The position numbers and the translations under genes are program-made. From Megasphaera vaginalis (ex Bordigoni et al. 2020) (GTDB lineage Bacteria; Bacillota; Negativicutes; Veillonellales; Megasphaeraceae): 64,000 nt of DNA. Positions within the stretch are counted from its first letter, which is position 1. Every line of letters begins with the position of its first letter. The notes under the pieces are model-generated. The model was given only the letters and a program-made list of their open reading frames with translations. It did not search any database and was not told where the DNA came from. Location of the stretch: NCBI RefSeq assembly GCF_900240295.1, contig NZ_OEQB01000008.1, positions 43,528 through 107,527 of the forward strand, read 5' to 3'. Positions 1 to 64,000 of this stretch are shown one piece after another.

Positions 1-2
1 CA

Positions 3-725
3 CAGTATCGCTTTGAGCAGTGGAATTATTCGCGGCAGGCTTCGTTGGCCGATAAAGCGCTGGATAAATTTGCGCTTACCGACGGACTGGCCGGCGCCGC
101 CTTAGATCAGGAGCTGCAGGCCAAAGTGGCAATTAAACAGACTGAACTGAATGACCGTTTACAGCGTCGTTATGAGGAACTGATGAAGGCTCACCGGAAA
201 AACGGGCCGTTATTAACGGAAGAAGAGAATTTGCGCGTCGTTAATTTGCAGTTGAAATTACAGACGGCTTCTCTTACTGCGGCAGAGCGGCAGGCGGTTC
301 AGGCGGAATTGCAGGGATTGCTGCAAAAAAGCGACAAGACGAGCGCTGATGCGGCGGTGCCGGAAGACGTGACGACGGCGATGGCGGCAGAGAAGGAAAA
401 AGCCGCTGCGGAGCTGACGGCCTATGCCGAAGATGTAAAGAAAGAATTGCAACAGCGCCGTGACGACGGTCACGAACTTTTTGCCGCGCAGATGGGAGCT
501 TTGGGCGAGCGGCCGGATCCGTCTGTTTGGAACAATGAGTGGAAGGAAAAGTTGGAAGCTAAAGAAGGGGAAATGAAGGCGGAAAAAGAGGCCATCATGA
601 CCGATATCCGTGAAAAAGCGGCCGCCGTTGCCGAAGAGCAGGGGATTGATATGGTTTTCAGCGAATACTTGGGCACCGGCACGGCGTTGGATATAACGGA
701 TGACATTATTGCCAGACTGGCATAA
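3..725 (+). CDS. OmpH/Skp-like periplasmic protein, 5' end outside window
   Basis: The reading frame is open from the first bases of the window, so the start lies upstream. A TTG at 45 is in frame but has no ribosome binding site. The visible 240 residues are rich in Glu, Lys, Gln and Ala, as expected of the long helical hairpin of Skp/OmpH chaperones. The C-terminus (ALDITDDIIARL) closely resembles the end of the next gene's product (IDVTDDLIAKM), so the two are probably paralogues. Skp-type proteins hold unfolded outer-membrane proteins in the periplasm. It lies 14 bases before the second OmpH-like gene and upstream of lpxD, the classic envelope order. Family assignment rests on composition and context. 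The missing N-terminus should show a signal sequence. Confidence 0.65.
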   Translation, partial: QYRFEQWNYSRQASLADKALDKFALTDGLAGAALDQELQAKVAIKQTELNDRLQRRYEELMKAHRKNGPLLTEEENLRVVNLQLKLQTASLTAAERQAVQAELQGLLQKSDKTSADAAVPEDVTTAMAAEKEKAAAELTAYAEDVKKELQQRRDDGHELFAAQMGALGERPDPSVWNNEWKEKLEAKEGEMKAEKEAIMTDIREKAAAVAEEQGIDMVFSEYLGTGTALDITDDIIARLA

Positions 726-739
726 CAGGAGGCTTATTG

Positions 740-1159
740 ATGAAGAAATCAGGAAAACGATTAGCGGCGGCAGCACTTTTCATGCTGACGACAGCATTGT
801 TGTCAGGTTGCGGCGGTGAAGATAAAGTCGGCGTCGTCGACATGACGCGGGTACAAAAGGAAGCGCCTATTGTTCAGCAATATAAGCAGAAGACCGATGA
901 AAAACGGGAAGCTGCCAATAAAGAGCTGCAGGAAGCGCAACAATCCATGTCGGCAGAGGATTTTCAGAAAAAGGAACAGCAAGTCAAGCAGGAATTAAAT
1001 ATTTATGCTGCCAGCATGCAGCGTCAATTTTTATCGGATATGCAAAGCAAACTCGGTGATATTGCCAAGGAAAAGAATGTCGGTATCGTTGTCGTGAAGT
1101 CTGCCGTTCCGCAAGGCGGTATCGATGTGACGGACGATTTGATCGCGAAGATGAAGTAA
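740..1159 (+). CDS. OmpH/Skp family lipoprotein
   Basis: The 139-residue product begins with a positively charged, hydrophobic signal ending in a lipobox (LLSGC, Cys24), so it should be a lipid-anchored periplasmic protein. After it comes the OmpH signature beginning VGVVDMTRVQKEAP, then a charged helical region of about 80 residues and the closing IDVTDDLIAKM. The ATG at 740 is preferred over the TTG at 737 because AGGAGG at 727-732 is seven bases upstream. OmpH/Skp chaperones escort outer-membrane proteins, and the gene sits directly before lpxD as in many diderm bacteria. A lipoprotein form is less usual than soluble Skp. Confidence 0.85.
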   Translation: MKKSGKRLAAAALFMLTTALLSGCGGEDKVGVVDMTRVQKEAPIVQQYKQKTDEKREAANKELQEAQQSMSAEDFQKKEQQVKQELNIYAASMQRQFLSDMQSKLGDIAKEKNVGIVVVKSAVPQGGIDVTDDLIAKMK

Positions 1160-1175
1160 AAAGGAGTTGTACATC

Positions 1176-2198
1176 GTGAAAAAAACAGTACGCGAATTGG
1201 CACAATTGCTGAATGGATCCGTTGTTGGCGATGAAACCAGGGAAGTCAGTGATGTAAAGGGACTGGCAGAGGCCGGCGTAAGCGACGTCACCTTTGCCGT
1301 CGATCCCTATACGGAATATTTGCCGCAGATTCATGCCGGCGTTATTATCGTCGAAAAAGAAGTGCCTGCCGGCGACAATACGCTGATCGTCGTTGCTAAT
1401 CCCCGCTTGGCTTTTTCGCAGCTCCTCGTGCTTTTTCATCCGCGTCAATCCGTTGTTGAAGGGATTCATCCGACGGCCGTTATCGGCGAAGATACACAGC
1501 TTGGCAGCGGTACTGCCGTAATGGCTTATGCCGTTATCGGCAAAAATGTACAGATCGGCGCCGATTGCACGATATATCCCTTTGTCTTTATTGGCGATCA
1601 GGTAACGATCGGCAGCGGTTCCACTATTTATCCCGGCGCCGTTATTCATGAAAACAGTGTTCTCGGCGAACGGGCCGTTATTCGGGCTCATGCCGTTATC
1701 GGCGGAGAAGGGTTCGGGTTCGCGACGAACGAAGGCAAACATACACGGATTCCTCAGATCGGGAATGTAGCTATCGGTGACGATGTGGAAATCGGAGCCT
1801 GTACGACGATCGATAACGCCACGCTGGAGAGTACCAAAATCGGCAGCGGTACAAAAATCGATAATCTCGTCCATTTGGGGCATAATGTCGAAATCGGTGA
1901 AGATTGTTTTCTCATTGCGCAGACCGGGATCGCCGGCAGCACGAAGGCGGGGAACCATGTCATTTTCGCCGGACAGACAGGCTGTACCGGTCATGTTACC
2001 ATCGGCGACAACGCCGTCTTTGCCGGTAAATCGGGCATCGTCGGCAATATCAAGGCGAATACGGTCAACGCCGGTTTTCCGGCACGTCCTCATATTGAAT
2101 GGAGCCGGATGCAAGTCCACTTAAAGCGGCTGCCGGAAATGGCAAAGACGATTAAGGCGTTGGAAGCCCGGTTGGCAGCTTTGGAAAAAAAGGATTGA
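1176..2198 (+). CDS. lpxD: UDP-3-O-acylglucosamine N-acyltransferase
   Basis: LpxD adds the second 3-hydroxyacyl chain to UDP-3-O-acylglucosamine, the third step of lipid A synthesis, in the cytoplasm. The 340-residue protein has the N-terminal uridine-binding domain (from TVRELAQLLNGSVVG) followed by a long left-handed beta helix of hexapeptide repeats, for example IGENTQLGSG-type and IGDNAVFAGK-type turns, and a C-terminal helix (MAKTIKALEARL). Length is typical. The GTG at 1176 follows AAGGAG at 1161-1166 with normal spacing. It lies between OmpH-like genes and a lipid A acyltransferase, which supports an outer-membrane-bearing organism. Confidence 0.95.
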   Translation: MKKTVRELAQLLNGSVVGDETREVSDVKGLAEAGVSDVTFAVDPYTEYLPQIHAGVIIVEKEVPAGDNTLIVVANPRLAFSQLLVLFHPRQSVVEGIHPTAVIGEDTQLGSGTAVMAYAVIGKNVQIGADCTIYPFVFIGDQVTIGSGSTIYPGAVIHENSVLGERAVIRAHAVIGGEGFGFATNEGKHTRIPQIGNVAIGDDVEIGACTTIDNATLESTKIGSGTKIDNLVHLGHNVEIGEDCFLIAQTGIAGSTKAGNHVIFAGQTGCTGHVTIGDNAVFAGKSGIVGNIKANTVNAGFPARPHIEWSRMQVHLKRLPEMAKTIKALEARLAALEKKD

Positions 2199-2213
2199 AG
2201 AAGGTACGCTCTC

Positions 2214-3140
2214 ATGTATATATTGATGAAATGTCTGAGTTTTTTACTCTGTCATCTCCCTCTTTCCTGGAGTCATGCATTCGGCCGCTGGCTGGGGCAT
2301 TTCTTTTGGGCCTTCGTTCCCAAGAAGAGGAAGCTCTTGGCGCAGCGGCAGATCCTGGATTGCGCTATTACAGATGATCCTGACGAAGCGATGGCGATCG
2401 GCAAGGCCAGCGCCCTGCGTTTTGGCCCGATGATCGTGGAAGTCTTGCTCTTTCCGCGGTATCGCGGCAGAGAAAAGCTGCGTGAAATAGTCGAGATCAG
2501 GGGCAGAGAATACCTGGATCCACTCATCGAAAATCCGGCAGGCGGTGTCTTTATGGCTTCCCATGCCGGCAATTGGGAGCTCCTGGGCGCCGTTATGGCG
2601 ACAGAAGGGCTGCGCTTGATTTCTGTTGCGCAAGAGCAAAACAATGCCGGCGCCGATCGCTTTATCAATGAGTACAGGCAGATGCAAAAGCAGCACGTAA
2701 CGTATAAAACCGGTATTCGAGATATGATCCGCTTTTTGCGGGACGGTTATTATATCGGACTCTTAATGGATCAGGACCCTGGTTATGCCGGCATTATGGT
2801 AAAACTTTTCGGCAAGGATACGCTCACTGCTGACGGACCTGCGAAATTCGCTGTATTGGGTAACTACCCCGTCGTGCCGGTGTTCATTCATGAAGACCGG
2901 CCATACCACCATTGCATAGAAGTATTGCCGCCTGTATATCCTTTCGCATGTGACAAAGAATACACGAAAGAAGAAAAAAAAGAACGCACGTATTCGCTGA
3001 CGCAGGAATTGAACCTGATCCTGGAAAACCGTATACGGACGTATCCGGAAGACTGGTTCTGGCTCCATAATCGTTGGAAATGGACAGACCGGTATAAGGC
3101 GAAAAAAGCCGGGAAAAATGAAAAGGAAAACAGCATATAA
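2214..3140 (+). CDS. Lipid A biosynthesis (LpxL/HtrB-type) acyltransferase
   Basis: A 308-residue member of the LpxL/LpxM family, which adds secondary acyl chains to Kdo-lipid IVA or lipid A at the inner membrane. It shows the HX4(D/E) catalytic motif as HAGNWE near residue 118, an N-terminal hydrophobic anchor, and the terminal motif PEDWFWLHNRWKW typical of this family. The start ATG at 2214 has a GAAGAAGG site upstream. It follows lpxD by 15 bases and is closed by a strong terminator, so it ends the envelope operon. Whether it acts first (LpxL) or second (LpxM) cannot be told from sequence. Confidence 0.88.
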   Translation: MYILMKCLSFLLCHLPLSWSHAFGRWLGHFFWAFVPKKRKLLAQRQILDCAITDDPDEAMAIGKASALRFGPMIVEVLLFPRYRGREKLREIVEIRGREYLDPLIENPAGGVFMASHAGNWELLGAVMATEGLRLISVAQEQNNAGADRFINEYRQMQKQHVTYKTGIRDMIRFLRDGYYIGLLMDQDPGYAGIMVKLFGKDTLTADGPAKFAVLGNYPVVPVFIHEDRPYHHCIEVLPPVYPFACDKEYTKEEKKERTYSLTQELNLILENRIRTYPEDWFWLHNRWKWTDRYKAKKAGKNEKENSI

Positions 3141-3151
3141 ACTATAATTAA

Positions 3152-3185
3152 AAGAGACAACTGCACAGCAGTTGTCTCTTTGTTT
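3152..3185 (+). terminator. Rho-independent terminator of the lpx operon
   Basis: A 12-bp perfect stem (AAGAGACAACTG with its complement) encloses a five-base loop and is followed by TTGTTT. It lies just after the acyltransferase stop codon. Confidence 0.85.
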
Positions 3186-3189
3186 AACC

Positions 3190-3403
3190 GGACAGGCGAA
3201 AATCATCTGATATTTCGGTTCTGATAACTGACTGCGTTACGGATAATCGCTTTTGCAAGATGAGCGATGTCGAAGGCGGAGATGATCACTTAAGAAAGGC
3301 GTTTAAAAAAATCTATTTTCTCTCCCATAGAGGGAGCGCTTTTCGGTTGACGGTTAGAAAAAACTGCCCGGCAGTATGGCATCGGTTTTTCTGCAAAAAT
3401 ACG
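3190..3403. other. Intergenic stretch with no supported gene
   Basis: No ribosome binding site plus plausible start is visible on either strand. On the minus strand a frame broken by TAA yields two coding-looking pieces (ending in SMGEKIDFFKRLS and then DIAHLAKAIIRNAVSYQ), which may be gene debris or an interspersed repeat. Confidence 0.4.
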
Positions 3404-3460
3404 TATGCCCTGTCATGTATACCGGCGGAAGAAGTTGCCGGATATGCATGGCAGGGCATA
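3394..3460 (-). terminator. Long-stem terminator of the LysR/membrane protein operon
   Basis: An inverted repeat of about 24 bp (TATGCCCTG-C/T-CATG-C/T-AT and CCGGC on each side of a nine-base loop) lies nine bases beyond the minus-strand stop codon. Read on the minus strand it is followed by ATTTTT. The two internal differences are G-U pairs in plus-strand RNA and mismatches in minus-strand RNA. Confidence 0.65.
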
Positions 3461-3468
3461 TCTACGAA

Positions 3469-3828
3469 TTACTGCGTTTGAGAAGGCGGCTGCGGCTGAC
3501 TCGGATCCAACCGCCAAGTATTGCGCAACACTCTGAAGTTGATGTCCGTCCATTTTTTTTGAATGTCCTGTACCGATTCATTCAGGGAGTAGAGAAGATT
3601 ATTGTAATTATTATAATCTTGTTCCAATTGGGCAATTCGAAATTCCTGGATATGGGAAAGGTTTTTCAATTCAACGACTTGCACGATGAGATACGATATG
3701 CAGAGCAGTTGGAGAAGTATCACGGCCAGGAGAGAAAAAGACAGTACGGCGAGCTTTTTCGGATCAGCACAGCGCTGCTGCAGCAACGAAAGGATATGAT
3801 TCAAGATATTTTTAGGCGTGGAATACAA
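3469..3828 (-). CDS. Small single-pass membrane protein, unknown function
   Basis: The 119-residue product has a short basic N-terminus, one strong hydrophobic segment at about residues 26-50 (LAVLSFSLLAVILLQLLC and following), then a hydrophilic region with Asn/Tyr/Leu heptad character (DYNNYNNLLYSLNE) likely to form a short coiled coil, and a Pro/Gln-rich tail. This suggests a membrane anchor with an exposed helical domain. The TTG at 3828 is the only sensible start: an in-frame TAA lies just upstream and GGAAGGA precedes it. It begins 28 bases after the LysR gene on the same strand, so the two are probably co-transcribed. I do not recognise the family. Confidence 0.7.
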   Translation of the reverse strand: MYSTPKNILNHILSLLQQRCADPKKLAVLSFSLLAVILLQLLCISYLIVQVVELKNLSHIQEFRIAQLEQDYNNYNNLLYSLNESVQDIQKKWTDINFRVLRNTWRLDPSQPQPPSQTQ

Positions 3829-3855
3829 GGTGAGAACATCCTTCCGCTGAAAAGT

Positions 3856-4767
3856 TTACATATTAGAAATAGTGCGGGCTTTATTGCGGACAAAATCAAG
3901 CCAAAGCTGAGCGGCATGAGAAAGGTAATGGCCGCGCTTCCAAATGACATAGAGCACGTGCATGATTTCCGGTTCCACTAAAGGCCGGACCACGACGGAA
4001 TCATAAATACGGGGCGACGTTTCCTTATTCGGGCAGAGCCGGCTTGGCAGCAGAGCGACCCCCAGGTCCGCGACAACTGTTTGAATCATCAGATCGCGCT
4101 GACTCGTTTCAAAAACGATTTTAGGCTGAAAACCTATTTTTTTGCAGTTTTGAATGATCTCGTCATGGAGGTTAAAGTCATCTCGATACAAGACCAGCGA
4201 TTCATTGGCCAACTTTTTCAACGGAATCGTCTTTTCTTTGCTGAGCACATTATTTCGATGAATGATAACGTGCATCGGATCCTGGCTTAAAAAGAATGAT
4301 TCAAATTCTTTTTCCTTTGGTTGTGTACACACGATCCCTAAATCGATCAGGCCTTCTTGGACGCTGATTTCTACTTTCTTGGAACCGTGTTCGTATAAAT
4401 CCAACTCTATTTGCGGATATTCCTGCTTGAAAGCGCCGAGAAGATTGGCGAAAATAGGCGCGCCTGTAATCGGCGGCAAGCCGATCAGGACCGTACCTTG
4501 TTCCAATTTGAACTCATTTTCGAAGTCGACCTTTAAATGCTCAAACATAAAGACGACACGTTTGGCATGCGTTAAAAATATGGCGCCTGCATCGGTGAGT
4601 TCAACGGCTTTGGCGTTGCGCATAAAGAGGACGACACTCAGTTCCTCTTCCAAGGCTTTGATGGTACGGCTGATGGCCGACTGCGAGATATGCAGCGTTC
4701 GAGCCGCTTTGCTGAAAGATTTTTTGTCGGCAACCTCCACGAAATATTTGAGATGATGAAAATCCAT
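3856..4767 (-). CDS. LysR-family transcriptional regulator
   Basis: A 303-residue LysR-type protein. The N-terminal winged helix-turn-helix (MDFHHLKYFVEVADKKSF then ISQSAISRTIKALEEEL) is followed by a periplasmic-binding-protein-like effector domain from about residue 90. The start ATG at 4767 has GGGAGGTG a few bases upstream. It is divergent from the pyruvate:ferredoxin oxidoreductase gene across 438 bases, the usual arrangement for a LysR protein and its target, so control of that gene is a reasonable inference. The effector is unknown. Confidence 0.9.
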   Translation of the reverse strand: MDFHHLKYFVEVADKKSFSKAARTLHISQSAISRTIKALEEELSVVLFMRNAKAVELTDAGAIFLTHAKRVVFMFEHLKVDFENEFKLEQGTVLIGLPPITGAPIFANLLGAFKQEYPQIELDLYEHGSKKVEISVQEGLIDLGIVCTQPKEKEFESFFLSQDPMHVIIHRNNVLSKEKTIPLKKLANESLVLYRDDFNLHDEIIQNCKKIGFQPKIVFETSQRDLMIQTVVADLGVALLPSRLCPNKETSPRIYDSVVVRPLVEPEIMHVLYVIWKRGHYLSHAAQLWLDFVRNKARTISNM

Positions 4768-4855
4768 ATTGCCACCTCCCGGAATAATAGATACTGAAAA
4801 AGTATATGTTTACCAAATGACACATATTGATATTGAAAACGGTATGAGACGTCTA

Positions 4856-4884
4856 TTGAATTCCCATTTTTTAAGGAATATAAT
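4856..4884 (+). promoter_or_regulatory. Candidate sigma-70 promoter for the oxidoreductase gene
   Basis: TTGAAT (4856-4861), a 17-base spacer and TATAAT (4879-4884). Starting here the transcript would have a leader of about 315 bases before the ATG at 5206. Other TATAAT matches at 4974 and 4996 lack good -35 partners. The rest of the 438-base interval is AT-rich and holds no gene. Confidence 0.5.
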
Positions 4885-5143
4885 TAAGTGGTAGAAGAAA
4901 GTTACAAAGTCGTTCGGGTATATTGGTCCGGAGCTAAAAATAAAAGTGTTGTTTTGCGAATTGGTAATATCACTATAATAATATTACATATTTAGTATAA
5001 TAGCAATACTTTATTGAAGGTTTCCTGAACTGTCTTATGTTGTGATTGCAGTAACATATAGACACATGTATTGCATACTTATGCGGAATGTATTTTGTAT
5101 ACAGTATATGCGCGGATGACAATGGGCTTTTAACTTTGTCTGA

Positions 5144-5166
5144 ACAGTACGGTTTCGCCGTATTGT
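5144..5166 (+). promoter_or_regulatory. Leader hairpin upstream of the oxidoreductase
   Basis: A nine-base-pair stem (ACAGTACGG / CCGTATTGT, one G-U pair) with loop TTTCG lies 40 bases before the start codon. It has no long U-tract, so it is more likely an mRNA-stabilising or protein-binding structure than a terminator. Confidence 0.4.
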
Positions 5167-5205
5167 CAATTATTTTGAACTCAAATAAAGGAGCGTGTTT
5201 TTTCT

Positions 5206-8200
5206 ATGAGCAAATTTAAAACCATGGATGGTAATGAAGCGGCTGCATGGGCGTCCTATGCATTTACCGAAGTTGCTGCAATTTACCCGATTACACCGTC
5301 TTCTCCTATGGCTGAACATGTCGATGATTGGGCAGCTGCCGGTATGAAAAACCTTTTCGGCAGCACCGTAAAAGTCGTTGAAATGCAGTCTGAAGCCGGT
5401 GCAGCAGGTGCGTTCCACGGTTCTTTGCAGGCCGGTGCCATGACCACCACATATACAGCTTCGCAAGGGTTTTTATTGATGATTCCGAATATGTATAAAG
5501 TTGCCGGCGAATTGCTTCCCGGTGTCTTCCATGTAGCTGCTCGTGCTTTGGCTAATCATGCGTTGAGCATTTTCGGCGATCACCAGGACGTCATGTCCGC
5601 TCGCGCTTCGGGATGCTGTCTTTTGGCCGAATCCAATGTACAGGAAGTAATGGATCTGGCCGGCGTTGCTCATTTGGCCGCTCTGAAAGGCCGTTTGCCT
5701 TTCATCAACTTCTTTGACGGTTTCCGCACATCCCATGAAATTCAAAAAGTTGAAGTCATGGATTTTGAAAACTATCGCGATTTGGTAGATTGGGATGCGT
5801 TGAACGATTTCCGCAAGCGCGCCTTGAATCCGGATGCTCCTCAGGTTCGCGGCACTGCTGAAAACCCGGATATTTACTTCCAGCATTGTGAAGCAAATAA
5901 CAAGTTCTACGAAGCGATGCCGGACATTGTTGAAGAATACATGGATAAGATTTCTGAAATCACCGGCCGTACATATAAGCCTTTCAATTATGTAGGCGCT
6001 CCTGATGCGGAACGCGTTATCGTTTCCATGGGTTCCTTATCGGACGTTGTAAAACAGGCTGTCAAATATCTCGTCGGTCAGGGCGAAAAAGTCGGGGCCA
6101 TCAACGTTCATCTCTATCGTCCGTTCTCGGCCAAGCATTTGGCCGCCGTATTGCCGAAAACGGTTAAAAAGATCGCCGTTATCGACCGTACGAAAGAACC
6201 GGGTTCTCTCGGTGAACCCCTTTATTTGGACATCGTCGATTATGTCAAGGAAAGCGGTCTGGCCATTGATTTGATTGGCGGCCGTGCCGGTCTCGGCTCC
6301 AAAGACGTTGTTCCTGAAGATATTCTCCCCGTCTTTGAAGAACTCAATAAAGAACATTCTCTTAACGGCTTTACGATCGGTATCGTTGATGACGTTACGA
6401 ATCTTTCCCTGGCACGGGCACCGAAGATGCCGATGGATCTGACGGGCCTGACATCTTGCAAATTCTGGGGATTCGGCTCCGACGGTACTGTTGGCGCCAA
6501 TAAATCGGCCATCAAGATTATCGGCGACCACACGGACATGTATGCTCAGGCATATTTTGCCTATGATTCCAAGAAATCCGGCGGTGTCACGATTTCTCAC
6601 TTGCGGTTCGGGACACAGCCGATTGAAATGCCGTATCTGATTGACGCAGCCGACTACATTGCCTGCCACCGTCAATCTTATGTACGTCGCTTCGATTTGC
6701 TCCGCGGCGTTAAAGACGGCGGTACGTTCATGCTGAACTGTACCTGGACGGACGAAGAATTGGAAAAAGAACTTCCTGCAAAGATTAAACGCGATATCGC
6801 TAAGAATCACGTTAAGTTCTACACGCTGAACGGTGATGCCATCGGCCAGAAACTCGGCCTCGGCACGCGTATCAACATGGTTATGCAGGCTGCTTTCTTT
6901 GCCTTGGCAAAGGTTATTCCTCTCGAAGATGCCGTTAAATATTTGAAAGACTCCATTGTCAAGAGCTATGGCAAGAAGGGGCAGAAGGTTGTTGACATGA
7001 ACTGGGCTGCCGTTGATGCCGGTGTCGGTGAATTCCATGAAGTACAGTATCCTGCTTCTTGGGCTGATGCTGTTGATGAAGTGGTAGCGGGCCGTCCGAC
7101 GAGCGAATATTTTGAAAATGTTGCAGCGCCCGTTCTCGGTCAGATCGGTGATGATTTGAAAGTATCCGACTTCGTAGGTCGTGAAGACGGTACGATGCCG
7201 TCGGGCACTTCTAAATTTGAAAAAGCCGGCCCGGCTCTGCATGTACCGGCTTGGGACAGCGAAAAATGTATCGGTTGTACGCAGTGCTCTTTTGTATGTC
7301 CTCATGCTACTATTCGCCCTGTTTTGACGACAAAAGAAGAAACGGCTGCAGCTCCGGCAGGGTATAAAGTTGCTCCGAAAGCAAAATCTGGCAAAGAATA
7401 TGATTTCGCGATTGTCGTTGACCAACTTGACTGTCTCGAATGCGGCAGTTGTGTAAATGTTTGCCCTGTCAAGGCGTTGACGATGGTACCGAATACGGAC
7501 GAAGAACGCGCTAAGATGGATCTTTGGTACTATGGCACGGAAACGGTAACGCCGAAAGCTAATCCGCAGAACAAGAAGACCGTTATCGGTTCTCAGTTCG
7601 AAACGCCTCTCCTCGAATTCTCCGGCGCTTGCGCCGGTTGCGGCGAAACACCGTATGTCAAACTCGTTACGCAACTCTTCGGCGATCGCATGATGATTGC
7701 CAATGCAACGGGCTGCTCCTCCATTTGGGGTGCATCCGCTCCGGTTGCTCCGTATACGACTAATGCCGCAGGTCATGGTCCTTCCTGGGCGAACAGCCTT
7801 TTCGAAGATGCTGCTGAATTCGGTCTCGGCATGTTCATCGGTGTAGATAAGGTTCGTCAGGATATGGCTGCTAAAGTTGAAGAAGCCAAAGCTGTTGCTT
7901 CTCCGGAACTTCAGGCTGCTCTCAGCGACTGGGCTGCCAACCTCATGGAAGGCGAAGGGAGCCGTGAACGCGCTGATAAAGTGGAAGCTCTCCTGAAGGC
8001 TGAAGCTGCAGGCAAGGCAATCCTCGAAGAATTCCTCGAAAAGAAACAGTTCCTCGTAAAACGTTCCCACTGGATCATCGGCGGTGACGGCTGGTCCTAC
8101 GATATCGGTTACGGCGGTGTCGATCATGTCCTCGCTTCTGATCAGGACATCAATGTCCTTGTTCTCGATACGGAAGTATATTCCAATACGGGCGGCCAGT

Positions 8201-8721
8201 CTTCCAAGGCTACGCCGACGGCTGCTATCGCGCAGTTCGCCGCATCCGGCAAGCGGACGAAGAAGAAGGACCTCGGGATGATGGCTATTTCCTACGGATA
8301 TGTCTATGTGGCTCAGGTATCCATGGGAGCCGATAAGAATCAGCTCATGAAAGCAATCAACGAAGCTGAAGCGTATCATGGCCCGTCTCTCGTTATTTGC
8401 TACGCTCCTTGCATTAACCACGGTATCCGCAAGGGCATGGGCAAGAGCCAGGAAGAAGAAAAACTCGCCGTATCCTGCGGTTACTGGGATCTTTTCCGGT
8501 ACAATCCGGATCTGGCAGCTCAAGGCAAGAATCCGTTCAGTCTCGATTCGAAAGAACCGGACTACACGAAGTTCCAGGAATTCCTCCAGGGAGAAGTTCG
8601 TTATGCTTCCTTGGCAAAGGCGTTCCCCGATATGGCACAGTCTCTTTATGAAAAGACTGAAGCCGACGCTAAAGCCCGCCGTCAGACATATGTACGTTTC
8701 CAGAGCGGTTTTGAAGGCTAA
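5206..8721 (+). CDS. nifJ: Pyruvate:ferredoxin (flavodoxin) oxidoreductase, single-chain
   Basis: The 1171-residue homodimeric-type enzyme oxidises pyruvate with CoA to acetyl-CoA and CO2 and passes electrons to ferredoxin, the central step of anaerobic pyruvate use. Domains in order: pyrimidine-binding domain I (AAWASYAFTEVAAIYPITPSS near residue 10), domain II, the gamma-like domain around residues 410-630, a two-cluster ferredoxin domain (CIGCTQCSFVCPH near 688 and CLECGSCVNVCPV near 742), and the thiamine diphosphate domain with CAGCGETPY near 809 and GDGWSYDIGYGG near 960. A further conserved Cys lies near the C-terminus. AAAGGAG precedes the ATG at 12 bases. It is monocistronic, with a promoter and terminator of its own. 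Confidence 0.98.
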   Translation: MSKFKTMDGNEAAAWASYAFTEVAAIYPITPSSPMAEHVDDWAAAGMKNLFGSTVKVVEMQSEAGAAGAFHGSLQAGAMTTTYTASQGFLLMIPNMYKVAGELLPGVFHVAARALANHALSIFGDHQDVMSARASGCCLLAESNVQEVMDLAGVAHLAALKGRLPFINFFDGFRTSHEIQKVEVMDFENYRDLVDWDALNDFRKRALNPDAPQVRGTAENPDIYFQHCEANNKFYEAMPDIVEEYMDKISEITGRTYKPFNYVGAPDAERVIVSMGSLSDVVKQAVKYLVGQGEKVGAINVHLYRPFSAKHLAAVLPKTVKKIAVIDRTKEPGSLGEPLYLDIVDYVKESGLAIDLIGGRAGLGSKDVVPEDILPVFEELNKEHSLNGFTIGIVDDVTNLSLARAPKMPMDLTGLTSCKFWGFGSDGTVGANKSAIKIIGDHTDMYAQAYFAYDSKKSGGVTISHLRFGTQPIEMPYLIDAADYIACHRQSYVRRFDLLRGVKDGGTFMLNCTWTDEELEKELPAKIKRDIAKNHVKFYTLNGDAIGQKLGLGTRINMVMQAAFFALAKVIPLEDAVKYLKDSIVKSYGKKGQKVVDMNWAAVDAGVGEFHEVQYPASWADAVDEVVAGRPTSEYFENVAAPVLGQIGDDLKVSDFVGREDGTMPSGTSKFEKAGPALHVPAWDSEKCIGCTQCSFVCPHATIRPVLTTKEETAAAPAGYKVAPKAKSGKEYDFAIVVDQLDCLECGSCVNVCPVKALTMVPNTDEERAKMDLWYYGTETVTPKANPQNKKTVIGSQFETPLLEFSGACAGCGETPYVKLVTQLFGDRMMIANATGCSSIWGASAPVAPYTTNAAGHGPSWANSLFEDAAEFGLGMFIGVDKVRQDMAAKVEEAKAVASPELQAALSDWAANLMEGEGSRERADKVEALLKAEAAGKAILEEFLEKKQFLVKRSHWIIGGDGWSYDIGYGGVDHVLASDQDINVLVLDTEVYSNTGGQSSKATPTAAIAQFAASGKRTKKKDLGMMAISYGYVYVAQVSMGADKNQLMKAINEAEAYHGPSLVICYAPCINHGIRKGMGKSQEEEKLAVSCGYWDLFRYNPDLAAQGKNPFSLDSKEPDYTKFQEFLQGEVRYASLAKAFPDMAQSLYEKTEADAKARRQTYVRFQSGFEG

Positions 8722-8741
8722 GAATAAAAGCGATATGCTTG

Positions 8742-8776
8742 AAAAAGAGGACTCCATATGGAGTCCTCTTTTTTTG
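8742..8776 (+). terminator. Terminator after the oxidoreductase gene
   Basis: A near-perfect 14-bp stem (AAAAAGAGGACTCC and complement) around ATAT, followed by a T tract. Confidence 0.9.
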
Positions 8777-9262
8777 CTGGAATAAGCCTTGCTATCAGGA
8801 ACGGGATCGCGTATATCGGATTTCATGGGATGGCCCACCGTTTAAAGCGATATAAGATTTTTAAATCATGGAAGCCGGAAGTCACGCCGGTTCGTATTAA
8901 CGATATGGAATCTGTTGATACGGAACCTGTCGCCGGTGTTCCCAGTAACGTGCCCGGTAAGGAGCGTAGTAAACGGGGAGGACAAGCGTTATGGCGCCGG
9001 ACGATGGTAAGCCGTCTATTGTCGGGATCCGAGCAAAGGGGCCCATAAAGAGGGGATAACCATTTTCCGGGATCACAGACTGCCTCTGTCTGGAGGCGAT
9101 CATCAGGAGAGTAGGAACGTCCGTATTGCCGATAAACGCCTGGCTACGTCATGGGAAGCGAGAGTATATAGCGCGGCGGGCAGTCGACAGAGCGGCATAA
9201 ATAGGTCGAAAGCGGGGATGGCGGAAACGTAGATAGGACATTCAGAAAGTATGTGTGCAGGT
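8777..9262. other. 486-base stretch without a supported gene
   Basis: Both strands contain stop-free runs (minus 8897-9103; minus 9144 into the thiolase; plus 8758-9048), but none has a ribosome binding site or a recognisable domain. The minus-strand frame ends in a Tyr/Arg/Pro-rich tail (YYAPYRARYWEHRRQ), which could be the eroded end of a former gene. I see no promoter or RNA structure that explains it. Confidence 0.4.
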
Positions 9263-9303
9263 AAAAAGAAAGACAGGACATCATGTCCTGTCTTTCTTTT
9301 TTT
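9263..9303. terminator. Bidirectional terminator after the thiolase gene
   Basis: An 18-bp inverted repeat (AAAAAGAAAGACAGGACA and complement) with a three-base loop, carrying A and T tracts on its two sides, so it can work in both directions. It serves the minus-strand thiolase. Confidence 0.85.
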
Positions 9304-9324
9304 GATTCCCTGTGTGAAAGAATC

Positions 9325-10509
9325 TTATTTGATCCGTTCGACGATGCAAGCCGTACCCTGGCCGCCGCCGATGCAGAGTGTAGCCAAACCATAAGTGCCG
9401 TCAACTTCCTGGAGACCGTAGAGAAGTGTAACGAGAATACGGGCGCCAGATGCACCGATCGGGTGTCCGATCGCAATAGCACCGCCATGGATGTTGACTT
9501 TATTCATGTCAAGACCGAGCTCACGGCAGCAATATACAGCCTGTGCTGCAAAGGCTTCGTTTGCTTCGATAAGATCGAGTTTGTCGCCTGTCAAGCCGGC
9601 TTTTTCAAGGGCTTTGCGGGAAGAGGGAACGGGGCCTGTACCCATGATAGCGGGATCAACGCCGGCAGAAGCGTAGCTTACGATTTTGGCAAGCGGCTTA
9701 ATGCCGAGTTCTTTGGCTTTGTCAGCAGACATGACGACAAATGCGGCAGCGCCGTCGTTGATGCCGGAAGCGTTACCTGCCGTAACCGTGCCGCCGTCTT
9801 TTTTGAATGCCGGTTTTAATTTGGCGAGACCTTCGACTGTTGTGCCTTCGCGAGGGAATTCGTCCGTATCAACGATAATGTCGCCTTTTTTGCCGTGAAT
9901 GACGACGGGAACGATCTGCGTTTTGAATGCGCCGCTCTTAATGGCTTCACAAGCTCTGACCTGCGAACGGCAGCCCAAAGCATCTTGATCTTCGCGGGTT
10001 ACATTAAAGCGTTCGGCAACGTTTTCTGCCGTCATACCCATGTGATATTGATTGAAAGCGTCCCATAAGCCGTCTTTAATCATTTCATCAACGAATTTGC
10101 TGTCGCCCATACGATAGCCCCAACGAGCTTTTTGTACGAGATACGGAGCCATCGACATGTTTTCCATGCCGCCTGCTACGATAATATCAGCGTCACCGGC
10201 TTTGATCATCTGTGCTGCCAACGATACGCAACGAAGACCGGATCCGCAAACTTTGTTAATTGTCATGGCCGGGGTTTCGATGGAAAGACCGGCTTTGATC
10301 ATTGCCTGACGAGCAGGATTCTGTCCGAGGCCTGCCTGGAGAACATTGCCCATTACGACTTCTTCAACGGCTTCCTTCTGGATACCGGCCCGTTTGATTG
10401 CTTCTTCAATAACGACAGCGCCGAGATCTACGGCAGGAACGTCTTTGAAAGCTCCGCCATATTTACCAACAGCTGTACGGCAAGCGCTTGCGATTACTAC
10501 TTCTTTCAT
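9325..10509 (-). CDS. thlA: Acetyl-CoA C-acetyltransferase (thiolase)
   Basis: The 394-residue protein matches the biosynthetic thiolase family, which condenses two acetyl-CoA to acetoacetyl-CoA, the entry step to butyrate and longer fatty acids in these fermenters. Catalytic residues are visible: the acyl-accepting Cys88 in [10 protein letters not shown], His in [11 protein letters not shown] near residue 350, and Cys in [10 protein letters not shown] near 380, plus [16 protein letters not shown] precedes the ATG. It stands alone between its terminator and an intergenic region without other fatty-acid genes, so beta-oxidation-type partners must be elsewhere. Confidence 0.95.
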
Positions 10510-10787
10510 CTCATAACCACCCTTTCTGAATGCGAAAATAAATTAGGTATACTTTTTCATACAGTAGATGAATCTGCTGTTTCAAACATGAATATGATCG
10601 GACAATCCGGTAACGTCATAAATTCAGCAACTGCTGTAAAATATGAGTTCCAAATTTCACAATCTCTACATACATATAGTATATTTTTTCACAAAGAAAA
10701 GCAAGAGGAAAAAGGAGATATTCCTATGCTGATTAGTCATTGAATGATAAGATGCAAGGCGTAAAAAGAATGCTTAAATTTGGACTG
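10510..10787. other. Thiolase upstream region
   Basis: This 278-base AT-rich interval should hold the minus-strand thiolase promoter, but I find no clear -35/-10 pair. A small inverted repeat (ACAGTAGAT / ATCTGCTGT) at 10561-10580 lies about 55 bases before the thiolase start and could be an operator. No gene is supported here. Confidence 0.35.
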
Positions 10788-10881
10788 GCCGAAAAAGGGA
10801 AAAATAAAAGCAGCAGTTCCTCTTATCGAAGATATGGTTCATAAAAATCTCGATATCGATAAGAGTAGGACTGCTGCTTTT
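10788..10881 (-). terminator. Terminator of the tandem small-peptide operon
   Basis: A long stem pairs AAAAGCAGCAGT (10806-10817) with ACTGCTGCTTTT (10870-10881) and continues inward with TCTTATCGA / TCGATAAGA. Reading on the minus strand it is followed by a T-rich run (TTTTATTTTTCCCTTTTT), as expected for a terminator 18 bases after the last small ORF. Confidence 0.75.
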
Positions 10882-10898
10882 GCCATGCCATTTTCCAC

Positions 10899-10982
10899 TT
10901 AGAACATATTAACGATGAAGCTGTAGCTCATCAGAATGCCGAGGGAAATAATCAACTTGAAATTTCCGTTTAAACCGCTCAT
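10899..10982 (-). CDS. 27-residue hydrophobic peptide, copy 1
   Basis: A 28-codon ORF with a perfect ribosome binding site (AAAGGAG, eight bases before the ATG). The peptide begins MSGLNGNFKL, continues through a hydrophobic core containing ISLGILMSYSF, and ends IVNMF, which would span a membrane once. It shares 20 of 27 residues with the ORF 60 bases upstream, and in 14 of those 20 the codons differ only silently. That pattern indicates selection on the protein. It lies second in a two-gene unit followed by a terminator. Function unknown. Type I toxin peptides and small subunits of membrane complexes have similar size and character, but nothing here decides between them. Confidence 0.75.
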   Translation of the reverse strand: MSGLNGNFKLIISLGILMSYSFIVNMF

Positions 10983-11042
10983 AGGGAAAGCTCCTTTCTG
11001 TCTGTAAATGCAATTAAATGAATATTCATAAGCTTAATTACT

Positions 11043-11126
11043 TTATAGCATATTGACAACAAAACTATAACTCATTAAGATTCCGAGTGATATAACTAAT
11101 TTTACGTTTTCATTTAACTGTGTCAT
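11043..11126 (-). CDS. 27-residue hydrophobic peptide, copy 2
   Basis: A 28-codon ORF with GAGGTGA seven bases before its ATG. The peptide begins MTQLNENVKL, carries ISLGILMSYSF unchanged, and ends VVNML. It has the same length as copy 1 and no gap in alignment. Non-identical positions are mostly conservative (Ile/Val, Phe/Val, Phe/Leu) or lie in the polar N-terminus. Copy 2 is AT-richer at third positions than copy 1, so the duplication is old. The pair sits alone between the thiolase and an unrelated plus-strand operon. Confidence 0.75.
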   Translation of the reverse strand: MTQLNENVKLVISLGILMSYSFVVNML

Positions 11127-11170
11127 TGTATGGTCACCTCTTCGTGATACAAATTCGAGATACATATGAT

Positions 11171-11269
11171 TTATAGTAAACAGATAGATAAAACAAAATC
11201 TAAAACGTTTAATCTATCTAAAATCATAATAGCACTAGCCATAAAAAATACAATAGGCATCTTAGGCAT
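11171..11269 (-). CDS. Possible 32-residue hydrophobic ORF
   Basis: A short minus-strand ORF (begins MPKMPIVFFMASAIM, ends VLSICLL) lies 44 bases before peptide copy 2. It is hydrophobic but has no good ribosome binding site, and a 13-bp inverted repeat (11182-11219) runs through it. It could instead be part of the promoter or leader of the peptide operon. Confidence 0.2.
   Translation of the reverse strand: MPKMPIVFFMASAIMILDRLNVLDFVLSICLL
11182..11219. repeat. Inverted repeat upstream of the small-peptide operon
   Basis: AGATAGATAAAAC and GTTTAATCTATCT form 13-base arms with one mismatch around a 12-base centre, 56 bases before the first peptide start. It could be an operator or a 5' leader hairpin. 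Confidence 0.45.
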
Positions 11270-11388
11270 TAATACACACTCAAAATGATGCAAATGCAAT
11301 TGTTGTTTTTCCGGTTATGCCAAATTAAGTTACAGGACAGATAAATGTCGGTGTTTTAACTGAAAAAGGCGGAATTAAAAAAGATTGA
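11266..11388 (+). pseudogene. Possible gene remnant
   Basis: One plus-strand frame reads like protein on both sides of a TAA at 11326: NDANAIVVFPVMPN, stop, then VTGQINVGVLTEKGGIKKD and TGA. There is no start or ribosome binding site. I do not recognise the source family. The match to coding character is subjective. Confidence 0.2.
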
Positions 11389-11476
11389 AAAATATAAAAT
11401 ATGTATAAATTTTCTAAAAATATTCAAAACTTTAATTGTTTAAGAAGAATAGCGATACAGAAAGGCAGGCCTTCCC

Positions 11477-11505
11477 TCGACAGCCGGAAGGGAACATCAT
11501 ATAAT
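11477..11505 (+). promoter_or_regulatory. Promoter of the 11.5-14.4 kb operon
   Basis: TCGACA, 17 bases, TATAAT, ending 38 bases before the first ATG. A short inverted repeat CCTTCC/GGAAGG overlaps the -35 region. Confidence 0.55.
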
Positions 11506-11543
11506 AAATAAAAGCTTAAATAAAGATTGAAAAGGAGAAAGAA

Positions 11544-12149
11544 ATGGGGTTTTTAGATGCCTTTTATCAGAATAAACCGGCCGAATCGGGAAGCGATAAG
11601 ATTTATAATCGCGCTTATCGGCTTTTTAATTCGCCGGAAGAGCAAAACCAATTGTTGCCGGAGAACATCAGAAATGCTTTGTTACAAGGACGAAACTGCG
11701 ATGAAATAGATGGTAGCGGCGAATTTGGCAAGGTCCCGACCAATCCGATTCCCGTTAACGGGAGCTTTGGAGAATGGAGTTATTTATCCAAGTTGCGGTT
11801 AGCCGATACCGGCGGTCGGCTTTTTTTTCATAAAGTCCGCACAATCGGTGATGTAGATGTGTTTGTCGTCGTTAGCGGCAGCGGCAAACATGCTGCCCTT
11901 TTATATTTTGATCCCGGACATCCAAGGCCGTCGGGCTATTGCCCTGAAGGGTATATCCTGGAACGGGAGGCTGTTTTTCCGCGCGGTATTACCACTACGT
12001 ATCCGGAGTTCCCAAAAGGATTGTACGGGCGCATCAAGAAGGAAGCAAAACAGCGGCTCCATGTCGACATTGCCGAAAAAGAAGCGAAACAGATCGCCGT
12101 TGCTGAAGTCCGGAAGGCGTTGCGTCAGTTAAAGGGGTACGAATCATGA
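11544..12149 (+). CDS. Conserved-looking protein of unknown function
   Basis: The 201-residue soluble protein has no signal peptide or membrane segment. A central block (NPIPVNGSFGEWSYLSKLR followed by LFFHKVRTIGDVDVFVVV) has the look of a conserved alpha/beta domain, and the C-terminus is a charged Lys/Ala/Glu helix. AAGGAG lies seven bases before the ATG. It is first in a probable operon with a TVP38-type membrane protein (stop and start overlap as ATGA), a dGTPase-like protein and a DUF1653 protein. I cannot assign a function. Confidence 0.8.
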   Translation: MGFLDAFYQNKPAESGSDKIYNRAYRLFNSPEEQNQLLPENIRNALLQGRNCDEIDGSGEFGKVPTNPIPVNGSFGEWSYLSKLRLADTGGRLFFHKVRTIGDVDVFVVVSGSGKHAALLYFDPGHPRPSGYCPEGYILEREAVFPRGITTTYPEFPKGLYGRIKKEAKQRLHVDIAEKEAKQIAVAEVRKALRQLKGYES

Positions 12150-12832
12150 AACGGAAACCGATTATTGAGTCGAACCGATGGTTGCAAATTGCCGTTTGCA
12201 TCATTCTCTTGCTGATCTTTGTGGCCGTTCATTTTTTTATTCCCGATTTTTATCACAACTTGGTGGTATTGACGACGAGCGGAAATATTCGCGGTCTGAT
12301 CGGCTATATCGGCTCCTTCGGCTACGGTGCGATGGCTATCAGTATTTTCATGATCGTTTTGACCAACATGACCGGCCTGCCGTCATTGCCTTTTCTCATT
12401 GTCAACGGCATCATGTTCGGGTTAATTCCCGGCATCATTATTTCATGGATCGGCGAGTTTCTGGGCAATGAAGCGGGGTTTCTGATCATGCGAACCGTTT
12501 TGCGCGGCTACGCGCAGCGCTTGATTGAAAAGAGCAATATGCTCAGCAAAATTGATTCGTACAGTACGATAAAGAATGTCGCTATTGCCAGAGCGATCCC
12601 GTATTCCCCCAACGTTCTCTTTACTGCCTTGATAGCGATGAGCAAGATCGGCTTTCGTGACCATACGGCGGCGACTTTTGTCGGTAAATTGCCTGCCGTC
12701 GTCATTGAAGTTTGGTTGGGGCATGACTTGATTCATATACAACAGCATGGCGGACGTTTACTGGTTCTCGTGATGGGGATTGCCGTGGCTTACGGAATTT
12801 ATCACTATTACAAGCGGAAAAAATCCACATAA
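12146..12832 (+). CDS. TVP38/TMEM64 (DedA-like) membrane protein
   Basis: A 228-residue polytopic membrane protein. An N-terminal transmembrane helix (LQIAVCIILLLIFVAVHFF) is followed by the SNARE-associated/VTT domain, with the characteristic glycine-rich reentrant segments (GLPSLPFLIVNGIMFGLIPG and WIGEFLGNEAGF) and a basic tail (YYKRKK). Proteins of this superfamily act in lipid scrambling and membrane homeostasis. Its start overlaps the previous stop by four bases. Confidence 0.85.
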   Translation: MKRKPIIESNRWLQIAVCIILLLIFVAVHFFIPDFYHNLVVLTTSGNIRGLIGYIGSFGYGAMAISIFMIVLTNMTGLPSLPFLIVNGIMFGLIPGIIISWIGEFLGNEAGFLIMRTVLRGYAQRLIEKSNMLSKIDSYSTIKNVAIARAIPYSPNVLFTALIAMSKIGFRDHTAATFVGKLPAVVIEVWLGHDLIHIQQHGGRLLVLVMGIAVAYGIYHYYKRKKST

Positions 12833-12842
12833 AGGAGGAACG

Positions 12843-14087
12843 ATGAAAGGGTCTTTTGCGAGTGTGCGGATGGATGAGCAACATCCTCATTGGCGACAGG
12901 CAGTCGCCAGAAAAGGGCGTCTTTATCGGCGTGAAGGTGATTTTCGTACCGAGTTCGGACGGGACTACACGCGGATTATTCATTCGACGGCATACAGTCG
13001 GCTGAAACACAAAACACAGGTTTTTTTCACGACGAAGAATGATCACATTTCGACGCGTATCGATCACGTTAACCAAGTGAACTCCGTCAGCAGCACGATC
13101 GGGCAGTTCTTGGGACTGAACACGGAGTTGATCGGGGCGATCGCGCAGGGCCATGATTTGGGGCATTCCCCTTTCGGGCATTTGGGAGAACGGGTGTTGT
13201 GGGAAATCAGTAAGAAGGAATTGGGGGAAACGTTCTGGCATGAACGGCAGGGGTTGCGTGTAGTCGATTCCATTGAGACCTTGTTGGATCCTGCCGGCAG
13301 AACCAGCAATCTGATGTTGACGTATGCCGTTCGTGACGGCATTATCAGTCATTGCGGCGAAGTGCGGCAAACCGTATTGCGGCCGCGACGGGAAGGCCTT
13401 GATCTGGACGTGATCCGTCGCCCTAATGAGTATGAACCGTACACCTGGGAAGGCTGTGTCGTCAAAATTGCCGATAAGATCGCTTATCTTGGCAGAGATA
13501 TTGAGGACGCCGTCAGGTTGCACATCCTTAAAGAGGACGGGCAGCCGCTGAAGGAGCTGTTGCGGCAATTGAACAGTCATCTGCGGATGAATCTCCAATC
13601 GGTTACGAATACAGCCATTATGTATCCGCTGGTAACGGATATTTGCCGCGAAAGCACGCCGGAAAAAGGGTTGGTCTTGTCGGCGTCACATTTGCAACTT
13701 ATGGATACAGTCATGAAATTTAATTACCAGCATATTTATCGCAGCAAACGGTTGGAAATTTACCATGCTTACGCTCGTCTGATATTGGAATCAATTTACT
13801 CTCTTTTAAAAGAATGCTATGCCGGCGACGGAACCTTAGACAATCTTCGCCTTCTGCAGCACGATTACCCGACGCTGGGACGTCATTTTCTGGAACGGAT
13901 GTACAAGTTGTCCGACGTCGGCAGGAAAACGGCGCTGCACGATAAATTCGGCAACGATTTCGGCAATACCGTGCTCTATCGCATCAGCTCGACGGAGCGC
14001 GATTACCGAATTGCCTGTATTGATTACATCGCCGGCATGACGGATACGTATGCGGAAAAAATATTTGTCGAAATGACGACTTTTTAG
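12843..14087 (+). CDS. dgt: dGTPase-like HD-domain triphosphohydrolase
   Basis: The 414-residue protein resembles deoxyguanosinetriphosphate triphosphohydrolases, which split dNTPs to deoxynucleoside and triphosphate. The N-terminal part has RLKHKTQVF and the metal-binding HD motif in GHDLGHSPFGHLGE near residues 102-115, with further ligands in TRIDHVNQV and KIADKIAYLGRDIEDA. Start: ATG at 12843 just after AAAGGAGG, preferred over frame extensions into the upstream gene. Substrate preference cannot be read from the sequence, so the symbol is provisional. Confidence 0.85.
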   Translation: MKGSFASVRMDEQHPHWRQAVARKGRLYRREGDFRTEFGRDYTRIIHSTAYSRLKHKTQVFFTTKNDHISTRIDHVNQVNSVSSTIGQFLGLNTELIGAIAQGHDLGHSPFGHLGERVLWEISKKELGETFWHERQGLRVVDSIETLLDPAGRTSNLMLTYAVRDGIISHCGEVRQTVLRPRREGLDLDVIRRPNEYEPYTWEGCVVKIADKIAYLGRDIEDAVRLHILKEDGQPLKELLRQLNSHLRMNLQSVTNTAIMYPLVTDICRESTPEKGLVLSASHLQLMDTVMKFNYQHIYRSKRLEIYHAYARLILESIYSLLKECYAGDGTLDNLRLLQHDYPTLGRHFLERMYKLSDVGRKTALHDKFGNDFGNTVLYRISSTERDYRIACIDYIAGMTDTYAEKIFVEMTTF

Positions 14088-14143
14088 TCTCGGTGTGCTA
14101 CAATGTAGGGCATAGTTGGCAAGTCGGACAAAAGGAGGAACGC

Positions 14144-14377
14144 ATGAGAGATTTACCGCAAGAAAAGGAAATTTGGCTTCATTTCAAGGGAGGTACGTAC
14201 CAGATCATCACCTTGGCCGAACATACGGAAACGGGTGCTCAATTCGTTATTTACAAAGCGCTGGACGGAAATCGGAAGACCTATGCCAGGCCGCTGAAAG
14301 AGTTTATGGGCGAAATTGACAGGAATAAATATCCGAAGGCGGAACAAGATTACCGCTTCGTGCTTCGCAAACGATGA
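14144..14377 (+). CDS. DUF1653 domain protein
   Basis: The 77-residue product consists of one DUF1653 domain: HFKGGTYQIITLAEHTET, VIYKALDG and the terminal YRFVLRKR match the usual pattern of this small family, which is of unknown function. AAAGGAGG lies five bases before the ATG at 14144. A longer frame upstream lacks a start signal. It probably closes the operon begun at 11544. Confidence 0.85.
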   Translation: MRDLPQEKEIWLHFKGGTYQIITLAEHTETGAQFVIYKALDGNRKTYARPLKEFMGEIDRNKYPKAEQDYRFVLRKR

Positions 14378-14393
14378 GATTAGAATATTTTTC

Positions 14394-14423
14394 TTGACAG
14401 CGTGCGTATATATTTGATAAAAT
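14394..14423 (+). promoter_or_regulatory. Promoter of infC-rpmI-rplT
   Basis: A consensus TTGACA at 14394 and TAAAAT at 14418, 18 bases apart, about 130 bases before infC. Confidence 0.75.
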
Positions 14424-14445
14424 AAATTCGTTAAAATCAAGCAGA

Positions 14446-14537
14446 GGCTATCCGCTTCTCACCTTACACGACGTTACGTTACTAGGGTTTATGTTGTACG
14501 GTAAGAGCGGATAGCCCATGCTGTCCGTTCTTTTTTT
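14446..14537 (+). promoter_or_regulatory. Transcription attenuator in the infC leader (L20/IF3 autoregulation type)
   Basis: Two mutually exclusive structures are visible. A long-range stem pairs GGCTATCCGC (14446-14455) and following bases with GCGGATAGCC at 14507-14516. Alternatively AGCGGATAGC (14506-14515) pairs with GCTGTCCGTT (14520-14529) around CCAT and is followed by seven T, a classic terminator. Formation of the first blocks the second. In Bacillus the equivalent leader is controlled by ribosomal protein L20, the product of rplT in this operon. Confidence 0.8.
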
Positions 14538-14553
14538 ATGGAGGTGAAAGACG

Positions 14554-15069
14554 ATTAGTAAGGAACAGCGTATTAACGAACAAATCAGAGCCCGTGAAGT
14601 CCGCGTAGTAAGTGATACGAACGAACAGCTTGGCGTCATGTCGCTTCGTTCAGCTCTGCAGATCGCTGAAGAACGCCGGTTGGATTTGGTTGAAGTTGCT
14701 ACGAATGCCAAACCGCCTGTCTGTCGTATTATGGATTATGGCAAGTATCGCTACGAACAGCAGAAACGCGAAAAAGAGGCTAAGAAGAAACAAAAAGTGC
14801 TGACGTTGAAAGAAGTCAAATTACGGCCCAACATTGAAGACCATGATTTCAACGTCAAAAAGAAGGCTGCAGAAAAGTTTTTAGGTGAAGGCAGCAAGGT
14901 CAAGGTGACGATCATGTTCCGCGGCCGTGAAATGAGCCATCCTGAATTGGGCAGAAATTTGCTGATTCGTTTCGCTGATGAACTGAAAGAACTTGCACAC
15001 GTAGAAAAAGAGCCGAAAATAGAGGGCAGAAACATGACGATGGTTATGGCTGTCAATAAGGTGAAGTAA
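14554..15069 (+). CDS. infC: Translation initiation factor IF-3, ATT start
   Basis: IF-3 binds the 30S subunit and checks start codon-anticodon pairing. The full-length 171-residue protein requires an ATT start at 14554, seven bases after GGAGGTG (14540-14546): [17 protein letters not shown] is the conserved N-terminus. The first ATG in frame (14638) would cut 28 conserved residues. The N-domain, basic linker ([11 protein letters not shown]) and C-domain ([27 protein letters not shown]) are complete. A non-canonical AUU start is a known device by which IF-3 limits its own translation. rpmI and rplT follow. Confidence 0.97.
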
Positions 15070-15086
15070 GAGGAGGATATTGTATC

Positions 15087-15284
15087 ATGCGGAAATTAAA
15101 AACCCGCCGCGCTGCGGCAAAACGTTTTTCCTTGACGGGAACCGGTAAATTCAAACGTGCGAAGGCTTATAAGAGTCATATCTTGGAAAAGAAATCTCAA
15201 AAACGGAAACGGAACTTACGTAAAGCGGCATTAGTGGCCAAAACCAATCTTGATGCCATTCGTAAAATGTGCCCGTACGCATAA
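15087..15284 (+). CDS. rpmI: 50S ribosomal protein L35
   Basis: The 65-residue, strongly basic protein matches L35 ([40 protein letters not shown]). It lies 17 bases after infC with AGGAGG upstream, in the standard infC-rpmI-rplT order. Confidence 0.98.
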
Positions 15285-15325
15285 GCTGTCGTAGTTTGCA
15301 ATTGTAAATTGGGAGGAATCATATA

Positions 15326-15676
15326 ATGGCTAGAATTAAAGTCGGTGTTACAGCACACGCTCGTCATAAAAAAATCTTGAAAATGGCTAAAGGCTATCGC
15401 GGTACGCGCAGCCGTCTCTTCAAAAAAGCAAACGAAAGTGTCATGAAGGCGCTTTTCTATGCTCGTCGTGATCGTCGCACGAAAAAACGTGAATTCCGCA
15501 AATTGTGGATTGCCCGTATCAATGCCGCGTCCCGTGCCAACGGTATGAGTTACAGCCGGTTTATCTGCGGTCTCACGAAGGCCGGTGTTATCGTTAACCG
15601 TAAAATGCTCGCCGATCTCGCTGTCAATGATGCAGCCGGGTTTGCAAAATTGGTAGACGTAGCCAAAGCACAGTAA
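15326..15676 (+). CDS. rplT: 50S ribosomal protein L20
   Basis: A complete 116-residue L20 ([42 protein letters not shown]). L20 is needed early in 50S assembly and is the known repressor of this operon in Firmicutes, which fits the attenuator at 14446-14537. GGGAGG precedes the start. Confidence 0.98.
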
Positions 15677-15685
15677 GAGACAGAA

Positions 15686-15720
15686 TAAAAAGGTCTTGCC
15701 TTTAAGGCAAGACCTTTTTT
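15686..15720 (+). terminator. Terminator of the infC operon
   Basis: AAAAAGGTCTTGCC and its complement form a stem with a short TTTA loop followed by TTTTTT. Confidence 0.92.
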
Positions 15721-15774
15721 GCATGTAAGGCGGCATTGCAATCAAGCGGCAGTTTTTTTCCGGACGGGGTACTG

Positions 15775-16332
15775 TCAAAGTTTGGGGTAATACATCATTA
15801 CGAAGACAGCGGCTGTGTCCAGGCTGTCGTTGGAATACCAATGCGGTTTATCGCCGGGAAAGTGGAGAACTTCACCGGCCGCTGCCGTCAGATTTTCATC
15901 GGGAAGGTGCAGCGTGATGTTGCCTGATGCAATAAAGGCATACTCTTCGACACCGGCATAATGGACTTGTTTGGCTGTACAGCCGCCTGGCTGATAAGTA
16001 CAGGTATATAATTCAATCCCTTTAGACTCGTCAAATTCCATGAGCGGATGATAAATGCAGCCTGTTTCATCATCGCCGACAGATGTCGCGACAGGCCGAT
16101 AAATGACGGCCCCTTGCGTTCCTTGCGGTTTTAAGAAAAAATTCAGCGGTGTCTTCAACGTATTTGCTAAATTCCACAATATCGAAATTGAAGGATTTCT
16201 GATACCTCGTTCAATTTCGCTTATCATGCTTTTGCTGACACCGGATGCCGCTGAAAGCGATTCTAAAGTCAGGTTTCGCTGTTTGCGGATAAATTTGAGA
16301 TTACTCCCAATATTTTCACTAATAGTATCCAT
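15775..16332 (-). CDS. XRE-type regulator with cupin domain
   Basis: The 185-residue protein has an N-terminal helix-turn-helix (IGSNLKFIRKQRNLTLESLS, SGVSKSMISEIERGIRNPSI) and a C-terminal cupin barrel from about residue 105 (GGCTAKQVHYAGVEEYAFI, LHFPGDKPHWYSND), the architecture of small-molecule-sensing repressors such as PuuR. The ATG at 16332 follows GAGGTG. An upstream in-frame ATG at 16365 lacks a binding site. It is divergent from a dehydratase-like gene across an interval dominated by a large palindrome, so both genes are its likely targets. Confidence 0.88.
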   Translation of the reverse strand: MDTISENIGSNLKFIRKQRNLTLESLSAASGVSKSMISEIERGIRNPSISILWNLANTLKTPLNFFLKPQGTQGAVIYRPVATSVGDDETGCIYHPLMEFDESKGIELYTCTYQPGGCTAKQVHYAGVEEYAFIASGNITLHLPDENLTAAAGEVLHFPGDKPHWYSNDSLDTAAVFVMMYYPKL

Positions 16333-16397
16333 AAAACACCTCACATATGACACTTGCCAAAACAAGAATAATAGACTATAATTCCGTTATAAAGGAA

Positions 16398-16437
16398 ATA
16401 ATTTCATTATATAGAAATTTCGATATAATGAAATTAT
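16398..16437. promoter_or_regulatory. 40-bp palindromic operator/promoter between divergent genes
   Basis: Perfect 15-base arms ATAATTTCATTATAT and complement flank a ten-base centre (AGAAATTTCG). Each arm contains a TATAAT on its outgoing strand (plus 16424-16429, minus 16411-16406), so the site appears to overlap two divergent promoters. Outer arms AGACTATAATT/AATTATAGTCT (16373-16383, 16432-16442) extend the symmetry. Confidence 0.7.
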
Positions 16438-16491
16438 AGTCTTAGTATACAATAAATAGCGCAAGTATTCCAGCAAAGGAGCGTGAGTGGC

Positions 16492-17436
16492 ATGCAATTG
16501 TATTCGCAGACACCGCTAATTGAATTATTCAGTCAACATGCACAGGGCCGCAAGGTGGCGGTAAAAATGGATGCCTGGCAGCCGTCGGGATCGTTTAAAC
16601 TGCGCGGTATGGAACGACTGTGCAGGCAGGCTGTAGCTGACGGAGCGGCTTGTCTCATTTCTTCATCGGGAGGCAACGCCGGTCTCTCCGCAGCCTATGT
16701 CGGTCATAAGTTAGGGATACCGGTTACTGTCGTCGTGCCGAAATCGACGGATCAGGAGACTGTTGCACTGCTGCGTGCACAGGGAGCGGAAGCCATTATT
16801 TATGGTGACGTCTGGGATGAAGCCGATGCCTATGCGCGGGAACTTTTGGCAAATCGACAGGGCGCTTATATCCCGCCTTTCGATCATCCTCTTCTTTGGC
16901 AAGGACACGCAACACTCGTCGATGAATTAAAAGAACAATGTGACAGCCAGCCTGACTGTATTATCCTTTCCGTAGGGGGCGGCGGTTTATTCTGCGGCGT
17001 CATGGAAGGGCTGATTCGCAATGGTTGGACAGACACGGTTGTTATTGCGGTGGAAACAGAAGGAACAGCGTCCTTAGCCGCCGCAGTCAAGGCAGGTCAT
17101 TTGGTAGCGCTTAACGGCATTCATTCGGTGGCGACCAGTCTCGGCGCGCAGAAAGTGGCCCAACAGGCTTTGGATTATGCGCTGCAATATCGGGTTGTCC
17201 CTTGTATTGTCAGTGACGCCGCCGCGGTGCGGGCCTGCCTTCGCTTTGCCGATGAGTGCCGTACCTTGGTGGAACCGGCTTGCGGCGCTTCTTTGTCTGT
17301 CGTGTATGATAATTTACCGCTGTTGAAGCCATATAAAAATATTGTTGTAGAAGCCTGCGGCGGCTCTAAAATCAGTTTGAAAAAGCTTCTTCATTATCAA
17401 AAAGTCTACGGGCTGGAAAGGTCCGAAAAGAATTAG
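16492..17436 (+). CDS. PLP-dependent serine/threonine dehydratase-like enzyme
   Basis: The 314-residue protein is a fold-type II pyridoxal-phosphate enzyme. The cofactor lysine is in PSGSFKLRG near residue 41, the substrate/phosphate loop SSSGGNAGLSAA near 63, and the glycine loop SVGGGGLFCG near 163. A Cys in VEACGGSK near the C-terminus is where eukaryotic-type serine dehydratases have their second PLP contact. Such enzymes deaminate L-serine or L-threonine to the 2-oxo acid. ATG 16492 is ten bases after AAAGGAG; GTG 16483 is too close. The divergent XRE-cupin regulator probably controls it. Substrate is inferred. Confidence 0.8.
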   Translation: MQLYSQTPLIELFSQHAQGRKVAVKMDAWQPSGSFKLRGMERLCRQAVADGAACLISSSGGNAGLSAAYVGHKLGIPVTVVVPKSTDQETVALLRAQGAEAIIYGDVWDEADAYARELLANRQGAYIPPFDHPLLWQGHATLVDELKEQCDSQPDCIILSVGGGGLFCGVMEGLIRNGWTDTVVIAVETEGTASLAAAVKAGHLVALNGIHSVATSLGAQKVAQQALDYALQYRVVPCIVSDAAAVRACLRFADECRTLVEPACGASLSVVYDNLPLLKPYKNIVVEACGGSKISLKKLLHYQKVYGLERSEKN

Positions 17437-17463
17437 GCCCCTTTATTTTCAAGGTTGCCGTGA

Positions 17464-17503
17464 GAACGGCAGGCACAAAGAAATTTTGCCTGCTGTTCTT
17501 TTT
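17464..17503 (+). terminator. Terminator after the dehydratase-like gene
   Basis: GAACGGCAGGCA pairs with TGCCTGCTGTTC (one G-U) and is followed by TTTTT. Confidence 0.8.
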
Positions 17504-17574
17504 GCTGCTGATAGAGCTCTCTCTCTCTGTACCGTGTGAATACCGCCTGTGTTCATAGCACGATCCGGTCATGC

Positions 17575-18432
17575 TTACAGCAAAAGGGCTTGCTCCAGTT
17601 TTTGCGGTACCGTATTTGGATTGCGCGTAATGTAGTAGCTGTCGACTTGAGGCGGCGCAAAATCAAGCAGGGGAATTGAACGAAGGCGGCGCTGAATGAG
17701 TTCTTCTTCAATCAAGCTTTCTGGCAGAAAGGTATAGCCAAGGCCGGCGGCAACGTATTGGGGCAGCTTCGTACTGTTGTCTATTTCTATGGGAAAACGA
17801 TGATGTTTGGGGAAAAGGTCGCGAATGTAAAGGCCGACGCCTTGCAGGGCGAAATTGCAGAATAAGTAATCGATTGTCTGCAGATCGCGCTGGTAAATGC
17901 CGTTTCTGTATTCATCATTGGCGGCGGCGCAGACGAGGTGCATCGTGTCACAGTGGTAGGGGCGACAGATAAAGCCTTCTTTGTATAGAGACGTGAAAGA
18001 AAAAACGGCGTCAAGAAGACCGCTTTGCAGCATTTCCAACATTTCCTTCGTATGACTGATCGTAATTTCAACAGAGACAGGCGGTTTTGCCGTCAAATAG
18101 GCAAGCAATTTCTTTTGCAAGTGACATTCATAGATCGTATTGGTCGTTCCCAGACGAATCTGCCGCGTATAGGCAGGTGCCAACTGTAATTCCTGCAGGG
18201 CCTTTATTTCCAATTCGACAAAGCGTTGCGCGTAGTCGAGGAATGTGTTTCCTTCTCTCGTCAGTTCTACTTGTTTGTGGTTGCGCGTGAATAAGGCCGT
18301 ACCCAGTTCCGATTCCAGATCGCGGATCCGATTTGTAACTGTCGATTGGGCAACGAAAAGTTGTTGGGCTGTTTTGGTAAAATTTTTGATCTGCGCCAGC
18401 GTAATAAAGGTGCGCAGCGTGATTGTATCCAT
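17575..18432 (-). CDS. LysR-family regulator divergent from lysA
   Basis: A 285-residue LysR-type protein with the N-terminal helix-turn-helix (LRTFITLAQIKNFTKTAQQL, VAQSTVTNRIRDLESELG) and an effector-binding domain. GAGGTATG precedes the ATG. It is transcribed away from a diaminopimelate decarboxylase gene with 161 bases between the two starts, the same arrangement as lysR-lysA in Escherichia coli, so control of lysA is plausible. Direct evidence of the effector is absent. Confidence 0.88.
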   Translation of the reverse strand: MDTITLRTFITLAQIKNFTKTAQQLFVAQSTVTNRIRDLESELGTALFTRNHKQVELTREGNTFLDYAQRFVELEIKALQELQLAPAYTRQIRLGTTNTIYECHLQKKLLAYLTAKPPVSVEITISHTKEMLEMLQSGLLDAVFSFTSLYKEGFICRPYHCDTMHLVCAAANDEYRNGIYQRDLQTIDYLFCNFALQGVGLYIRDLFPKHHRFPIEIDNSTKLPQYVAAGLGYTFLPESLIEEELIQRRLRSIPLLDFAPPQVDSYYITRNPNTVPQKLEQALLL

Positions 18433-18484
18433 GGCACATACCTCGTCATTCGAATATCAAATCAATCTTATTGATATAATCTAT

Positions 18485-18514
18485 TTTACAAATTACCTTG
18501 CACTATTATATAAT
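18485..18514 (+). promoter_or_regulatory. Candidate lysA promoter
   Basis: TTTACA, 18 bases, TATAAT, about 80 bases before the lysA start and between the divergent LysR gene and lysA. Confidence 0.5.
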
Positions 18515-18593
18515 AAACGTGAAAAAGAGACAAGAATGGATGGATATAAGGGAAAGAGTTGCAGGTTTTTGCAGAAAGGATGGAATCGTTGTC

Positions 18594-19847
18594 ATGAATG
18601 AAAAGAAAGTGCCTTTTACGGAAACGCAGATTCGCGAGATTATAAAGCAATATCCGACGCCTTTTCATATTTACGATGAAAAAGCGATTATTGATAATGT
18701 CCGTAAGCTGATCAATGCTTTTTCTTGGGCGTATGACTTCAAAGAATATTTTGCTGTCAAGGCGACGCCGAATCCGTATATCATGCGCCTGCTCCAAAAT
18801 GAAGGCGTAGGTGCGGACTGCAGTTCTTTGCCGGAATTGATTCTTTGTGAAAAGGTCGGCATCGGCGGCAGAGATATCGTTTTTTCATCAAATGATACGC
18901 CGTACGAAGAGTATCAAAAGGCATTGGAAATGGGTGCGTTGATCAATTTAGATGATATTTCGCTGATTGATTACTTGGAAGAAAACGGGCCGTTGCCGGA
19001 ATGGATGTGTGTCCGCTATAATCCCGGCCCGTTGTTGCAGGGCGGCAATGATATTATCGGTGTGCCGGAAGAGGCTAAATACGGTATGACGCGGGAGCAA
19101 ATCTTTGAAGCTCTCACGATTCTTCAGACGAAAGGCGTAAAGCATTTCGGCCTGCATACGATGGTCGTGTCCAATGAACTCAATGCCGGCGGCCTGATTC
19201 ATACGGCCAAAATGATGTTTGAATTAGCTGCCGAAGTTCATCACACTTTGGGCATCGATATTGAATTCCTCGATTTCGGCGGCGGTATCGGACTGCCGTA
19301 TCGTCCGGAAGAAAACTTTGTCGATTACGCTGAACTCAGCGCCGGTATTCGGCGGTATTTTGAAGAGATTATGGAGCCTGTCGGACTTCACCGAACGCGC
19401 ATTTCCTTCGAATGCGGCCGCGCTATTACGGGGCCTTACGGGTATTTGGTGACGACGGCGATTCACCATAAGCATATTTGGAAAGAATATATCGGCGTCG
19501 ACGCTTCTATGGCCAACTTAATGCGTCCCGGCATGTACGGTTCTTACCATCATCTGACGGTTATGGGAAAAGAAGAAGCGCCTCTCGATCATGTTTATGA
19601 CGTTACCGGATCGCTTTGCGAAAATTGCGATAAATTTGCAATTGACCGTAAGTTGCCGAAAATCGAAGACGGTGATATCCTGGCTATTCACGATACCGGG
19701 GCGCACGGTCATTCGATGGGATTTAATTATAACGGCAAGCTCCGTTCGGCAGAACTGTTGCTTCATGAGGATGGTACGGTGACGCAGATCCGCCGTGCGG
19801 AAACCGTTGATGATCTTTTTGCCACAATCGATTTTTCCGCGTTATAA
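18594..19847 (+). CDS. lysA: Diaminopimelate decarboxylase-family enzyme
   Basis: The 417-residue protein belongs to the alanine-racemase-fold (type III) PLP decarboxylases. The Schiff-base lysine is Lys56 in FAVKATPNPY. The glycine-rich phosphate site is LDFGGGIGLPY, and the substrate cysteine motif is GSLCENCDKFA, followed by DTGAHGHSMGFNYNG. It decarboxylates meso-diaminopimelate to lysine. Several starts are possible; ATG 18594 fits the family N-terminus although its AAAGGA is 13 bases away, while ATG 18540 would add 18 residues. The FxxxCxxC context differs somewhat from canonical LysA, so a related D-amino-acid or carboxynorspermidine-type decarboxylase cannot be fully excluded. Confidence 0.85.
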   Translation: MNEKKVPFTETQIREIIKQYPTPFHIYDEKAIIDNVRKLINAFSWAYDFKEYFAVKATPNPYIMRLLQNEGVGADCSSLPELILCEKVGIGGRDIVFSSNDTPYEEYQKALEMGALINLDDISLIDYLEENGPLPEWMCVRYNPGPLLQGGNDIIGVPEEAKYGMTREQIFEALTILQTKGVKHFGLHTMVVSNELNAGGLIHTAKMMFELAAEVHHTLGIDIEFLDFGGGIGLPYRPEENFVDYAELSAGIRRYFEEIMEPVGLHRTRISFECGRAITGPYGYLVTTAIHHKHIWKEYIGVDASMANLMRPGMYGSYHHLTVMGKEEAPLDHVYDVTGSLCENCDKFAIDRKLPKIEDGDILAIHDTGAHGHSMGFNYNGKLRSAELLLHEDGTVTQIRRAETVDDLFATIDFSAL

Positions 19848-19861
19848 ACAGGTATTGCAGC

Positions 19862-19902
19862 AGAGTCTGCCGTAGGTAAAGTATACGGCAGACTCTTTTT
19901 TT
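19862..19902 (+). terminator. lysA terminator
   Basis: AGAGTCTGCCGTA and its complement form a 13-bp stem followed by seven T. Confidence 0.92.
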
Positions 19903-19982
19903 GTCCGGTTTTGTATGCCTCTTGCAGGAAAATGTGATAAGATACTGGTATCATCAGTTGCCGCCGGAAGGAGAGAGGAGCA

Positions 19983-20519
19983 TTGATCCAGTTATATACC
20001 TTGTTTACAGGATTCCAAATTACGGTAGCCGTCGTTTTGTTCCTGTATGTATGCCGGTTTCGCCGGCAGTGCATCTGCTCCGTGTGGACTTTTTTTTCTG
20101 CTCACGTTATGTATTTACTTTGGGCTGCAGCGATTATTTGTTATTATGCCCAGGCTTTATTTATGACGCTTTTGTGGTTTCTTCTCGGCGTGTTGATCGG
20201 TGGCGCAGTTTCCTTTTATCATCGCGATAAATTACCGCATTTTCGTTATTTTGCCGATATCGGAAAATTGCAATGCCCGCCTTTGAAGGGGACGCCGCTT
20301 TTTTATGCAAGTTGGCTTTTCTTTTTTATTGCCATTCAGGTATTTGCTTTTTATTATCCTCTGTATCTGTTGTCGTGGCTTATCCAGATCGGTCTTGGCA
20401 CCGTTACCGGATTTTTTACCGGACTTTTATGGGGATGCGGCATAGCGTCTTTTTTTAGGGCCTCTTGGGAAGAGATTTCGCTGTATCACGAATTGGTTGA
20501 AATGGAAGGAGACGAGTGA
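19983..20519 (+). CDS. Polytopic membrane protein, unknown
   Basis: The 178-residue product is almost entirely hydrophobic, with about five predicted membrane spans (first at residues 5-22, then around 38-60, 62-78, 106-125 and 130-155) and a short acidic C-terminal tail. The TTG at 19983 follows AAGGAGAGAGGAG. It ends one base before niaR, so the two are co-transcribed and may be translationally coupled. A role in niacin handling is possible from context, but I recognise no transporter family. Confidence 0.7.
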   Translation: MIQLYTLFTGFQITVAVVLFLYVCRFRRQCICSVWTFFSAHVMYLLWAAAIICYYAQALFMTLLWFLLGVLIGGAVSFYHRDKLPHFRYFADIGKLQCPPLKGTPLFYASWLFFFIAIQVFAFYYPLYLLSWLIQIGLGTVTGFFTGLLWGCGIASFFRASWEEISLYHELVEMEGDE

Positions 20520-20520
20520 A

Positions 20521-21036
20521 ATGGATGGAGAGGAACGCCGGCAGGAAATCGTCAGGCTTTTGTCGTCTTCGCCCAACGCGTTGACGGGAACGGCTTTATC
20601 CCGGCAGTGTCAGGTCAGCCGCCAGATTATCGTCGGCGATGTCGCCGTTCTGCGTGCGCAAGGAGTGCCGATCATTTCCACACCGCGCGGATATCAGATG
20701 CTGACGTCGGCACATGGCCGCGTCCGGCGCGTTTTTGTCTGCTGTCATGGCGCCGACAAAATGAGGCAGGAATTAGAAGCCATTGTCGACAACGGCGGTA
20801 TCGTTCATAATGTTGTCATTGAGCATGATGTGTACGGTAATTTGGAAGGCAGCCTGCATCTTCGTTCACGGCGCGACGTTAACGCATATTTGCAGCGCAT
20901 GGCCGAGGCCAACGCCGAACTGCTCAGCAAGATCAGCGGCGGTATTCATACCCATTTGGTCGAGGCCGCTACGGAAGGAGAGTTGCGCGCCATTGAAGCG
21001 GCTCTGCGCCGAAGCGGTGTCTTATATGAGGATTGA
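20521..21036 (+). CDS. niaR: NiaR-type niacin-responsive repressor
   Basis: The 171-residue protein has an N-terminal HTH_11 domain (RRQEIVRLLSSS, LSRQCQVSRQIIVGDVAVLRAQ) and a C-terminal 3H domain with the three conserved His regions (CCHGADK, NVVIEHDVYGNL, SGGIHTHLVEA). NiaR (YrxA) represses niacin uptake and NAD synthesis genes when bound to niacin. The next gene is an MFS transporter of the NiaP type preceded by a palindromic site, which fits that role closely. Confidence 0.88.
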   Translation: MDGEERRQEIVRLLSSSPNALTGTALSRQCQVSRQIIVGDVAVLRAQGVPIISTPRGYQMLTSAHGRVRRVFVCCHGADKMRQELEAIVDNGGIVHNVVIEHDVYGNLEGSLHLRSRRDVNAYLQRMAEANAELLSKISGGIHTHLVEAATEGELRAIEAALRRSGVLYED

Positions 21037-21051
21037 CGGGCAACGGGAAGT

Positions 21052-21081
21052 AAAGCAACAGGAATTCCTGTTGCTTTTTTT
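21052..21081 (+). terminator. niaR terminator
   Basis: A perfect 26-base palindrome (arms AAAGCAACAGGAA and complement) followed by TTTTTT. Its T tract overlaps the -35 of the niaP promoter. Confidence 0.85.
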
Positions 21082-21130
21082 GTTTTTTCTGCTATAATTT
21101 GTATTGTTTACAGTTGTCATGACAGATGTA
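21071..21130 (+). promoter_or_regulatory. niaP promoter with NiaR-type operator
   Basis: TTGCTT (21071), 16 bases, TATAAT (21093-21098). Starting a few bases past the expected transcription start is the palindrome TACA-N2-TGTCATGACA-N2-TGTA (21109-21130), containing the TGTC/GACA half sites seen in NiaR operators. A repressor there would block initiation or early elongation. Confidence 0.7.
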
Positions 21131-21149
21131 TATATAGGGAGATGAACGT

Positions 21150-22484
21150 ATGATTTTAGAACGATTGGAAGCTTTGCCTGTTGGTACGTTTCATTACAAA
21201 CTGCTGACTGTTGCCGGCCTGGGGTGGCTTTTTGATTCCATGGACACGGGGCTGATCGCGTTTGTCCTGCCGGTTCTGGCCAAGGATTGGCAGCTGGCGC
21301 CGGCACAAATGGGATTTATTGGCAGCATCGGGCTCATCGGTATGGCTCTCGGTGCCGTTGTGGCCGGAACAATGGCCGACCGCTTCGGGCGGAAACAGAT
21401 CTTTACGGCGACAATTCTGTTGTATAGCGTGGCTACCGGCCTTTGCGCGCTGGCCTGGAATTACGAAACGCTTTTACTTTTCCGTTTTCTCGTCGGCTTC
21501 GGGCTGGGAGGAGAACTGCCTGTAGCGGCAACGTTGATTACGGAATATTCACCGGCACGGGTTCGGGGACGTTTTCTGGTCCTTCTGGAAAGTTTTTGGG
21601 CCGTCGGCTGGATCGCCGCGGCGCTTATTGCCTATTTTTTCATTCCTCTTTATGGGTGGCGCTGGGCGTTTGCCTTGGGGGCTTTACCTGCTCTCTATAC
21701 CTTCGTGATCCGCATTCATATGCCGGAGTCGGTGCGTTATTTGCTGAAAAAAGGTGATTTTGAAAAGGCGAAGACGATTGTTCGGGAATTGGAAACACGT
21801 CTTCAGGTACCGTCTCAGCCGTTTGCGGCGGAAGCCGCTTATGAGCCTGAGGAAGCGTCCTTTTCCCTGCTCTGGTCACGGCAGTTTCGCCGCCGTACCT
21901 GTATGTTATGGTTGGCCTGGTTCGGCATCGTTTTCAGTTACTACGGCATTTTCATGTGGCTGCCGTCCTTGGTGTACCAGCAAGGCTTTACTGTCGTCAA
22001 GACCTTTTCCTACGTATTGGTCATGACTTTGGCGCAATTACCGGGATATTATGCGGCTGCCTGGCTCGTTGATTTTATTGGTCGTCGGTATACGCTGTCC
22101 TTGTTTCTTTTAGGAAGCGGCGTTGCCGGATATTTTTTCGGTCATGCCGCGACGGCTGTCGCTCTGATGGGATGGGGCGCAGTCATGTCTTTTTTCAATC
22201 TCGGCGCCTGGGGCGTTATCTATGCCTATACGCCTGAATTATATCCGACACGAATACGCGCTCTCGGCAGCGGCTGGGCCGCCGGATTTGGCCGCATCGG
22301 CGGCATGACGGCGCCTCTCCTGGTTGGCGAGATGATTGCGGCAGGAGCACAGATGACGACGGTGTTTTATCTGTTCGCCGCAGTCTTTGTTGCCGTTTCC
22401 TGCATCGTCTTTTCGTTGGGAGTGGAAAGCAAGCAAAAGGATTTGGAAAGCATTTCTGCCGATCTCTGCCACAATCAAAAATAA
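21150..22484 (+). CDS. niaP: MFS transporter, probable niacin permease NiaP
   Basis: The 444-residue protein has 12 predicted membrane helices and the MFS signatures ADRFGRKQIF after helix 2 and PARVRGRFLVLLE in the first half. The opening LGWLFDSMDTGLIAFVLPVL is typical of the sugar-porter-like group that contains NiaP. Niacin as substrate is inferred from adjacency to niaR and the operator upstream. A related aromatic acid/H+ symporter function is the main alternative. Confidence 0.82.
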   Translation: MILERLEALPVGTFHYKLLTVAGLGWLFDSMDTGLIAFVLPVLAKDWQLAPAQMGFIGSIGLIGMALGAVVAGTMADRFGRKQIFTATILLYSVATGLCALAWNYETLLLFRFLVGFGLGGELPVAATLITEYSPARVRGRFLVLLESFWAVGWIAAALIAYFFIPLYGWRWAFALGALPALYTFVIRIHMPESVRYLLKKGDFEKAKTIVRELETRLQVPSQPFAAEAAYEPEEASFSLLWSRQFRRRTCMLWLAWFGIVFSYYGIFMWLPSLVYQQGFTVVKTFSYVLVMTLAQLPGYYAAAWLVDFIGRRYTLSLFLLGSGVAGYFFGHAATAVALMGWGAVMSFFNLGAWGVIYAYTPELYPTRIRALGSGWAAGFGRIGGMTAPLLVGEMIAAGAQMTTVFYLFAAVFVAVSCIVFSLGVESKQKDLESISADLCHNQK

Positions 22485-22518
22485 GCATGTCGTTTTATAA
22501 ATGACATTTGTCCTTTCC

Positions 22519-22547
22519 TTGACAGATGGCAGACGGCTGGATATAAT
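22519..22547 (+). promoter_or_regulatory. Promoter of the serine operon
   Basis: Consensus TTGACA, exactly 17 bases, TATAAT. Transcription should begin near 22554, at the 5' end of the T-box leader. Confidence 0.85.
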
Positions 22548-22553
22548 AAGAAG

Positions 22554-22846
22554 AAATTATGAAAACGCTATGAGGGAGAAGCAAATTGCCATTCTTTTCA
22601 GAGAGCTGCCGGTCGCTGTGAGGCAGCATGACGGTGAGGCGTTCCACTCCGGAGCGGCAAATGATGAATTTGACGGGTATGCCCGGTACAGCTGGCAAAG
22701 ATGGCCGTACGGCAAGTTGGGTGGCAACGCGGGAAATAGGTTCTCGTCCCTTTTCAGGGGCGAGAACTTTTTGTTTCCAGTACGGCAAATTGGGTGGTAC
22801 CGCGAGATGGAGAAGCTCGTCCCAAAGGGACGACTTCTCCGTTTTT
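22554..22846 (+). promoter_or_regulatory. T-box leader (tRNA-Ser) with duplicated antiterminator/terminator module
   Basis: A stem I region (about 22560-22660) is followed by two T-box units. Unit 1 has GGGTGGCAACGCGG (22719-22732) and a terminator with arms GTTCTCGTCCC/GGGGCGAGAAC and five T (22740-22772). Unit 2 has GGGTGGTACCGCGA (22792-22805) and a terminator GGAGAAG..TCGTCCC / GGGACGACTTCTCC plus TTTTT (22809-22846). Both units begin with GTACGGCAA(G/A)TTGGG, so one arose by duplication. Only one stem I is visible. A likely serine specifier is TCC at 22643-22645, followed by A. Uncharged tRNA-Ser should allow read-through into serC. Confidence 0.9.
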
Positions 22847-22872
22847 AATTTTTTCTGAAGAGGTGTCAGGGT

Positions 22873-23946
22873 ATGGAACGAGTTTATAACTTTAATGCCG
22901 GACCGTCGGCGATGCCGCTCTCCGTCTTGCAGACAGTACAACGCGATTTTCTCGATTTCAATCATACCGGTATGAGTATCGTTGAAATCAGTCATCGCAG
23001 TGCGGCCTATCAGGAACTGCAGGCCGATACGATTGCGCTGCTGAAAAAGGTGATGCGTATTCCCGACGGGTACCACATCGTCTTTCTGCAAGGCGGCGGC
23101 AGCATGCAATTTCTGATGCATGGCGCCAATTTCCTGAAACGGCGCGGCGCGTATGTCAATACCGGCGTTTGGGCAACGAAAGCGATGGAAGCTGCCGCCT
23201 TTTTCGGGCCGGTCTATGAAGCGGCCAGCGGTAAAAAGGAAGATTTCGGAAGGATACCGGAAATCGACGCGATTCACCTTCAAAACGATACGGATTATCT
23301 TTATATTACGTCCAATAATACGATTTACGGAACGGAATGGCAACAGTATCCGCATCTCGGACTGCCGCTCATCTGCGATGCGTCGAGTGATTTTCTGGCG
23401 CGCCCCGTTCATGTGGCCGATTTTGATTTACTGTATGCAGGGGTGCAGAAAAATGTCGGACCTGCCGGCGCCGTTGTCGCGATCATAAAGGATACGCTGC
23501 TGCAGCAGGCGCGAACGGATATTCCCGTAATGCTGCAATATCGAACCTTTGTCGAACATGATTCGACGTATAATACACCGCCTGTTTTCGCCATTTATTT
23601 TGTCAATCAAGTTTTGCATTGGATCGACCGGAACGGCGGTCTGACGGCGATGGAAATGCGCAATCGGCAAAAAGCGGCTATCGTTTACGATGCCATTGAC
23701 CGGAGTAACGGTTTTTACCGCGGTCATGCCGCCGTTAATTCGCGCAGTTTAATGAACGTAACTTTCCGGTTGGCGACGCCGGAATTGGAAAAGGCCTTCG
23801 TTGCCGCCGGCGCGGCGCGGCGGCTTATCGGCCTGAAAGGCCATCGTTCGCTTGGCGGCTGCAGAGCGTCGATTTATAACGCCGTCACCGTGGAGGCTTG
23901 TGAAGTGCTGGCGGAATTTATGGACGAGTTCCGCAAGAGACGGTAG
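22873..23946 (+). CDS. serC: Phosphoserine aminotransferase
   Basis: SerC transaminates 3-phosphohydroxypyruvate with glutamate to O-phosphoserine. The 357-residue protein begins VYNFNAGPSAMP, binds PLP through Lys near residue 192 in GVQKNVGPAG, and ends with the GHRSLGGCRASIYNA motif. GAAGAGGTG precedes the ATG by seven bases. First structural gene after the T-box. Confidence 0.97.
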   Translation: MERVYNFNAGPSAMPLSVLQTVQRDFLDFNHTGMSIVEISHRSAAYQELQADTIALLKKVMRIPDGYHIVFLQGGGSMQFLMHGANFLKRRGAYVNTGVWATKAMEAAAFFGPVYEAASGKKEDFGRIPEIDAIHLQNDTDYLYITSNNTIYGTEWQQYPHLGLPLICDASSDFLARPVHVADFDLLYAGVQKNVGPAGAVVAIIKDTLLQQARTDIPVMLQYRTFVEHDSTYNTPPVFAIYFVNQVLHWIDRNGGLTAMEMRNRQKAAIVYDAIDRSNGFYRGHAAVNSRSLMNVTFRLATPELEKAFVAAGAARRLIGLKGHRSLGGCRASIYNAVTVEACEVLAEFMDEFRKRR

Positions 23947-23968
23947 GGAGCATAAGGAGGTAAAGGAA

Positions 23969-25564
23969 ATGAAGATATTGGTCAGCGATGATGTATCGGA
24001 AAAAGGCGTGGAATTGCTGCGCCGGAACGGGTATGACGTGGAAGTGCAGACGAATTTGGATGAAGACGGTCTGATCGCCTGCATCGGAGAATATGACGGT
24101 TTGGTAACGCGTTCGATGACACATGTTACGGCTAACGTTATTGCGGCGGCGAAGAAGTTGAAAGTGATCGGCCGCGCCGGTGTCGGCGTCGACAGCATTG
24201 ATATCAAGGCGGCCACACAGCGCGGCATTATTGTCGTTAACGCGCCGGAATCGAATACGGTGGCGGCGACGGAACATACATGTGCCATGATCATGGCTGT
24301 CACGCGCCATATTCCGCAAGCGTATAATTCACTTCTTGCCGGCGAATGGGATCGGGAACGATTTACGGGCATCCAATTGCGCGGCAAAACGATTGGTATC
24401 GTCGGTGTCGGCCGTATCGGCTCGCGTATTGCCAAGCGGATGCAGGCCATGGAAATGCGAACGATCGGTTGTGACCCTTACATTCCCGAAGAGCGGGGCA
24501 AGCAGTTGGGCGTTGAGCTCGTTGATCTGGATACGCTCCTGAAAGAAGCGGACTACATTACGCTCCATACGCCGCTGACGAAGGAAACGCGCGGCATGAT
24601 CGGCGCCGCCGAAATAGCTAAAATGAAGGAGGGCGTCCGTCTTATCAATGTTTCCCGCGGCGCTGTTCTCGACATTGAAGCTTTGGCGGCAGCGCTGAAG
24701 AGCGGTCACGTGGCGGGGGCCGCTATTGACGTTTTTCCGACGGAACCGCTGACAACGGATATCAATCCGTTCATCGGCATGGACAACGTCGTCATTACGC
24801 CGCATCTCGGGGCTTCGACGATTGAAGCGCAGGAGGGCGTTTCCCTGGATGTTGCCGAAGGCGTCATGGCGGCGCTGCGCGGTGAACCGGTACCGACAGC
24901 CGTCAATATGGCGCCGATTCCGAAAAACGTGTATACGCTGATTCAGCCGTATTTTGATCTGATGGAACGGATGGGCATTCTCGGTGTTTATCTGTCTGAA
25001 GGACCGATGCGGGAAATCAGTGTCGAATATACGGGCAAACTGGCCGATACGGAAATCGGCCTTTTGACGACAGCCGTCCTGAAAGGTGCTCTTAATCCGA
25101 TTCTTCAGGAATCGGTCAATTTTGTCAATGCGCCGGAAGTTGCCCGGACACGCCATATTTCGGTCAAGGAAATCAAGTCCCATGACGCAGGGTATTTCCT
25201 CGATGCCGTTACGGTTCGCATTAAGATGGACAAAGGAGAACACTCTTTAGTCGGAACCCTGTTTAATAATACGGAAGCCAAGATCGTACAGATCGATGAA
25301 TATCGTGTCGATTTCACTCCGGAAGGCTATCTGCTGTTGGCGCCGCATATCGATCAGCCGAACATGATCGGCCAGATTTCCACGATCCTGGGGCAGGCTC
25401 ATATCAATATTAACGGCATGCAAGTCGGCAAGATGACAAAAGCGGGGCATAATATCATGGCGATTGCCGTGCAGGATGACATTCCGAACGATATTATGTT
25501 GAAGCTTCGCTCTATAGACGGGATACTCGGCATGAAACTGATTCATTGCGAAACGCAGTCGTAG
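23969..25564 (+). CDS. serA: D-3-phosphoglycerate dehydrogenase
   Basis: SerA oxidises 3-phosphoglycerate to 3-phosphohydroxypyruvate with NAD, the first step of serine synthesis. The 531-residue long form has the substrate domain, a Rossmann fold with GIVGVGRIGSRIAKR near residue 145, catalytic His in TPHLGASTIEAQ near 280, an intervening (ASB) domain and a C-terminal ACT domain from about 455 (HIDQPNMIGQISTILGQAHI), where serine usually gives feedback inhibition. ATG 23969 follows AAGGAGG; a longer upstream frame overlaps serC and is not used. Confidence 0.97.
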   Translation: MKILVSDDVSEKGVELLRRNGYDVEVQTNLDEDGLIACIGEYDGLVTRSMTHVTANVIAAAKKLKVIGRAGVGVDSIDIKAATQRGIIVVNAPESNTVAATEHTCAMIMAVTRHIPQAYNSLLAGEWDRERFTGIQLRGKTIGIVGVGRIGSRIAKRMQAMEMRTIGCDPYIPEERGKQLGVELVDLDTLLKEADYITLHTPLTKETRGMIGAAEIAKMKEGVRLINVSRGAVLDIEALAAALKSGHVAGAAIDVFPTEPLTTDINPFIGMDNVVITPHLGASTIEAQEGVSLDVAEGVMAALRGEPVPTAVNMAPIPKNVYTLIQPYFDLMERMGILGVYLSEGPMREISVEYTGKLADTEIGLLTTAVLKGALNPILQESVNFVNAPEVARTRHISVKEIKSHDAGYFLDAVTVRIKMDKGEHSLVGTLFNNTEAKIVQIDEYRVDFTPEGYLLLAPHIDQPNMIGQISTILGQAHININGMQVGKMTKAGHNIMAIAVQDDIPNDIMLKLRSIDGILGMKLIHCETQS

Positions 25565-25573
25565 GAGGTAGGT

Positions 25574-26218
25574 ATGGTACGAATCATTTTAATCAGACAT
25601 GGAGAAACGCAGTGGAACATTGAAGGCCGTTATCAAGGGCAGGAAGATACGGCGCTCAGCGAAAAGGGGGTGCAGCAGGGGCATCTGGTTGCCGAAGGGC
25701 TGCGTCAGGTCCCGATCGATGTCTGCATTTCCAGCCCTCTGCGCCGGTCGTATCTTACGTGTACTTTCTGCGCCGATCTGCACCGGCTCCAGGTTATCAA
25801 GGACAAACGATTGCTGGAGATCAATCACGGTCTTTGGGAGGGATGTCTGGCCGATGAGATCAGGCGTGCTTATCCGGCGGAATTCGCGGCCTGGCATGAG
25901 CGGCCGGAGACGGTGACCATGCCGGGAGACGGCGGCGAGTCGCTGGAAGACGTGCGGCGTCGCGTCAGGGACGCCTTTGCCGAGTATGCCGAAGCGTATG
26001 ACGGGAAAACCGTTCTGGTAGCGGCTCATGACGCCGTTAACAAAGCGATTATTTGTGATCTGCTGGGCTTGGACATGAGTCATTTCTGGCAAATTAAGCA
26101 AGACAACACTTGCATAAATGTCTTGGAATGTCATAATGGTAAGTGGCGTTTTGTGCTTTTAAATTCAACTCTTCATATGGGGTACCTGTACAGCGGTATT
26201 GAACAAAAAGGATTATGA
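25574..26218 (+). CDS. Histidine phosphatase, probable phosphoserine phosphatase
   Basis: The 214-residue protein is a phosphoglycerate-mutase-superfamily phosphatase: RHGETQWNIEGRYQGQEDTALS carries the phospho-accepting His, with Arg in SSPLRRSYLT, Glu in EINHGLWEG and a second His in VAAHDAVNKA. Members include alpha-ribazole phosphatases, broad phosphatases and the metal-independent phosphoserine phosphatases of some bacteria. Its place between serA and serS under a serine T-box, with no classical serB in the operon, argues for phosphoserine phosphatase. That is inference from context. Confidence 0.75.
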   Translation: MVRIILIRHGETQWNIEGRYQGQEDTALSEKGVQQGHLVAEGLRQVPIDVCISSPLRRSYLTCTFCADLHRLQVIKDKRLLEINHGLWEGCLADEIRRAYPAEFAAWHERPETVTMPGDGGESLEDVRRRVRDAFAEYAEAYDGKTVLVAAHDAVNKAIICDLLGLDMSHFWQIKQDNTCINVLECHNGKWRFVLLNSTLHMGYLYSGIEQKGL

Positions 26219-26247
26219 TTTCAAGACGGTAAAGGAGACGATCAGCG

Positions 26248-27525
26248 ATGTTAGATACTAAATTTATACGTGAAAATCTGGCTGCCGTGAAGGCTAATAT
26301 TGAAAACCGGCACGCAAAGGTTGATTTGGACGCATTTGCAACTTTGGACGGAGAACGGCGCGAATTGATCCAAAAAGCGGAAGCGATGAAGAATGAACGG
26401 AATACGGCGACGCAAGAGATCAGTCGTTTGAAAAGGAATAAGGAAGATGCCGGTGAACAAATCAAAGCCATGAAAAAACTGGGCGATGAAATCGATGCGT
26501 TCGATAAACAAATTCGCGATGTAGAAGGAAGACTCAGGGATATTCAATTGATGATTCCCAATATGTGTCACGCTTCCGTGCCCTTCGGCAATGATGACAG
26601 CGACAATCCGGAAGTGCGTAAGTGGGGCGAAGTGCGCAGCTTTGATTTCCAACCTCTCGATCATTGGGAAGTAGGAGAAAGACTGGGTATTCTCGATGCC
26701 GAACGGGCCGCTAAAGTTACAGGCTCACGCTTTTATTTTTATGTTGGCGCCGGCGCCCGTTTGGAACGCGCCGTCTACAATTTCATGCTTGACAGGCATA
26801 CGGAAAAGGACGGGTATACGGAAGTGATCCCACCGTATATCGTCAATCGCGAATCCATGCAGGGAACAGGGCAACTGCCGAAGTTTTACGAAGATATGTT
26901 CCGTCTCGAAGGAACGGAATATTTCCTGATTCCGACGGCTGAGGTGCCGCTGACGAATTATTATCGTGACGAAATCATCGACGGTGCTCAACTGCCGATT
27001 TATTTGACGGCGCTGACGCCGTGTTTCCGCGCCGAAGCAGGTTCGGCGGGCCGCGATACGCGCGGGCTGATCCGTCAACATCAGTTCCATAAGGTGGAAA
27101 TGGTCAAGTACGTAACGCCTGAATCAAGTTATGATGAACTGGATAAGCTGACACGGAATGCGGAAGACATTTTGAAGGAGTTGGGACTGCCGTATCATGT
27201 CGTGTGCCTCTGCAGCGGCGATATCGGTTTTTCGGCGGCCAAGACCTTCGATGTGGAGGTTTGGTTCCCTGCCCAACAGAAGTATCGGGAAATTTCTTCG
27301 TGCTCCAACACGGAAGACTTCCAGGCTCGCCGTGCCAATATTCGGTTCCGTCGTTCGCCGAAGGACAAACCGGAATACGTTCATACCTTGAACGGCTCCG
27401 GCCTGGCCGTCGGCCGGACGGTAGCCGCCATTTTGGAAAATTATCAGCAAGCCGACGGCAGCGTCATTGTGCCGGAAGCACTGCGACCGTACATGGGGTG
27501 TGACTTGATCACGAAACGCCTTTAA
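26248..27525 (+). CDS. serS: Seryl-tRNA synthetase
   Basis: The 425-residue class II synthetase has the N-terminal coiled-coil tRNA-binding arm (residues about 30-105, [20 protein letters not shown]), motif 2 [20 protein letters not shown] and motif 3 [18 protein letters not shown]. It charges tRNA-Ser. Placed last in the serine operon, it is controlled by the tRNA it charges through the upstream T-box. Confidence 0.98.
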
Positions 27526-27556
27526 GCGTATCCGCTAAAACGGCGCCGCTTTTTTC
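27525..27556 (+). terminator. Possible weak terminator after serS
   Basis: Short GC-rich pairings (AGCG with CGCT, and CGGCGCCG) precede TTTTTT. The stem is imperfect. Confidence 0.35.
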
Positions 27557-27606
27557 AAAAATGCATCGGCCATTTAGGCGGAACGGCAGCTGTTCTGCGT
27601 CATGAC

Positions 27607-27634
27607 TTGATTTTTCACATTAATTTGATATACT
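27607..27634 (+). promoter_or_regulatory. Promoter of the 6S RNA gene
   Basis: TTGATT, 16 bases, TATACT. Transcription would begin near 27641. Confidence 0.65.
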
Positions 27635-27640
27635 ATACAC

Positions 27641-27830
27641 AAGAGAAAACCCTACTGTGTGCGTAAATGGTCTCGATGTTTTGAACCAACACTTCATACA
27701 TTGGGAGTCCGGGCTCTATTGCGGTAAAACAATGCCTTTTGCGGGACTGTTGAACCTCATAGGAGGACACCCACCTGCTTAGGCAGGCTCAAAACTCGGT
27801 TTATAAACGGCATGGTGGGGCTCTTTTTCT
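27641..27830 (+). ncRNA. ssrS: Probable 6S RNA
   Basis: About 190 bases, the usual size of 6S RNA, behind a promoter and ending in CTCTTTTTCTT. The ends pair (AAGAG with CTCTT, CCCTAC with GTGGGG), giving the long closing stem. Near-symmetric internal elements GTTTTGAACCAACAC (27678 on) and GTTGAACCTC (27749 on) flank the central region, as in Clostridia/Negativicutes 6S RNAs. No ORF with a ribosome binding site lies inside. 6S RNA mimics an open promoter and binds the housekeeping RNA polymerase in stationary phase. Identification is from memory of the consensus, not a covariance search. Confidence 0.7.
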
Positions 27831-27949
27831 TATTTGTATACTGCTGACGATAGAGCCGCTGAGACATCTTGGCGGCTTTCTGTTTGATTGAAAAAGCAAA
27901 TAAATGAACGGTTTGAGCAGATGTAAACTCGCTTTGGAAGGTGAACGGA

Positions 27950-30418
27950 TTGGCACAGGGGAAAAAAGGTGCAATAAAGATGAAAGGCGCTTCGTCGGCG
28001 CGAACGGTGCGCAGGAGCGGTAAGAGACGTGGGTGCCGTGTCGATGCGGGGCTGATGAAATATGAGATCATTGGGTTGGTACTGGCTTTTTTCGGCATCT
28101 TCGCCAGTCTCGGCGTTATCGGTATCGGTACCGGAAACATTGGCGCCGGACTGGATTCCGCATTGGCCTGGGGGTTCGGTTTCGGTCGCATTGTATTTAC
28201 TGTCGCCGTTTTGATACTGGGCTTAAAATATATTATTGTACGCAAGGCCTGCCCGGTGAATGGTAATTGGCTTGCCGCCGCCTTGGTATATGTTTTGCTT
28301 CTGGCTTTTTATCACCTATGTCTCAGTACGGAGGGAACGGAATTCGCGTCGGACGTCCTGCGTTTCGGCGGCGGTCTTGTCGGCGCCGTTGTCGTTTCCC
28401 TGCTGCGCACGTTTCTCGGTTCTTTTGCCGCAGGGCTGGCGCTGTTCATCCTTTTGTTCATTACGATCATGATTTGGAAGAAGTTTTCTATTTCACGACC
28501 TGTTGCCATTGCTTCCGACAGGGCCGCAGAAGAAGTGGTTAAGGTCTCGGAAAAGGCTGCCGCCGGTATTCACGAAGCTTCGCGGTCACTGCGCCAACAG
28601 TGGCAGGAACGGCATATCTACGACGTGGAGAAAGACCTTGAGGAGTCAAGGGGCAGGGAGAAGGCGGACGTATCGTTGCCGCAAAAAGACGAAAACGGGC
28701 CGGCTCCGCGTTCTGCCGATGAAACCGTGCCGGTCACGGCTGCGGAGGCGGCTGACGACGGGCTGAACGGACAAGCGCCGGCAGCGGAACCGGAGGAAAA
28801 AGGAGACGTGTTGCAGCCAGTGGCGGAAATTGCTGTTCCTGTCGCTGCCGCCACTGCGCCGGCGCCGCAGGAAGGAACTGCGCCTGTCGCCGACATCGCG
28901 CTTGATCTTCCCGATCTTCGTCCCGTTGAAGTGGAACGGATCGATGCTGCCGCTGATGTGGGAACACAGGGGCAGAGCGCCGTGCCGACAGCTCAGGGAG
29001 AACGGACGTACCGGCTGCCGCCTCTTTCCATTCTTCATGCCGGCAAGGAACAAGCGGCGGGACTTAGCGATGAAGTGCGGCAAAATGCAAAGATACTCCA
29101 AGAAACACTGCGAAGTTTCAATATTGACGCGACGATCATGAATGCCAGTCAAGGCCCGGCCGTTACGCGCTACGAACTGGAACCGGCGGCCGGTGTCAAA
29201 GTCAGCAAAATCGTTCACTTGGCCGACGACATTGCCTTGAAGTTGGCGGCAACGGATATTCGTATTGAAGCGCCCATTCCCGGCAAAGCTGCTGTCGGCA
29301 TTGAAGTACCGAATAAAAAATTGACGGGTGTAGCGTTGCGCGACGTGCTTGATACCGATTCATTCAAGCATGCGGCTCGCGGCGTACCGGTCAGCCTGGG
29401 CAAGGATATTGCCGGCAACCCCGTTATTGCCGATTTGACGAAGATGCCGCATCTGCTCGTTGCCGGTTCCACCGGTTCCGGTAAAAGCGTATGCATCAAT
29501 ACCTTTATTGCCAGTATTCTTTTCAAGCAGCGGCCGGAAGATGTCAAACTGGTGCTGATTGATCCGAAGGTCGTCGAATTATCCAATTATAACGGAATTC
29601 CCCATTTGATGACGCCTGTCGTTACCGATCCCAAGAAGGCGGCAAATGTGCTGCGGTGGGCCGTTCGTGAAATGGATGACCGGTACAAACGGTTTGCGCA
29701 AACGAAAACCCGCGATATATCGCGGTATAATGAAATCAATCCGGAAGATGCCATGCCTTTTGTCGTGATCATTATCGATGAATTGGCCGATCTGATGATG
29801 GCGGCTTCCGGCGATGTTGAAGAATCCATCTGCCGTCTGGCGCAAAAAGCCAGAGCCTGCGGCATGCATCTGGTCCTGGCTACGCAGCGCCCTTCCGTCG
29901 ACGTCTTGACGGGATTGATCAAAGCGAATGTGCCGAGCCGCATTGCTTTCGCCGTATCCAGTCAGATCGATTCGCGAACCATTTTGGATATGGCCGGCGC
30001 CGAAAAGCTTATCGGTAAAGGCGATATGTTGTTTTATCCTATGGGCGCATCGAAGCCGCTCCGCGTGCAAGGGGCCTTCATTTCGGATGGAGAAATCGAC
30101 GAGTTGGTTGAATTTATTCGTTCTCAAGGTACTCCGGTGTACAGTGAAGCCGTGCAAAAAGCACAAGATGAGTCTGATGAAAAGGCCGATGCGCTTTTTG
30201 AAGATGAGCTGATGGAACAGGCTATCGCCATGGTGCTGGAAACGGGGCAGGCATCGGTATCCATGCTGCAGCGCCGCTTCCGTGTCGGGTTTTCCCGCGC
30301 TGCACGCATGGTCGATGCCATGGAAGCGCTGCACATCGTCGGGCCCGGCAATGGCAGCAAAGGCAGGGAAATTTTAATGACTGCCGAAGAAGTGGAACGG
30401 AAATATTTGCATTCATAA
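27950..30418 (+). CDS. ftsK: FtsK/SpoIIIE DNA translocase
   Basis: The 822-residue protein has about four N-terminal membrane helices (residues 30-180), a Pro/Ala/Glu-rich linker, the translocase motor with Walker A AGSTGSGKSVCIN and Walker B VVIIIDELADLMM, and a C-terminal gamma winged helix (GQASVSMLQRRFRVGFSRAARM) that reads KOPS/SRS DNA. It pumps chromosomal DNA through the closing septum. The TTG at 27950 follows GGAAGGTGA at a good distance; the GTG at 27941 overlaps that site. Confidence 0.96.
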   Translation: MAQGKKGAIKMKGASSARTVRRSGKRRGCRVDAGLMKYEIIGLVLAFFGIFASLGVIGIGTGNIGAGLDSALAWGFGFGRIVFTVAVLILGLKYIIVRKACPVNGNWLAAALVYVLLLAFYHLCLSTEGTEFASDVLRFGGGLVGAVVVSLLRTFLGSFAAGLALFILLFITIMIWKKFSISRPVAIASDRAAEEVVKVSEKAAAGIHEASRSLRQQWQERHIYDVEKDLEESRGREKADVSLPQKDENGPAPRSADETVPVTAAEAADDGLNGQAPAAEPEEKGDVLQPVAEIAVPVAAATAPAPQEGTAPVADIALDLPDLRPVEVERIDAAADVGTQGQSAVPTAQGERTYRLPPLSILHAGKEQAAGLSDEVRQNAKILQETLRSFNIDATIMNASQGPAVTRYELEPAAGVKVSKIVHLADDIALKLAATDIRIEAPIPGKAAVGIEVPNKKLTGVALRDVLDTDSFKHAARGVPVSLGKDIAGNPVIADLTKMPHLLVAGSTGSGKSVCINTFIASILFKQRPEDVKLVLIDPKVVELSNYNGIPHLMTPVVTDPKKAANVLRWAVREMDDRYKRFAQTKTRDISRYNEINPEDAMPFVVIIIDELADLMMAASGDVEESICRLAQKARACGMHLVLATQRPSVDVLTGLIKANVPSRIAFAVSSQIDSRTILDMAGAEKLIGKGDMLFYPMGASKPLRVQGAFISDGEIDELVEFIRSQGTPVYSEAVQKAQDESDEKADALFEDELMEQAIAMVLETGQASVSMLQRRFRVGFSRAARMVDAMEALHIVGPGNGSKGREILMTAEEVERKYLHS

Positions 30419-30491
30419 AAAGATATCAATTTTTGAGCAAGTGGTATATAATTATGAAAATGTGTAGTGGGGAAAGAAGGGAGCTGTTTTT

Positions 30492-30890
30492 TTGTCGTCT
30501 ATCGGAGAAGTACTGCAGGCCGAACGGCAGCGGCAGGAGCGCACCTTGCCGGAAGTATCCCGTGCCGTACATATAAAGGAAGCGTATTTGGCAGCGTTGG
30601 AAGGAAATAGATTTGATGAAATACCGGGCGCTGTTTTTGTCAAGGGCTTTATCCGTACCTACGCATCTTATCTGGGCGTTGACGGTAAAGCGCTCGTGGA
30701 AGTTTACCGTCAAGGAATAACGCCGCAGCCGCCGCAGCCGGATGTGCGCCTGGTACAGCAGGCGCGGCAGCGCGATCTGAAGGGCAAAAAAAATGCCAGA
30801 AAGAGGCGAAATCAGGGACGGTGGCCGGAAATTACGATTGTTGCCGGTCTCGTTTTGTTTATTTTCCTCATTGCCTGGCTGCTCGTATAG
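30492..30890 (+). CDS. RodZ-like membrane-anchored HTH protein
   Basis: The 132-residue protein has an N-terminal HTH_25 domain (IGEVLQAERQRQERTLPEVS, IKEAYLAALEGNRFDEIPG, FVKGFIRTYASYLGVD), a basic juxtamembrane stretch (KGKKNARKRRNQ) and one C-terminal transmembrane helix. RodZ anchors MreB and shapes the cell; here the periplasmic domain is missing, so it is a short form. TTG start at 30492 after AGAAGGGAG. It follows ftsK, as such genes often do in Firmicutes. Confidence 0.8.
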   Translation: MSSIGEVLQAERQRQERTLPEVSRAVHIKEAYLAALEGNRFDEIPGAVFVKGFIRTYASYLGVDGKALVEVYRQGITPQPPQPDVRLVQQARQRDLKGKKNARKRRNQGRWPEITIVAGLVLFIFLIAWLLV

Positions 30891-30899
30891 GGGGACTGT

Positions 30900-32777
30900 A
30901 TGTCACAGCAGTTTTTGGTCACGAGCCGCGCCGATATGGAAGAACGCGGTTGGGATCAGTTGGATTTCGTCTATATCAACGGAGATGCCTACGTCGATCA
31001 TCCCGGCTTTGCCGCCGCTGTTATCGGCAGAGTGTTAGAAAGCCGCGGCTATCGGATCGGTCTCATTTCGCAACCGGACTGGCAACGGTTGGAACCGTTC
31101 AAGGCGTTGGGAAGACCGCGTCTGGCGGCGTTGATTACGGCAGGCAATCTCGATTCGATGCTGAATGAAAAGACGGCGGCCAAAAAGATTCGTAATAAAG
31201 ACAGCTACTCTCCCGGCGGCGCTATCGGGCGCCGTCCGGAACGGGCTACCATCGTATACGCCAATCGTATGCGCGAAGCTTACAAGGATGTACCCGTCAT
31301 TATCGGCGGCATTGAAGCCAGTCTGCGCCGCTTTGCCCATTATGATTACTGGTCCGATAAGGTGCGGCATTCGATTCTGCTTGACAGTAAGGCGGATATA
31401 CTCAGCTACGGTATGGGAGAACGGTCGATAGTCGAAATAGCCGATGCGTTGGCTGAAGGAAAATCGCCGGCGGAAATGTACAACATCCGCGGCATCTGCT
31501 ATGTTACAAGCCGAGAGCCGCGAGGGAAGAATCTCGTTTTCTGCCCTTCCTATGAAGAGGTGAAGAGAGATAAGAAGCTTTTTTCGAAAGCTTTTAAAAT
31601 ACAGTATGAAGAGCAGGATCCCTTTTACGGCAAGACGGTTGTGCAGGCGTCGGAAAATCGATATCTCGTCCAGAATCCGCCGGCGTTGCCGTTGACGACG
31701 GCTGAACTGGACGCGATATACGAATTGCCCTTTCAACGCCGGTGGCATCCCGCCTATGATGCAGTCGGCGGCGTCCCGGCTTTGCAGGAAGTCCAATTCA
31801 GCCTGACCAGCCATCGCGGTTGCTTCGGGAATTGTCATTTTTGTGCGATTGCTAGTCATCAGGGGCGGATTATTCAACATCGCAGTCATCAGTCCTTGCT
31901 GCGCGAAGCCGAGAAAATGACGACGTTGCCAGGCTTTAAGGGGTATATCCATGACGTCGGCGGTCCGACGGCCAATTTTCGCCATGCCGCCTGCCGTAAA
32001 CAGGAAACGGAAGGCGCCTGCCGTAACAGGCATTGCGTCGGCAGTGAAGTCTGTCCGAACGTAAATGCGTCTCACAGCGATTACCTGGCACTGCTTCGGG
32101 AAATTCGCCATGTAAAAGGTGTCAAGAAGGTTTTTGTCCGATCAGGGTTGCGGTACGATTATCTTTTGGCGGATAATCCTGCCGAATTTATCGAAGAACT
32201 GTGTCGTTATCATGTCAGCGGGCAGCTTAAGGTCGCGCCGGAACATGTCGTCAAGCATGTGACGGATCTGATGGGGAAGGCTGGCGTACAGGATTTTTTG
32301 CGTTTTAAAGAACTTTTTGACGAAGCCAATCGGCAAATCGGCAAGAAGCAATATTTGGTTCCGTATTTTATGTCCAGTCATCCCGGCTGTACGCTGAACG
32401 ATGCCGTGGCGTTGGCCGAATTTTTGCGCGATATGCATATGCAGCCGGAGCAGGTGCAGGACTTTATTCCTACTCCGGGGAGTCTGTCGACGGCAATGTA
32501 TTATACAGGTGAAAATCCGCTTACGGGAAAGCCCGTTTATGTTGCCCGCGGCAAAGAAGATAAGCGCATGCAGCGGGCTTTGATGCAATATGCTTCTCCG
32601 GCCAATTACGATCTCGTCTATCAGGCGCTCTGCCGCGCCGGCCGCCGCGATCTTATCGGTTACGGGCCCAAATGTCTGATTGGGCCGCGTCGGCTGCCGG
32701 AAAAGAGAGCGGCGCAAGACGGCGGCCGGCCTGTCAAGAGACGTGCAAAGGTGAGAAAGAAGAGCAAGAACAGGTGA
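30900..32777 (+). CDS. YgiQ-family radical SAM protein
   Basis: The 625-residue protein has the UPF0313/YgiQ N-terminal domain (QFLVTSRADMEERGWDQLDF, YINGDAYVDHPGF), a radical SAM core with the cluster motif CFGNCHFC near residue 310, and a C-terminal extension ending in a Lys/Arg-rich tail. Function of the family is unknown. It starts nine bases after the HTH gene, behind GGGGG. Confidence 0.9.
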   Translation: MSQQFLVTSRADMEERGWDQLDFVYINGDAYVDHPGFAAAVIGRVLESRGYRIGLISQPDWQRLEPFKALGRPRLAALITAGNLDSMLNEKTAAKKIRNKDSYSPGGAIGRRPERATIVYANRMREAYKDVPVIIGGIEASLRRFAHYDYWSDKVRHSILLDSKADILSYGMGERSIVEIADALAEGKSPAEMYNIRGICYVTSREPRGKNLVFCPSYEEVKRDKKLFSKAFKIQYEEQDPFYGKTVVQASENRYLVQNPPALPLTTAELDAIYELPFQRRWHPAYDAVGGVPALQEVQFSLTSHRGCFGNCHFCAIASHQGRIIQHRSHQSLLREAEKMTTLPGFKGYIHDVGGPTANFRHAACRKQETEGACRNRHCVGSEVCPNVNASHSDYLALLREIRHVKGVKKVFVRSGLRYDYLLADNPAEFIEELCRYHVSGQLKVAPEHVVKHVTDLMGKAGVQDFLRFKELFDEANRQIGKKQYLVPYFMSSHPGCTLNDAVALAEFLRDMHMQPEQVQDFIPTPGSLSTAMYYTGENPLTGKPVYVARGKEDKRMQRALMQYASPANYDLVYQALCRAGRRDLIGYGPKCLIGPRRLPEKRAAQDGGRPVKRRAKVRKKSKNR

Positions 32778-32781
32778 GTCT

Positions 32782-33828
32782 ATGATTAAAAAACAAATGC
32801 CTTTCGTCGGCATCATCTTCTTTGTTATTTCCGTGTTGGCCTTATGCGCCTATGTCATTGAAGAGCAACAGGCGGCCAAGGCGGCGGCAGCTTACGAAGC
32901 GGAACGGCACCTGGTTGTCGTATCCGATTTGCCGGATGCCGTTAATCGGGATCTTGCCGCAGCCTTTTATGAGGAGACGAAACTGCGCATCCAGATACGC
33001 ACGGAAAGCGACGATACGATACGCCGTCTTTTAAAAGACCCGAACGAGCGTATCCCGGATTTTGTTATTGCTTCGGAAGAAACGTTGTACAGCGAAGACG
33101 GATTACAACATTTGAAGGCCAGTTCGTCCGAGCGGGCAGCTGCGGTTCCGGAGCGGTTCAAAGCTGCTGACGGCAATTGGACGGGACTTTGGTTTGATCC
33201 TCTGGTTTTTGTTGTCAGTCGCGATTACTATGCCCGACGAGGTCGTGAGATCAACTATTGGGATGATTTGCTGACGGATCCGCAAGTCGTCGTTGCGTTT
33301 CCCGATCTGGCGGCTACCGATTTAACGGGAAATTTTCTGTTTCATTTCGTTTCACTGCGCGGTCAGGATAATGCGTCCTTGTATTTTAAGACCTTGCAGA
33401 ACCACATCGGTGCTTACAGCACGTCTTTATCGCCGATTATTCTCCGCGTTGCCGGCAATGACGCCCAGATCGGCATTACCGACGGCGCTGCTGCCAGACA
33501 ATATCGCAACGACGGGGCGCCGATCTACATCCTTTATCCGCAGGATGGGACCGCCTACTGGCTGACAGGCGCTGCACTTACGCAATGGTGCGCCGATGAT
33601 GAGTTGGCGACTGCCTTTATGGACTGGCTTTTATCCTCACCTGTCGACGGCATATTGCAGAAAAATCATCTTTATTTAAACTATACGACCGATGCGTTAC
33701 CGGCTCATGTTGATTCACGGGGCCACAGTCCGGTGTTTTTTGACATGGCACAGGTCGTTACCGAAAAAGAGCGGCGGCAGGTTCAGGATTGGTGGATCAA
33801 AACAATTCGCTTCGGGAAAGGAATGTAG
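32782..33828 (+). CDS. Extracellular solute-binding protein (ABC type), orphan
   Basis: The 348-residue protein begins with an uncleaved-looking membrane anchor (GIIFFVISVLALCAYVI) and continues as a type 2 periplasmic binding protein: LVVVSDLPDAVNRDLAAAF, ATDLTGNFLFHFV and the late ALTQWCADDELATAFMDWLL recall iron(III) and polyamine/phosphonate binders. No permease or ATPase gene is adjacent; it lies between ygiQ-like and rimO with four bases or fewer on each side. Ligand unknown. Confidence 0.75.
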   Translation: MIKKQMPFVGIIFFVISVLALCAYVIEEQQAAKAAAAYEAERHLVVVSDLPDAVNRDLAAAFYEETKLRIQIRTESDDTIRRLLKDPNERIPDFVIASEETLYSEDGLQHLKASSSERAAAVPERFKAADGNWTGLWFDPLVFVVSRDYYARRGREINYWDDLLTDPQVVVAFPDLAATDLTGNFLFHFVSLRGQDNASLYFKTLQNHIGAYSTSLSPIILRVAGNDAQIGITDGAAARQYRNDGAPIYILYPQDGTAYWLTGAALTQWCADDELATAFMDWLLSSPVDGILQKNHLYLNYTTDALPAHVDSRGHSPVFFDMAQVVTEKERRQVQDWWIKTIRFGKGM

Positions 33829-35163
33829 ATGGAAAATATAGGGTTTGTCAGTCTCGGTTGCTCTAAAAATTTAATTGATACGGAAGTGATGCTGGGGATT
33901 TTGAAAGATCATCATCTTCGCATTGTCGACGATTTGGCAGCAGCCGATATCATCATTGTCAATACCTGTACGTTTATTGAAAAGGCCAAAGAAGAATCGA
34001 TTCGTACGATTTTGGATGCGGCGCGCTATAAAACGGAAGGGCGTTGCCGGATGCTTATCGTTACAGGCTGTCTCGGCCAACAGTATAGAGAAAGCCTGTT
34101 GGAAGAAATGCCGGAAGTCGACGCTCTTCTCGGTACCGGCTCATGGGATCGGATTTGGGAAGCCATTCAGGCTGTCAAACAAGGTCGGCGCGCCTGTTTT
34201 ATGGATGACGTTCGTCACCTCTATGATCAGCATACGAGTCGGGTGCGAACGACGCCGACGTACAGCGCTTACGTCAAGATCGGAGAAGGGTGCAATAACG
34301 GCTGCACCTTTTGTATTATTCCTCAGGTTCGGGGACCGCTGTTCAGCCGGCCGATCGACTCGATTGTTGCGGAAGTGAAAAGGCTAGCCGCCGAAGGCGT
34401 AAAGGAAATTAATCTGATCGCGCAGGATACGACGAGTTACGGTGTCGATATTGCCGGCGTATCGTTGTTGCCCGCGTTATTGCGGCAGTTGGTGGAAATT
34501 GACGGTATCCGCTGGATCAGGCTTTTCTATTTATATCCCCATTACTTTACCGATGAATTGATGGAGCTCATGATTAGGGAGGAAAAAATCTGTCCTTACG
34601 TCGACTTGCCGCTTCAGCATATAGCGCAGTCCGTATTGGAACGAATGAATCGACGCGATTCACAGGCTGATGTCCTCGCCTTGATCCAAAAGCTCTGTCG
34701 GCATGGCCGTAAATTGGCTTTACGTTCCACTTTTATTGTCGGATTTCCGGGCGAAACGGAAGCGGAGTTTCAGGAACTCTGCAACTTTGTTGAAGATACG
34801 GCGTTTGATGCTGTCGGTGTTTTTTCCTATTCACAGGAAGACGGGACTGCAGCCGCCAAAATGCCTGATCAGATTTCTGCCGCAGTAAAAGAAGAACGTT
34901 ATCATATGCTGATGTCGATCCAGGCTGCCGTATCAGAACGAAGGAATCGCAGTCTCGAAGGAACGTTGCATACGTTTCTGGCGGAAAAGATCGTTGAAGA
35001 AGACGGCGTCGTGCAGGCTGTAGGGCGGATTGAGATACAAGCTCCCGAGGTTGATGGTCTGACCTATGTGGATAATGCCGCCGGCCTGCAGCCCAGCGAT
35101 ATGGTTGTCGTTCGCATCGTGCAGGGCTTTGCGTATGATTTGACTGCAGAATTGGCGGAATGA
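33829..35163 (+). CDS. rimO: Ribosomal protein S12 methylthiotransferase
   Basis: RimO methylthiolates Asp88 of S12. The 444-residue protein has the N-terminal MTTase domain (FVSLGCSKNLIDTEVMLG, NTCTFIEKAKEES), the radical SAM motif CNNGCTFC near residue 154, and a C-terminal TRAM domain. The SLGCSKN start and PQVRGP context distinguish it from MiaB. Its ATG directly follows the previous stop. Confidence 0.95.
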   Translation: MENIGFVSLGCSKNLIDTEVMLGILKDHHLRIVDDLAAADIIIVNTCTFIEKAKEESIRTILDAARYKTEGRCRMLIVTGCLGQQYRESLLEEMPEVDALLGTGSWDRIWEAIQAVKQGRRACFMDDVRHLYDQHTSRVRTTPTYSAYVKIGEGCNNGCTFCIIPQVRGPLFSRPIDSIVAEVKRLAAEGVKEINLIAQDTTSYGVDIAGVSLLPALLRQLVEIDGIRWIRLFYLYPHYFTDELMELMIREEKICPYVDLPLQHIAQSVLERMNRRDSQADVLALIQKLCRHGRKLALRSTFIVGFPGETEAEFQELCNFVEDTAFDAVGVFSYSQEDGTAAAKMPDQISAAVKEERYHMLMSIQAAVSERRNRSLEGTLHTFLAEKIVEEDGVVQAVGRIEIQAPEVDGLTYVDNAAGLQPSDMVVVRIVQGFAYDLTAELAE

Positions 35164-35176
35164 GAAAGGAGCGGCT

Positions 35177-36433
35177 ATGTTTGTAGAACTGGTGACGACA
35201 GGCTCGGAATTGCTTATGGGAGAAATCGGCAACGATAACGCCCGCTATTTGTCACAGCAGCTGAATCGCCTGGGATATTCCGTTTTGTACCAGACGACGG
35301 TAGGTGACAACCCGCAGCGCATGAAAGCGGTTTTGGAGACGGCGCTGCAGCGTGTCGACATCGTCATTACGACAGGCGGGCTCGGTCCAACGCAGGGGGA
35401 TATGACTAAACTTGTCGGCGCAGAGGTGCTTGGGCTCCCCTTGGTCTATCATCATTCCGTCATGGCAGACATATCTTCCTGGCTTCAGGCGCACCATCCC
35501 GAACGGAGCTCGCTGACGGCTAACCAAAAGCGGCAGGCCATGATTCCGGAAGGCGCCGTTATTTTTTCCAATGAAGCCGGTACGGCGCCGGGGATTGCGG
35601 CGGAACAGGGGGGCAAGGTTTTGATCCATCTGCCCGGGCCGCCGCGAGAAATGCAGTGGATGTTTGTGCATCGGGTACAGCCGTATTTGCTGCAGCGGTT
35701 CGGACCGCAAGGGTACATTCAGTCTCTGTACGTCAATATTTACGATATGGGTGAGGCGCTGCTGGAAGAAAAGTTGATGGATCTGATTACAGCGCAGTCG
35801 AATCCGACAATTGCCATGTATGCCCGTCCCGGATTCGTCGAAGTTCGTCTGACGGCACAGGCGGAAACGGCAAACGCCGCACAGTCGCTGCTGCAGCCTC
35901 TTGAAAAAGAATTGCGGCGACGGCTGGCGCGGACGGCGGTCACTTTTAATGAGGAAACCATTGCCGCCGCCTTGGGACGGGAGCTGCGCAGACGCCGGTT
36001 AACTGTTGCCGCCGCCGAATCATGTACCGGCGGCCTGATCGGTTCGCTGATTACCGATATCCCGGGCAGTTCCGGTTATTTTCGCGGGTCTGCCGGGACC
36101 TATTGCAATGAAATGAAAGAGAAATTGCTCGGCGTGTCGCCGGCGACACTTGCGACCTTTACCGAGGTCAGCGCTGAAACCGCCGCTGAAATGGCGCGCG
36201 GCAGCCGCCGGCTTTACGGCTGCGATCTGGCCGTCAGCACGACCGGTGTTGCCGGCCCCGGCGGCGGTACGGAAGAACGGCCCGTCGGTTTGGTATACAC
36301 CGGTATAGACGGTCCCTGGGGAACGGCCGTGCATCGCGATATTTATCCCGGCGACAGGATGGAAATAAAGTACCGCGCCGCGACGCGGGCAATATACTAC
36401 GGATTACAATATGTATTGGAGCACCAAGAATAG
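35177..36433 (+). CDS. cinA: CinA-family nicotinamide-nucleotide amidase
   Basis: The 418-residue protein combines an N-terminal molybdopterin-binding-like (COG1058) domain (TGSELLMGEIGNDNARYLSQ, TTGGLGPTQGDMTK) and a C-terminal CinA domain (VAAAESCTGGLIGSLITDIP, GVAGPGGGTEERPVGLVY). It removes damaged pyridine nucleotide products and is often cotranscribed with recA, as here. GAAAGGAG precedes the ATG. Confidence 0.95.
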   Translation: MFVELVTTGSELLMGEIGNDNARYLSQQLNRLGYSVLYQTTVGDNPQRMKAVLETALQRVDIVITTGGLGPTQGDMTKLVGAEVLGLPLVYHHSVMADISSWLQAHHPERSSLTANQKRQAMIPEGAVIFSNEAGTAPGIAAEQGGKVLIHLPGPPREMQWMFVHRVQPYLLQRFGPQGYIQSLYVNIYDMGEALLEEKLMDLITAQSNPTIAMYARPGFVEVRLTAQAETANAAQSLLQPLEKELRRRLARTAVTFNEETIAAALGRELRRRRLTVAAAESCTGGLIGSLITDIPGSSGYFRGSAGTYCNEMKEKLLGVSPATLATFTEVSAETAAEMARGSRRLYGCDLAVSTTGVAGPGGGTEERPVGLVYTGIDGPWGTAVHRDIYPGDRMEIKYRAATRAIYYGLQYVLEHQE

Positions 36434-36442
36434 GAGAAAACG

Positions 36443-37495
36443 ATGGAAGCGAAACAAGCAGCTCTTGAGAATGCCTTGCGCAAGATTGAAAAGGATTTTG
36501 GTAAAGGTGCCATTATGCGCCTTGGCGACTTGGCCGGGAAGATGAACATGGAGGTCATCTCGACGGGATCGCTGGCCTTGGACCTGGCTGTCGGCGTCGG
36601 CGGATTTCCGCGCGGCCGCGTCATCGAAATCTACGGTCCCGAATCATCGGGGAAGACGACGTTGGCGTTGCACGCCATTGCTTCGGCACAGAAAAACGGC
36701 GGTATTGCCGCGTTTATCGATGCCGAACATGCATTAGATCCCGTTTATGCCCGGCATTTAGGTGTCGATACGGCTGATTTGCTGATTTCCCAGCCCGATA
36801 ACGGCGAGCAGGCGCTGGAAATTACGGAAGAACTCGTGCGCAGCGGCGCTGTCGACATCATTGTCGTCGACTCCGTTGCGGCCCTTGTGCCGAAAGCGGA
36901 AATTGAAGGCGAAATGGGAGATTCCCATGTCGGTTTGCAGGCGCGGCTGATGAGTCAGGCCCTGCGCAAGCTGACGGGGATTATTTCCAAATCGAAAGCA
37001 ATCGTCATCTTCATTAATCAGCTCCGTGAAAAAGTCGGCGTCATGTTCGGCAATCCGGAAACGACGACAGGCGGCAGGGCGCTGAAATTCTATTCGTCCA
37101 TCCGCATTGAAATCCGCAAGGGCGAGGCGATTAAGAGCGGCGGCGATGTCATCGGCAACAGAGCTCGCGTCAAGGTCGTAAAAAACAAAGTCGCGCCGCC
37201 TTTCCGCAACTGCGAATTCGACATCATGTACGGAACGGGCATTTCCAAGGAAGGAACGATCCTGGATTTGGCGTCTTCTATGGATATTGTTGAGAAGAGC
37301 GGCACTTGGTATTCGTATAAGGGAGAGCGGCTGGGGCAGGGCAAGGAAAATGCCAAAGCTTACTTTCAGGAACATCCGGACGTGGCGGACGAAGTGGAAA
37401 AAATCATTCGCGATACGTTGGCGGCGGAACCGGAAAAGTTTGATGAAGTGCTGACGGATATTCCGGAAACGAGTACTGACGGTACCGATGCGTGA
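36443..37495 (+). CDS. recA: Recombinase RecA
   Basis: A complete 350-residue RecA: Walker [10 protein letters not shown] near residue 66, Walker [16 protein letters not shown], the [21 protein letters not shown]2 loop region, and an acidic C-terminus. It forms the strand-exchange filament on single-stranded DNA. recX overlaps its stop codon by four bases. Confidence 0.99.
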
Positions 37496-37920
37496 CCATG
37501 GGATTTTCTGAGGCCTACAACGAAGCGCTGCGGTTTCTCCGTGTGCGCTTCCTCAGCGAAGCGGAGATGCGCGGCAAATTGACGCGTAAGGGAATTGACG
37601 GGCGTTTGGCCGACGCCGTCGTCGGCCGTCTTAAGGAAGAACGGCTGCTTGATGATTGCCGTCTGGCCCGCTCAGTATATCGTTATTATCGCCAAAAAGA
37701 ACAGTACGGACATCGTTACATCTGTAATAAATTGCGTCAGCGGCACCTGCCGATACCGGCCGATGCGGAACCGGGCGATGAATATGAAACGGCTTGCCGG
37801 CTGTTGCGCAGACGCTTCGGGGAAGAAACGCCGGATATCCGGAAAATAAGCCGTTTTCTGGCTTATCGCGGTTTTTCGGGGGCCGTTATCCGCGCTGTGA
37901 CGGAAACGTATTTTCCTTGA
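37492..37920 (+). CDS. recX: RecX regulatory protein
   Basis: The 142-residue all-helical protein matches RecX, which caps RecA filaments ([58 protein letters not shown]). The GTG at 37492 overlaps the recA stop (GTGA); ATG 37498 is an alternative. Low sequence conservation is normal for RecX; adjacency to recA makes the call firm. Confidence 0.9.
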
Positions 37921-37945
37921 CAGGAATGTGAAAAAAAACTACAAT
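37917..37945 (+). promoter_or_regulatory. rny promoter overlapping the recX stop
   Basis: TTGACA (37917-37922, containing the recX TGA), 17 bases, TACAAT. Confidence 0.7.
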
Positions 37946-38030
37946 TAGAGTAGTCAGTTTCCTGACTGAAGATTATTTTGCATAGGTATAGGTTTTTTGA
38001 AAATGAAGTAAAGAAATTAATGATTCATAT

Positions 38031-38063
38031 TAAAAAAGCCGGACAGTACGTTCGGTTTTTTTT
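38031..38063 (+). promoter_or_regulatory. Terminator-like hairpin in the rny leader
   Basis: AAAAAAGCCGGAC pairs with GTTCGGTTTTTT around AGTAC and ends in a T run, 24 bases before the rny ATG. It could terminate recA-recX transcripts or attenuate rny. A second small stem (AGTCAG/CTGACT, about 37952-37967) lies upstream. Confidence 0.6.
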
Positions 38064-38087
38064 ATTGAAAAGGAGGTGAAATCAGGA

Positions 38088-39623
38088 ATGTTGGCAATAC
38101 TAGCTGCAGCAGTTGTCTTCGCCGTGATCGGTCTTGGCGCCGGTTATTATTATCGCGTGAAGATAGCTGAAGGAAAACTGGGTCAAGCTGAAGTCGAAGC
38201 GGAACGGATTGTTTCCAATGCCAGACAGACGGCGGAAGCCCACAAGAAGGAACTTATCCTCGAAGGGAAAGAAGAAGTCCACAAGCTGCGTGCCGACGTC
38301 GAACGCGAGAATAAAGAGCGTCGCGCGGAAATACAACGCATGGAACGGCGTCTCCTGCAGAAGGAAGAGCATTTGGACAAAAAGACGGAAGTGATTGAAA
38401 AAAAGGAAGAATCGCTGATTCGCAAGGAAAATGAAATCGCTAAAGTCAGAGAGAAAGTAGATTTGCTCCATGATCGGCAGATGGCGGAGCTTGAACGGAT
38501 TTCGGGACTTACCTTTGAAGACGCGAAGGAATTGCTTCTGAACAACGTCAGAACGGAAGTTAAGCATGACACGGCAATTATGATTAAAAATCTCGAAGAC
38601 GAGGCGAAAGAAGAAGCTGAAGGGAAGGCCAGAGAAATTATCTCGATGGCAATCCAGCGGTGTGCCGCCGATCATGTGGCAGAAACAACGGTTTCCGTCG
38701 TTTCTTTGCCTAACGATGAAATGAAAGGGCGGATCATCGGTCGTGAAGGCCGTAATATCCGTGCCATTGAAACGCTTACCGGCGTCGATTTGATTATTGA
38801 CGATACACCGGAAGCGGTCATATTATCCTGTTTTGATCCGATTCGCCGAGAAGTTGCCCGTATCGCGTTGGAAAAATTGATCGTCGACGGTCGGATTCAT
38901 CCTGCGCGCATTGAAGAAATGGTTGAAAAAGCTCGTAAGGAGGTCAATCAGAAGATTCGCGAAGCGGGAGAACAGGCAACGTACGAAACAGGCGTGCGCG
39001 GCCTCCATCCGGAATTGATCAAAGTTCTCGGACGTCTGCGTTATCGCACCAGCTACGGACAAAACGTGCTGCGTCACTCTATCGAAGTTGCGCAGCTTGC
39101 GGGAATCATGGCAACAGAGCTCGGCGTAGACGCAACGATGGCCAAACGCGCCGGCTTAATTCACGATATCGGCAAAGCGTTGGATCATGATATGGAAGGA
39201 ACGCACGTTTCCATTGGCATTGATGTCGCCAAGAAGTACGGCGAATCAAAAATAGTCATCAATGCGATTGCCTCTCATCATGGCGATGAAGAACCGTCCA
39301 CGATTGAGGCTGTGCTTGTCGCGGCAGCTGATGCCGTTTCGGCGGCTCGTCCGGGAGCGCGTCGGGAAACGCTTGAAAATTATTTGAAACGATTGACAAA
39401 ACTGGAAGAAATCGCCGAATCTTTTGACGGTGTCGAAGACTGTTTCGCCATTCAGGCAGGCAGAGAAATTCGGGTTATGGTAAAACCGGAAAAATTGAGC
39501 GAAGACGACTGTGTCATCCTCGTTCACGATATTGTCAAACGGATTGAAGCTGAATTGGAATATCCCGGTCAGATCAAGGTTGTTATTATCCGCGAAACAC
39601 GGATGATCGATTATGCAAAATAA
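38088..39623 (+). CDS. rny: Ribonuclease Y
   Basis: RNase Y is the membrane-bound endonuclease that starts mRNA decay in Firmicutes. The 511-residue protein has an N-terminal transmembrane helix ([20 protein letters not shown]), a long coiled coil (residues about 30-170), a KH domain ([19 protein letters not shown]) and an HD domain ([29 protein letters not shown]). ATG 38088 is preferred over GTG 38076, which overlaps the AGGAGG. Confidence 0.97.
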
Positions 39624-39636
39624 AAGGCCCCATCAG

Positions 39637-39671
39637 AAAAGCCCCTTACCGGAAAGGTAAGGGGCTTTTAC
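39637..39671 (+). terminator. rny terminator
   Basis: AAAAGCCCCTTACC and complement with a GGAAA loop, ending in TTTT. Confidence 0.88.
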
Positions 39672-39791
39672 TGCGATCGGACTATAACCGCGTTTCCGGC
39701 GGGGATGGACGGGACGAAACGTACGTCTTTTTCTGCCGGCAAAAGAAGATGGAGTGCGGAATGGTATTTGCAGAGACTTTTATTTTTAGAC

Positions 39792-39820
39792 TTGCCAAAT
39801 GATTTCTGTCATGATATAAT
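39792..39820 (+). promoter_or_regulatory. tRNA operon promoter
   Basis: TTGCCA, 17 bases, TATAAT, 40 bases before the first tRNA. Confidence 0.75.
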
Positions 39821-39859
39821 CTTCCTTGTTCGGAGTTATCGACTGTTCCGAATGGAAAC

Positions 39860-39936
39860 GGCCCCGTGGTGTAGCGGTTTAACATGTCGCCCTGTCACGG
39901 CGAAGATCGTCAGTTCAAATCTGATCGGGGTCGCCA
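39860..39936 (+). tRNA. tRNA-Asp (GTC)
   Basis: A complete cloverleaf with acceptor GGCCCCG/CGGGGTC, anticodon GTC in loop CTGTCAC, T arm with TTCAAAT, and an encoded CCA. Confidence 0.97.
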
Positions 39937-39940
39937 TTTT

Positions 39941-40016
39941 GCTCAGGTAGCTCAGTCGGTAGAGCAGGGGACTGAAAATCCCCGTGTCGGCGGTTCAATT
40001 CCGTCCCTGAGCACCA
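39941..40016 (+). tRNA. tRNA-Phe (GAA)
   Basis: Acceptor GCTCAGG/CCTGAGC, anticodon stem GGGGA/TCCCC with loop CTGAAAA (anticodon GAA), T loop TTCAATT, encoded CCA. Confidence 0.97.
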
Positions 40017-40021
40017 ATCAT

Positions 40022-40096
40022 GCGGAAGTAGCTCAGTGGTAGAGCACCACCTTGCCAAGGTGGGGGTCGCGAGTTCGAGCCTCGTTTTCCGCTCCA
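40022..40096 (+). tRNA. tRNA-Gly (GCC)
   Basis: Acceptor GCGGAAG/TTTCCGC with a G-U pair, anticodon stem CACCT/AGGTG with anticodon GCC, T loop TTCGAGC, encoded CCA. Confidence 0.97.
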
Positions 40097-40102
40097 TAGT
40101 AT

Positions 40103-40176
40103 GGCGGCATAGCCAAGCGGTAAGGCAGAGGTCTGCAAAACCTTCATCCCCAGTTCGATTCTGGGTGCCGCCTCCA
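40103..40176 (+). tRNA. tRNA-Cys (GCA)
   Basis: Acceptor GGCGGCA/TGCCGCC, anticodon GCA in loop CTGCAAA, T loop TTCGATT, encoded CCA. Confidence 0.97.
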
Positions 40177-40191
40177 TAGTTTTTCTGTCAT

Positions 40192-40280
40192 GCCGAGGTG
40201 GCGGAACTGGCAGACGCAACGGACTTAAAATCCGTCGGATAGAAATATCCGTACCGGTTCGATTCCGGTCCCCGGCACCA
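40192..40280 (+). tRNA. tRNA-Leu (TAA)
   Basis: Class II tRNA with long variable arm (TCGGATAGAAATATCCG region), anticodon TAA, acceptor GCCGAGG/CCCCGGC, encoded CCA. Confidence 0.97.
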
Positions 40281-40332
40281 CTCAATCAAACATTGTAAAG
40301 GGGCTCGGCAGGGGCCTTTTGCAGACGACCAG

Positions 40333-40362
40333 AAGGTTTGGATGTAGATCCAAGCCTTTTTT
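40333..40362 (+). terminator. tRNA operon terminator
   Basis: AAGGTTTGGAT pairs with ATCCAAGCCTT (one G-U) around GTAG, followed by TTTT. Confidence 0.85.
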
Positions 40363-40396
40363 GTTACATGCCTTTGAAAGGGACGTTGCAGACGAG

Positions 40397-41161
40397 ATGG
40401 GGGAATATCGTTACAAAGTATCGGATTTTGAAGGGCCGTTGGACCTGCTCTTATATCTGATCGAGAAGAATAAAGTCGATATCTATCATATCCCTATTGT
40501 GGAGATTACGGATCAGTTTAATGAGTACATAAGTCAGATCAAGTCTTTCGATGCTAATTACGGCAGCAAGTTTTTCTTGATGGCGGCAACGCTGCTGCAG
40601 ATCAAGTCACGTCATTTGCTGCCGAAGGTACCGAAAGCAAGCGATGAGGCTGAAGACGATTTACAGGAGGCGTTGGTTCGTCAGTTGGTCGAATACAGGC
40701 GGATGAAGGCTCTTTCACAAGTGATGGGAACGCTTTGGGAAGCGCGCAGCTATATGTTGGACAGGGAGCGAACGCCGTTGCCGCATGAGCCGAAGTTTTC
40801 TGGAACCATTCAAAAAAATGCCCTGTATCAAGCCTTTCATACGGTTTTCCTGGCATTGGAAGAATCGACGCCGGCAGTTGTACGGATACGGCAGGAAATC
40901 TATACGGTCGATGAATGTATGGAGCGGGTGAAGGAACTGCTTGCCAGACAGCGGAAACCGGTGACGCTTTCCGACATTTTCCGCTCTTGCCGTACGAAAT
41001 TAGAATTGATCATTACTTTTTTGGCTGTCCTGGAATTAGTAAAAATGGGACAATGCCGGACTATATCTGACGGAGACGATGGACATGCCCTTGCCTTGCA
41101 ATACAACTGCAGAGCCGGAGAGAACGGCAATTTTGGAAGCGCTGCTCTTTCTCAGCGGTGA
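40397..41161 (+). CDS. scpA: Segregation and condensation protein A
   Basis: The 254-residue kleisin bridges the SMC heads with ScpB in chromosome condensation. It has the N-terminal SMC-neck-binding domain (YKVSDFEGPLDLLLYLIEKN, MAATLLQIKSRHLLPK) and C-terminal winged helix (TKLELIITFLAVLELVKMGQ). ATG 40397 is the best start, with a weak GAAAGGGA upstream. The last 25 or so residues run beyond the usual ScpA end because the frame stays open 77 bases into scpB. Confidence 0.93.
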   Translation: MGEYRYKVSDFEGPLDLLLYLIEKNKVDIYHIPIVEITDQFNEYISQIKSFDANYGSKFFLMAATLLQIKSRHLLPKVPKASDEAEDDLQEALVRQLVEYRRMKALSQVMGTLWEARSYMLDRERTPLPHEPKFSGTIQKNALYQAFHTVFLALEESTPAVVRIRQEIYTVDECMERVKELLARQRKPVTLSDIFRSCRTKLELIITFLAVLELVKMGQCRTISDGDDGHALALQYNCRAGENGNFGSAALSQR

Positions 41162-41684
41162 ACCGCTGACCGTTGCGGATTTAAGCGCCCATACGGGATG
41201 GACGGCAGATACGGTACGGGATACGGCAGCAGCGCTGCAACGACTGTTACTTCATGAACAGCATGGCATTACGCTGCTGACAGTAGCCGGAGGGTATCAG
41301 CTGGCAACGAAGAAAGAACTGCACGACCGGATCAATTGGGTTCGCAGCGGGACGACGGAATTATCAGCTATGGCGTTGGAAGTGCTGTCCATCATCGCTT
41401 TTAAGCAACCGATAACAAGGGCGGAAATAGAAAAGCTGCGCGGCGTTTCGTCGGGACATATCGTTTCGGCTTTGTTGCAGCAGGGCCTGATCCAGGACCT
41501 GGGGCGTAAAGATACGCCTGGCAGGCCTATTTTGTACGGAACGTCACCGTACTTTTTGGAATGTATCGGCTTGAATTCATTAGATGATTTGACGATCCTT
41601 TTACGGGAAGAAAATTTTGACGCAGATGCAGCTGGCGCTGTACAGGAGGAAGAAAATGGAACGATTGCAAAAAGTGATGAGTAG
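41085..41684 (+). CDS. scpB: Segregation and condensation protein B
   Basis: The roughly 199-residue protein has tandem winged helices (AILEALLFLSGEPLTVADLS, ALEVLSIIAFKQPITRAEIE, GRKDTPGRPILYGTS) typical of ScpB, the dimeric partner of ScpA. ATG 41085 is nine bases after GGAG; ATG 41079 is in frame but too close. It overlaps scpA by 77 bases and rluB by 29. Confidence 0.94.
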   Translation: MPLPCNTTAEPERTAILEALLFLSGEPLTVADLSAHTGWTADTVRDTAAALQRLLLHEQHGITLLTVAGGYQLATKKELHDRINWVRSGTTELSAMALEVLSIIAFKQPITRAEIEKLRGVSSGHIVSALLQQGLIQDLGRKDTPGRPILYGTSPYFLECIGLNSLDDLTILLREENFDADAAGAVQEEENGTIAKSDE

Positions 41685-42372
41685 TTGCGGTGTTGCTTCG
41701 CGGCGCGCTTCGGAGCAATTGATCCTGGATGGTAAGGTGCGTGTCAACGGCGTCATCGTCAAGGAATTGGGCGTAAAAGTCGATCCTGATCGCGATGTCA
41801 TCGTCGTCAACGGGCAGAAGCTGGAGATGCAGCCGAAGCATTATTATCTCTTCAATAAACCGAAGGGGGTCATTACGACAGCAAGCGATGATCAGGGAAG
41901 AGAAACCGTTTTAGACTACTTTTCAGCCGTAAAGGACAGAATTTATCCTGTTGGCCGCTTGGATCAAAATACGGAAGGGTTGCTGCTGCTGACTAATGAC
42001 GGCGCTTTGGCAAATATCCTGATGCATCCGAGCCGGCTTGTCGATAAGACGTATGAAGTCAGAATCAAAGGTCGCGTTGCCGAAGGGCATTTGCAGAAGC
42101 TGGCAGACGGCGTTAAACTCGTCGACGGAATGACGGCGCCGGCGATTGTCTGTTATAACGGATATGACGGTGCAAACGACATGACGACGTTGGAGATTAC
42201 GATCCATGAAGGACGCAACCGACAAGTGCGGCGGATGGTTGAATATTTCGGCTATAAAGTGCATAATTTAAAGCGTGTACAGTACGCTTTTCTGACGCTC
42301 CATGGCGTCAAGCGCGGCGCTTACCGCCGTTTAACGCGCGAAGAAGTTAGAGAATTATATCGATATAAATAA
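41656..42372 (+). CDS. rluB: 23S rRNA/RluB-family pseudouridine synthase
   Basis: The 238-residue protein has an S4 domain (MERLQKVMSSCGVASRRASE) and the RsuA/RluB catalytic domain with GRLDQNTEGLLLLTNDG, where the Asp is catalytic, and HEGRNRQVRRMVE. The scpA-scpB-rluB order is typical of Firmicutes. AGGAGG lies six bases before ATG 41656. The exact target uridine is inferred from family. Confidence 0.92.
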   Translation: MERLQKVMSSCGVASRRASEQLILDGKVRVNGVIVKELGVKVDPDRDVIVVNGQKLEMQPKHYYLFNKPKGVITTASDDQGRETVLDYFSAVKDRIYPVGRLDQNTEGLLLLTNDGALANILMHPSRLVDKTYEVRIKGRVAEGHLQKLADGVKLVDGMTAPAIVCYNGYDGANDMTTLEITIHEGRNRQVRRMVEYFGYKVHNLKRVQYAFLTLHGVKRGAYRRLTREEVRELYRYK

Positions 42373-42387
42373 AGGTACGCATTGACG

Positions 42388-43629
42388 ATGAAAAACGTTC
42401 TGGTTGTCGGGGCCGGCGCTGCCGGTATCATGGCGGCTCTGGCCGCTGCCGAAGCAGGTGCAGCGGTCCGACTTTTTGAAAAAAATGATATTGTAGGGAA
42501 AAAGATGGGAATTACCGGCAAAGGGCGGTGCAATCTTACTAACTCTTGCTCCATGGCCGAATTTATCAGCCACACACCGGGAAACGGCAGATTCCTTTTC
42601 AGCGCTTACAGGCAGTTTACGAACCGGGATTTGATGGCCCGTGTGACGGCATGGGGATTACCTCTCAAGGAAGAACGCGGCGGTCGTATTTTTCCTTGTT
42701 CCGACAGCGCCGTCGAAGTGCGCAGACTTTTTTACCGGCAGCTCCGCGAGCATAGAGTGCAAATCCACTTTAACGAAACTGTAGAGCGCCTATGGCGGGA
42801 AGCTGGCGGCTGGCAGGTAGAAACGGTAAAGGGACGGTATGCCGCCGAGGCCTGCATCATTACGACCGGCGGCGTTTCGTACCCCGTTACCGGTTCAACT
42901 GGCGACGGCCATCGCTTTGCCGCCGCTTTGGGACATTCCGTCAGTTGCCTGAAACCGTCTCTGATTCCCTTTGTGACCGCTGAAGCGTGGCCCGGCGATC
43001 TTGCCGGTTTGTCTTTACGGAATGTGGCGGGAACACTTTGGCAAAAAGGAAAGAAAATAGATACTCGTTTCGGCGAAATGCTGTTTACGCATTTCGGCGT
43101 TTCAGGCCCGATCATTTTAATGCTCAGTGCGGCGGCAGCGCACGGAAAGGACATCGTTTTTCCGTTGGAACTGACATTGAATCTTAAGCCGGCGCTGACA
43201 AAGGAAAAACTGGATGCTCGCGTGCAGAGGGATTTACAGCAATATGTCCGCAAGCAAATGGGGAATGCGCTGAATGATCTTTTGCCGCAACGGTTGATTC
43301 CCGTTGTTTTGCGACAAGCAGGCATTGAGGCGAAACTTCCTGTCAGTCAGCTGACAAAAGAGCGGCGGCAGGATTTGGTGGAAACGTTGCAGGAACTCCA
43401 TCTTACCATTACGGCGACGCGACCTGTCAGCGAGGCGATCGTTACGGCCGGCGGCGTTTCCGTCAAGGAAATCAATCCGCAGACGATGGAATCCAAAGTC
43501 GTTCCGCAGCTGTATTTTGCCGGTGAAGTTCTTGATATTGATGCGTTTACAGGCGGTTACAATTTACAGGCAGCCTTTTCCACCGGTTTTGTTGCCGGCA
43601 AGGCGGCTGCAGAGGAGATAGCGGAATGA
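42388..43629 (+). CDS. HI0933/YhiN-family flavoprotein
   Basis: The 413-residue protein opens with an FAD-binding Rossmann motif (VVGAGAAGIMAALAAAEAG) and GITGKGRCNLTN, and closes with the FAD-contacting GEVLDIDAFTGGYNLQAAFS. Members are annotated as aminoacetone-oxidase-type or BaiN-like reductases; the physiological reaction is unknown. cmk starts in its stop codon (ATGA). Confidence 0.88.
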   Translation: MKNVLVVGAGAAGIMAALAAAEAGAAVRLFEKNDIVGKKMGITGKGRCNLTNSCSMAEFISHTPGNGRFLFSAYRQFTNRDLMARVTAWGLPLKEERGGRIFPCSDSAVEVRRLFYRQLREHRVQIHFNETVERLWREAGGWQVETVKGRYAAEACIITTGGVSYPVTGSTGDGHRFAAALGHSVSCLKPSLIPFVTAEAWPGDLAGLSLRNVAGTLWQKGKKIDTRFGEMLFTHFGVSGPIILMLSAAAAHGKDIVFPLELTLNLKPALTKEKLDARVQRDLQQYVRKQMGNALNDLLPQRLIPVVLRQAGIEAKLPVSQLTKERRQDLVETLQELHLTITATRPVSEAIVTAGGVSVKEINPQTMESKVVPQLYFAGEVLDIDAFTGGYNLQAAFSTGFVAGKAAAEEIAE

Positions 43630-44297
43630 GGAAAATAACTGTCGCCATTGACGGGCCGGCAGGTGCCGGCAAGAGCAGCGCCGCTAAGATTGCGGCAAAG
43701 AGGCTGCATTATTTATATATTGATACGGGAGCTATGTACCGGGCCTTTACGTGGGCATTATTGGAGCGGCAGCTGTCGATTGCTGATGAAGAAAAAGTGG
43801 CGGCATTGGTGGAAACTGTTTCGATCCGGTTGGAAGCAGGCGAAGAACGGTGCCGCGTTTTTGTCGATGCCAGAGAGGTGACGAAGGAAATCCGCAGTTA
43901 TGACGTGTCTGCTCATGTTTCAACCGTTGCGGCTCTTGCAGTGGTGCGGCGAAAACTGGTACAATTACAAAGGGAAATGGCTGCCGGCGGCGGTGTGATT
44001 TTAGATGGCCGTGATATCGGCACAGTCGTTTTGCCGCAAGCTGATTTGAAGCTGTATCTGACGGCATCTGTCGCTTCTCGGGCGCGGCGGCGCTGGCTTG
44101 AGGTACAGGCGGCGGGAGGGACGGAAACCTTGGCGGACATTGCCGCCAACATTGCCGCTCGTGATCAGTTGGATTCGGAGCGGGAGATTTCACCGCTGCG
44201 CCGAGCCGATGATGCCGTTTTGCTCGATAACAGCGAATTGACGCTGGACGAAACGGCGGACATGATTTGTCGCTTGATTGAGGCGAGGGCGCGATGA
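43626..44297 (+). CDS. cmk: Cytidylate kinase
   Basis: The 223-residue kinase phosphorylates CMP/dCMP. P-loop IDGPAGAGKSSAAK, LYIDTGAMYRAFTWA, DGRDIGTVVLPQADLKLYL and the ARAxRR-like SRARRRWLE are visible. It overlaps both neighbours by four bases. Confidence 0.97.
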   Translation: MRKITVAIDGPAGAGKSSAAKIAAKRLHYLYIDTGAMYRAFTWALLERQLSIADEEKVAALVETVSIRLEAGEERCRVFVDAREVTKEIRSYDVSAHVSTVAALAVVRRKLVQLQREMAAGGGVILDGRDIGTVVLPQADLKLYLTASVASRARRRWLEVQAAGGTETLADIAANIAARDQLDSEREISPLRRADDAVLLDNSELTLDETADMICRLIEARAR

Positions 44298-44902
44298 GAG
44301 CTTTTTCATACAAGATCATTCGATTTCTTTTCAATGCAGTAACGTATGTTTGGCTGGGAATGAAGGTGTACGGCGCAGAACGGATACCGCAGTCGGGGGC
44401 GTTTATTGTGGCCTGCAATCATGCCAGTTATTTCGATCCGCCGTTATTGGGAACGGCCATGCGGCGGCGATTGATCCATTTTATGGCGAAAGAGGAATTG
44501 TTTCGAAATCCCCTTATGGGGCGGTTCTTGCGGTATGTTCATACTTTTCCCGTGCGACGCGGTCATGTCGATCGCAAAGCCGTCGTCGAATCGCTCCGAA
44601 TTTTGCGGGAAGGGCATGTGCTGGGCATATTTCCGGAAGGGACGAGCCGCAATCAGGGGAAATTGGGCCGTTTTCATGAAGGAATGGCCGCTATCGCCAT
44701 TAAAGCGGGCGTGCCGGTTTTGCCGGCGGCAGTCGTCAATTCGCGGACATTGCCGAAGAAGAGCGGTCCTGTCTGTGTTGCTTTCGGTGAACCGTTATAT
44801 CCGCCTCGGGGAACAGGCGGCAAAGAGGATGTGGAAACCTTTACCGCTGCCGTTCATGCGGCGGTGGAACGATTGCTGGATCGTTATGGAGGTGCAGTAT
44901 AA
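44294..44902 (+). CDS. plsC: 1-acyl-glycerol-3-phosphate acyltransferase
   Basis: PlsC makes phosphatidic acid from lysophosphatidic acid at the membrane. The 202-residue protein has NHASYFDPPLLG (catalytic HX4D) near residue 38 and FPEGTSRNQGKLGRF near 115, with an N-terminal hydrophobic segment. The cmk-plsC-ispH-S1 order is common in Clostridia and Negativicutes. Confidence 0.95.
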   Translation: MRAFSYKIIRFLFNAVTYVWLGMKVYGAERIPQSGAFIVACNHASYFDPPLLGTAMRRRLIHFMAKEELFRNPLMGRFLRYVHTFPVRRGHVDRKAVVESLRILREGHVLGIFPEGTSRNQGKLGRFHEGMAAIAIKAGVPVLPAAVVNSRTLPKKSGPVCVAFGEPLYPPRGTGGKEDVETFTAAVHAAVERLLDRYGGAV

Positions 44903-46882
44903 TTGCGCGTGATTATTGCAGAGGCCTGCGGCTTTTGTTACGGCGTGCGCCGCGCCGTCGACCTTGCAGCCGAGGCCGTTGCCGGAACACATACACTGGG
45001 GCCGATTATTCATAACCCGCAGGTAGTAGGAGCGCTGGCGGAACGGGGCGTCTCACCGGTTCATTCCTTGGATGAGGTGGCCGATCGATCAAAGATCCTG
45101 ATTCGTTCTCACGGTGTCGGTCCGGCCGTTTATCGGCAGGCGGAAGCGAAACGGTTGGAATTGGTCGATGCCACTTGTCCCCATGTAAAAAAAGCGCAAT
45201 ATGATGCGCAAAAAGTTATCGAAGAAGGCATTCCCTTAATTATTATCGGAGAAAAAACCCATCCTGAAGTAATTAGTATTTCACAATGGGGGGGCAATCG
45301 TGCTATTATAATAGATAAGGAAGAAGAAGCGCAGCAAATTCCGTTCTGTAAAAGAATGGGCGTCGTTGTGCAGACGACCTTTTCACAGGCGCATTTCAAG
45401 CGCATTGCCGCCATATTGGAAACGAAGACCGATCAGCTTGACGTTTATATGACGATCTGTACGGCAACACAGCAACGGCAGGAAGCGGCTGTGAAGCTGG
45501 CAGTAAAAGTGGACGCAATGATTGTCATTGGCGGCAAAAACAGTGCCAATACGGGACGACTGGCAGAGGTCTGCCGCGATGCGGGCTGTCCGACTTATCA
45601 CATTGAGACGGCAGGCGAATTGCAGGAAAAGTGGTTCCGCGGCATGAAGGAAATAGGCATCACCGCCGGTGCTTCAACACCGGATTGGATAATACAGGAG
45701 GTTGTTAAGATTATGGAAAATTTGCAAGCAGAAGGCACAGAAGTAATGAGTGAAGAATTGTTGGACCAGTATGACTATGAAGAAAATCCAAAGAAAGGCG
45801 ATGTCGTAAAAGGCACGGTTATTTCTGTGAACGATGATGCTGCCTATGTTTCCATCGGCACGAAGGCAGAAGCTGTTTTGCCGAAGAAGGAAATGGCTGT
45901 ACCGGCGCCGGAAAAAGCGAGCGATTTTGTCAAAATCGGCGATGAATTGACGGTGGAAATTGCCAACAACATCAAAGAAGAAGGCGCTATTGTCGTTTCC
46001 CTCGTTAAGATGAAGAAGGTTGAAGACTGGAAGGAAGTTCGCGCTGCTTTTGAAGCGGATGAACTGATCGAATGTACTGGCAAGGAGATCAATAAAGCAG
46101 GTCTCGTTGTTTCCATTAAATCGCTGCGCGGGTTTATTCCGCTTTCACAGGGGGATGTCCGTTTCGTGAAGTCTCTCGATTATCTTGTCGGCGAAACGTT
46201 CCCCGTTAAAGTCATTGACCTTGATGAACATAAAAATCGTCTGGTTCTTTCCCGTAAAGCCGTTTTGGAAGTGGAACGGGAGAAACAGCGCGCCGAAATT
46301 TTGGAAAATATTGAAGAAGGGGCCGTTATGCACGGTACCGTTGTCAAGATCATGCCTTATGGCGCCTTTATTGATCTCGGCGGCGTAGAAGGGTTGCTTC
46401 ATATTTCCGACATTTCGTGGAAACGGATCAGTTCGGTTGACGCCGTTTTGAAAGCCGGCGATGAACTCGACGTGCTGGTTCAAAAATTCGATCAGGAAAA
46501 GAACCGTATTTCTCTTTCCCTGAAGGCGCTGCAGAAAAATCCGTGGATTGCTGCAATTGAAAAATTCGAAGTCGGAGATGTTGTCAAGGGGGAAGTAAAG
46601 AAGTTATTGCCTTTCGGCGCGATCTTGGCTATTGATCCGGAATTGCAGGGCTTGCTCCACGTTTCCGAATTAAGCGAACAACGCGGCGCCGTCGTTAAAG
46701 ATTTGGTGAATATCGGTGATGTTTTGGATGTCAAAATCATCGCTGTCGATACGGATAAGAAAAAGATATCCTTAAGTGTGCTGGCTGTCCAGAAAGATGC
46801 AGAAGCGCAGGAAGTCCGCAATTATTTGGAAAATGCGGCAGAGGAAGCGGCTACTATCGGGGACACTGTAGAAGATAAATAA
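44903..46882 (+). CDS. ispH: IspH fused to S1 RNA-binding domains
   Basis: Residues 1-275 are 4-hydroxy-3-methylbut-2-enyl diphosphate reductase, the last MEP-pathway enzyme, with cluster cysteines in EACGFCYGVRRAV, DATCPHVKKAQ and TAGASTPDWI. Residues 300-659 hold about four S1 domains (for example KGTVISVNDDAAYVSIGTKA, HGTVVKIMPYGAFIDLGGVE). This bifunctional arrangement is known in Clostridia. TTG start after GGAGGTG. An in-frame ATG at 45713 preceded by AGGAGG (45696-45701) at the domain junction could also give a separate S1 protein. Confidence 0.95.
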   Translation: MRVIIAEACGFCYGVRRAVDLAAEAVAGTHTLGPIIHNPQVVGALAERGVSPVHSLDEVADRSKILIRSHGVGPAVYRQAEAKRLELVDATCPHVKKAQYDAQKVIEEGIPLIIIGEKTHPEVISISQWGGNRAIIIDKEEEAQQIPFCKRMGVVVQTTFSQAHFKRIAAILETKTDQLDVYMTICTATQQRQEAAVKLAVKVDAMIVIGGKNSANTGRLAEVCRDAGCPTYHIETAGELQEKWFRGMKEIGITAGASTPDWIIQEVVKIMENLQAEGTEVMSEELLDQYDYEENPKKGDVVKGTVISVNDDAAYVSIGTKAEAVLPKKEMAVPAPEKASDFVKIGDELTVEIANNIKEEGAIVVSLVKMKKVEDWKEVRAAFEADELIECTGKEINKAGLVVSIKSLRGFIPLSQGDVRFVKSLDYLVGETFPVKVIDLDEHKNRLVLSRKAVLEVEREKQRAEILENIEEGAVMHGTVVKIMPYGAFIDLGGVEGLLHISDISWKRISSVDAVLKAGDELDVLVQKFDQEKNRISLSLKALQKNPWIAAIEKFEVGDVVKGEVKKLLPFGAILAIDPELQGLLHVSELSEQRGAVVKDLVNIGDVLDVKIIAVDTDKKKISLSVLAVQKDAEAQEVRNYLENAAEEAATIGDTVEDK

Positions 46883-46891
46883 GTTTTCGGG

Positions 46892-46927
46892 AAAGGATAG
46901 CCGGGGATTACCGGTTATCCTTTTTTT
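46892..46927 (+). terminator. ispH-S1 terminator
   Basis: AAAGGATAGCCGG pairs with CCGGTTATCCTTT, followed by further T. Confidence 0.9.
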
Positions 46928-46948
46928 GCTTTATAGGAAAGGGTCTGC

Positions 46949-48274
46949 ATGAAAAACAGATTGAAGCCTGTCATTTCGAAGGTAGCGGCAGGGAGCAGGG
47001 CGGCGCAAAAAGGATTGCAGCCGGGAGACGTGATCGTTTCCGTGAACGGCCAAAACGTGTCGGACCTGATTGACTTGAACTTTGCGTTGGCCGATGAAGA
47101 TGTTCATTTAGTCGTTAAAAACGGCGACGCATTGCGGGACTGTTATTTTCAGAAGCGTTTTGGCGAGGATTTGGGAATAACGATGGAATCAGCGGTTTTT
47201 GACCATATCCGGCAATGCCGCAATAATTGCATCTTTTGTTTCATTTCTCAAATGCCGAAGGGAATGCGGCCATCTCTTTATGTTAAAGATGATGACTATC
47301 GCATGTCTTTTTTGACAGGCAGTTTTATTACCTTATCCAATATGTCGGAAGCCGATCTGAAACGGATTATTCAGTACCACTTGTCGCCGCTCCATATTTC
47401 CGTTCACACGACAAATGGTGCGTTGCGCAGTCGCATGATGCGGCAGGAACGGACGGCGGATATTCTGAAAGAATTGCAAAATCTTGCTGCCCATGACATT
47501 GATATGTATTGTCAGATCGTGTTAGTGCCGGGGTATAATGACGGCGAAGAATTTACGAAGACGCTGCGCGATTTTGCGTCGTTAGGGGATCATGTCCTCG
47601 GTGTTGCCGTCGTGCCCCTGGGCATGACCCGTTTCCGGCAGGATTGCGAGCCTTTGAATCCTGTAACAGAGGCGTGTGCCAAGGATATTATCGAGCGGGC
47701 GAAGCCTTTCATCATGGACAGCCGGGAACGGGGACGCGGCAGTTTTGTTTATCTTGCCGACGAATTTTATCTGAAGGCTCATGAGGCGTTGCCGCCTGCC
47801 GCCTGGTATGACGGGTATGAGCAGATTGAAGACGGCATCGGCATGCTGCGGCTGTTTGAGGAACAATGGCATCAGTGGGACGGCATGACGCGCGCAACGT
47901 ACGCGCGAAAACTGAACCTGGCTTTGTTTACGGGAACCTTGGCGGCGCCATTTATTGAAAACCTGGTCAATGAAATCTGCATTGCCAATTTGCATTGCCA
48001 GATCATACCGGTGGAAAATGACTATTTCGGCAGTCAAATTAACGTTGCCGGTCTTTTGACGGCAACGGATATGTTGCGGACGTGGCGGGGGCTGTCGCAG
48101 CCTTTTGACGGCCTGATTATTCCCGGAACGGCGCTGCGGAAAGGCGAGAATATTTTTCTCGACGACGTGACTTTGGCGGAATTTGAAAAAGAGATCGGCG
48201 TTCCTGTCCGTGTCAGCGAATTTGCACCGGACCTGAAACAATTGTTATATCATTGGGATGAAGATAAGGAGTAA
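46949..48274 (+). CDS. DUF512 radical SAM/PDZ protein
   Basis: The 441-residue protein has a degenerate PDZ domain (AAQKGLQPGDVIVSVNGQNV), a radical SAM core with CRNNCIFCFISQ near residue 90, and a C-terminal DUF512 region (NVAGLLTATDM, IIPGTALRKGENIFLDD). Function unknown. It is regularly next to der in Firmicutes, as here. Confidence 0.9.
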   Translation: MKNRLKPVISKVAAGSRAAQKGLQPGDVIVSVNGQNVSDLIDLNFALADEDVHLVVKNGDALRDCYFQKRFGEDLGITMESAVFDHIRQCRNNCIFCFISQMPKGMRPSLYVKDDDYRMSFLTGSFITLSNMSEADLKRIIQYHLSPLHISVHTTNGALRSRMMRQERTADILKELQNLAAHDIDMYCQIVLVPGYNDGEEFTKTLRDFASLGDHVLGVAVVPLGMTRFRQDCEPLNPVTEACAKDIIERAKPFIMDSRERGRGSFVYLADEFYLKAHEALPPAAWYDGYEQIEDGIGMLRLFEEQWHQWDGMTRATYARKLNLALFTGTLAAPFIENLVNEICIANLHCQIIPVENDYFGSQINVAGLLTATDMLRTWRGLSQPFDGLIIPGTALRKGENIFLDDVTLAEFEKEIGVPVRVSEFAPDLKQLLYHWDEDKE

Positions 48275-48280
48275 TTGTGT

Positions 48281-49612
48281 ATGTATAAACCCTTAGTGGC
48301 CGTCGTAGGCAGACCGAATGTCGGGAAATCAACGCTTTTCAACACAATTGTAAAGAAACGCATCTCCATCGTGGAGGATCTTCCCGGCGTAACGCGGGAT
48401 CGGATTTACTTTGATGCTGAATGGCTCAACCAGGAATTTACGATGGTCGATACCGGCGGTATTGAGTTTGTTGATGAAAAAAATCATATTTTTACAAGCA
48501 TGCGTTACCAGGCGGAACTGGCTATCCATGAGGCGGACGTGATTATTTACGTCGTTGACGGCAAAACAGGTATTCAGCCGCAGGACCAGGAAATAGCGAC
48601 GCTTCTGCGCGCAAGCGGTAAGCCGGTTATTTTGGCGGTCAATAAAATCGACAGCGTTGAGCAGGAAATGAATATTTACGAATTTTACGGTCTCGGGTTG
48701 GGCGATCCTATCGGCGTTTCTGCAGTTAATCTGATGAATCTCGGCGATTTATTGGACGAGGTTTTGAAATACATTCAGAAGGTTCCGGTTCTTGACGAGG
48801 ATGACGGCTCTATTCACATTGCGCTGGTCGGTCGTCCTAATGTCGGCAAGTCTTCAATGACCAATGCGCTGCTCGGTAAAGATCGCGTCATCGTCAGCAA
48901 TATTCCCGGTACGACGCGGGATTCCATTGACACCCATTGGAAGCACGACGGTACGGAATTCGTCCTTATTGATACGGCGGGAATGCGGCGGAAGGGAAAA
49001 ATTGACTTGCCTGTGGAACGGTACAGCGTCGTTCGGGCACTGCGCGCCGTTGACCGATCAGACGTTGCCGTATTGGTTTTGGATGGCCTTGACGGTGTGA
49101 CGGAACAAGATAAAAAAATTGCCGGATATATCCATGAAGCCGGCAAAGGCTGTATCATCGTTGTCAATAAATGGGATCTGGTTCCGAAGGACAGCAAGAC
49201 TTCTTTGAAATATACGGATGATATCCGCTGCGAACTGGCTTTTATGCAGTATGCACCGATACTTTACGCATCGGCATTGACGCATCAGCGAATCGATCGG
49301 TTGGCCGATCTGGTCAAGTACGTTTCGGAACAGCAGCACATGCGCGTGTCGACAAGTGTGCTGAATGAACTGTTGGAAGATGCGCAATTGACCAATCCGC
49401 CGCCGGCAAAGGGCGGCAGACCGCTGAAGATTTATTATATGACGCAAGCGTCGGTACAGCCGCCGACCTTTGTGCTTTTTGTCAATGACCCGCAGTTGCT
49501 TCATTTTTCTTATACCCGTTATTTGGAAAACCGTCTTCGGGAAACGTTCGGCTTTGAAGGAACGCCGCTGCGCCTGATCGTCCGCGGCAAGAAGGGAGAC
49601 GATGCGTTATGA
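48281..49612 (+). CDS. der: Ribosome biogenesis GTPase Der
   Basis: The 443-residue protein has two G domains, with P-loops GRPNVGKSTLFN near residue 8 and GRPNVGKSSMTN near 183, DTGG and DTAG switch motifs, NKID and NKWD, and a C-terminal KH-like domain. It acts in 50S assembly. ATG 48281 is eight bases after AAGGAGT. Confidence 0.97.
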   Translation: MYKPLVAVVGRPNVGKSTLFNTIVKKRISIVEDLPGVTRDRIYFDAEWLNQEFTMVDTGGIEFVDEKNHIFTSMRYQAELAIHEADVIIYVVDGKTGIQPQDQEIATLLRASGKPVILAVNKIDSVEQEMNIYEFYGLGLGDPIGVSAVNLMNLGDLLDEVLKYIQKVPVLDEDDGSIHIALVGRPNVGKSSMTNALLGKDRVIVSNIPGTTRDSIDTHWKHDGTEFVLIDTAGMRRKGKIDLPVERYSVVRALRAVDRSDVAVLVLDGLDGVTEQDKKIAGYIHEAGKGCIIVVNKWDLVPKDSKTSLKYTDDIRCELAFMQYAPILYASALTHQRIDRLADLVKYVSEQQHMRVSTSVLNELLEDAQLTNPPPAKGGRPLKIYYMTQASVQPPTFVLFVNDPQLLHFSYTRYLENRLRETFGFEGTPLRLIVRGKKGDDAL

Positions 49613-50220
49613 TGTCGTTGTTGTATCTGCTTTTGGCGTATATTGTCGGCTCTTTCCCCAGCGGACTTGTCGTCGGCAAGTTTTTTTTCCATACGGACTT
49701 GCGGGAATACGGCAGTCATAATATCGGCGCGACAAATGCGTACCGCGTGTTGGGCGCCATGCCCGGACTGGCTGTGCTGATTCTCGATATTGCCAAAGGC
49801 GTGTCAGGTGTTTGGCTGGGGAAACTCGCCGGCGCCGCCGCTCCGGAATATCAGATTTATTTGATGATTGCCGGCGGGCTCATTGCTATTATCGGTCATT
49901 CCTGTTCGCTGTTTCTCCAGTTTAAGGGCGGCAAGGGGGTGGCAACGGGGTTAGGCGTTATTTTGTTTTTGGCGCCCGTTGAAACGGCGATCGTCTTTCT
50001 GGTTTGGTGTGTCATCGTCGCGGTTACGCGTATTGTATCCCTGGGATCAATCGTGGCGGCGGCGCTTGTTCCTGTTGCGATGTACTTTTTTGATGAACCT
50101 CTCCCGGTCACTGGTTTCGGACTGTTGGCTGCTGTCCTGGTCATCGTACGCCATAAAGATAACATTATCCGACTTCTTCATGGCAATGAATTAAAAGTGG
50201 AACGAATAAAAACAAAGTAG
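49609..50220 (+). CDS. plsY: Acyl-phosphate:glycerol-3-phosphate acyltransferase
   Basis: PlsY makes lysophosphatidic acid from acyl phosphate. The 203-residue polytopic protein has the three signature loops: GSFPSGLVVGKFFF, GSHNIGATNAYRVLG and HSCSLFLQFKGGKGVATGLG. It overlaps der by four bases. Confidence 0.96.
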   Translation: MMSLLYLLLAYIVGSFPSGLVVGKFFFHTDLREYGSHNIGATNAYRVLGAMPGLAVLILDIAKGVSGVWLGKLAGAAAPEYQIYLMIAGGLIAIIGHSCSLFLQFKGGKGVATGLGVILFLAPVETAIVFLVWCVIVAVTRIVSLGSIVAAALVPVAMYFFDEPLPVTGFGLLAAVLVIVRHKDNIIRLLHGNELKVERIKTK

Positions 50221-50254
50221 CTGATAAAATTTTAATCTGATGTTCCTTTCCTAT

Positions 50255-50282
50255 TTGATATGTATAAAAAAACGTGTATAAT
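50255..50282 (+). promoter_or_regulatory. Promoter of rsmD-coaD
   Basis: TTGATA, 16 bases, TATAAT, 26 bases before the rsmD GTG. Confidence 0.7.
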
Positions 50283-50307
50283 TGATTGTGTACAAGCAGG
50301 TGGTGTT

Positions 50308-50862
50308 GTGAGAATTATAGCGGGTTCCGCGCGAGGGCGCCTTTTAAAATCGCCGAAAGGCATGCTGACGCGGCCGACGCTCGACAGTACGCGGGAAAGT
50401 TTGTTCAATATTCTCGGGCCCGGGGCGCTGAAAGATGCTGCCGTTCTCGATATCTTTGCCGGTACCGGTGCCTTGGGACTGGAAGCGGTAAGCCGCGGTG
50501 CGACAAAAGCCGTTTTTATTGACAGCAGGACCGGCGCTCTGATTAGGGAAAATGCGTTGTTGTGCCGTGCGGCCGATCGATGCACTGTCCTTGCCGGTGA
50601 TTATAAGCGCATGTTGGCACATCTTCAAGGAGAACGGTTCGACTATATTTTTGCTGATCCGCCATATGTGAAGAATTTTGTCAATGAAACGATTGCCTTG
50701 ATTTTTCGCCATACATTGCTTCGGTCTGACGGTCTGCTTCTCATGGAGCACAGCAGTCGGGAACCGATAGCGGATAGTCCCCTGTTTACAATTATCAGAA
50801 AAAAAACCTATGGAAGCGACACGCAGATATCATTTATCCGCGGTTGCAAGGAAGGGGTATAA
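50308..50862 (+). CDS. rsmD: 16S rRNA (guanine966-N2)-methyltransferase
   Basis: The 184-residue protein has RIIAGSARGRLLKSP at the start, the SAM loop LDIFAGTGALGLEAVSRGA and the catalytic DPPY in FADPPYVKNF. GTG 50308 fits the family N-terminus and follows AGGTGG; the longer frame upstream contains the promoter. Confidence 0.94.
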   Translation: MRIIAGSARGRLLKSPKGMLTRPTLDSTRESLFNILGPGALKDAAVLDIFAGTGALGLEAVSRGATKAVFIDSRTGALIRENALLCRAADRCTVLAGDYKRMLAHLQGERFDYIFADPPYVKNFVNETIALIFRHTLLRSDGLLLMEHSSREPIADSPLFTIIRKKTYGSDTQISFIRGCKEGV

Positions 50863-50864
50863 AG

Positions 50865-51356
50865 GTGCGAATCGGAATCTGTCCGGGTAGCTTTGATCCG
50901 GTTACGAACGGACACATTGACATATTTGAAAGAGGCAGTAAACTTGTCGATCGATTGATTGTAGCCGTTTTTGAAAATCCAACGAAGAAACCGTTATTTT
51001 CCATGGCAGAGCGGGAAGCGATGCTCCATGAAACGACAAGACATATTGCCAATATTGAAGTTGTCAGTTTTGGCGGGTTATTAAATCAGTATGCGATTGA
51101 ACGGGGAGCGACGATCATTATTCGCGGCCTTCGCGCTCTTACCGATTTCGAGTATGAGTTTCAGCGTGCTTTATTGATGAAAAAGGTGGAACCGACGATA
51201 GAGACGGTTTTTATCATGGCCAGTACACAACATTCGTATATCAGTTCGACGGGGATTCGGGAACTTGCTTGTTTCGGAGGCAAATTAGAGGGGCTTGTGC
51301 CGAGTTATGTTGAAGGTGAATTAAAATTGAAGTTTAAAGATAAATATAAGGCATAG
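50865..51356 (+). CDS. coaD: Pantetheine-phosphate adenylyltransferase
   Basis: CoaD forms dephospho-CoA. The 163-residue protein has PGSFDPVTNGHIDIFERG (TxGH motif) and YISSTGIRELA (ISSTxxR). GTG 50865 is seven bases after GGAAGGGG. The rsmD-coaD pairing is typical. Confidence 0.97.
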   Translation: MRIGICPGSFDPVTNGHIDIFERGSKLVDRLIVAVFENPTKKPLFSMAEREAMLHETTRHIANIEVVSFGGLLNQYAIERGATIIIRGLRALTDFEYEFQRALLMKKVEPTIETVFIMASTQHSYISSTGIRELACFGGKLEGLVPSYVEGELKLKFKDKYKA

Positions 51357-51367
51357 AGGTGGAGCAG

Positions 51368-51835
51368 ATGAATTCGGATAAATTATTGGAAGATTTGGAA
51401 AGCATCATTTTAAATGCGTCAAAAATGCCCTTTACGAACAAGAAAGTTGTTGAAGAAGAAGAAATCCTGCAAATCATCGACGACTTAAAGGTTTGTATGC
51501 CGGACGAATTGGATCAATCCAAGAAGGTGTTGGCCGAACGGGACAAAATCATCGCCGACGCACAACGGCATGCGGACAGTATGGTAGCACAGGCGAAAGA
51601 TTATATTGCCAAATTGACGGAAGAAAGCGAACTGGTACGGCAATCGCAGGAACATGCCAATCTGATCATTGCCAATGCCAATCAGTCGTCTGAAGATTTG
51701 AAGAACAGTTCGATCACCTATGCCGGCGATGTCTTGAAATACGTGGAGTCGACATTGGAAAAAACCTTGTCCAGTATCCGGCAGAACAGAGAAAGTCTGA
51801 TTCAGACGAATCGCGGAAAAGATGCCAAAAAGTAA
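51368..51835 (+). CDS. Coiled-coil protein of the coaD neighbourhood
   Basis: The 155-residue soluble protein is highly charged and mostly helical (SKKVLAERDKIIADAQRHAD, AQAKDYIAKLTEESE), recalling ATP-synthase-H or DivIVA-like coiled coils. Proteins of this sort lie beside coaD in many Firmicutes, but the function is unknown. AGAGGTGGAG precedes ATG 51368. Confidence 0.8.
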   Translation: MNSDKLLEDLESIILNASKMPFTNKKVVEEEEILQIIDDLKVCMPDELDQSKKVLAERDKIIADAQRHADSMVAQAKDYIAKLTEESELVRQSQEHANLIIANANQSSEDLKNSSITYAGDVLKYVESTLEKTLSSIRQNRESLIQTNRGKDAKK

Positions 51836-51859
51836 GATAAATCAATTGAGTGGCGCAGT

Positions 51860-51895
51860 AAGTGCAATATCCTTGCGGTATTGCACTTATTTCTT
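51860..51895 (+). terminator. Probable terminator
   Basis: AAGTGCAATA and its complement form a 10-bp stem with a nine-base loop; the tail ATTTCTTA is only partly T-rich. Confidence 0.55.
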
Positions 51896-51930
51896 ACGCA
51901 AAAACGGCTTTACGTAAAGGATGAGAGAGT

Positions 51931-52740
51931 ATGAAAGAAATTACTTCACGTGATAATCAATGGATCAAATTGGCTTGTGCAGTGAAACGAAAAAAGGAGC
52001 GTACTGCGCAGCGACGAGTTTTTCTGGAAGGCCGCCGTCTGGTGACGGATGCGGTGGAAAACGAAATTCGTGACGGCATTTGTTTTGTTTCGCCGAAAGG
52101 TCGTGAGCAGGCCGATTTTGACGATCTTTTCGCTCGCGGCGTTGCACTGGGCTGGGACTTTTTTTCCGTTACGGCGAGCGTGTACGATAAGTTGAAAGAT
52201 ACGCAGTCACCGCAGGGGATCGCCGCCGTCGTTCCTTTTTTTACGCATACGCTGCAGTCGCTGGAGAAGGATAACACGGCTCGTTCGTTGGTATACTTGC
52301 AGGCCATTCAGGATCCGGGGAATTTGGGGACCATCATACGGACGGCGGCGGCGACGGATTGCGGCGCCGTTATACTCAGTCCCGGCAGCGTCGACGTGTA
52401 TAATGATAAGACGCTGCGCAGCGCGATGGGCGCTATTTTTAAAGTTCCCTTGATAGAGAATATTGACGAAGAAGAGATCTGTGCGTTTGTCCTGCGGCAA
52501 GGCAGGGTTCTGTTTGGGACCTCGCCGCAGGGACGTGTATCCTTCGCCGCTGCCGATTACAAACGTCCCGCTGTCCTGGCCTTCGGCAATGAAGGACAAG
52601 GGCTGACGGCGGCGTTTGCGCAGTGTTGCGACGAATTGTTGTCGATTCCGATGCGGAGCAATACGGAATCGTTGAATCTGGCGACAGCCGTAGGCCTGGT
52701 TCTGTACAGAGCATGGGAAGCGAACGGCTTTGCGAGGTGA
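51931..52740 (+). CDS. TrmH/SpoU-family RNA 2'-O-methyltransferase
   Basis: The 269-residue protein has an N-terminal substrate-binding domain (RDNQWIKLACAVKRKKERTA, RRVFLEGRRLVTDA) and the knotted SPOUT domain with LQAIQDPGNLGTIIRTA, LAFGNEGQGLT and IPMRSNTESLNLATAVG. It methylates ribose in rRNA or tRNA; the site is unknown. Confidence 0.92.
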   Translation: MKEITSRDNQWIKLACAVKRKKERTAQRRVFLEGRRLVTDAVENEIRDGICFVSPKGREQADFDDLFARGVALGWDFFSVTASVYDKLKDTQSPQGIAAVVPFFTHTLQSLEKDNTARSLVYLQAIQDPGNLGTIIRTAAATDCGAVILSPGSVDVYNDKTLRSAMGAIFKVPLIENIDEEEICAFVLRQGRVLFGTSPQGRVSFAAADYKRPAVLAFGNEGQGLTAAFAQCCDELLSIPMRSNTESLNLATAVGLVLYRAWEANGFAR

Positions 52741-52746
52741 GAAACG

Positions 52747-53499
52747 ATGGATGAGATCAGAAAAATATTGGAAGCGTATAAAGCCGGCGTGTTCACGCTG
52801 GAAGAAGCCGCCGCATCACTGGCCGATGACCGAGGCGATACCTGTCATCTGGGGTTTGCCAATCTCGATTTACAGCGGCAGGAACGATGCGGATTTCCGG
52901 AAGTCGTCTATTGCGCCGGGAAGACAACGGAACAGTCGGTGAAGATATTGGCGTTTCTTATGGCGCGTTACGATAATGTTATCGGCACGCGTGCCGATCA
53001 GGCCGTTTATGAAGGGATTAAGCCGACTGTTCCCACCGCCTGCTACGACGCGACGGCTCGTATGGTGTATCAACATAAGGACCGGACGGTATTTAACGGA
53101 GAGCGGACAATTGCCGTCATTACGGCCGGAACCAGCGATATCCCCGTGGCTGAGGAGGCGGCGCTGACGGCAACGATTATGGGCAATAAAGTGGAGCGCA
53201 TTTATGACGTCGGCGTAGCCGGGCTGCATCGGTTGTTAGCACGGCGCGAGGACATTTGCCGGGCTAATGTCAATATTGTCGTCGCCGGCATGGAAGGAGC
53301 GCTGGCCAGCGTCGTCGGCGGTCTGGTCGGCAAACCTGTCATTGCCGTGCCGACAAGTATCGGTTACGGCGCCAATTTTCACGGTTTATCGGCGCTGCTG
53401 GCGATGTTGAACAGTTGTGCCGCCGGTGTTTCCGTCGTCAATATCGATAACGGATTCGGCGCCGGGAGAATGGCGGCTATGATTAACGGCATGAGGTAG
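52747..53499 (+). CDS. larB: Nickel pincer cofactor biosynthesis protein LarB
   Basis: LarB carboxylates and hydrolyses nicotinic acid adenine dinucleotide to start the nickel-pincer nucleotide of lactate racemase. The 250-residue protein contains the AIR-carboxylase-like core with VITAGTSDIPVAEEAALTA, VVAGMEGALASVVGGLVGKP and PTSIGYGANFHGLSALLAML. GAGGTGAG precedes the ATG. A larC C-terminal half follows after four bases. Confidence 0.95.
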   Translation: MDEIRKILEAYKAGVFTLEEAAASLADDRGDTCHLGFANLDLQRQERCGFPEVVYCAGKTTEQSVKILAFLMARYDNVIGTRADQAVYEGIKPTVPTACYDATARMVYQHKDRTVFNGERTIAVITAGTSDIPVAEEAALTATIMGNKVERIYDVGVAGLHRLLARREDICRANVNIVVAGMEGALASVVGGLVGKPVIAVPTSIGYGANFHGLSALLAMLNSCAAGVSVVNIDNGFGAGRMAAMINGMR

Positions 53500-53503
53500 A
53501 TCA

Positions 53504-53947
53504 ATGGAAACATTATGGCAAATGGAAGCAAACATTGACGACATGAATCCGCAGCATCTGGAGTATGTCTTTTCACGCCTGCTGGAAAGCGGCGTCAATG
53601 ATGTCTGGGCTGTACCGATGCTGATGAAGAAAGGGCGGCTGGCAGTGATGCTCGGTGTTCTCTGTAAGAAAGCGCTGCTAGAAGAAGTGGAAGCGATTAT
53701 TTTTACAGAAACGACGTCCATCGGCGTGCGGCATTTTCCGGTCGAACGAAAGGCGTGCGAGCGCTTTTTCGGTGAAGTGACGGTCGACGGGGAACGGATC
53801 GGCTGTAAGATATGTTCCCATAACGGGCGCGTCACTACTATTTCCGCTGAATATGACGATTGCCGCCGCGCTGCCGAAAAAAGCGGTAAGCCCTTGAAGG
53901 AGTGGCAGCGGCGAGCTAAGGAAGAAGCGTATAAAATTTATGGATAA
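53504..53947 (+). CDS. larC: LarC C-terminal half (LarC2) without LarC1
   Basis: The 147-residue product corresponds to the C-terminal, CTP-binding part of LarC, the nickel insertase (WQMEANIDDMNPQHLEYVFS, TSIGVRHFPVERKACER, KSGKPLKEWQRRAKEEAY). In Lactobacillus larC is split into larC1 and larC2 joined by a programmed frameshift, but here larB ends four bases upstream, leaving no room for larC1. GAGGT precedes the ATG, so it is translated on its own. larC1 must be elsewhere or absent. Confidence 0.85.
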   Translation: METLWQMEANIDDMNPQHLEYVFSRLLESGVNDVWAVPMLMKKGRLAVMLGVLCKKALLEEVEAIIFTETTSIGVRHFPVERKACERFFGEVTVDGERIGCKICSHNGRVTTISAEYDDCRRAAEKSGKPLKEWQRRAKEEAYKIYG

Positions 53948-54872
53948 AGAACTGACACGGGTAGTAAAGAAATTTAGAGAAGCACTGCCGGCAAAGGGAA
54001 TTTTCTGTGCGCAAGAAAAAGAAATCAATTACGGCTGCCAACTCATCTGCTGTAAAGGCGCGATGCGGAGTACCGTCAACTGGTATTACGGCAGAAAGGG
54101 AATTTCCGTCGTGTTGCAGGGAAACGACACGCCGTTGAAAGAAGAACTGCGGCAGTTGACGAAGGTGCTCGCCGACGGGAAAAAAGCGGCGGCTGCCGCG
54201 CCGGAAGAATTGATTCGCCCATACGATGTAAAAACCTGGATCGGCTGTGACGAGTCGGGAAAGGGGGATGTTTTCGGACCTCTGGCGGCGGCAGCTTGCC
54301 TTTTGACGGAAGAAGATGCTCTTTATTTCCAGGAAATCGGCGTTTGTGACAGCAAAACCCTGCCTGATTCCACGATTATCCGGCTGGCGGAACAGATAAA
54401 GGGCCGTCTCGGTGATCGTTGTACGCTGCGCGCCTATCCGCCGGAAGACTATAATCGGCGGTATGCCGCATTGAAAAAGGAAGGGAAAAATCTCAATCAT
54501 CTGTTGGGGTGTCTCCATGCTGAAAACATTTGTGTACTATTGTCAAAGTACGAATGTCCCTGTATAATAGTCGATAAGTTCGGTAAGGACTCTTACGTAC
54601 TGGATGCATTAGGCTGTCAGTGCGCGGGCAGGCAGGTGATACAGGTGCCTAGAGGGGAGCGGGATATTGCTGTCGCCGCGGCGTCTGTTTTGGCCAGAAG
54701 CGCGTTTATAGAAGGAATAGCCGCTTTGGAGCGAGCTTTTTCCCTGTCCTTTCCGAAAGGAGCTTGGGCCGGTATTGATGAGGCCATAAGGCTTTTTTTA
54801 CAGACCCATGAAGCAGATGATTTGCAGTATGTCGGCAAGTTGAATTTTAAAACTTTTGATTTTCTACGGTGA
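53940..54872 (+). CDS. rnhC: Ribonuclease HIII
   Basis: The 310-residue enzyme cleaves RNA in RNA-DNA hybrids. It has an N-terminal TBP-like substrate domain (about residues 1-85) and the catalytic domain with IGCDESGKGDVFGPLAAAA, GVCDSKTL and VDKFGKD. The N-terminal domain and sequence distinguish HIII from HII. It overlaps the larC2 stop by eight bases. Confidence 0.93.
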   Translation: MDKELTRVVKKFREALPAKGIFCAQEKEINYGCQLICCKGAMRSTVNWYYGRKGISVVLQGNDTPLKEELRQLTKVLADGKKAAAAAPEELIRPYDVKTWIGCDESGKGDVFGPLAAAACLLTEEDALYFQEIGVCDSKTLPDSTIIRLAEQIKGRLGDRCTLRAYPPEDYNRRYAALKKEGKNLNHLLGCLHAENICVLLSKYECPCIIVDKFGKDSYVLDALGCQCAGRQVIQVPRGERDIAVAAASVLARSAFIEGIAALERAFSLSFPKGAWAGIDEAIRLFLQTHEADDLQYVGKLNFKTFDFLR

Positions 54873-54878
54873 ACAGAC

Positions 54879-55727
54879 GTGAATCGATTAATTATCAATG
54901 CCGATGATTTCGGTATCCATGAAGAAGTGAACGAAGCCGTCCGCCTGGCACATGAGCAGGGAATCTTATCGAGTACATCGCTATTGGCGTCCGGGCGGGC
55001 TTATGAAGAGGCGGTGGCAATCGCTAAACGGTTTCCGAAGCTGGGGATCGGCATACATCTTTGTCTTGTCGGTTCCTTGCCGCCACTTTCGGATCCCGGT
55101 GAAGTGCCGTCTCTGCTTGCAGATGACGGCCTTTTTCCTGAGAGCTATGCAACGTTTATTCAAAAAGCTTATAGGGGAAAAATCAATTATGAAGAGGTTT
55201 ATCGTGAATTGGACAGACAAATGAACAAGATCATGACGTCAGGTCTGCCAATCACCCATGTTGACAGTCATCAGCATTTGCATGTACTGCCGCCGGTGTG
55301 GCGGATCGTCTGTTCGTTGATGAAAAAGTACGGTTTGCACCGCCTTCGGTTGCCGCGGGAAGCGTACTGTTTCAAGATGCTGACGGCACGTCCCGGACGC
55401 GTCTTGGGCAGAAACGGGTTGACCTTCCTCGCTGAAAAAGCGGCAAGGGATTTACCGGCCCTACGATTTTTGTCAACCGATCATTTTTGGGGCATGGTTG
55501 ACGGCGGTAATATGAACTCTGCGAATTTGGCTTATATTTTAAAACAATTACCGTTCGGTATTCACGAAATCATGATGCATCCCGGCAGGAATAAGGAACT
55601 GCTGTCCCGCCGTTACGCTTGGCACTATCATTGGGATGAAGAACTGGCTGCACTGTTGTCGCCGGCGATGAAGGAGATTTTGCAAAAAAACAGAATAATG
55701 CTGATTACGTACGGTGATTTGCCGTAG
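54879..55727 (+). CDS. ChbG/HpnK (YdjC)-family deacetylase
   Basis: The 282-residue protein has the family's metal and catalytic motifs: LIINADDFGIHEEVNEAV at the start, IGIHLCLVGSLP, and ITHVDSHQHLHVLPPVW. Members remove N-acetyl groups from chito-oligosaccharides or hopanoid sugars. GTG start six bases after rnhC. Substrate unknown; the following epimerase suggests cell-surface sugar chemistry. Confidence 0.88.
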   Translation: MNRLIINADDFGIHEEVNEAVRLAHEQGILSSTSLLASGRAYEEAVAIAKRFPKLGIGIHLCLVGSLPPLSDPGEVPSLLADDGLFPESYATFIQKAYRGKINYEEVYRELDRQMNKIMTSGLPITHVDSHQHLHVLPPVWRIVCSLMKKYGLHRLRLPREAYCFKMLTARPGRVLGRNGLTFLAEKAARDLPALRFLSTDHFWGMVDGGNMNSANLAYILKQLPFGIHEIMMHPGRNKELLSRRYAWHYHWDEELAALLSPAMKEILQKNRIMLITYGDLP

Positions 55728-55745
55728 CTTGATGGGAGGTATACG

Positions 55746-56669
55746 TTGAATATATTAGTAACCGGTGGAGCCGGATTTATCGGCTCTCACATAACTGATG
55801 CACTGATCGCAGCCGGGCATGCCGTAACCGTTGTCGATAATTTGAGCAGCGGTAAGCGGGAACATGTCCATGAACAGGCTTCCTTTTTTCCTTATGATAT
55901 CCGCGATAGGGAAAAGATGGCCGACGTATTCCGGAACGGCCGGTTTGAAGTTGTCTTCCATGAAGCGGCGCAGACGTTGGTGCCGTATTCTCTGTCTCAT
56001 CCGCAGGCCGATGCCGATCTGAATATTATGGCGCTCCTTGTTGTTTTGGATTGCTGTCGCACGTATGGCGTACGACGTATCGTCTTTTCTTCTTCCGCCG
56101 CCGTTTATGGTGATAATATGGCTGTGCCGTTGAAGGAGACGGAAGTGCCGGCGCCTACTTCTTTCTACGGGTTGACAAAGGCGACGGCAGAGTCATATTT
56201 GCAGCTTTACGAAAAGCATTTCGGCTTGTCCTACGTTATCCTCCGATATGCCAATGTCTATGGTGAACGGCAGGGGAGCAACGGTGAAGGTGGAGTCGTT
56301 TATGTTTTTGCCAAAGCGTTGGCACAGGGAAAAGACTTGACCATCTATGGAGACGGAGAACAATCGCGCGACTTTGTTTATGTCAAAGACGTGGCGCAGG
56401 CCAACGTAAAGGCATTGGAAAAAGAGGTGCCGTCCGGTATTTACAACGTCAGTACGGCGATCGAGACGACAGTTAATGCGCTCAAGGAAATTCTGATCTA
56501 TTTTTCCGGAAAAGGGGTCTCCGTTTCATATGCAGACGGCAGATCCGGCGATATTTATCGCTCGTCTCTCAGTAATGATAAGGCCAGTGAGGTCTTGCAC
56601 TGGCGCCCGGCAACGAAGCTTTTGCCGGGATTAACGGCGACTTATGCATACTTTGCCGAGGAGGAATGA
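55746..56669 (+). CDS. NAD-dependent sugar epimerase (GalE-like)
   Basis: The 307-residue extended short-chain dehydrogenase has the NAD motif VTGGAGFIGSHITDAL, FSSSAAVYGD and the catalytic YGLTK, followed by LRYANVYGERQ. UDP-glucose 4-epimerase-type activity is likely. TTG start after GGGAGGT. Confidence 0.9.
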   Translation: MNILVTGGAGFIGSHITDALIAAGHAVTVVDNLSSGKREHVHEQASFFPYDIRDREKMADVFRNGRFEVVFHEAAQTLVPYSLSHPQADADLNIMALLVVLDCCRTYGVRRIVFSSSAAVYGDNMAVPLKETEVPAPTSFYGLTKATAESYLQLYEKHFGLSYVILRYANVYGERQGSNGEGGVVYVFAKALAQGKDLTIYGDGEQSRDFVYVKDVAQANVKALEKEVPSGIYNVSTAIETTVNALKEILIYFSGKGVSVSYADGRSGDIYRSSLSNDKASEVLHWRPATKLLPGLTATYAYFAEEE

Positions 56670-56671
56670 TG

Positions 56672-57121
56672 ATGAAAGAGGATAAGGGATTAAAATTTTA
56701 TCTTGTTCGAGAAGACATTCTGCCGGAAGCGATAAAAAAAACAATCAAGGTCAAGGAGATATTGAAACATCAGCAGGCGAAGACCATTAATGAAGCCGTG
56801 CGCATCATGGATCTGAGCCGCAGCGCTTTTTATAAATACAAAGATTGTGTCTTTCCTTTTTACGACGTTACGCAAGGTAAATTAGTGACGTTGTCTATGA
56901 ATCTTTCCGATAAACCCGGGGAATTGTCACAAGTGTTAAATATGATCGCCGCCAGCAACGGCAGTATTTTAACGATCAATCAGGGGATTCCCCTGCAAGG
57001 GATGGCGAACGTCAGCATCGCCATTGAAACGAAAGATCTGCAATTGTCTGTTGAAGACCTGGTGAAGAAGTTGGAGACCTTATCGGGTGTCCGATCTGTC
57101 TATGTCATTGGCCAAGCATAA
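56672..57121 (+). CDS. pheB: ACT domain protein PheB (UPF0735)
   Basis: The 149-residue protein has a short N-terminal helix-turn region (LPEAIKKTIKVKEILK, INEAVRIMDLSRSAFYKYKD) and a C-terminal ACT domain (DKPGELSQVLNMIAASNGSI). PheB precedes hom in many Firmicutes. Three ATG codons in a row (56666, 56669, 56672) are possible; GAGGAGG best fits the third. Confidence 0.92.
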   Translation: MKEDKGLKFYLVREDILPEAIKKTIKVKEILKHQQAKTINEAVRIMDLSRSAFYKYKDCVFPFYDVTQGKLVTLSMNLSDKPGELSQVLNMIAASNGSILTINQGIPLQGMANVSIAIETKDLQLSVEDLVKKLETLSGVRSVYVIGQA

Positions 57122-57135
57122 GGGGAGGAAAGAGA

Positions 57136-58422
57136 ATGAAAACAGTATCTATTGCTTTATTGGGATGCGGCACTGTCGGCAAAGGCGTTATCGATCTGTT
57201 GGAAATGAACGGCAGCATTATTGAAGAGCAACTGAATACGCATTTGCATATCAAGTGGGTTCTTGTGCGTGATCTGGAAAAGTATCGGGAAATGAACTTG
57301 CCTCCATCGATTACGTTGACGACGGATTTCCAGGATATTGTCAGCGATCCTGAAGTCGAAATCGTCGCTGAAGTTATGGGCAGCGCAGATTTCGCCAAAG
57401 GATGCATCGAACAGTGTTTTACCTGCGGCAAGAGCGTCGTCAGCGCCAATAAGGATCTGATTGCCGACTATGGAATACCGTTGCTCAAGTTGTCACAAGA
57501 AAATGACGTCGATTTTCAATTTGAAGCGAGCGTTGCCGGCGGTATTCCGATTATCCGCTCGATGCACTCGTCGTTGAACAGTAATGCTATTGAAACGATC
57601 ATCGGAATCATGAACGGCACGACAAATTATATTCTCAGCAATATGACCGAGCGCGGCTTGTCTTATGAAGCGGCCCTGGCGGAAGCGCAGCAGAAGGGAT
57701 ATGCCGAGGCGGATCCGACGAATGATGTCAGCGGTTATGACGCGGCTCGAAAAATAGCGATTTTAGCAACGTTGGGCTTCCATTCGGCCATTACTTTCCG
57801 CGACGTTTCCGTTGAGGGAATTGAGGCCGTAACCCAGGATGATATCGTTCATGCCACCGAAATGGGGTATGTTATCAAGCTGTTGGCGATTGCGTCACAT
57901 GATGAAGACGGTATATCGTTGAATGTCCATCCGGCCTTTATTCGCAAAGGGCATCCGCTGGCCAATGTCGGCGGCGCTTATAACGCCGTTTTCGTACGAG
58001 GCAATTGCGTCGGCGATCTGATGTATTACGGGCAAGGCGCCGGAGCGCTGCCGACGGCAAGTGCTGTCGTTAGTGATATCATGAGCGTCGTCCTGCATTA
58101 TAACTTGAGCATGACGGGCAAACGTGAATATGTATGGCATGAAACGCATATAAAATCGCCGCAAGCCAACAAGGCCCCTTATTATCTGCGCATGATCGTA
58201 GCCAACGCTCCCGGTGTATTGTCGAGCATTTCCGGCGTTTTTGCCAGGAACAACATCAGCATCCGTTCGCTTATCCAGAAGGATGAAACGACGGAAATCG
58301 CCGAAATTGTCGTGCTTATCGACAGCTCTGCCGACGGGTTGGTGCGTGAATCGCTTCAGCAAATCGCCGACCTTTCCTGTGTGCACCGCGTTGCCAGTGC
58401 TATTCGTGTAATTGAGGTGTAA
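57136..58422 (+). CDS. hom: Homoserine dehydrogenase
   Basis: The 428-residue enzyme reduces aspartate semialdehyde to homoserine. It shows the NAD(P) motif ALLGCGTVGKGVIDLL, SANKDLIADYG, the catalytic GIMNGTTNYILSNM and QKGYAEADPTNDVSGYDAARK, and a C-terminal ACT domain (NAPGVLSSISGVFARNNISI) for threonine feedback. thrB follows at once. Confidence 0.97.
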   Translation: MKTVSIALLGCGTVGKGVIDLLEMNGSIIEEQLNTHLHIKWVLVRDLEKYREMNLPPSITLTTDFQDIVSDPEVEIVAEVMGSADFAKGCIEQCFTCGKSVVSANKDLIADYGIPLLKLSQENDVDFQFEASVAGGIPIIRSMHSSLNSNAIETIIGIMNGTTNYILSNMTERGLSYEAALAEAQQKGYAEADPTNDVSGYDAARKIAILATLGFHSAITFRDVSVEGIEAVTQDDIVHATEMGYVIKLLAIASHDEDGISLNVHPAFIRKGHPLANVGGAYNAVFVRGNCVGDLMYYGQGAGALPTASAVVSDIMSVVLHYNLSMTGKREYVWHETHIKSPQANKAPYYLRMIVANAPGVLSSISGVFARNNISIRSLIQKDETTEIAEIVVLIDSSADGLVRESLQQIADLSCVHRVASAIRVIEV

Positions 58423-59340
58423 ATGATGACAAAAGAGCTGCATGTACGAATTCCTGCCACATCGGCTAACTTAGGGTCCGGATTTGACGCCATCGGGTTG
58501 GCCTTGAATCTCTATAATGATATGTATTTCACGGAGGACCCTGCAGCCGATACGATTGCAATTGAAGTTGAAGGAGAAGGTGTCGGAGAAATTTCGACGG
58601 ACTTTGATGAGAATCTCGTCGGTAAATCCATGCGTGCCGCTGCTGTTCGCAATCAGCGGGCATTGCCTCAAGGCGGTCGCCTGAGACTGGTTAACCGCAT
58701 TCCCACCAGCCGCGGTCTCGGCAGCAGTTCTGCGGCGATTGTCGGCGGTATTCTTATCGGCAACCAATTGACGGGAGGCGGGCTGTCCCGGCAAGATATA
58801 CTGACGTTAGCAACGCTTATTGAAGGACATCCCGATAACGTCGCTCCGGCGATTTGCGGCGGTCTTGCCGTATCTGTCCTGGCAGACGGAAAAACGTTAA
58901 CGAATTCGATTCCTATTGAAGAAGGGCTTTCTTTTATTACGGTCAGTCCTGAAATTTACGTTTCTACCGACATGGCTCGTAAGGCTTTGCCGAAGACGAT
59001 TGCTTATCAAAGCGCCGTTTTCAATGTCAGCCGTGTCAGCTATCTGGTATCATCATTTATCATGAAACGATATGATACGTTGCAGTACGGTCTGGAGGAC
59101 AGGCTGCACGTGCCGTATCGGCTGAAATTGATTCCCGGCGGCGCTGCCGTCCTGCAGGCCGCGTTGGCGGCGGGAGCGGCGGGAGCGACGATCAGCGGTT
59201 CGGGATCGACGCTGATTGCTTTCGCGACGGGCTGTGAGGCGGCGATAAAAGATGCTATGATCGGAGCTTTTGCCGCCCAGGGAATACGGGCTGTCGGTCA
59301 TATTTTAAAATGTGATAATACAGGTGCCGTTATCCTTTAA
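58423..59340 (+). CDS. thrB: Homoserine kinase
   Basis: ThrB phosphorylates homoserine on the way to threonine. The 305-residue GHMP kinase has RIPATSANLGSGFDAIGLAL, the ATP loop IPTSRGLGSSSAAIVGG and ATISGSGSTLIAFA. The start directly follows the hom stop; GAGGTG lies upstream and the second ATG (58426) is equally possible. thrC is not in the window. Confidence 0.96.
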   Translation: MMTKELHVRIPATSANLGSGFDAIGLALNLYNDMYFTEDPAADTIAIEVEGEGVGEISTDFDENLVGKSMRAAAVRNQRALPQGGRLRLVNRIPTSRGLGSSSAAIVGGILIGNQLTGGGLSRQDILTLATLIEGHPDNVAPAICGGLAVSVLADGKTLTNSIPIEEGLSFITVSPEIYVSTDMARKALPKTIAYQSAVFNVSRVSYLVSSFIMKRYDTLQYGLEDRLHVPYRLKLIPGGAAVLQAALAAGAAGATISGSGSTLIAFATGCEAAIKDAMIGAFAAQGIRAVGHILKCDNTGAVIL

Positions 59341-59373
59341 ACAAGTTATACGGAATTGAAGAAGGCGATAGAT

Positions 59374-60201
59374 ATGTTGCAGGATATTTCACCGCATCGT
59401 TTTTACAATCAATATCGGCCCGTACCGTTGCAAAAAGACGGGTTCATCCTGTCGTATAGAGAGCGTCAGGTGTTGGTTAAAAAGGATGGCGACAGTATTG
59501 CGTTGCCCCGCTTCGCCGATTATGCCGTTTCTTTGCCGCAGCCGTTACAATGGGCATTTCGCATCGATACTTGGCAGTTTTTTCTTTCACCTGCGGCATT
59601 ACCGGAAAAGGACGAATTTACGTATTTGCCGATTATGGAGATGCGTCATCTGGAGCCGCGCTCGCTGGCTTTTGCCGCCGTTTCCGGTCTGTCGCTGCAC
59701 AATTGGTATGAAAATCATCGGTATTGCGGGCAATGTGGCGCTCCTATGAAGCACAGTGATACGGAACGCATGGTGCATTGCGATACGTGTCATACGCTGA
59801 TCTATCCGCGTATTTGTCCGGCCGTCATCGTTGCCGTCCGCAACGGCGATTCGCTACTCGTGTCAAAATATGCCGGCAGAAGCGGCAATAAGCGGTGGGC
59901 GTTATTGGCGGGATTTGCCGAAATCGGTGAAACGATAGAAGAAACGGTACATCGGGAGGTTATGGAAGAAGTAGGGATACGCGTTAAAAATTTAACTTTT
60001 TATAAGAGTCAGCCATGGGGATTTTCCGATTCGCTTCTTTTCGGTTTTTTTTGCGATCTCGACGGTGCTGCTGCGTTAAACGTCGATCATCGAGAACTGG
60101 CCGTTGCCGAATGGCGTCTTCGGCAGGATCTGCCGAAAGATGCGGAAGCGGCTACGTTGACGATGGAAATGATCAGCCTTTTCCGGCAAGGAAAAGCATA
60201 A
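59374..60201 (+). CDS. nudC: NADH pyrophosphatase-like Nudix hydrolase
   Basis: The 275-residue protein has the NudC zinc ribbon (CGQCG and CDTC, near residues 120-145) and a Nudix box running from GFAEIGETIEETVHREVMEE into VGI. It hydrolyses NADH or removes NAD caps from RNA. ATG 59374 is eight bases after AGAAGG; the TTG at 59356 is less likely. Confidence 0.92.
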   Translation: MLQDISPHRFYNQYRPVPLQKDGFILSYRERQVLVKKDGDSIALPRFADYAVSLPQPLQWAFRIDTWQFFLSPAALPEKDEFTYLPIMEMRHLEPRSLAFAAVSGLSLHNWYENHRYCGQCGAPMKHSDTERMVHCDTCHTLIYPRICPAVIVAVRNGDSLLVSKYAGRSGNKRWALLAGFAEIGETIEETVHREVMEEVGIRVKNLTFYKSQPWGFSDSLLFGFFCDLDGAAALNVDHRELAVAEWRLRQDLPKDAEAATLTMEMISLFRQGKA

Positions 60202-60231
60202 ACAGTTAGCATAGATAATCCTAATGTTGTG

Positions 60232-60267
60232 AACAGAACAGTTTCCTGTGGTGCTGTTCTGTTTTTC
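60232..60267 (+). terminator. nudC terminator
   Basis: AACAGAACAG and CTGTTCTGTT form a perfect 10-bp stem followed by T. Confidence 0.75.
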
Positions 60268-60352
60268 TCTGTATTATTAAAGAGGAACGGCGCTGCCGTG
60301 GTGTGCGACGGCTGTTCCGCAATAAGCCGGTCAGTCCGGAGAAGGGAGTTTT

Positions 60353-61297
60353 ATGGGCTGCTTATTCAGAGCGATCCGCAATCTGTTTGTTGCGGCGCTT
60401 TTTCTCTGTCTCGTTGGCGGCGCCTATGTCGGCAATCGTACTTATGAAGCCTTTAGAGAGGCGCCGTGGGATCAGCTGTTGGGAATTGAAAATCATGGAA
60501 ACGATACCCGGTTAATCGACAGGCTGGAACGGGAAGAACAGTGGCGGCCGGTGACGGTTACCGCTGCTGACGGGCTTCGTTTGCGGGGAACGTATATTGA
60601 GAATGAGGAATATACTGCCCATACAGTAGTACTGCTGCATGGCCTTTATCAAAACCGCGGGATGTGTTTGCCCTATATTCCTATGTATAAGCAGTTGGGG
60701 TATAATATTCTCCTTGTCGATTTGCGCGGTCATGGCGAAAGCGAAGGAAGACATACGGATTGGGGATTGACGGAAACAAGCGATATGGATGCTTGGTTTG
60801 CGTGGCTGAAAGAGCAAGATCGCGCGATGCAGATCGGTCTTCACGGTGTATCGCTGGGAGCGGCGATGGCATTGCTCTACGCCGGCGAAAAAGACAATGT
60901 ACAACCGGACTTTGTCATTGCAGACAGCGCTTATGGGAATATTCCCAGTTTGGGAAGAGAAAAACTGCTTCGCTGGTCCGGTGATGAACGTCTCTTGTGG
61001 GGATATACCGTTTTGGAACCCTTTTTTCAAGGCGCCATGTTTATTCGAACAGGAAAAGTTTTGGCTGATATTGAACCGGCGCACGCCGCTCGTTCCATTC
61101 ATGTGCCGATACTTTTTTTACACGGCGAAGCGGATACCTTGGTCCCCGTACAGACGGCGTATGCTCTTTATGACTCATGCGGCAGCAATGATAAACATAT
61201 CTGGATTTTTCCCGCTTCTCCTCACGCTGCGGGGATTGAGACGGATCGTGCTGCATATGAAGAAAAAGTCATCAATTTTCTGGAAGAGCATAAATAG
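60353..61297 (+). CDS. Alpha/beta hydrolase with N-terminal membrane anchor
   Basis: The 314-residue protein has an N-terminal hydrophobic anchor (NLFVAALFLCLVGGAYVG) and a hydrolase domain with oxyanion region LLHGLYQN, DLRGHGESEG, nucleophile Ser in LHGVSLGAAMALL near residue 165, and late FLHGEADTLVPVQTA and SPHAAG giving the Asp and His. Substrate unknown; the domain should face the periplasm. AAGGGAG precedes the ATG. Confidence 0.88.
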   Translation: MGCLFRAIRNLFVAALFLCLVGGAYVGNRTYEAFREAPWDQLLGIENHGNDTRLIDRLEREEQWRPVTVTAADGLRLRGTYIENEEYTAHTVVLLHGLYQNRGMCLPYIPMYKQLGYNILLVDLRGHGESEGRHTDWGLTETSDMDAWFAWLKEQDRAMQIGLHGVSLGAAMALLYAGEKDNVQPDFVIADSAYGNIPSLGREKLLRWSGDERLLWGYTVLEPFFQGAMFIRTGKVLADIEPAHAARSIHVPILFLHGEADTLVPVQTAYALYDSCGSNDKHIWIFPASPHAAGIETDRAAYEEKVINFLEEHK

Positions 61298-61315
61298 ATT
61301 TCATGGCAGAATATC

Positions 61316-61344
61316 TTGACGCTGTTTATACATACTGTTATCAT
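61316..61344 (+). promoter_or_regulatory. nrdJ promoter
   Basis: TTGACG, 17 bases, TATCAT. The -10 is part of the palindrome GTTATCATGATAAC (61337-61350). Confidence 0.55.
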
Positions 61345-61372
61345 GATAACTGTTAGATACCATATGTTGTAT
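61337..61372 (+). promoter_or_regulatory. Candidate operator sites of nrdJ
   Basis: A perfect 14-base palindrome GTTATCATGATAAC overlaps the -10. Just after it, ATACCATATGTTGTAT (61357-61372) resembles an NrdR box (ACACWATATNTWGTGT type) at the core positions. NrdR boxes normally come in pairs, and a convincing second one is not seen. Confidence 0.35.
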
Positions 61373-61423
61373 TTAGAACGAAATGCCCCGTCAAGAAGCG
61401 ACAGGTGTTAGGGAGGAACTGGA

Positions 61424-63697
61424 ATGGATGAGAAAGAATGGCTTGGCGAAGAGAATCAGCTGGGCATGGATATCTGGAGAAATAAATATTGCAATGACGG
61501 AGAAACCTTTGCGCATTGGCTCGACAGGGTCAGCGGTCATGATCGGAACGTGGCGCAACTGATTGAAACGAAAAAATTTCTTTTCGGCGGACGTATTTTG
61601 GCGAACAGAGGATTGGAATATGAAGGCAAGAAAATAACCTTGTCCAATTGTTACGTTATCGCTCCTCCGGAAGACAATATTGAGAGCATTTTCGATCGCG
61701 CCGGAAAACTGGCCCGAACGTACAGTTACGGCGGCGGCTGCGGCATTGATATTTCCCGCCTCAGTCCGAAAGGAGCTAAAATCAACAATGCGGCGAAAGA
61801 AACGAGCGGTTCCATTTCTTTTATGACGCTGTATTCCCTAGTTACGGAGTTGATCGGTCAAAACGGCCGTCGCGGCGCACTGATGATTTCTATTGACTGT
61901 GCCCACCCCGACGTTTTGGAATTCATTAAGCTGAAGACGGATTTGGAAAAAGTGACGAAAGCCAATATTTCGATTCGTTTGAGTAATGCGTTTATGGAAG
62001 CGGTAAAGACGCGAAGCCAGTTCCGCCTTCACTATACGCGGGAAGAAACGGGAGAGACGATCGAGTCGTTGGTCGAAGCGGCAGACGTCTTTCGCTTGAT
62101 TGCGGAAACGAATTGGGATTATGCGGAACCGGGAGCACTGTTTTGGGACAGAATAACTAGCTGGAATCTTTTAGCCAATACGCCGGCATTTTCTTTTGCC
62201 GGAGTAAATCCCTGTGCGGAAGAACCGTTGCCGGCAGGCGGATCCTGCCTTCTCGGCAGTATGAATTTGGCTAATTTTGTTACCGATCCGTTTACTCCTG
62301 AAGCAGCATTCGCATTTGAAGAATTTAAGCAATGTATAGTACAGGCTGTCAAGGCTTTGAATGATGTCCTTGATGAAGGATTGCCGCTGCACCCGTTGCA
62401 GGAGCAGCGGGACAGTGTCGGCATCTGGCGTCAGATCGGCCTCGGCATCATGGGACTAGGCGATATGCTGATCAAACTGGGCTTGACCTACGGCAGTCAG
62501 GAAGCTGTTGATTTCTGTCATCAAGTTGGTTTTGTCATGGCCGATACGGCGATTGCCGCTTCCGCGTTGTTGGCCAAGGAAGAGGGCGCTTTCAAAGGGT
62601 GTGTTGTCGATGAAATTATGGAAACCCCCTATTTTAAAGCCAATACGACAGAAAAAACGGCAGCACTGGTCAGGGCTTACGGTCTGCGCAATTCGCAGTT
62701 GTTGACGATTGCACCGACAGGGACTCTTTCGACGATGTTGGGGATTTCCGGCGGCATTGAACCGATTTATGCCAATTATTATGAACGGAAGACGGAGTCG
62801 TTGCACGGGTCGGATGTTTATTACAAAGTGTATACGCCGATCGTGGAGCGGTACATGGAAAAACACGGCATTAAAGATGATTCCCGGCTGCCCGGATATT
62901 TTGTGACGGCATTGACCTTGGATTACGGAGAACGGATTGCCATGCAGGCTGCATGGCAACAACATATTGACGCATCTATCAGTTCTACTGTAAATGTTCC
63001 TAACAACTTTACCGTAGAAGAGACAGAACAGTTGTATCTTATGGCCTACGAAAAAGGCTGTAAGGGGATCACAATCTTTCGCGACGGCTGCAAGCGTTCC
63101 GGCATTCTGACGACACATGGGGAAGAAAAATCCGTACCGACTGCCGGCGAAGGCTTGGCACGCGGAGAAATTGTCAGCATCGACGACAATGTTATCGGTA
63201 AAAAACGTAAACTTGTTACAGGCTGTGGCAGCCTCCATTGCATGGCTTTTTTTGATCCGGAAACGGGGGCTCTTCTGGAAACGTATTTGAGCAAAGGCTC
63301 TACAGGGGGATGCAATAATTTCATGATCGGCCTTTCACGAATGATCTCTATCAGTGCCCGCGCGGGGATCGATATATATACGATTATTGATCAGCTCAAT
63401 TCCACGGGGAATTGTCCTTCTTATTCCGTTCGGCGCGCTACACGGGGAGATACAAGCAGAGGATCGTGCTGTCCTATGGGAGTCGGCAATGCCTTGCTGG
63501 ATATGTATAATGAAGTGCAGCGAGAAATGCAGCGCGGAGACGCGGCCGATTCCGTTGTGAAAAAAGTGGCGGTAAAGCCGAAAGCAGATAAAAAAGTAAC
63601 AGCTGAAAGCATTTTCTGTCCACAATGTGGTGAGCCTTTGGCTTTTGAAGGCGGTTGTACTACTTGTAAGAATTGCGGTTGGAGTAAATGCAACTGA
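61424..63697 (+). CDS. nrdJ: Adenosylcobalamin-dependent (class II) ribonucleotide reductase
   Basis: The 757-residue enzyme reduces ribonucleotides using a cobalamin-generated thiyl radical. Visible motifs: KKFLFGGRILANRGL, LSNCYVIAP with the first redox Cys, NPCAEEPLPAGGSCLLGSMN with the radical-site Cys, APTGTLSTMLGISGGIEPI, and a C-terminal zinc ribbon (CPQCGEP, CKNCGWSKC). GGGAGG is seven bases before the ATG. It needs no partner subunit. A cobalamin riboswitch is not evident upstream. Confidence 0.95.
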   Translation: MDEKEWLGEENQLGMDIWRNKYCNDGETFAHWLDRVSGHDRNVAQLIETKKFLFGGRILANRGLEYEGKKITLSNCYVIAPPEDNIESIFDRAGKLARTYSYGGGCGIDISRLSPKGAKINNAAKETSGSISFMTLYSLVTELIGQNGRRGALMISIDCAHPDVLEFIKLKTDLEKVTKANISIRLSNAFMEAVKTRSQFRLHYTREETGETIESLVEAADVFRLIAETNWDYAEPGALFWDRITSWNLLANTPAFSFAGVNPCAEEPLPAGGSCLLGSMNLANFVTDPFTPEAAFAFEEFKQCIVQAVKALNDVLDEGLPLHPLQEQRDSVGIWRQIGLGIMGLGDMLIKLGLTYGSQEAVDFCHQVGFVMADTAIAASALLAKEEGAFKGCVVDEIMETPYFKANTTEKTAALVRAYGLRNSQLLTIAPTGTLSTMLGISGGIEPIYANYYERKTESLHGSDVYYKVYTPIVERYMEKHGIKDDSRLPGYFVTALTLDYGERIAMQAAWQQHIDASISSTVNVPNNFTVEETEQLYLMAYEKGCKGITIFRDGCKRSGILTTHGEEKSVPTAGEGLARGEIVSIDDNVIGKKRKLVTGCGSLHCMAFFDPETGALLETYLSKGSTGGCNNFMIGLSRMISISARAGIDIYTIIDQLNSTGNCPSYSVRRATRGDTSRGSCCPMGVGNALLDMYNEVQREMQRGDAADSVVKKVAVKPKADKKVTAESIFCPQCGEPLAFEGGCTTCKNCGWSKCN

Positions 63698-63727
63698 TCG
63701 GATGCCGGTATTAAAGGCGTTTTATGT

Positions 63728-63762
63728 AAAAAAACTGTCAAGTTTATCTTGACAGTTTTTTG
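63728..63762 (+). terminator. nrdJ terminator
   Basis: AAAAACTGTCAAG pairs with CTTGACAGTTTTT, ending in a T run. Confidence 0.9.
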
Positions 63763-63880
63763 TTTTAATGCTAAAATTCTTTACGTCGCAAGAGTTAAGA
63801 GCGGAGGAAAAATCTCGTAAGGGAACGTTCGTATTTTTGTCGATAACGGTGAAGTTTGAATAAAGCTTCAAAGAAAGATC

Positions 63881-63909
63881 TTGACAGACTAGGAATAGTT
63901 TGGTAAGAT
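63881..63909 (+). promoter_or_regulatory. rRNA operon-type promoter
   Basis: TTGACA, 17 bases, TAAGAT. It lies about 90 bases before the window end in sequence like an rRNA leader. Confidence 0.65.
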
Positions 63910-64000
63910 AAACGAGTCGCCAAACGGCGGCGTGGCCTTTGAAAACTGAACAATGCAACGAATGAAACGCCAGAGTGCAGGTCTCAAGAAATTGAGACAT
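63910..64000 (+). other. Probable rRNA operon leader
   Basis: The sequence TTTGAAAACTGAACAATG (63938 on) is a familiar element just upstream of 16S rRNA genes in Firmicutes. No gene lies here; rrs is expected beyond 64000. Confidence 0.6.

Follow-up and report, generated by a model that had tools for sequence, protein, structure and literature searches.

In a 64,000-nucleotide stretch of the Megasphaera vaginalis genome (hereafter the window), two 27-residue open reading frames (ORFs) lying in tandem on the minus strand are very probably, to judge from sequence conservation, real genes of a small-protein family restricted to the genus. The explanation that we favor, held tentatively and at a shade under even confidence, is that they are tandem copies of a genus-conserved small-protein gene, whose predicted single-pass helices likely bind and tune a larger inner-membrane protein. 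The downstream ORF (10899..10982; MSGLNGNFKLIISLGILMSYSFIVNMF), with profile relatives in 11 other genomes of the genus, follows a Shine-Dalgarno (SD) sequence AGGAG at 10991-10995, 8 nt 5' of its ATG, and the upstream ORF (11043..11126; MTQLNENVKLVISLGILMSYSFVVNML) follows GAGGTGA at 11134-11140, 7 nt 5' of its ATG. Each consists of 27 codons plus a stop, and at 84 nt including the stop is shorter than the 90 nt that gene callers usually require; 60 bases separate the two. An alternative ATG at 11165 would extend the product of the upstream ORF to 40 aa, and the added residues had no counterpart in the relatives read. The coordinates and SD sequences were re-read and agree with the first-pass annotation, which had described two minus-strand ORFs with a 60-base spacer and an excellent ribosome binding site at 7-8 bases in front of each; likewise, recomputing its gapless alignment returned the same 20 of 27 identical residues, 14 of these 20 being encoded by different codons. 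At E <= 10, the two ORFs were the only matches in the window's own genome. The window genome and genome G004 do carry the gene in tandem, as does an IMG/VR relative of the latter, whereas the other 11 of the 13 carrier genomes have a single copy, which makes knock-out and pull-down direct.

The substitution pattern is that of a protein kept while its codons drift. Over the last 24 codons of the window pair, we counted 23 differences, distributed 5/1/17 over codon positions 1/2/3 (pN/pS 0.08); 5.5 of the 23 changes were non-synonymous (6 used in the test), and the departure from neutrality was significant with the neutral non-synonymous share set at 0.8 (p ~4e-8). When five copy pairs chosen by us (two tandem pairs and three between-species pairs) were pooled, the differences by codon position were 25/6/63 and pN/pS was 0.13 (0.03 to 0.24 for the individual pairs), with 29 of 94 changes non-synonymous relative to ~78% expected under neutrality (p = 3e-22). 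In all 105 pairwise comparisons among 15 copies, pS averaged 0.77 and pN 0.29, and many of the pairs had reached saturation at synonymous sites. The first-pass annotation had proposed purifying selection and had named a dN/dS near 1 among copies and the lack of homologues outside the strain among the results that would speak against it; the pooled ratio of the five pairs lies far from 1, and the peptide was found in 13 of the 15 genus genomes. In the comparison of G002 with G010, identity per 30 nt was 0.87 across the ORF relative to 0.43-0.67 immediately around it, with some upstream blocks at 0.77-0.87, and in G012-G013 and G008-G003 the ORF did not stand out from its surroundings by raw identity.

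The family was traced through the genus with several profiles. The 13 carriers among the 15 genus genomes searched include the window genome; profile matches account for 11 of the 14 other genomes, and a copy in G005 raises this to 12 of 14. In the 15 genus genomes, a two-row profile of the window pair matched nine other genomes at E values between 2.5e-15 (G008) and 5e-4, and more weakly G012 (E 0.0105) and G013 (E 0.38), both of which were accepted on synteny and residue pattern. The G005 copy, a diverged 27-aa ORF (MVSLHPYIKFMIGVILLLAYPFVVNQW) with an SD at the same place, was missed by the two-row and 12-row profiles. The 12-row profile, which contains sequences of the matched genus members themselves, matched 12 of 380 class genomes at E <= 2e-12 (G000, G002-G004 and G006-G013, the window's own included), and its next best match (E 0.0028) fell inside a 123-aa frame. 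In G001, G014 and the sister-genus genomes G346 and G347, no peptide was found near the 201-aa gene that otherwise neighbors it or upstream of thiolase in the 8 thiolase loci scanned out of the 10 that these genomes have, and a 14-row profile returned nothing or weak partial matches in these four genomes. Outside the genus, no match was accepted among the 380 class genomes or 398 phylum genomes. In the phylum set, good matches came from three genus members, and four other genomes gave E values of 4e-4 to 0.004; the best of these four lay opposite a 617-aa frame and the other three in frames of 141-669 aa, and all were rejected. Weak out-of-genus matches were read out at 16 loci and at another 7 loci, an eighth in the latter set being the G005 copy itself. 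Sixteen loci checked for overlapping frames each lay across a longer one of 215-699 aa, and nine of them (L066, L067, L071, L074-L077, L079 and probably L073) resemble, in our reading, flagellin-like genes read from the opposite strand. When 84,980 species genomes were scanned with a pattern, the only hits were a Megasphaera record and one chance match, and this silence means little, since the scan also missed most of the known carriers; the Pelagibacteraceae match from the scan (L043) was rejected, sharing only the first ~11 residues.

In 12 of the 13 carriers the peptide gene sits between a divergent gene for a 201-aa protein of unassigned function (11544..12149 in the window, plus strand) and a same-strand thiolase (acetyl-CoA C-acyltransferase) gene (9325..10509, minus strand), and this one place in the chromosome speaks for a fixed cellular role. 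The exception is G004, in which the genes next to the pair encode class-V aminotransferase, tRNA_Me_trans and LepA domains and a thiolase is found ~4 kb away on the other strand. Genomes in which the peptide was not found also contain the neighboring genes. The 201-aa protein matched nothing in Pfam or NCBIfam, and its gene was present in all 17 family genomes, with or without the peptide, and in none of 44 others of the order; by this distribution it is not an obligate partner. As to the intergenic sequences, an AT-rich block in the interval that separates the 201-aa gene from the peptide promoter (~8297-8357 of L050, from G002) had an identity of 0.77-0.87 per 30 nt between G002 and G010, with similar blocks in G012-G013 and G008-G003 and low identity in G000-G008. 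The thiolase gene has a conserved upstream region of its own, with a block around TTGTGAAAAAATGTACTATAT at ~10640-10700 of the window (minus strand), and two TTGTGAA direct repeats 31-32 nt apart in 8 of 12 loci, which suggests a shared regulator of the thiolase gene. In G006, the thiolase copy nearest the peptide (L052, 6301-7496) appears split into two overlapping frames, perhaps an assembly frameshift.

The gene also appears to be bounded by its own transcription signals. A promoter-like sequence, TTGTAT-N16-TATTAT (11226..11253, minus strand), was placed by alignment and hand-picked anchors, and many relatives have TTGATT-N16/17-TATTAT or a similar sequence; the predicted RNA would start at ~11219 in the window, and 44-103 nt 5' of the first ATG across the loci with these hand-picked anchors. 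In a consensus promoter scan, some relatives reached 9 of 12 matching positions and the window's own promoter fell below this threshold, and when 8 genomes were searched with the upstream promoter motif, its only matches were at this locus, in 4 of them. Downstream of the last stop, a terminator-like hairpin with a T-run (10800..10881, minus strand) folded at -31.8 kcal/mol (z -4.7), and none of 200 shuffles was as stable, which agrees with the strong terminator of the first-pass annotation. Hairpins of this kind followed the last stop in all 13 carrier loci, as assessed by eye and by folding; a consensus scan returned no terminator, probably as the loop of the fold is longer than the 8 nt that the scan allows. 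With a promoter-like sequence on one side and a terminator-like hairpin on the other, the peptide gene likely yields its own short RNA. The 5' end of this RNA is predicted to form a hairpin (11182..11219, minus strand; AGATAGAT...ATCTATCT) with z -4.6 in the window, below -3 in G000, G003, G009, G012 and G013, between -1.4 and -2.3 in G002, G004, G006 and G008, weak in G007, G010 and G011, and absent in G005; it is a candidate shared RNA element that is uneven among relatives. Rfam returned nothing meaningful.

The peptides are 24-27 aa long and read as a polar N-terminus followed by one membrane helix, predicted from hydropathy per column. In a 13-row alignment, every row has K9, L17 and F22 and either Tyr or Phe at position 20, positions 13, 15, 19 and 21 hold small residues in 13, 12, 13 and 12 rows, respectively, and Asn7 is conserved in the N-terminal part along with Lys9. 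Hydrophobic residues run from position 10 to the C-terminus, no row has Lys or Arg after position 9, and the net charge read from the sequences is ~0 to +2. Helical periodicity of conservation over residues 10-24 was not significant (p = 0.77), so that a single conserved helix face is not supported. The profile of the peptide matched no PDB sequence, and the 14 aligned members had no match in NCBIfam or PADLOC; PHROG 15806 (5 of 14 members matched, best E 0.015), which itself found no peptide locus in 380 genomes, and Pfam PF12729 (2 of 14 members, best E 0.092) were dropped. Judged by the titles and abstract openings among the matches listed, no report of the peptide was found in the literature. 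This adds a strongly selected protein family of 24-27 aa, from an anaerobe genus, that is absent from the family libraries searched.

In the favored reading, the polar N-terminus with its invariant Lys9 would precede a membrane helix over residues 10-27, and the small residues at 13, 15, 19 and 21, together with Leu17 and Phe22, would let this helix pack against a partner helix or, alternatively, let the helices of two copies pack against each other; once bound, the helix would tune the activity or stability of a larger inner-membrane protein. We infer such packing from the residue pattern and from a review on small membrane proteins (PMC11539335), which describes characterized bacterial examples as primarily regulators that join larger complexes. 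Coding conservation, spread through the genus, the fixed position in 12 of 13 carriers and the terminator-like hairpin were all counted in favor of a regulator, and counted against it were the lack of significant helical periodicity, by which a one-sided binding face is not shown, the neighboring genes in genomes where the peptide was not found, the ATA at the G011 start and a start codon predicted to be paired in 9 of 13 loci, a folding result suggestive of the strict control of translation seen in some toxins. A small regulator of a membrane complex, one of the functions proposed in the first-pass annotation, is the best remaining reading, although no partner was seen. Its broader claim of a membrane peptide family stands as to the family, with 13 of 15 genus genomes and the pooled ratio behind it, and the membrane location is a prediction. 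A search for a partner gene identified none, and the presence of the peptide did not follow that of KdpA or CydA. CydX-type and KdpF-type subunits have ~30 residues and one helix and are alike to the peptide in both respects. A CydX identity was rejected, as none of 17 family genomes matched cytochrome bd (CydA, PF01654), versus 10 of 14 controls, and so was KdpF, as KdpA scored above cut-off in 5 of 17 family genomes (G000, G001, G012, G346 and G347), only 2 of which are carriers; 11 genomes have the peptide without KdpA, and it was not found in three that have KdpA. AcrZ, MgtS, MgrB, KdpF and Prli42, named in PMC11539335, resemble the peptide in being tiny, with one predicted membrane helix and a gene of their own; no sequence relation to them was found in Pfam, NCBIfam or PDB sequences, and unlike these regulators the peptide was seen in one genus only and in tandem in two lineages. 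As a further step, mixed helix pairs of the tandem 27-mers, joined at their small-residue positions, might form a two-part switch, particular to the genus, that sets the activity of a membrane complex peculiar to Megasphaera-type fermentation; we regard this as rather improbable, and were it true, few conserved pairs of regulatory proteins in bacteria would be smaller.

The alternative that survives best, unlikely as we judge it, is that the peptide is a type I toxin, a membrane-damaging peptide that antisense RNA and folding of its messenger would keep silent. According to a review (PMC8309996), membrane type I toxins are hydrophobic and shorter than 60 aa, have a putative helix and generally carry their cationic residues at the C-terminus. 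Antisense RNA controls them and, for some, so does a ribosome binding site that is hidden in the messenger. The peptide is like them in size, hydrophobicity and its one predicted helix, and the tandem copies in two lineages would also fit. Start codons point the same way: their mean unpaired probability was 0.20 at the 13 peptide loci versus 0.49 at 25 control starts (those of the 201-aa gene and thiolases), and it was below 0.2 at 9 of 13 versus 4 of 25, for loci that are related rather than independent and folds that vary with the stretch chosen. The SD region, however, was paired much as in the controls (unpaired probability 0.43 vs 0.46). Within the upstream ORF of the window, an antisense promoter matches the consensus at 10 of 12 positions, yet such matches lack a genus-wide position: none reached 9 of 12 in 6 of the 13 loci, a shared place was found only in G012/G013 and G007/G011, and promoter matches in the region were at chance level (5 found vs 5.4 expected). 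Moreover, unlike membrane type I toxins, the peptide carries no Lys or Arg after residue 9 and hence no C-terminal cationic residues, a trait that the review calls general and that is therefore not absolute, and it is mostly a single-copy, syntenic chromosomal gene (11 of 13 carriers). The upstream copy had no match in phage or plasmid records, and PADLOC returned none. The toxin suggestion of the first-pass annotation accordingly drew weak support, with size, hydrophobicity and the paired start codon speaking for it and antisense promoters, charge and copy number against.

A signaling or pheromone-like role, in which the hydrophobic C-terminal part would be cut out and exported, appears quite improbable. 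A Lys followed by a hydrophobic stretch does resemble a signal peptide with nothing after it, and the C-terminal part is well conserved, but the N-terminal Asn7 and Lys9 are conserved too, and the two fixed neighbors, a thiolase and a protein without a Pfam match, are not a known regulator or exporter. We consider an antimicrobial or bacteriocin-like peptide directed at neighboring cells very unlikely: it would agree with a small, hydrophobic product that is tandem in places, and is opposed by the net charge of ~0 to +2, by the slow evolution of the protein and by the finding that no immunity or export gene was recognized among the scanned neighbors. That the ORF is a leader peptide controlling the downstream thiolase gene by attenuation is suggested by its place upstream of a same-strand thiolase in 12 of 13 carriers, from which a hairpin separates it; we give this little credence, as the thiolase has a separate conserved upstream block (identity per 30 nt of 0.80 in G008-G003 and 0.80-0.97 in G002-G010), the G004 pair is relocated with its nearest thiolase on the other strand, and synonymous codons drift freely. 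Chance ORFs within a non-coding RNA or untranslated region can be practically dismissed, for although the G011 copy lacks an ATG, the codon-position pattern with a pN/pS of 0.13, the SD-like purine stretches 5' of the start and the profile matches in 12 genomes all oppose them.

That G011 copy (L047, G011:C24:36932-37006) has ATA at the start-codon position, perhaps a start loss, a rare start or an assembly error, in a genome that is 82% complete. The edge of IMG/VR contig L110 (1-5260) holds the tandem pair of a G004-like strain beside genes that we read as prophage-like, perhaps reflecting a prophage integrated next to the peptide gene. Elsewhere in the window, a 6S RNA lies at 27646-27825 (plus strand) and five tRNA genes lie at 39860-40277.
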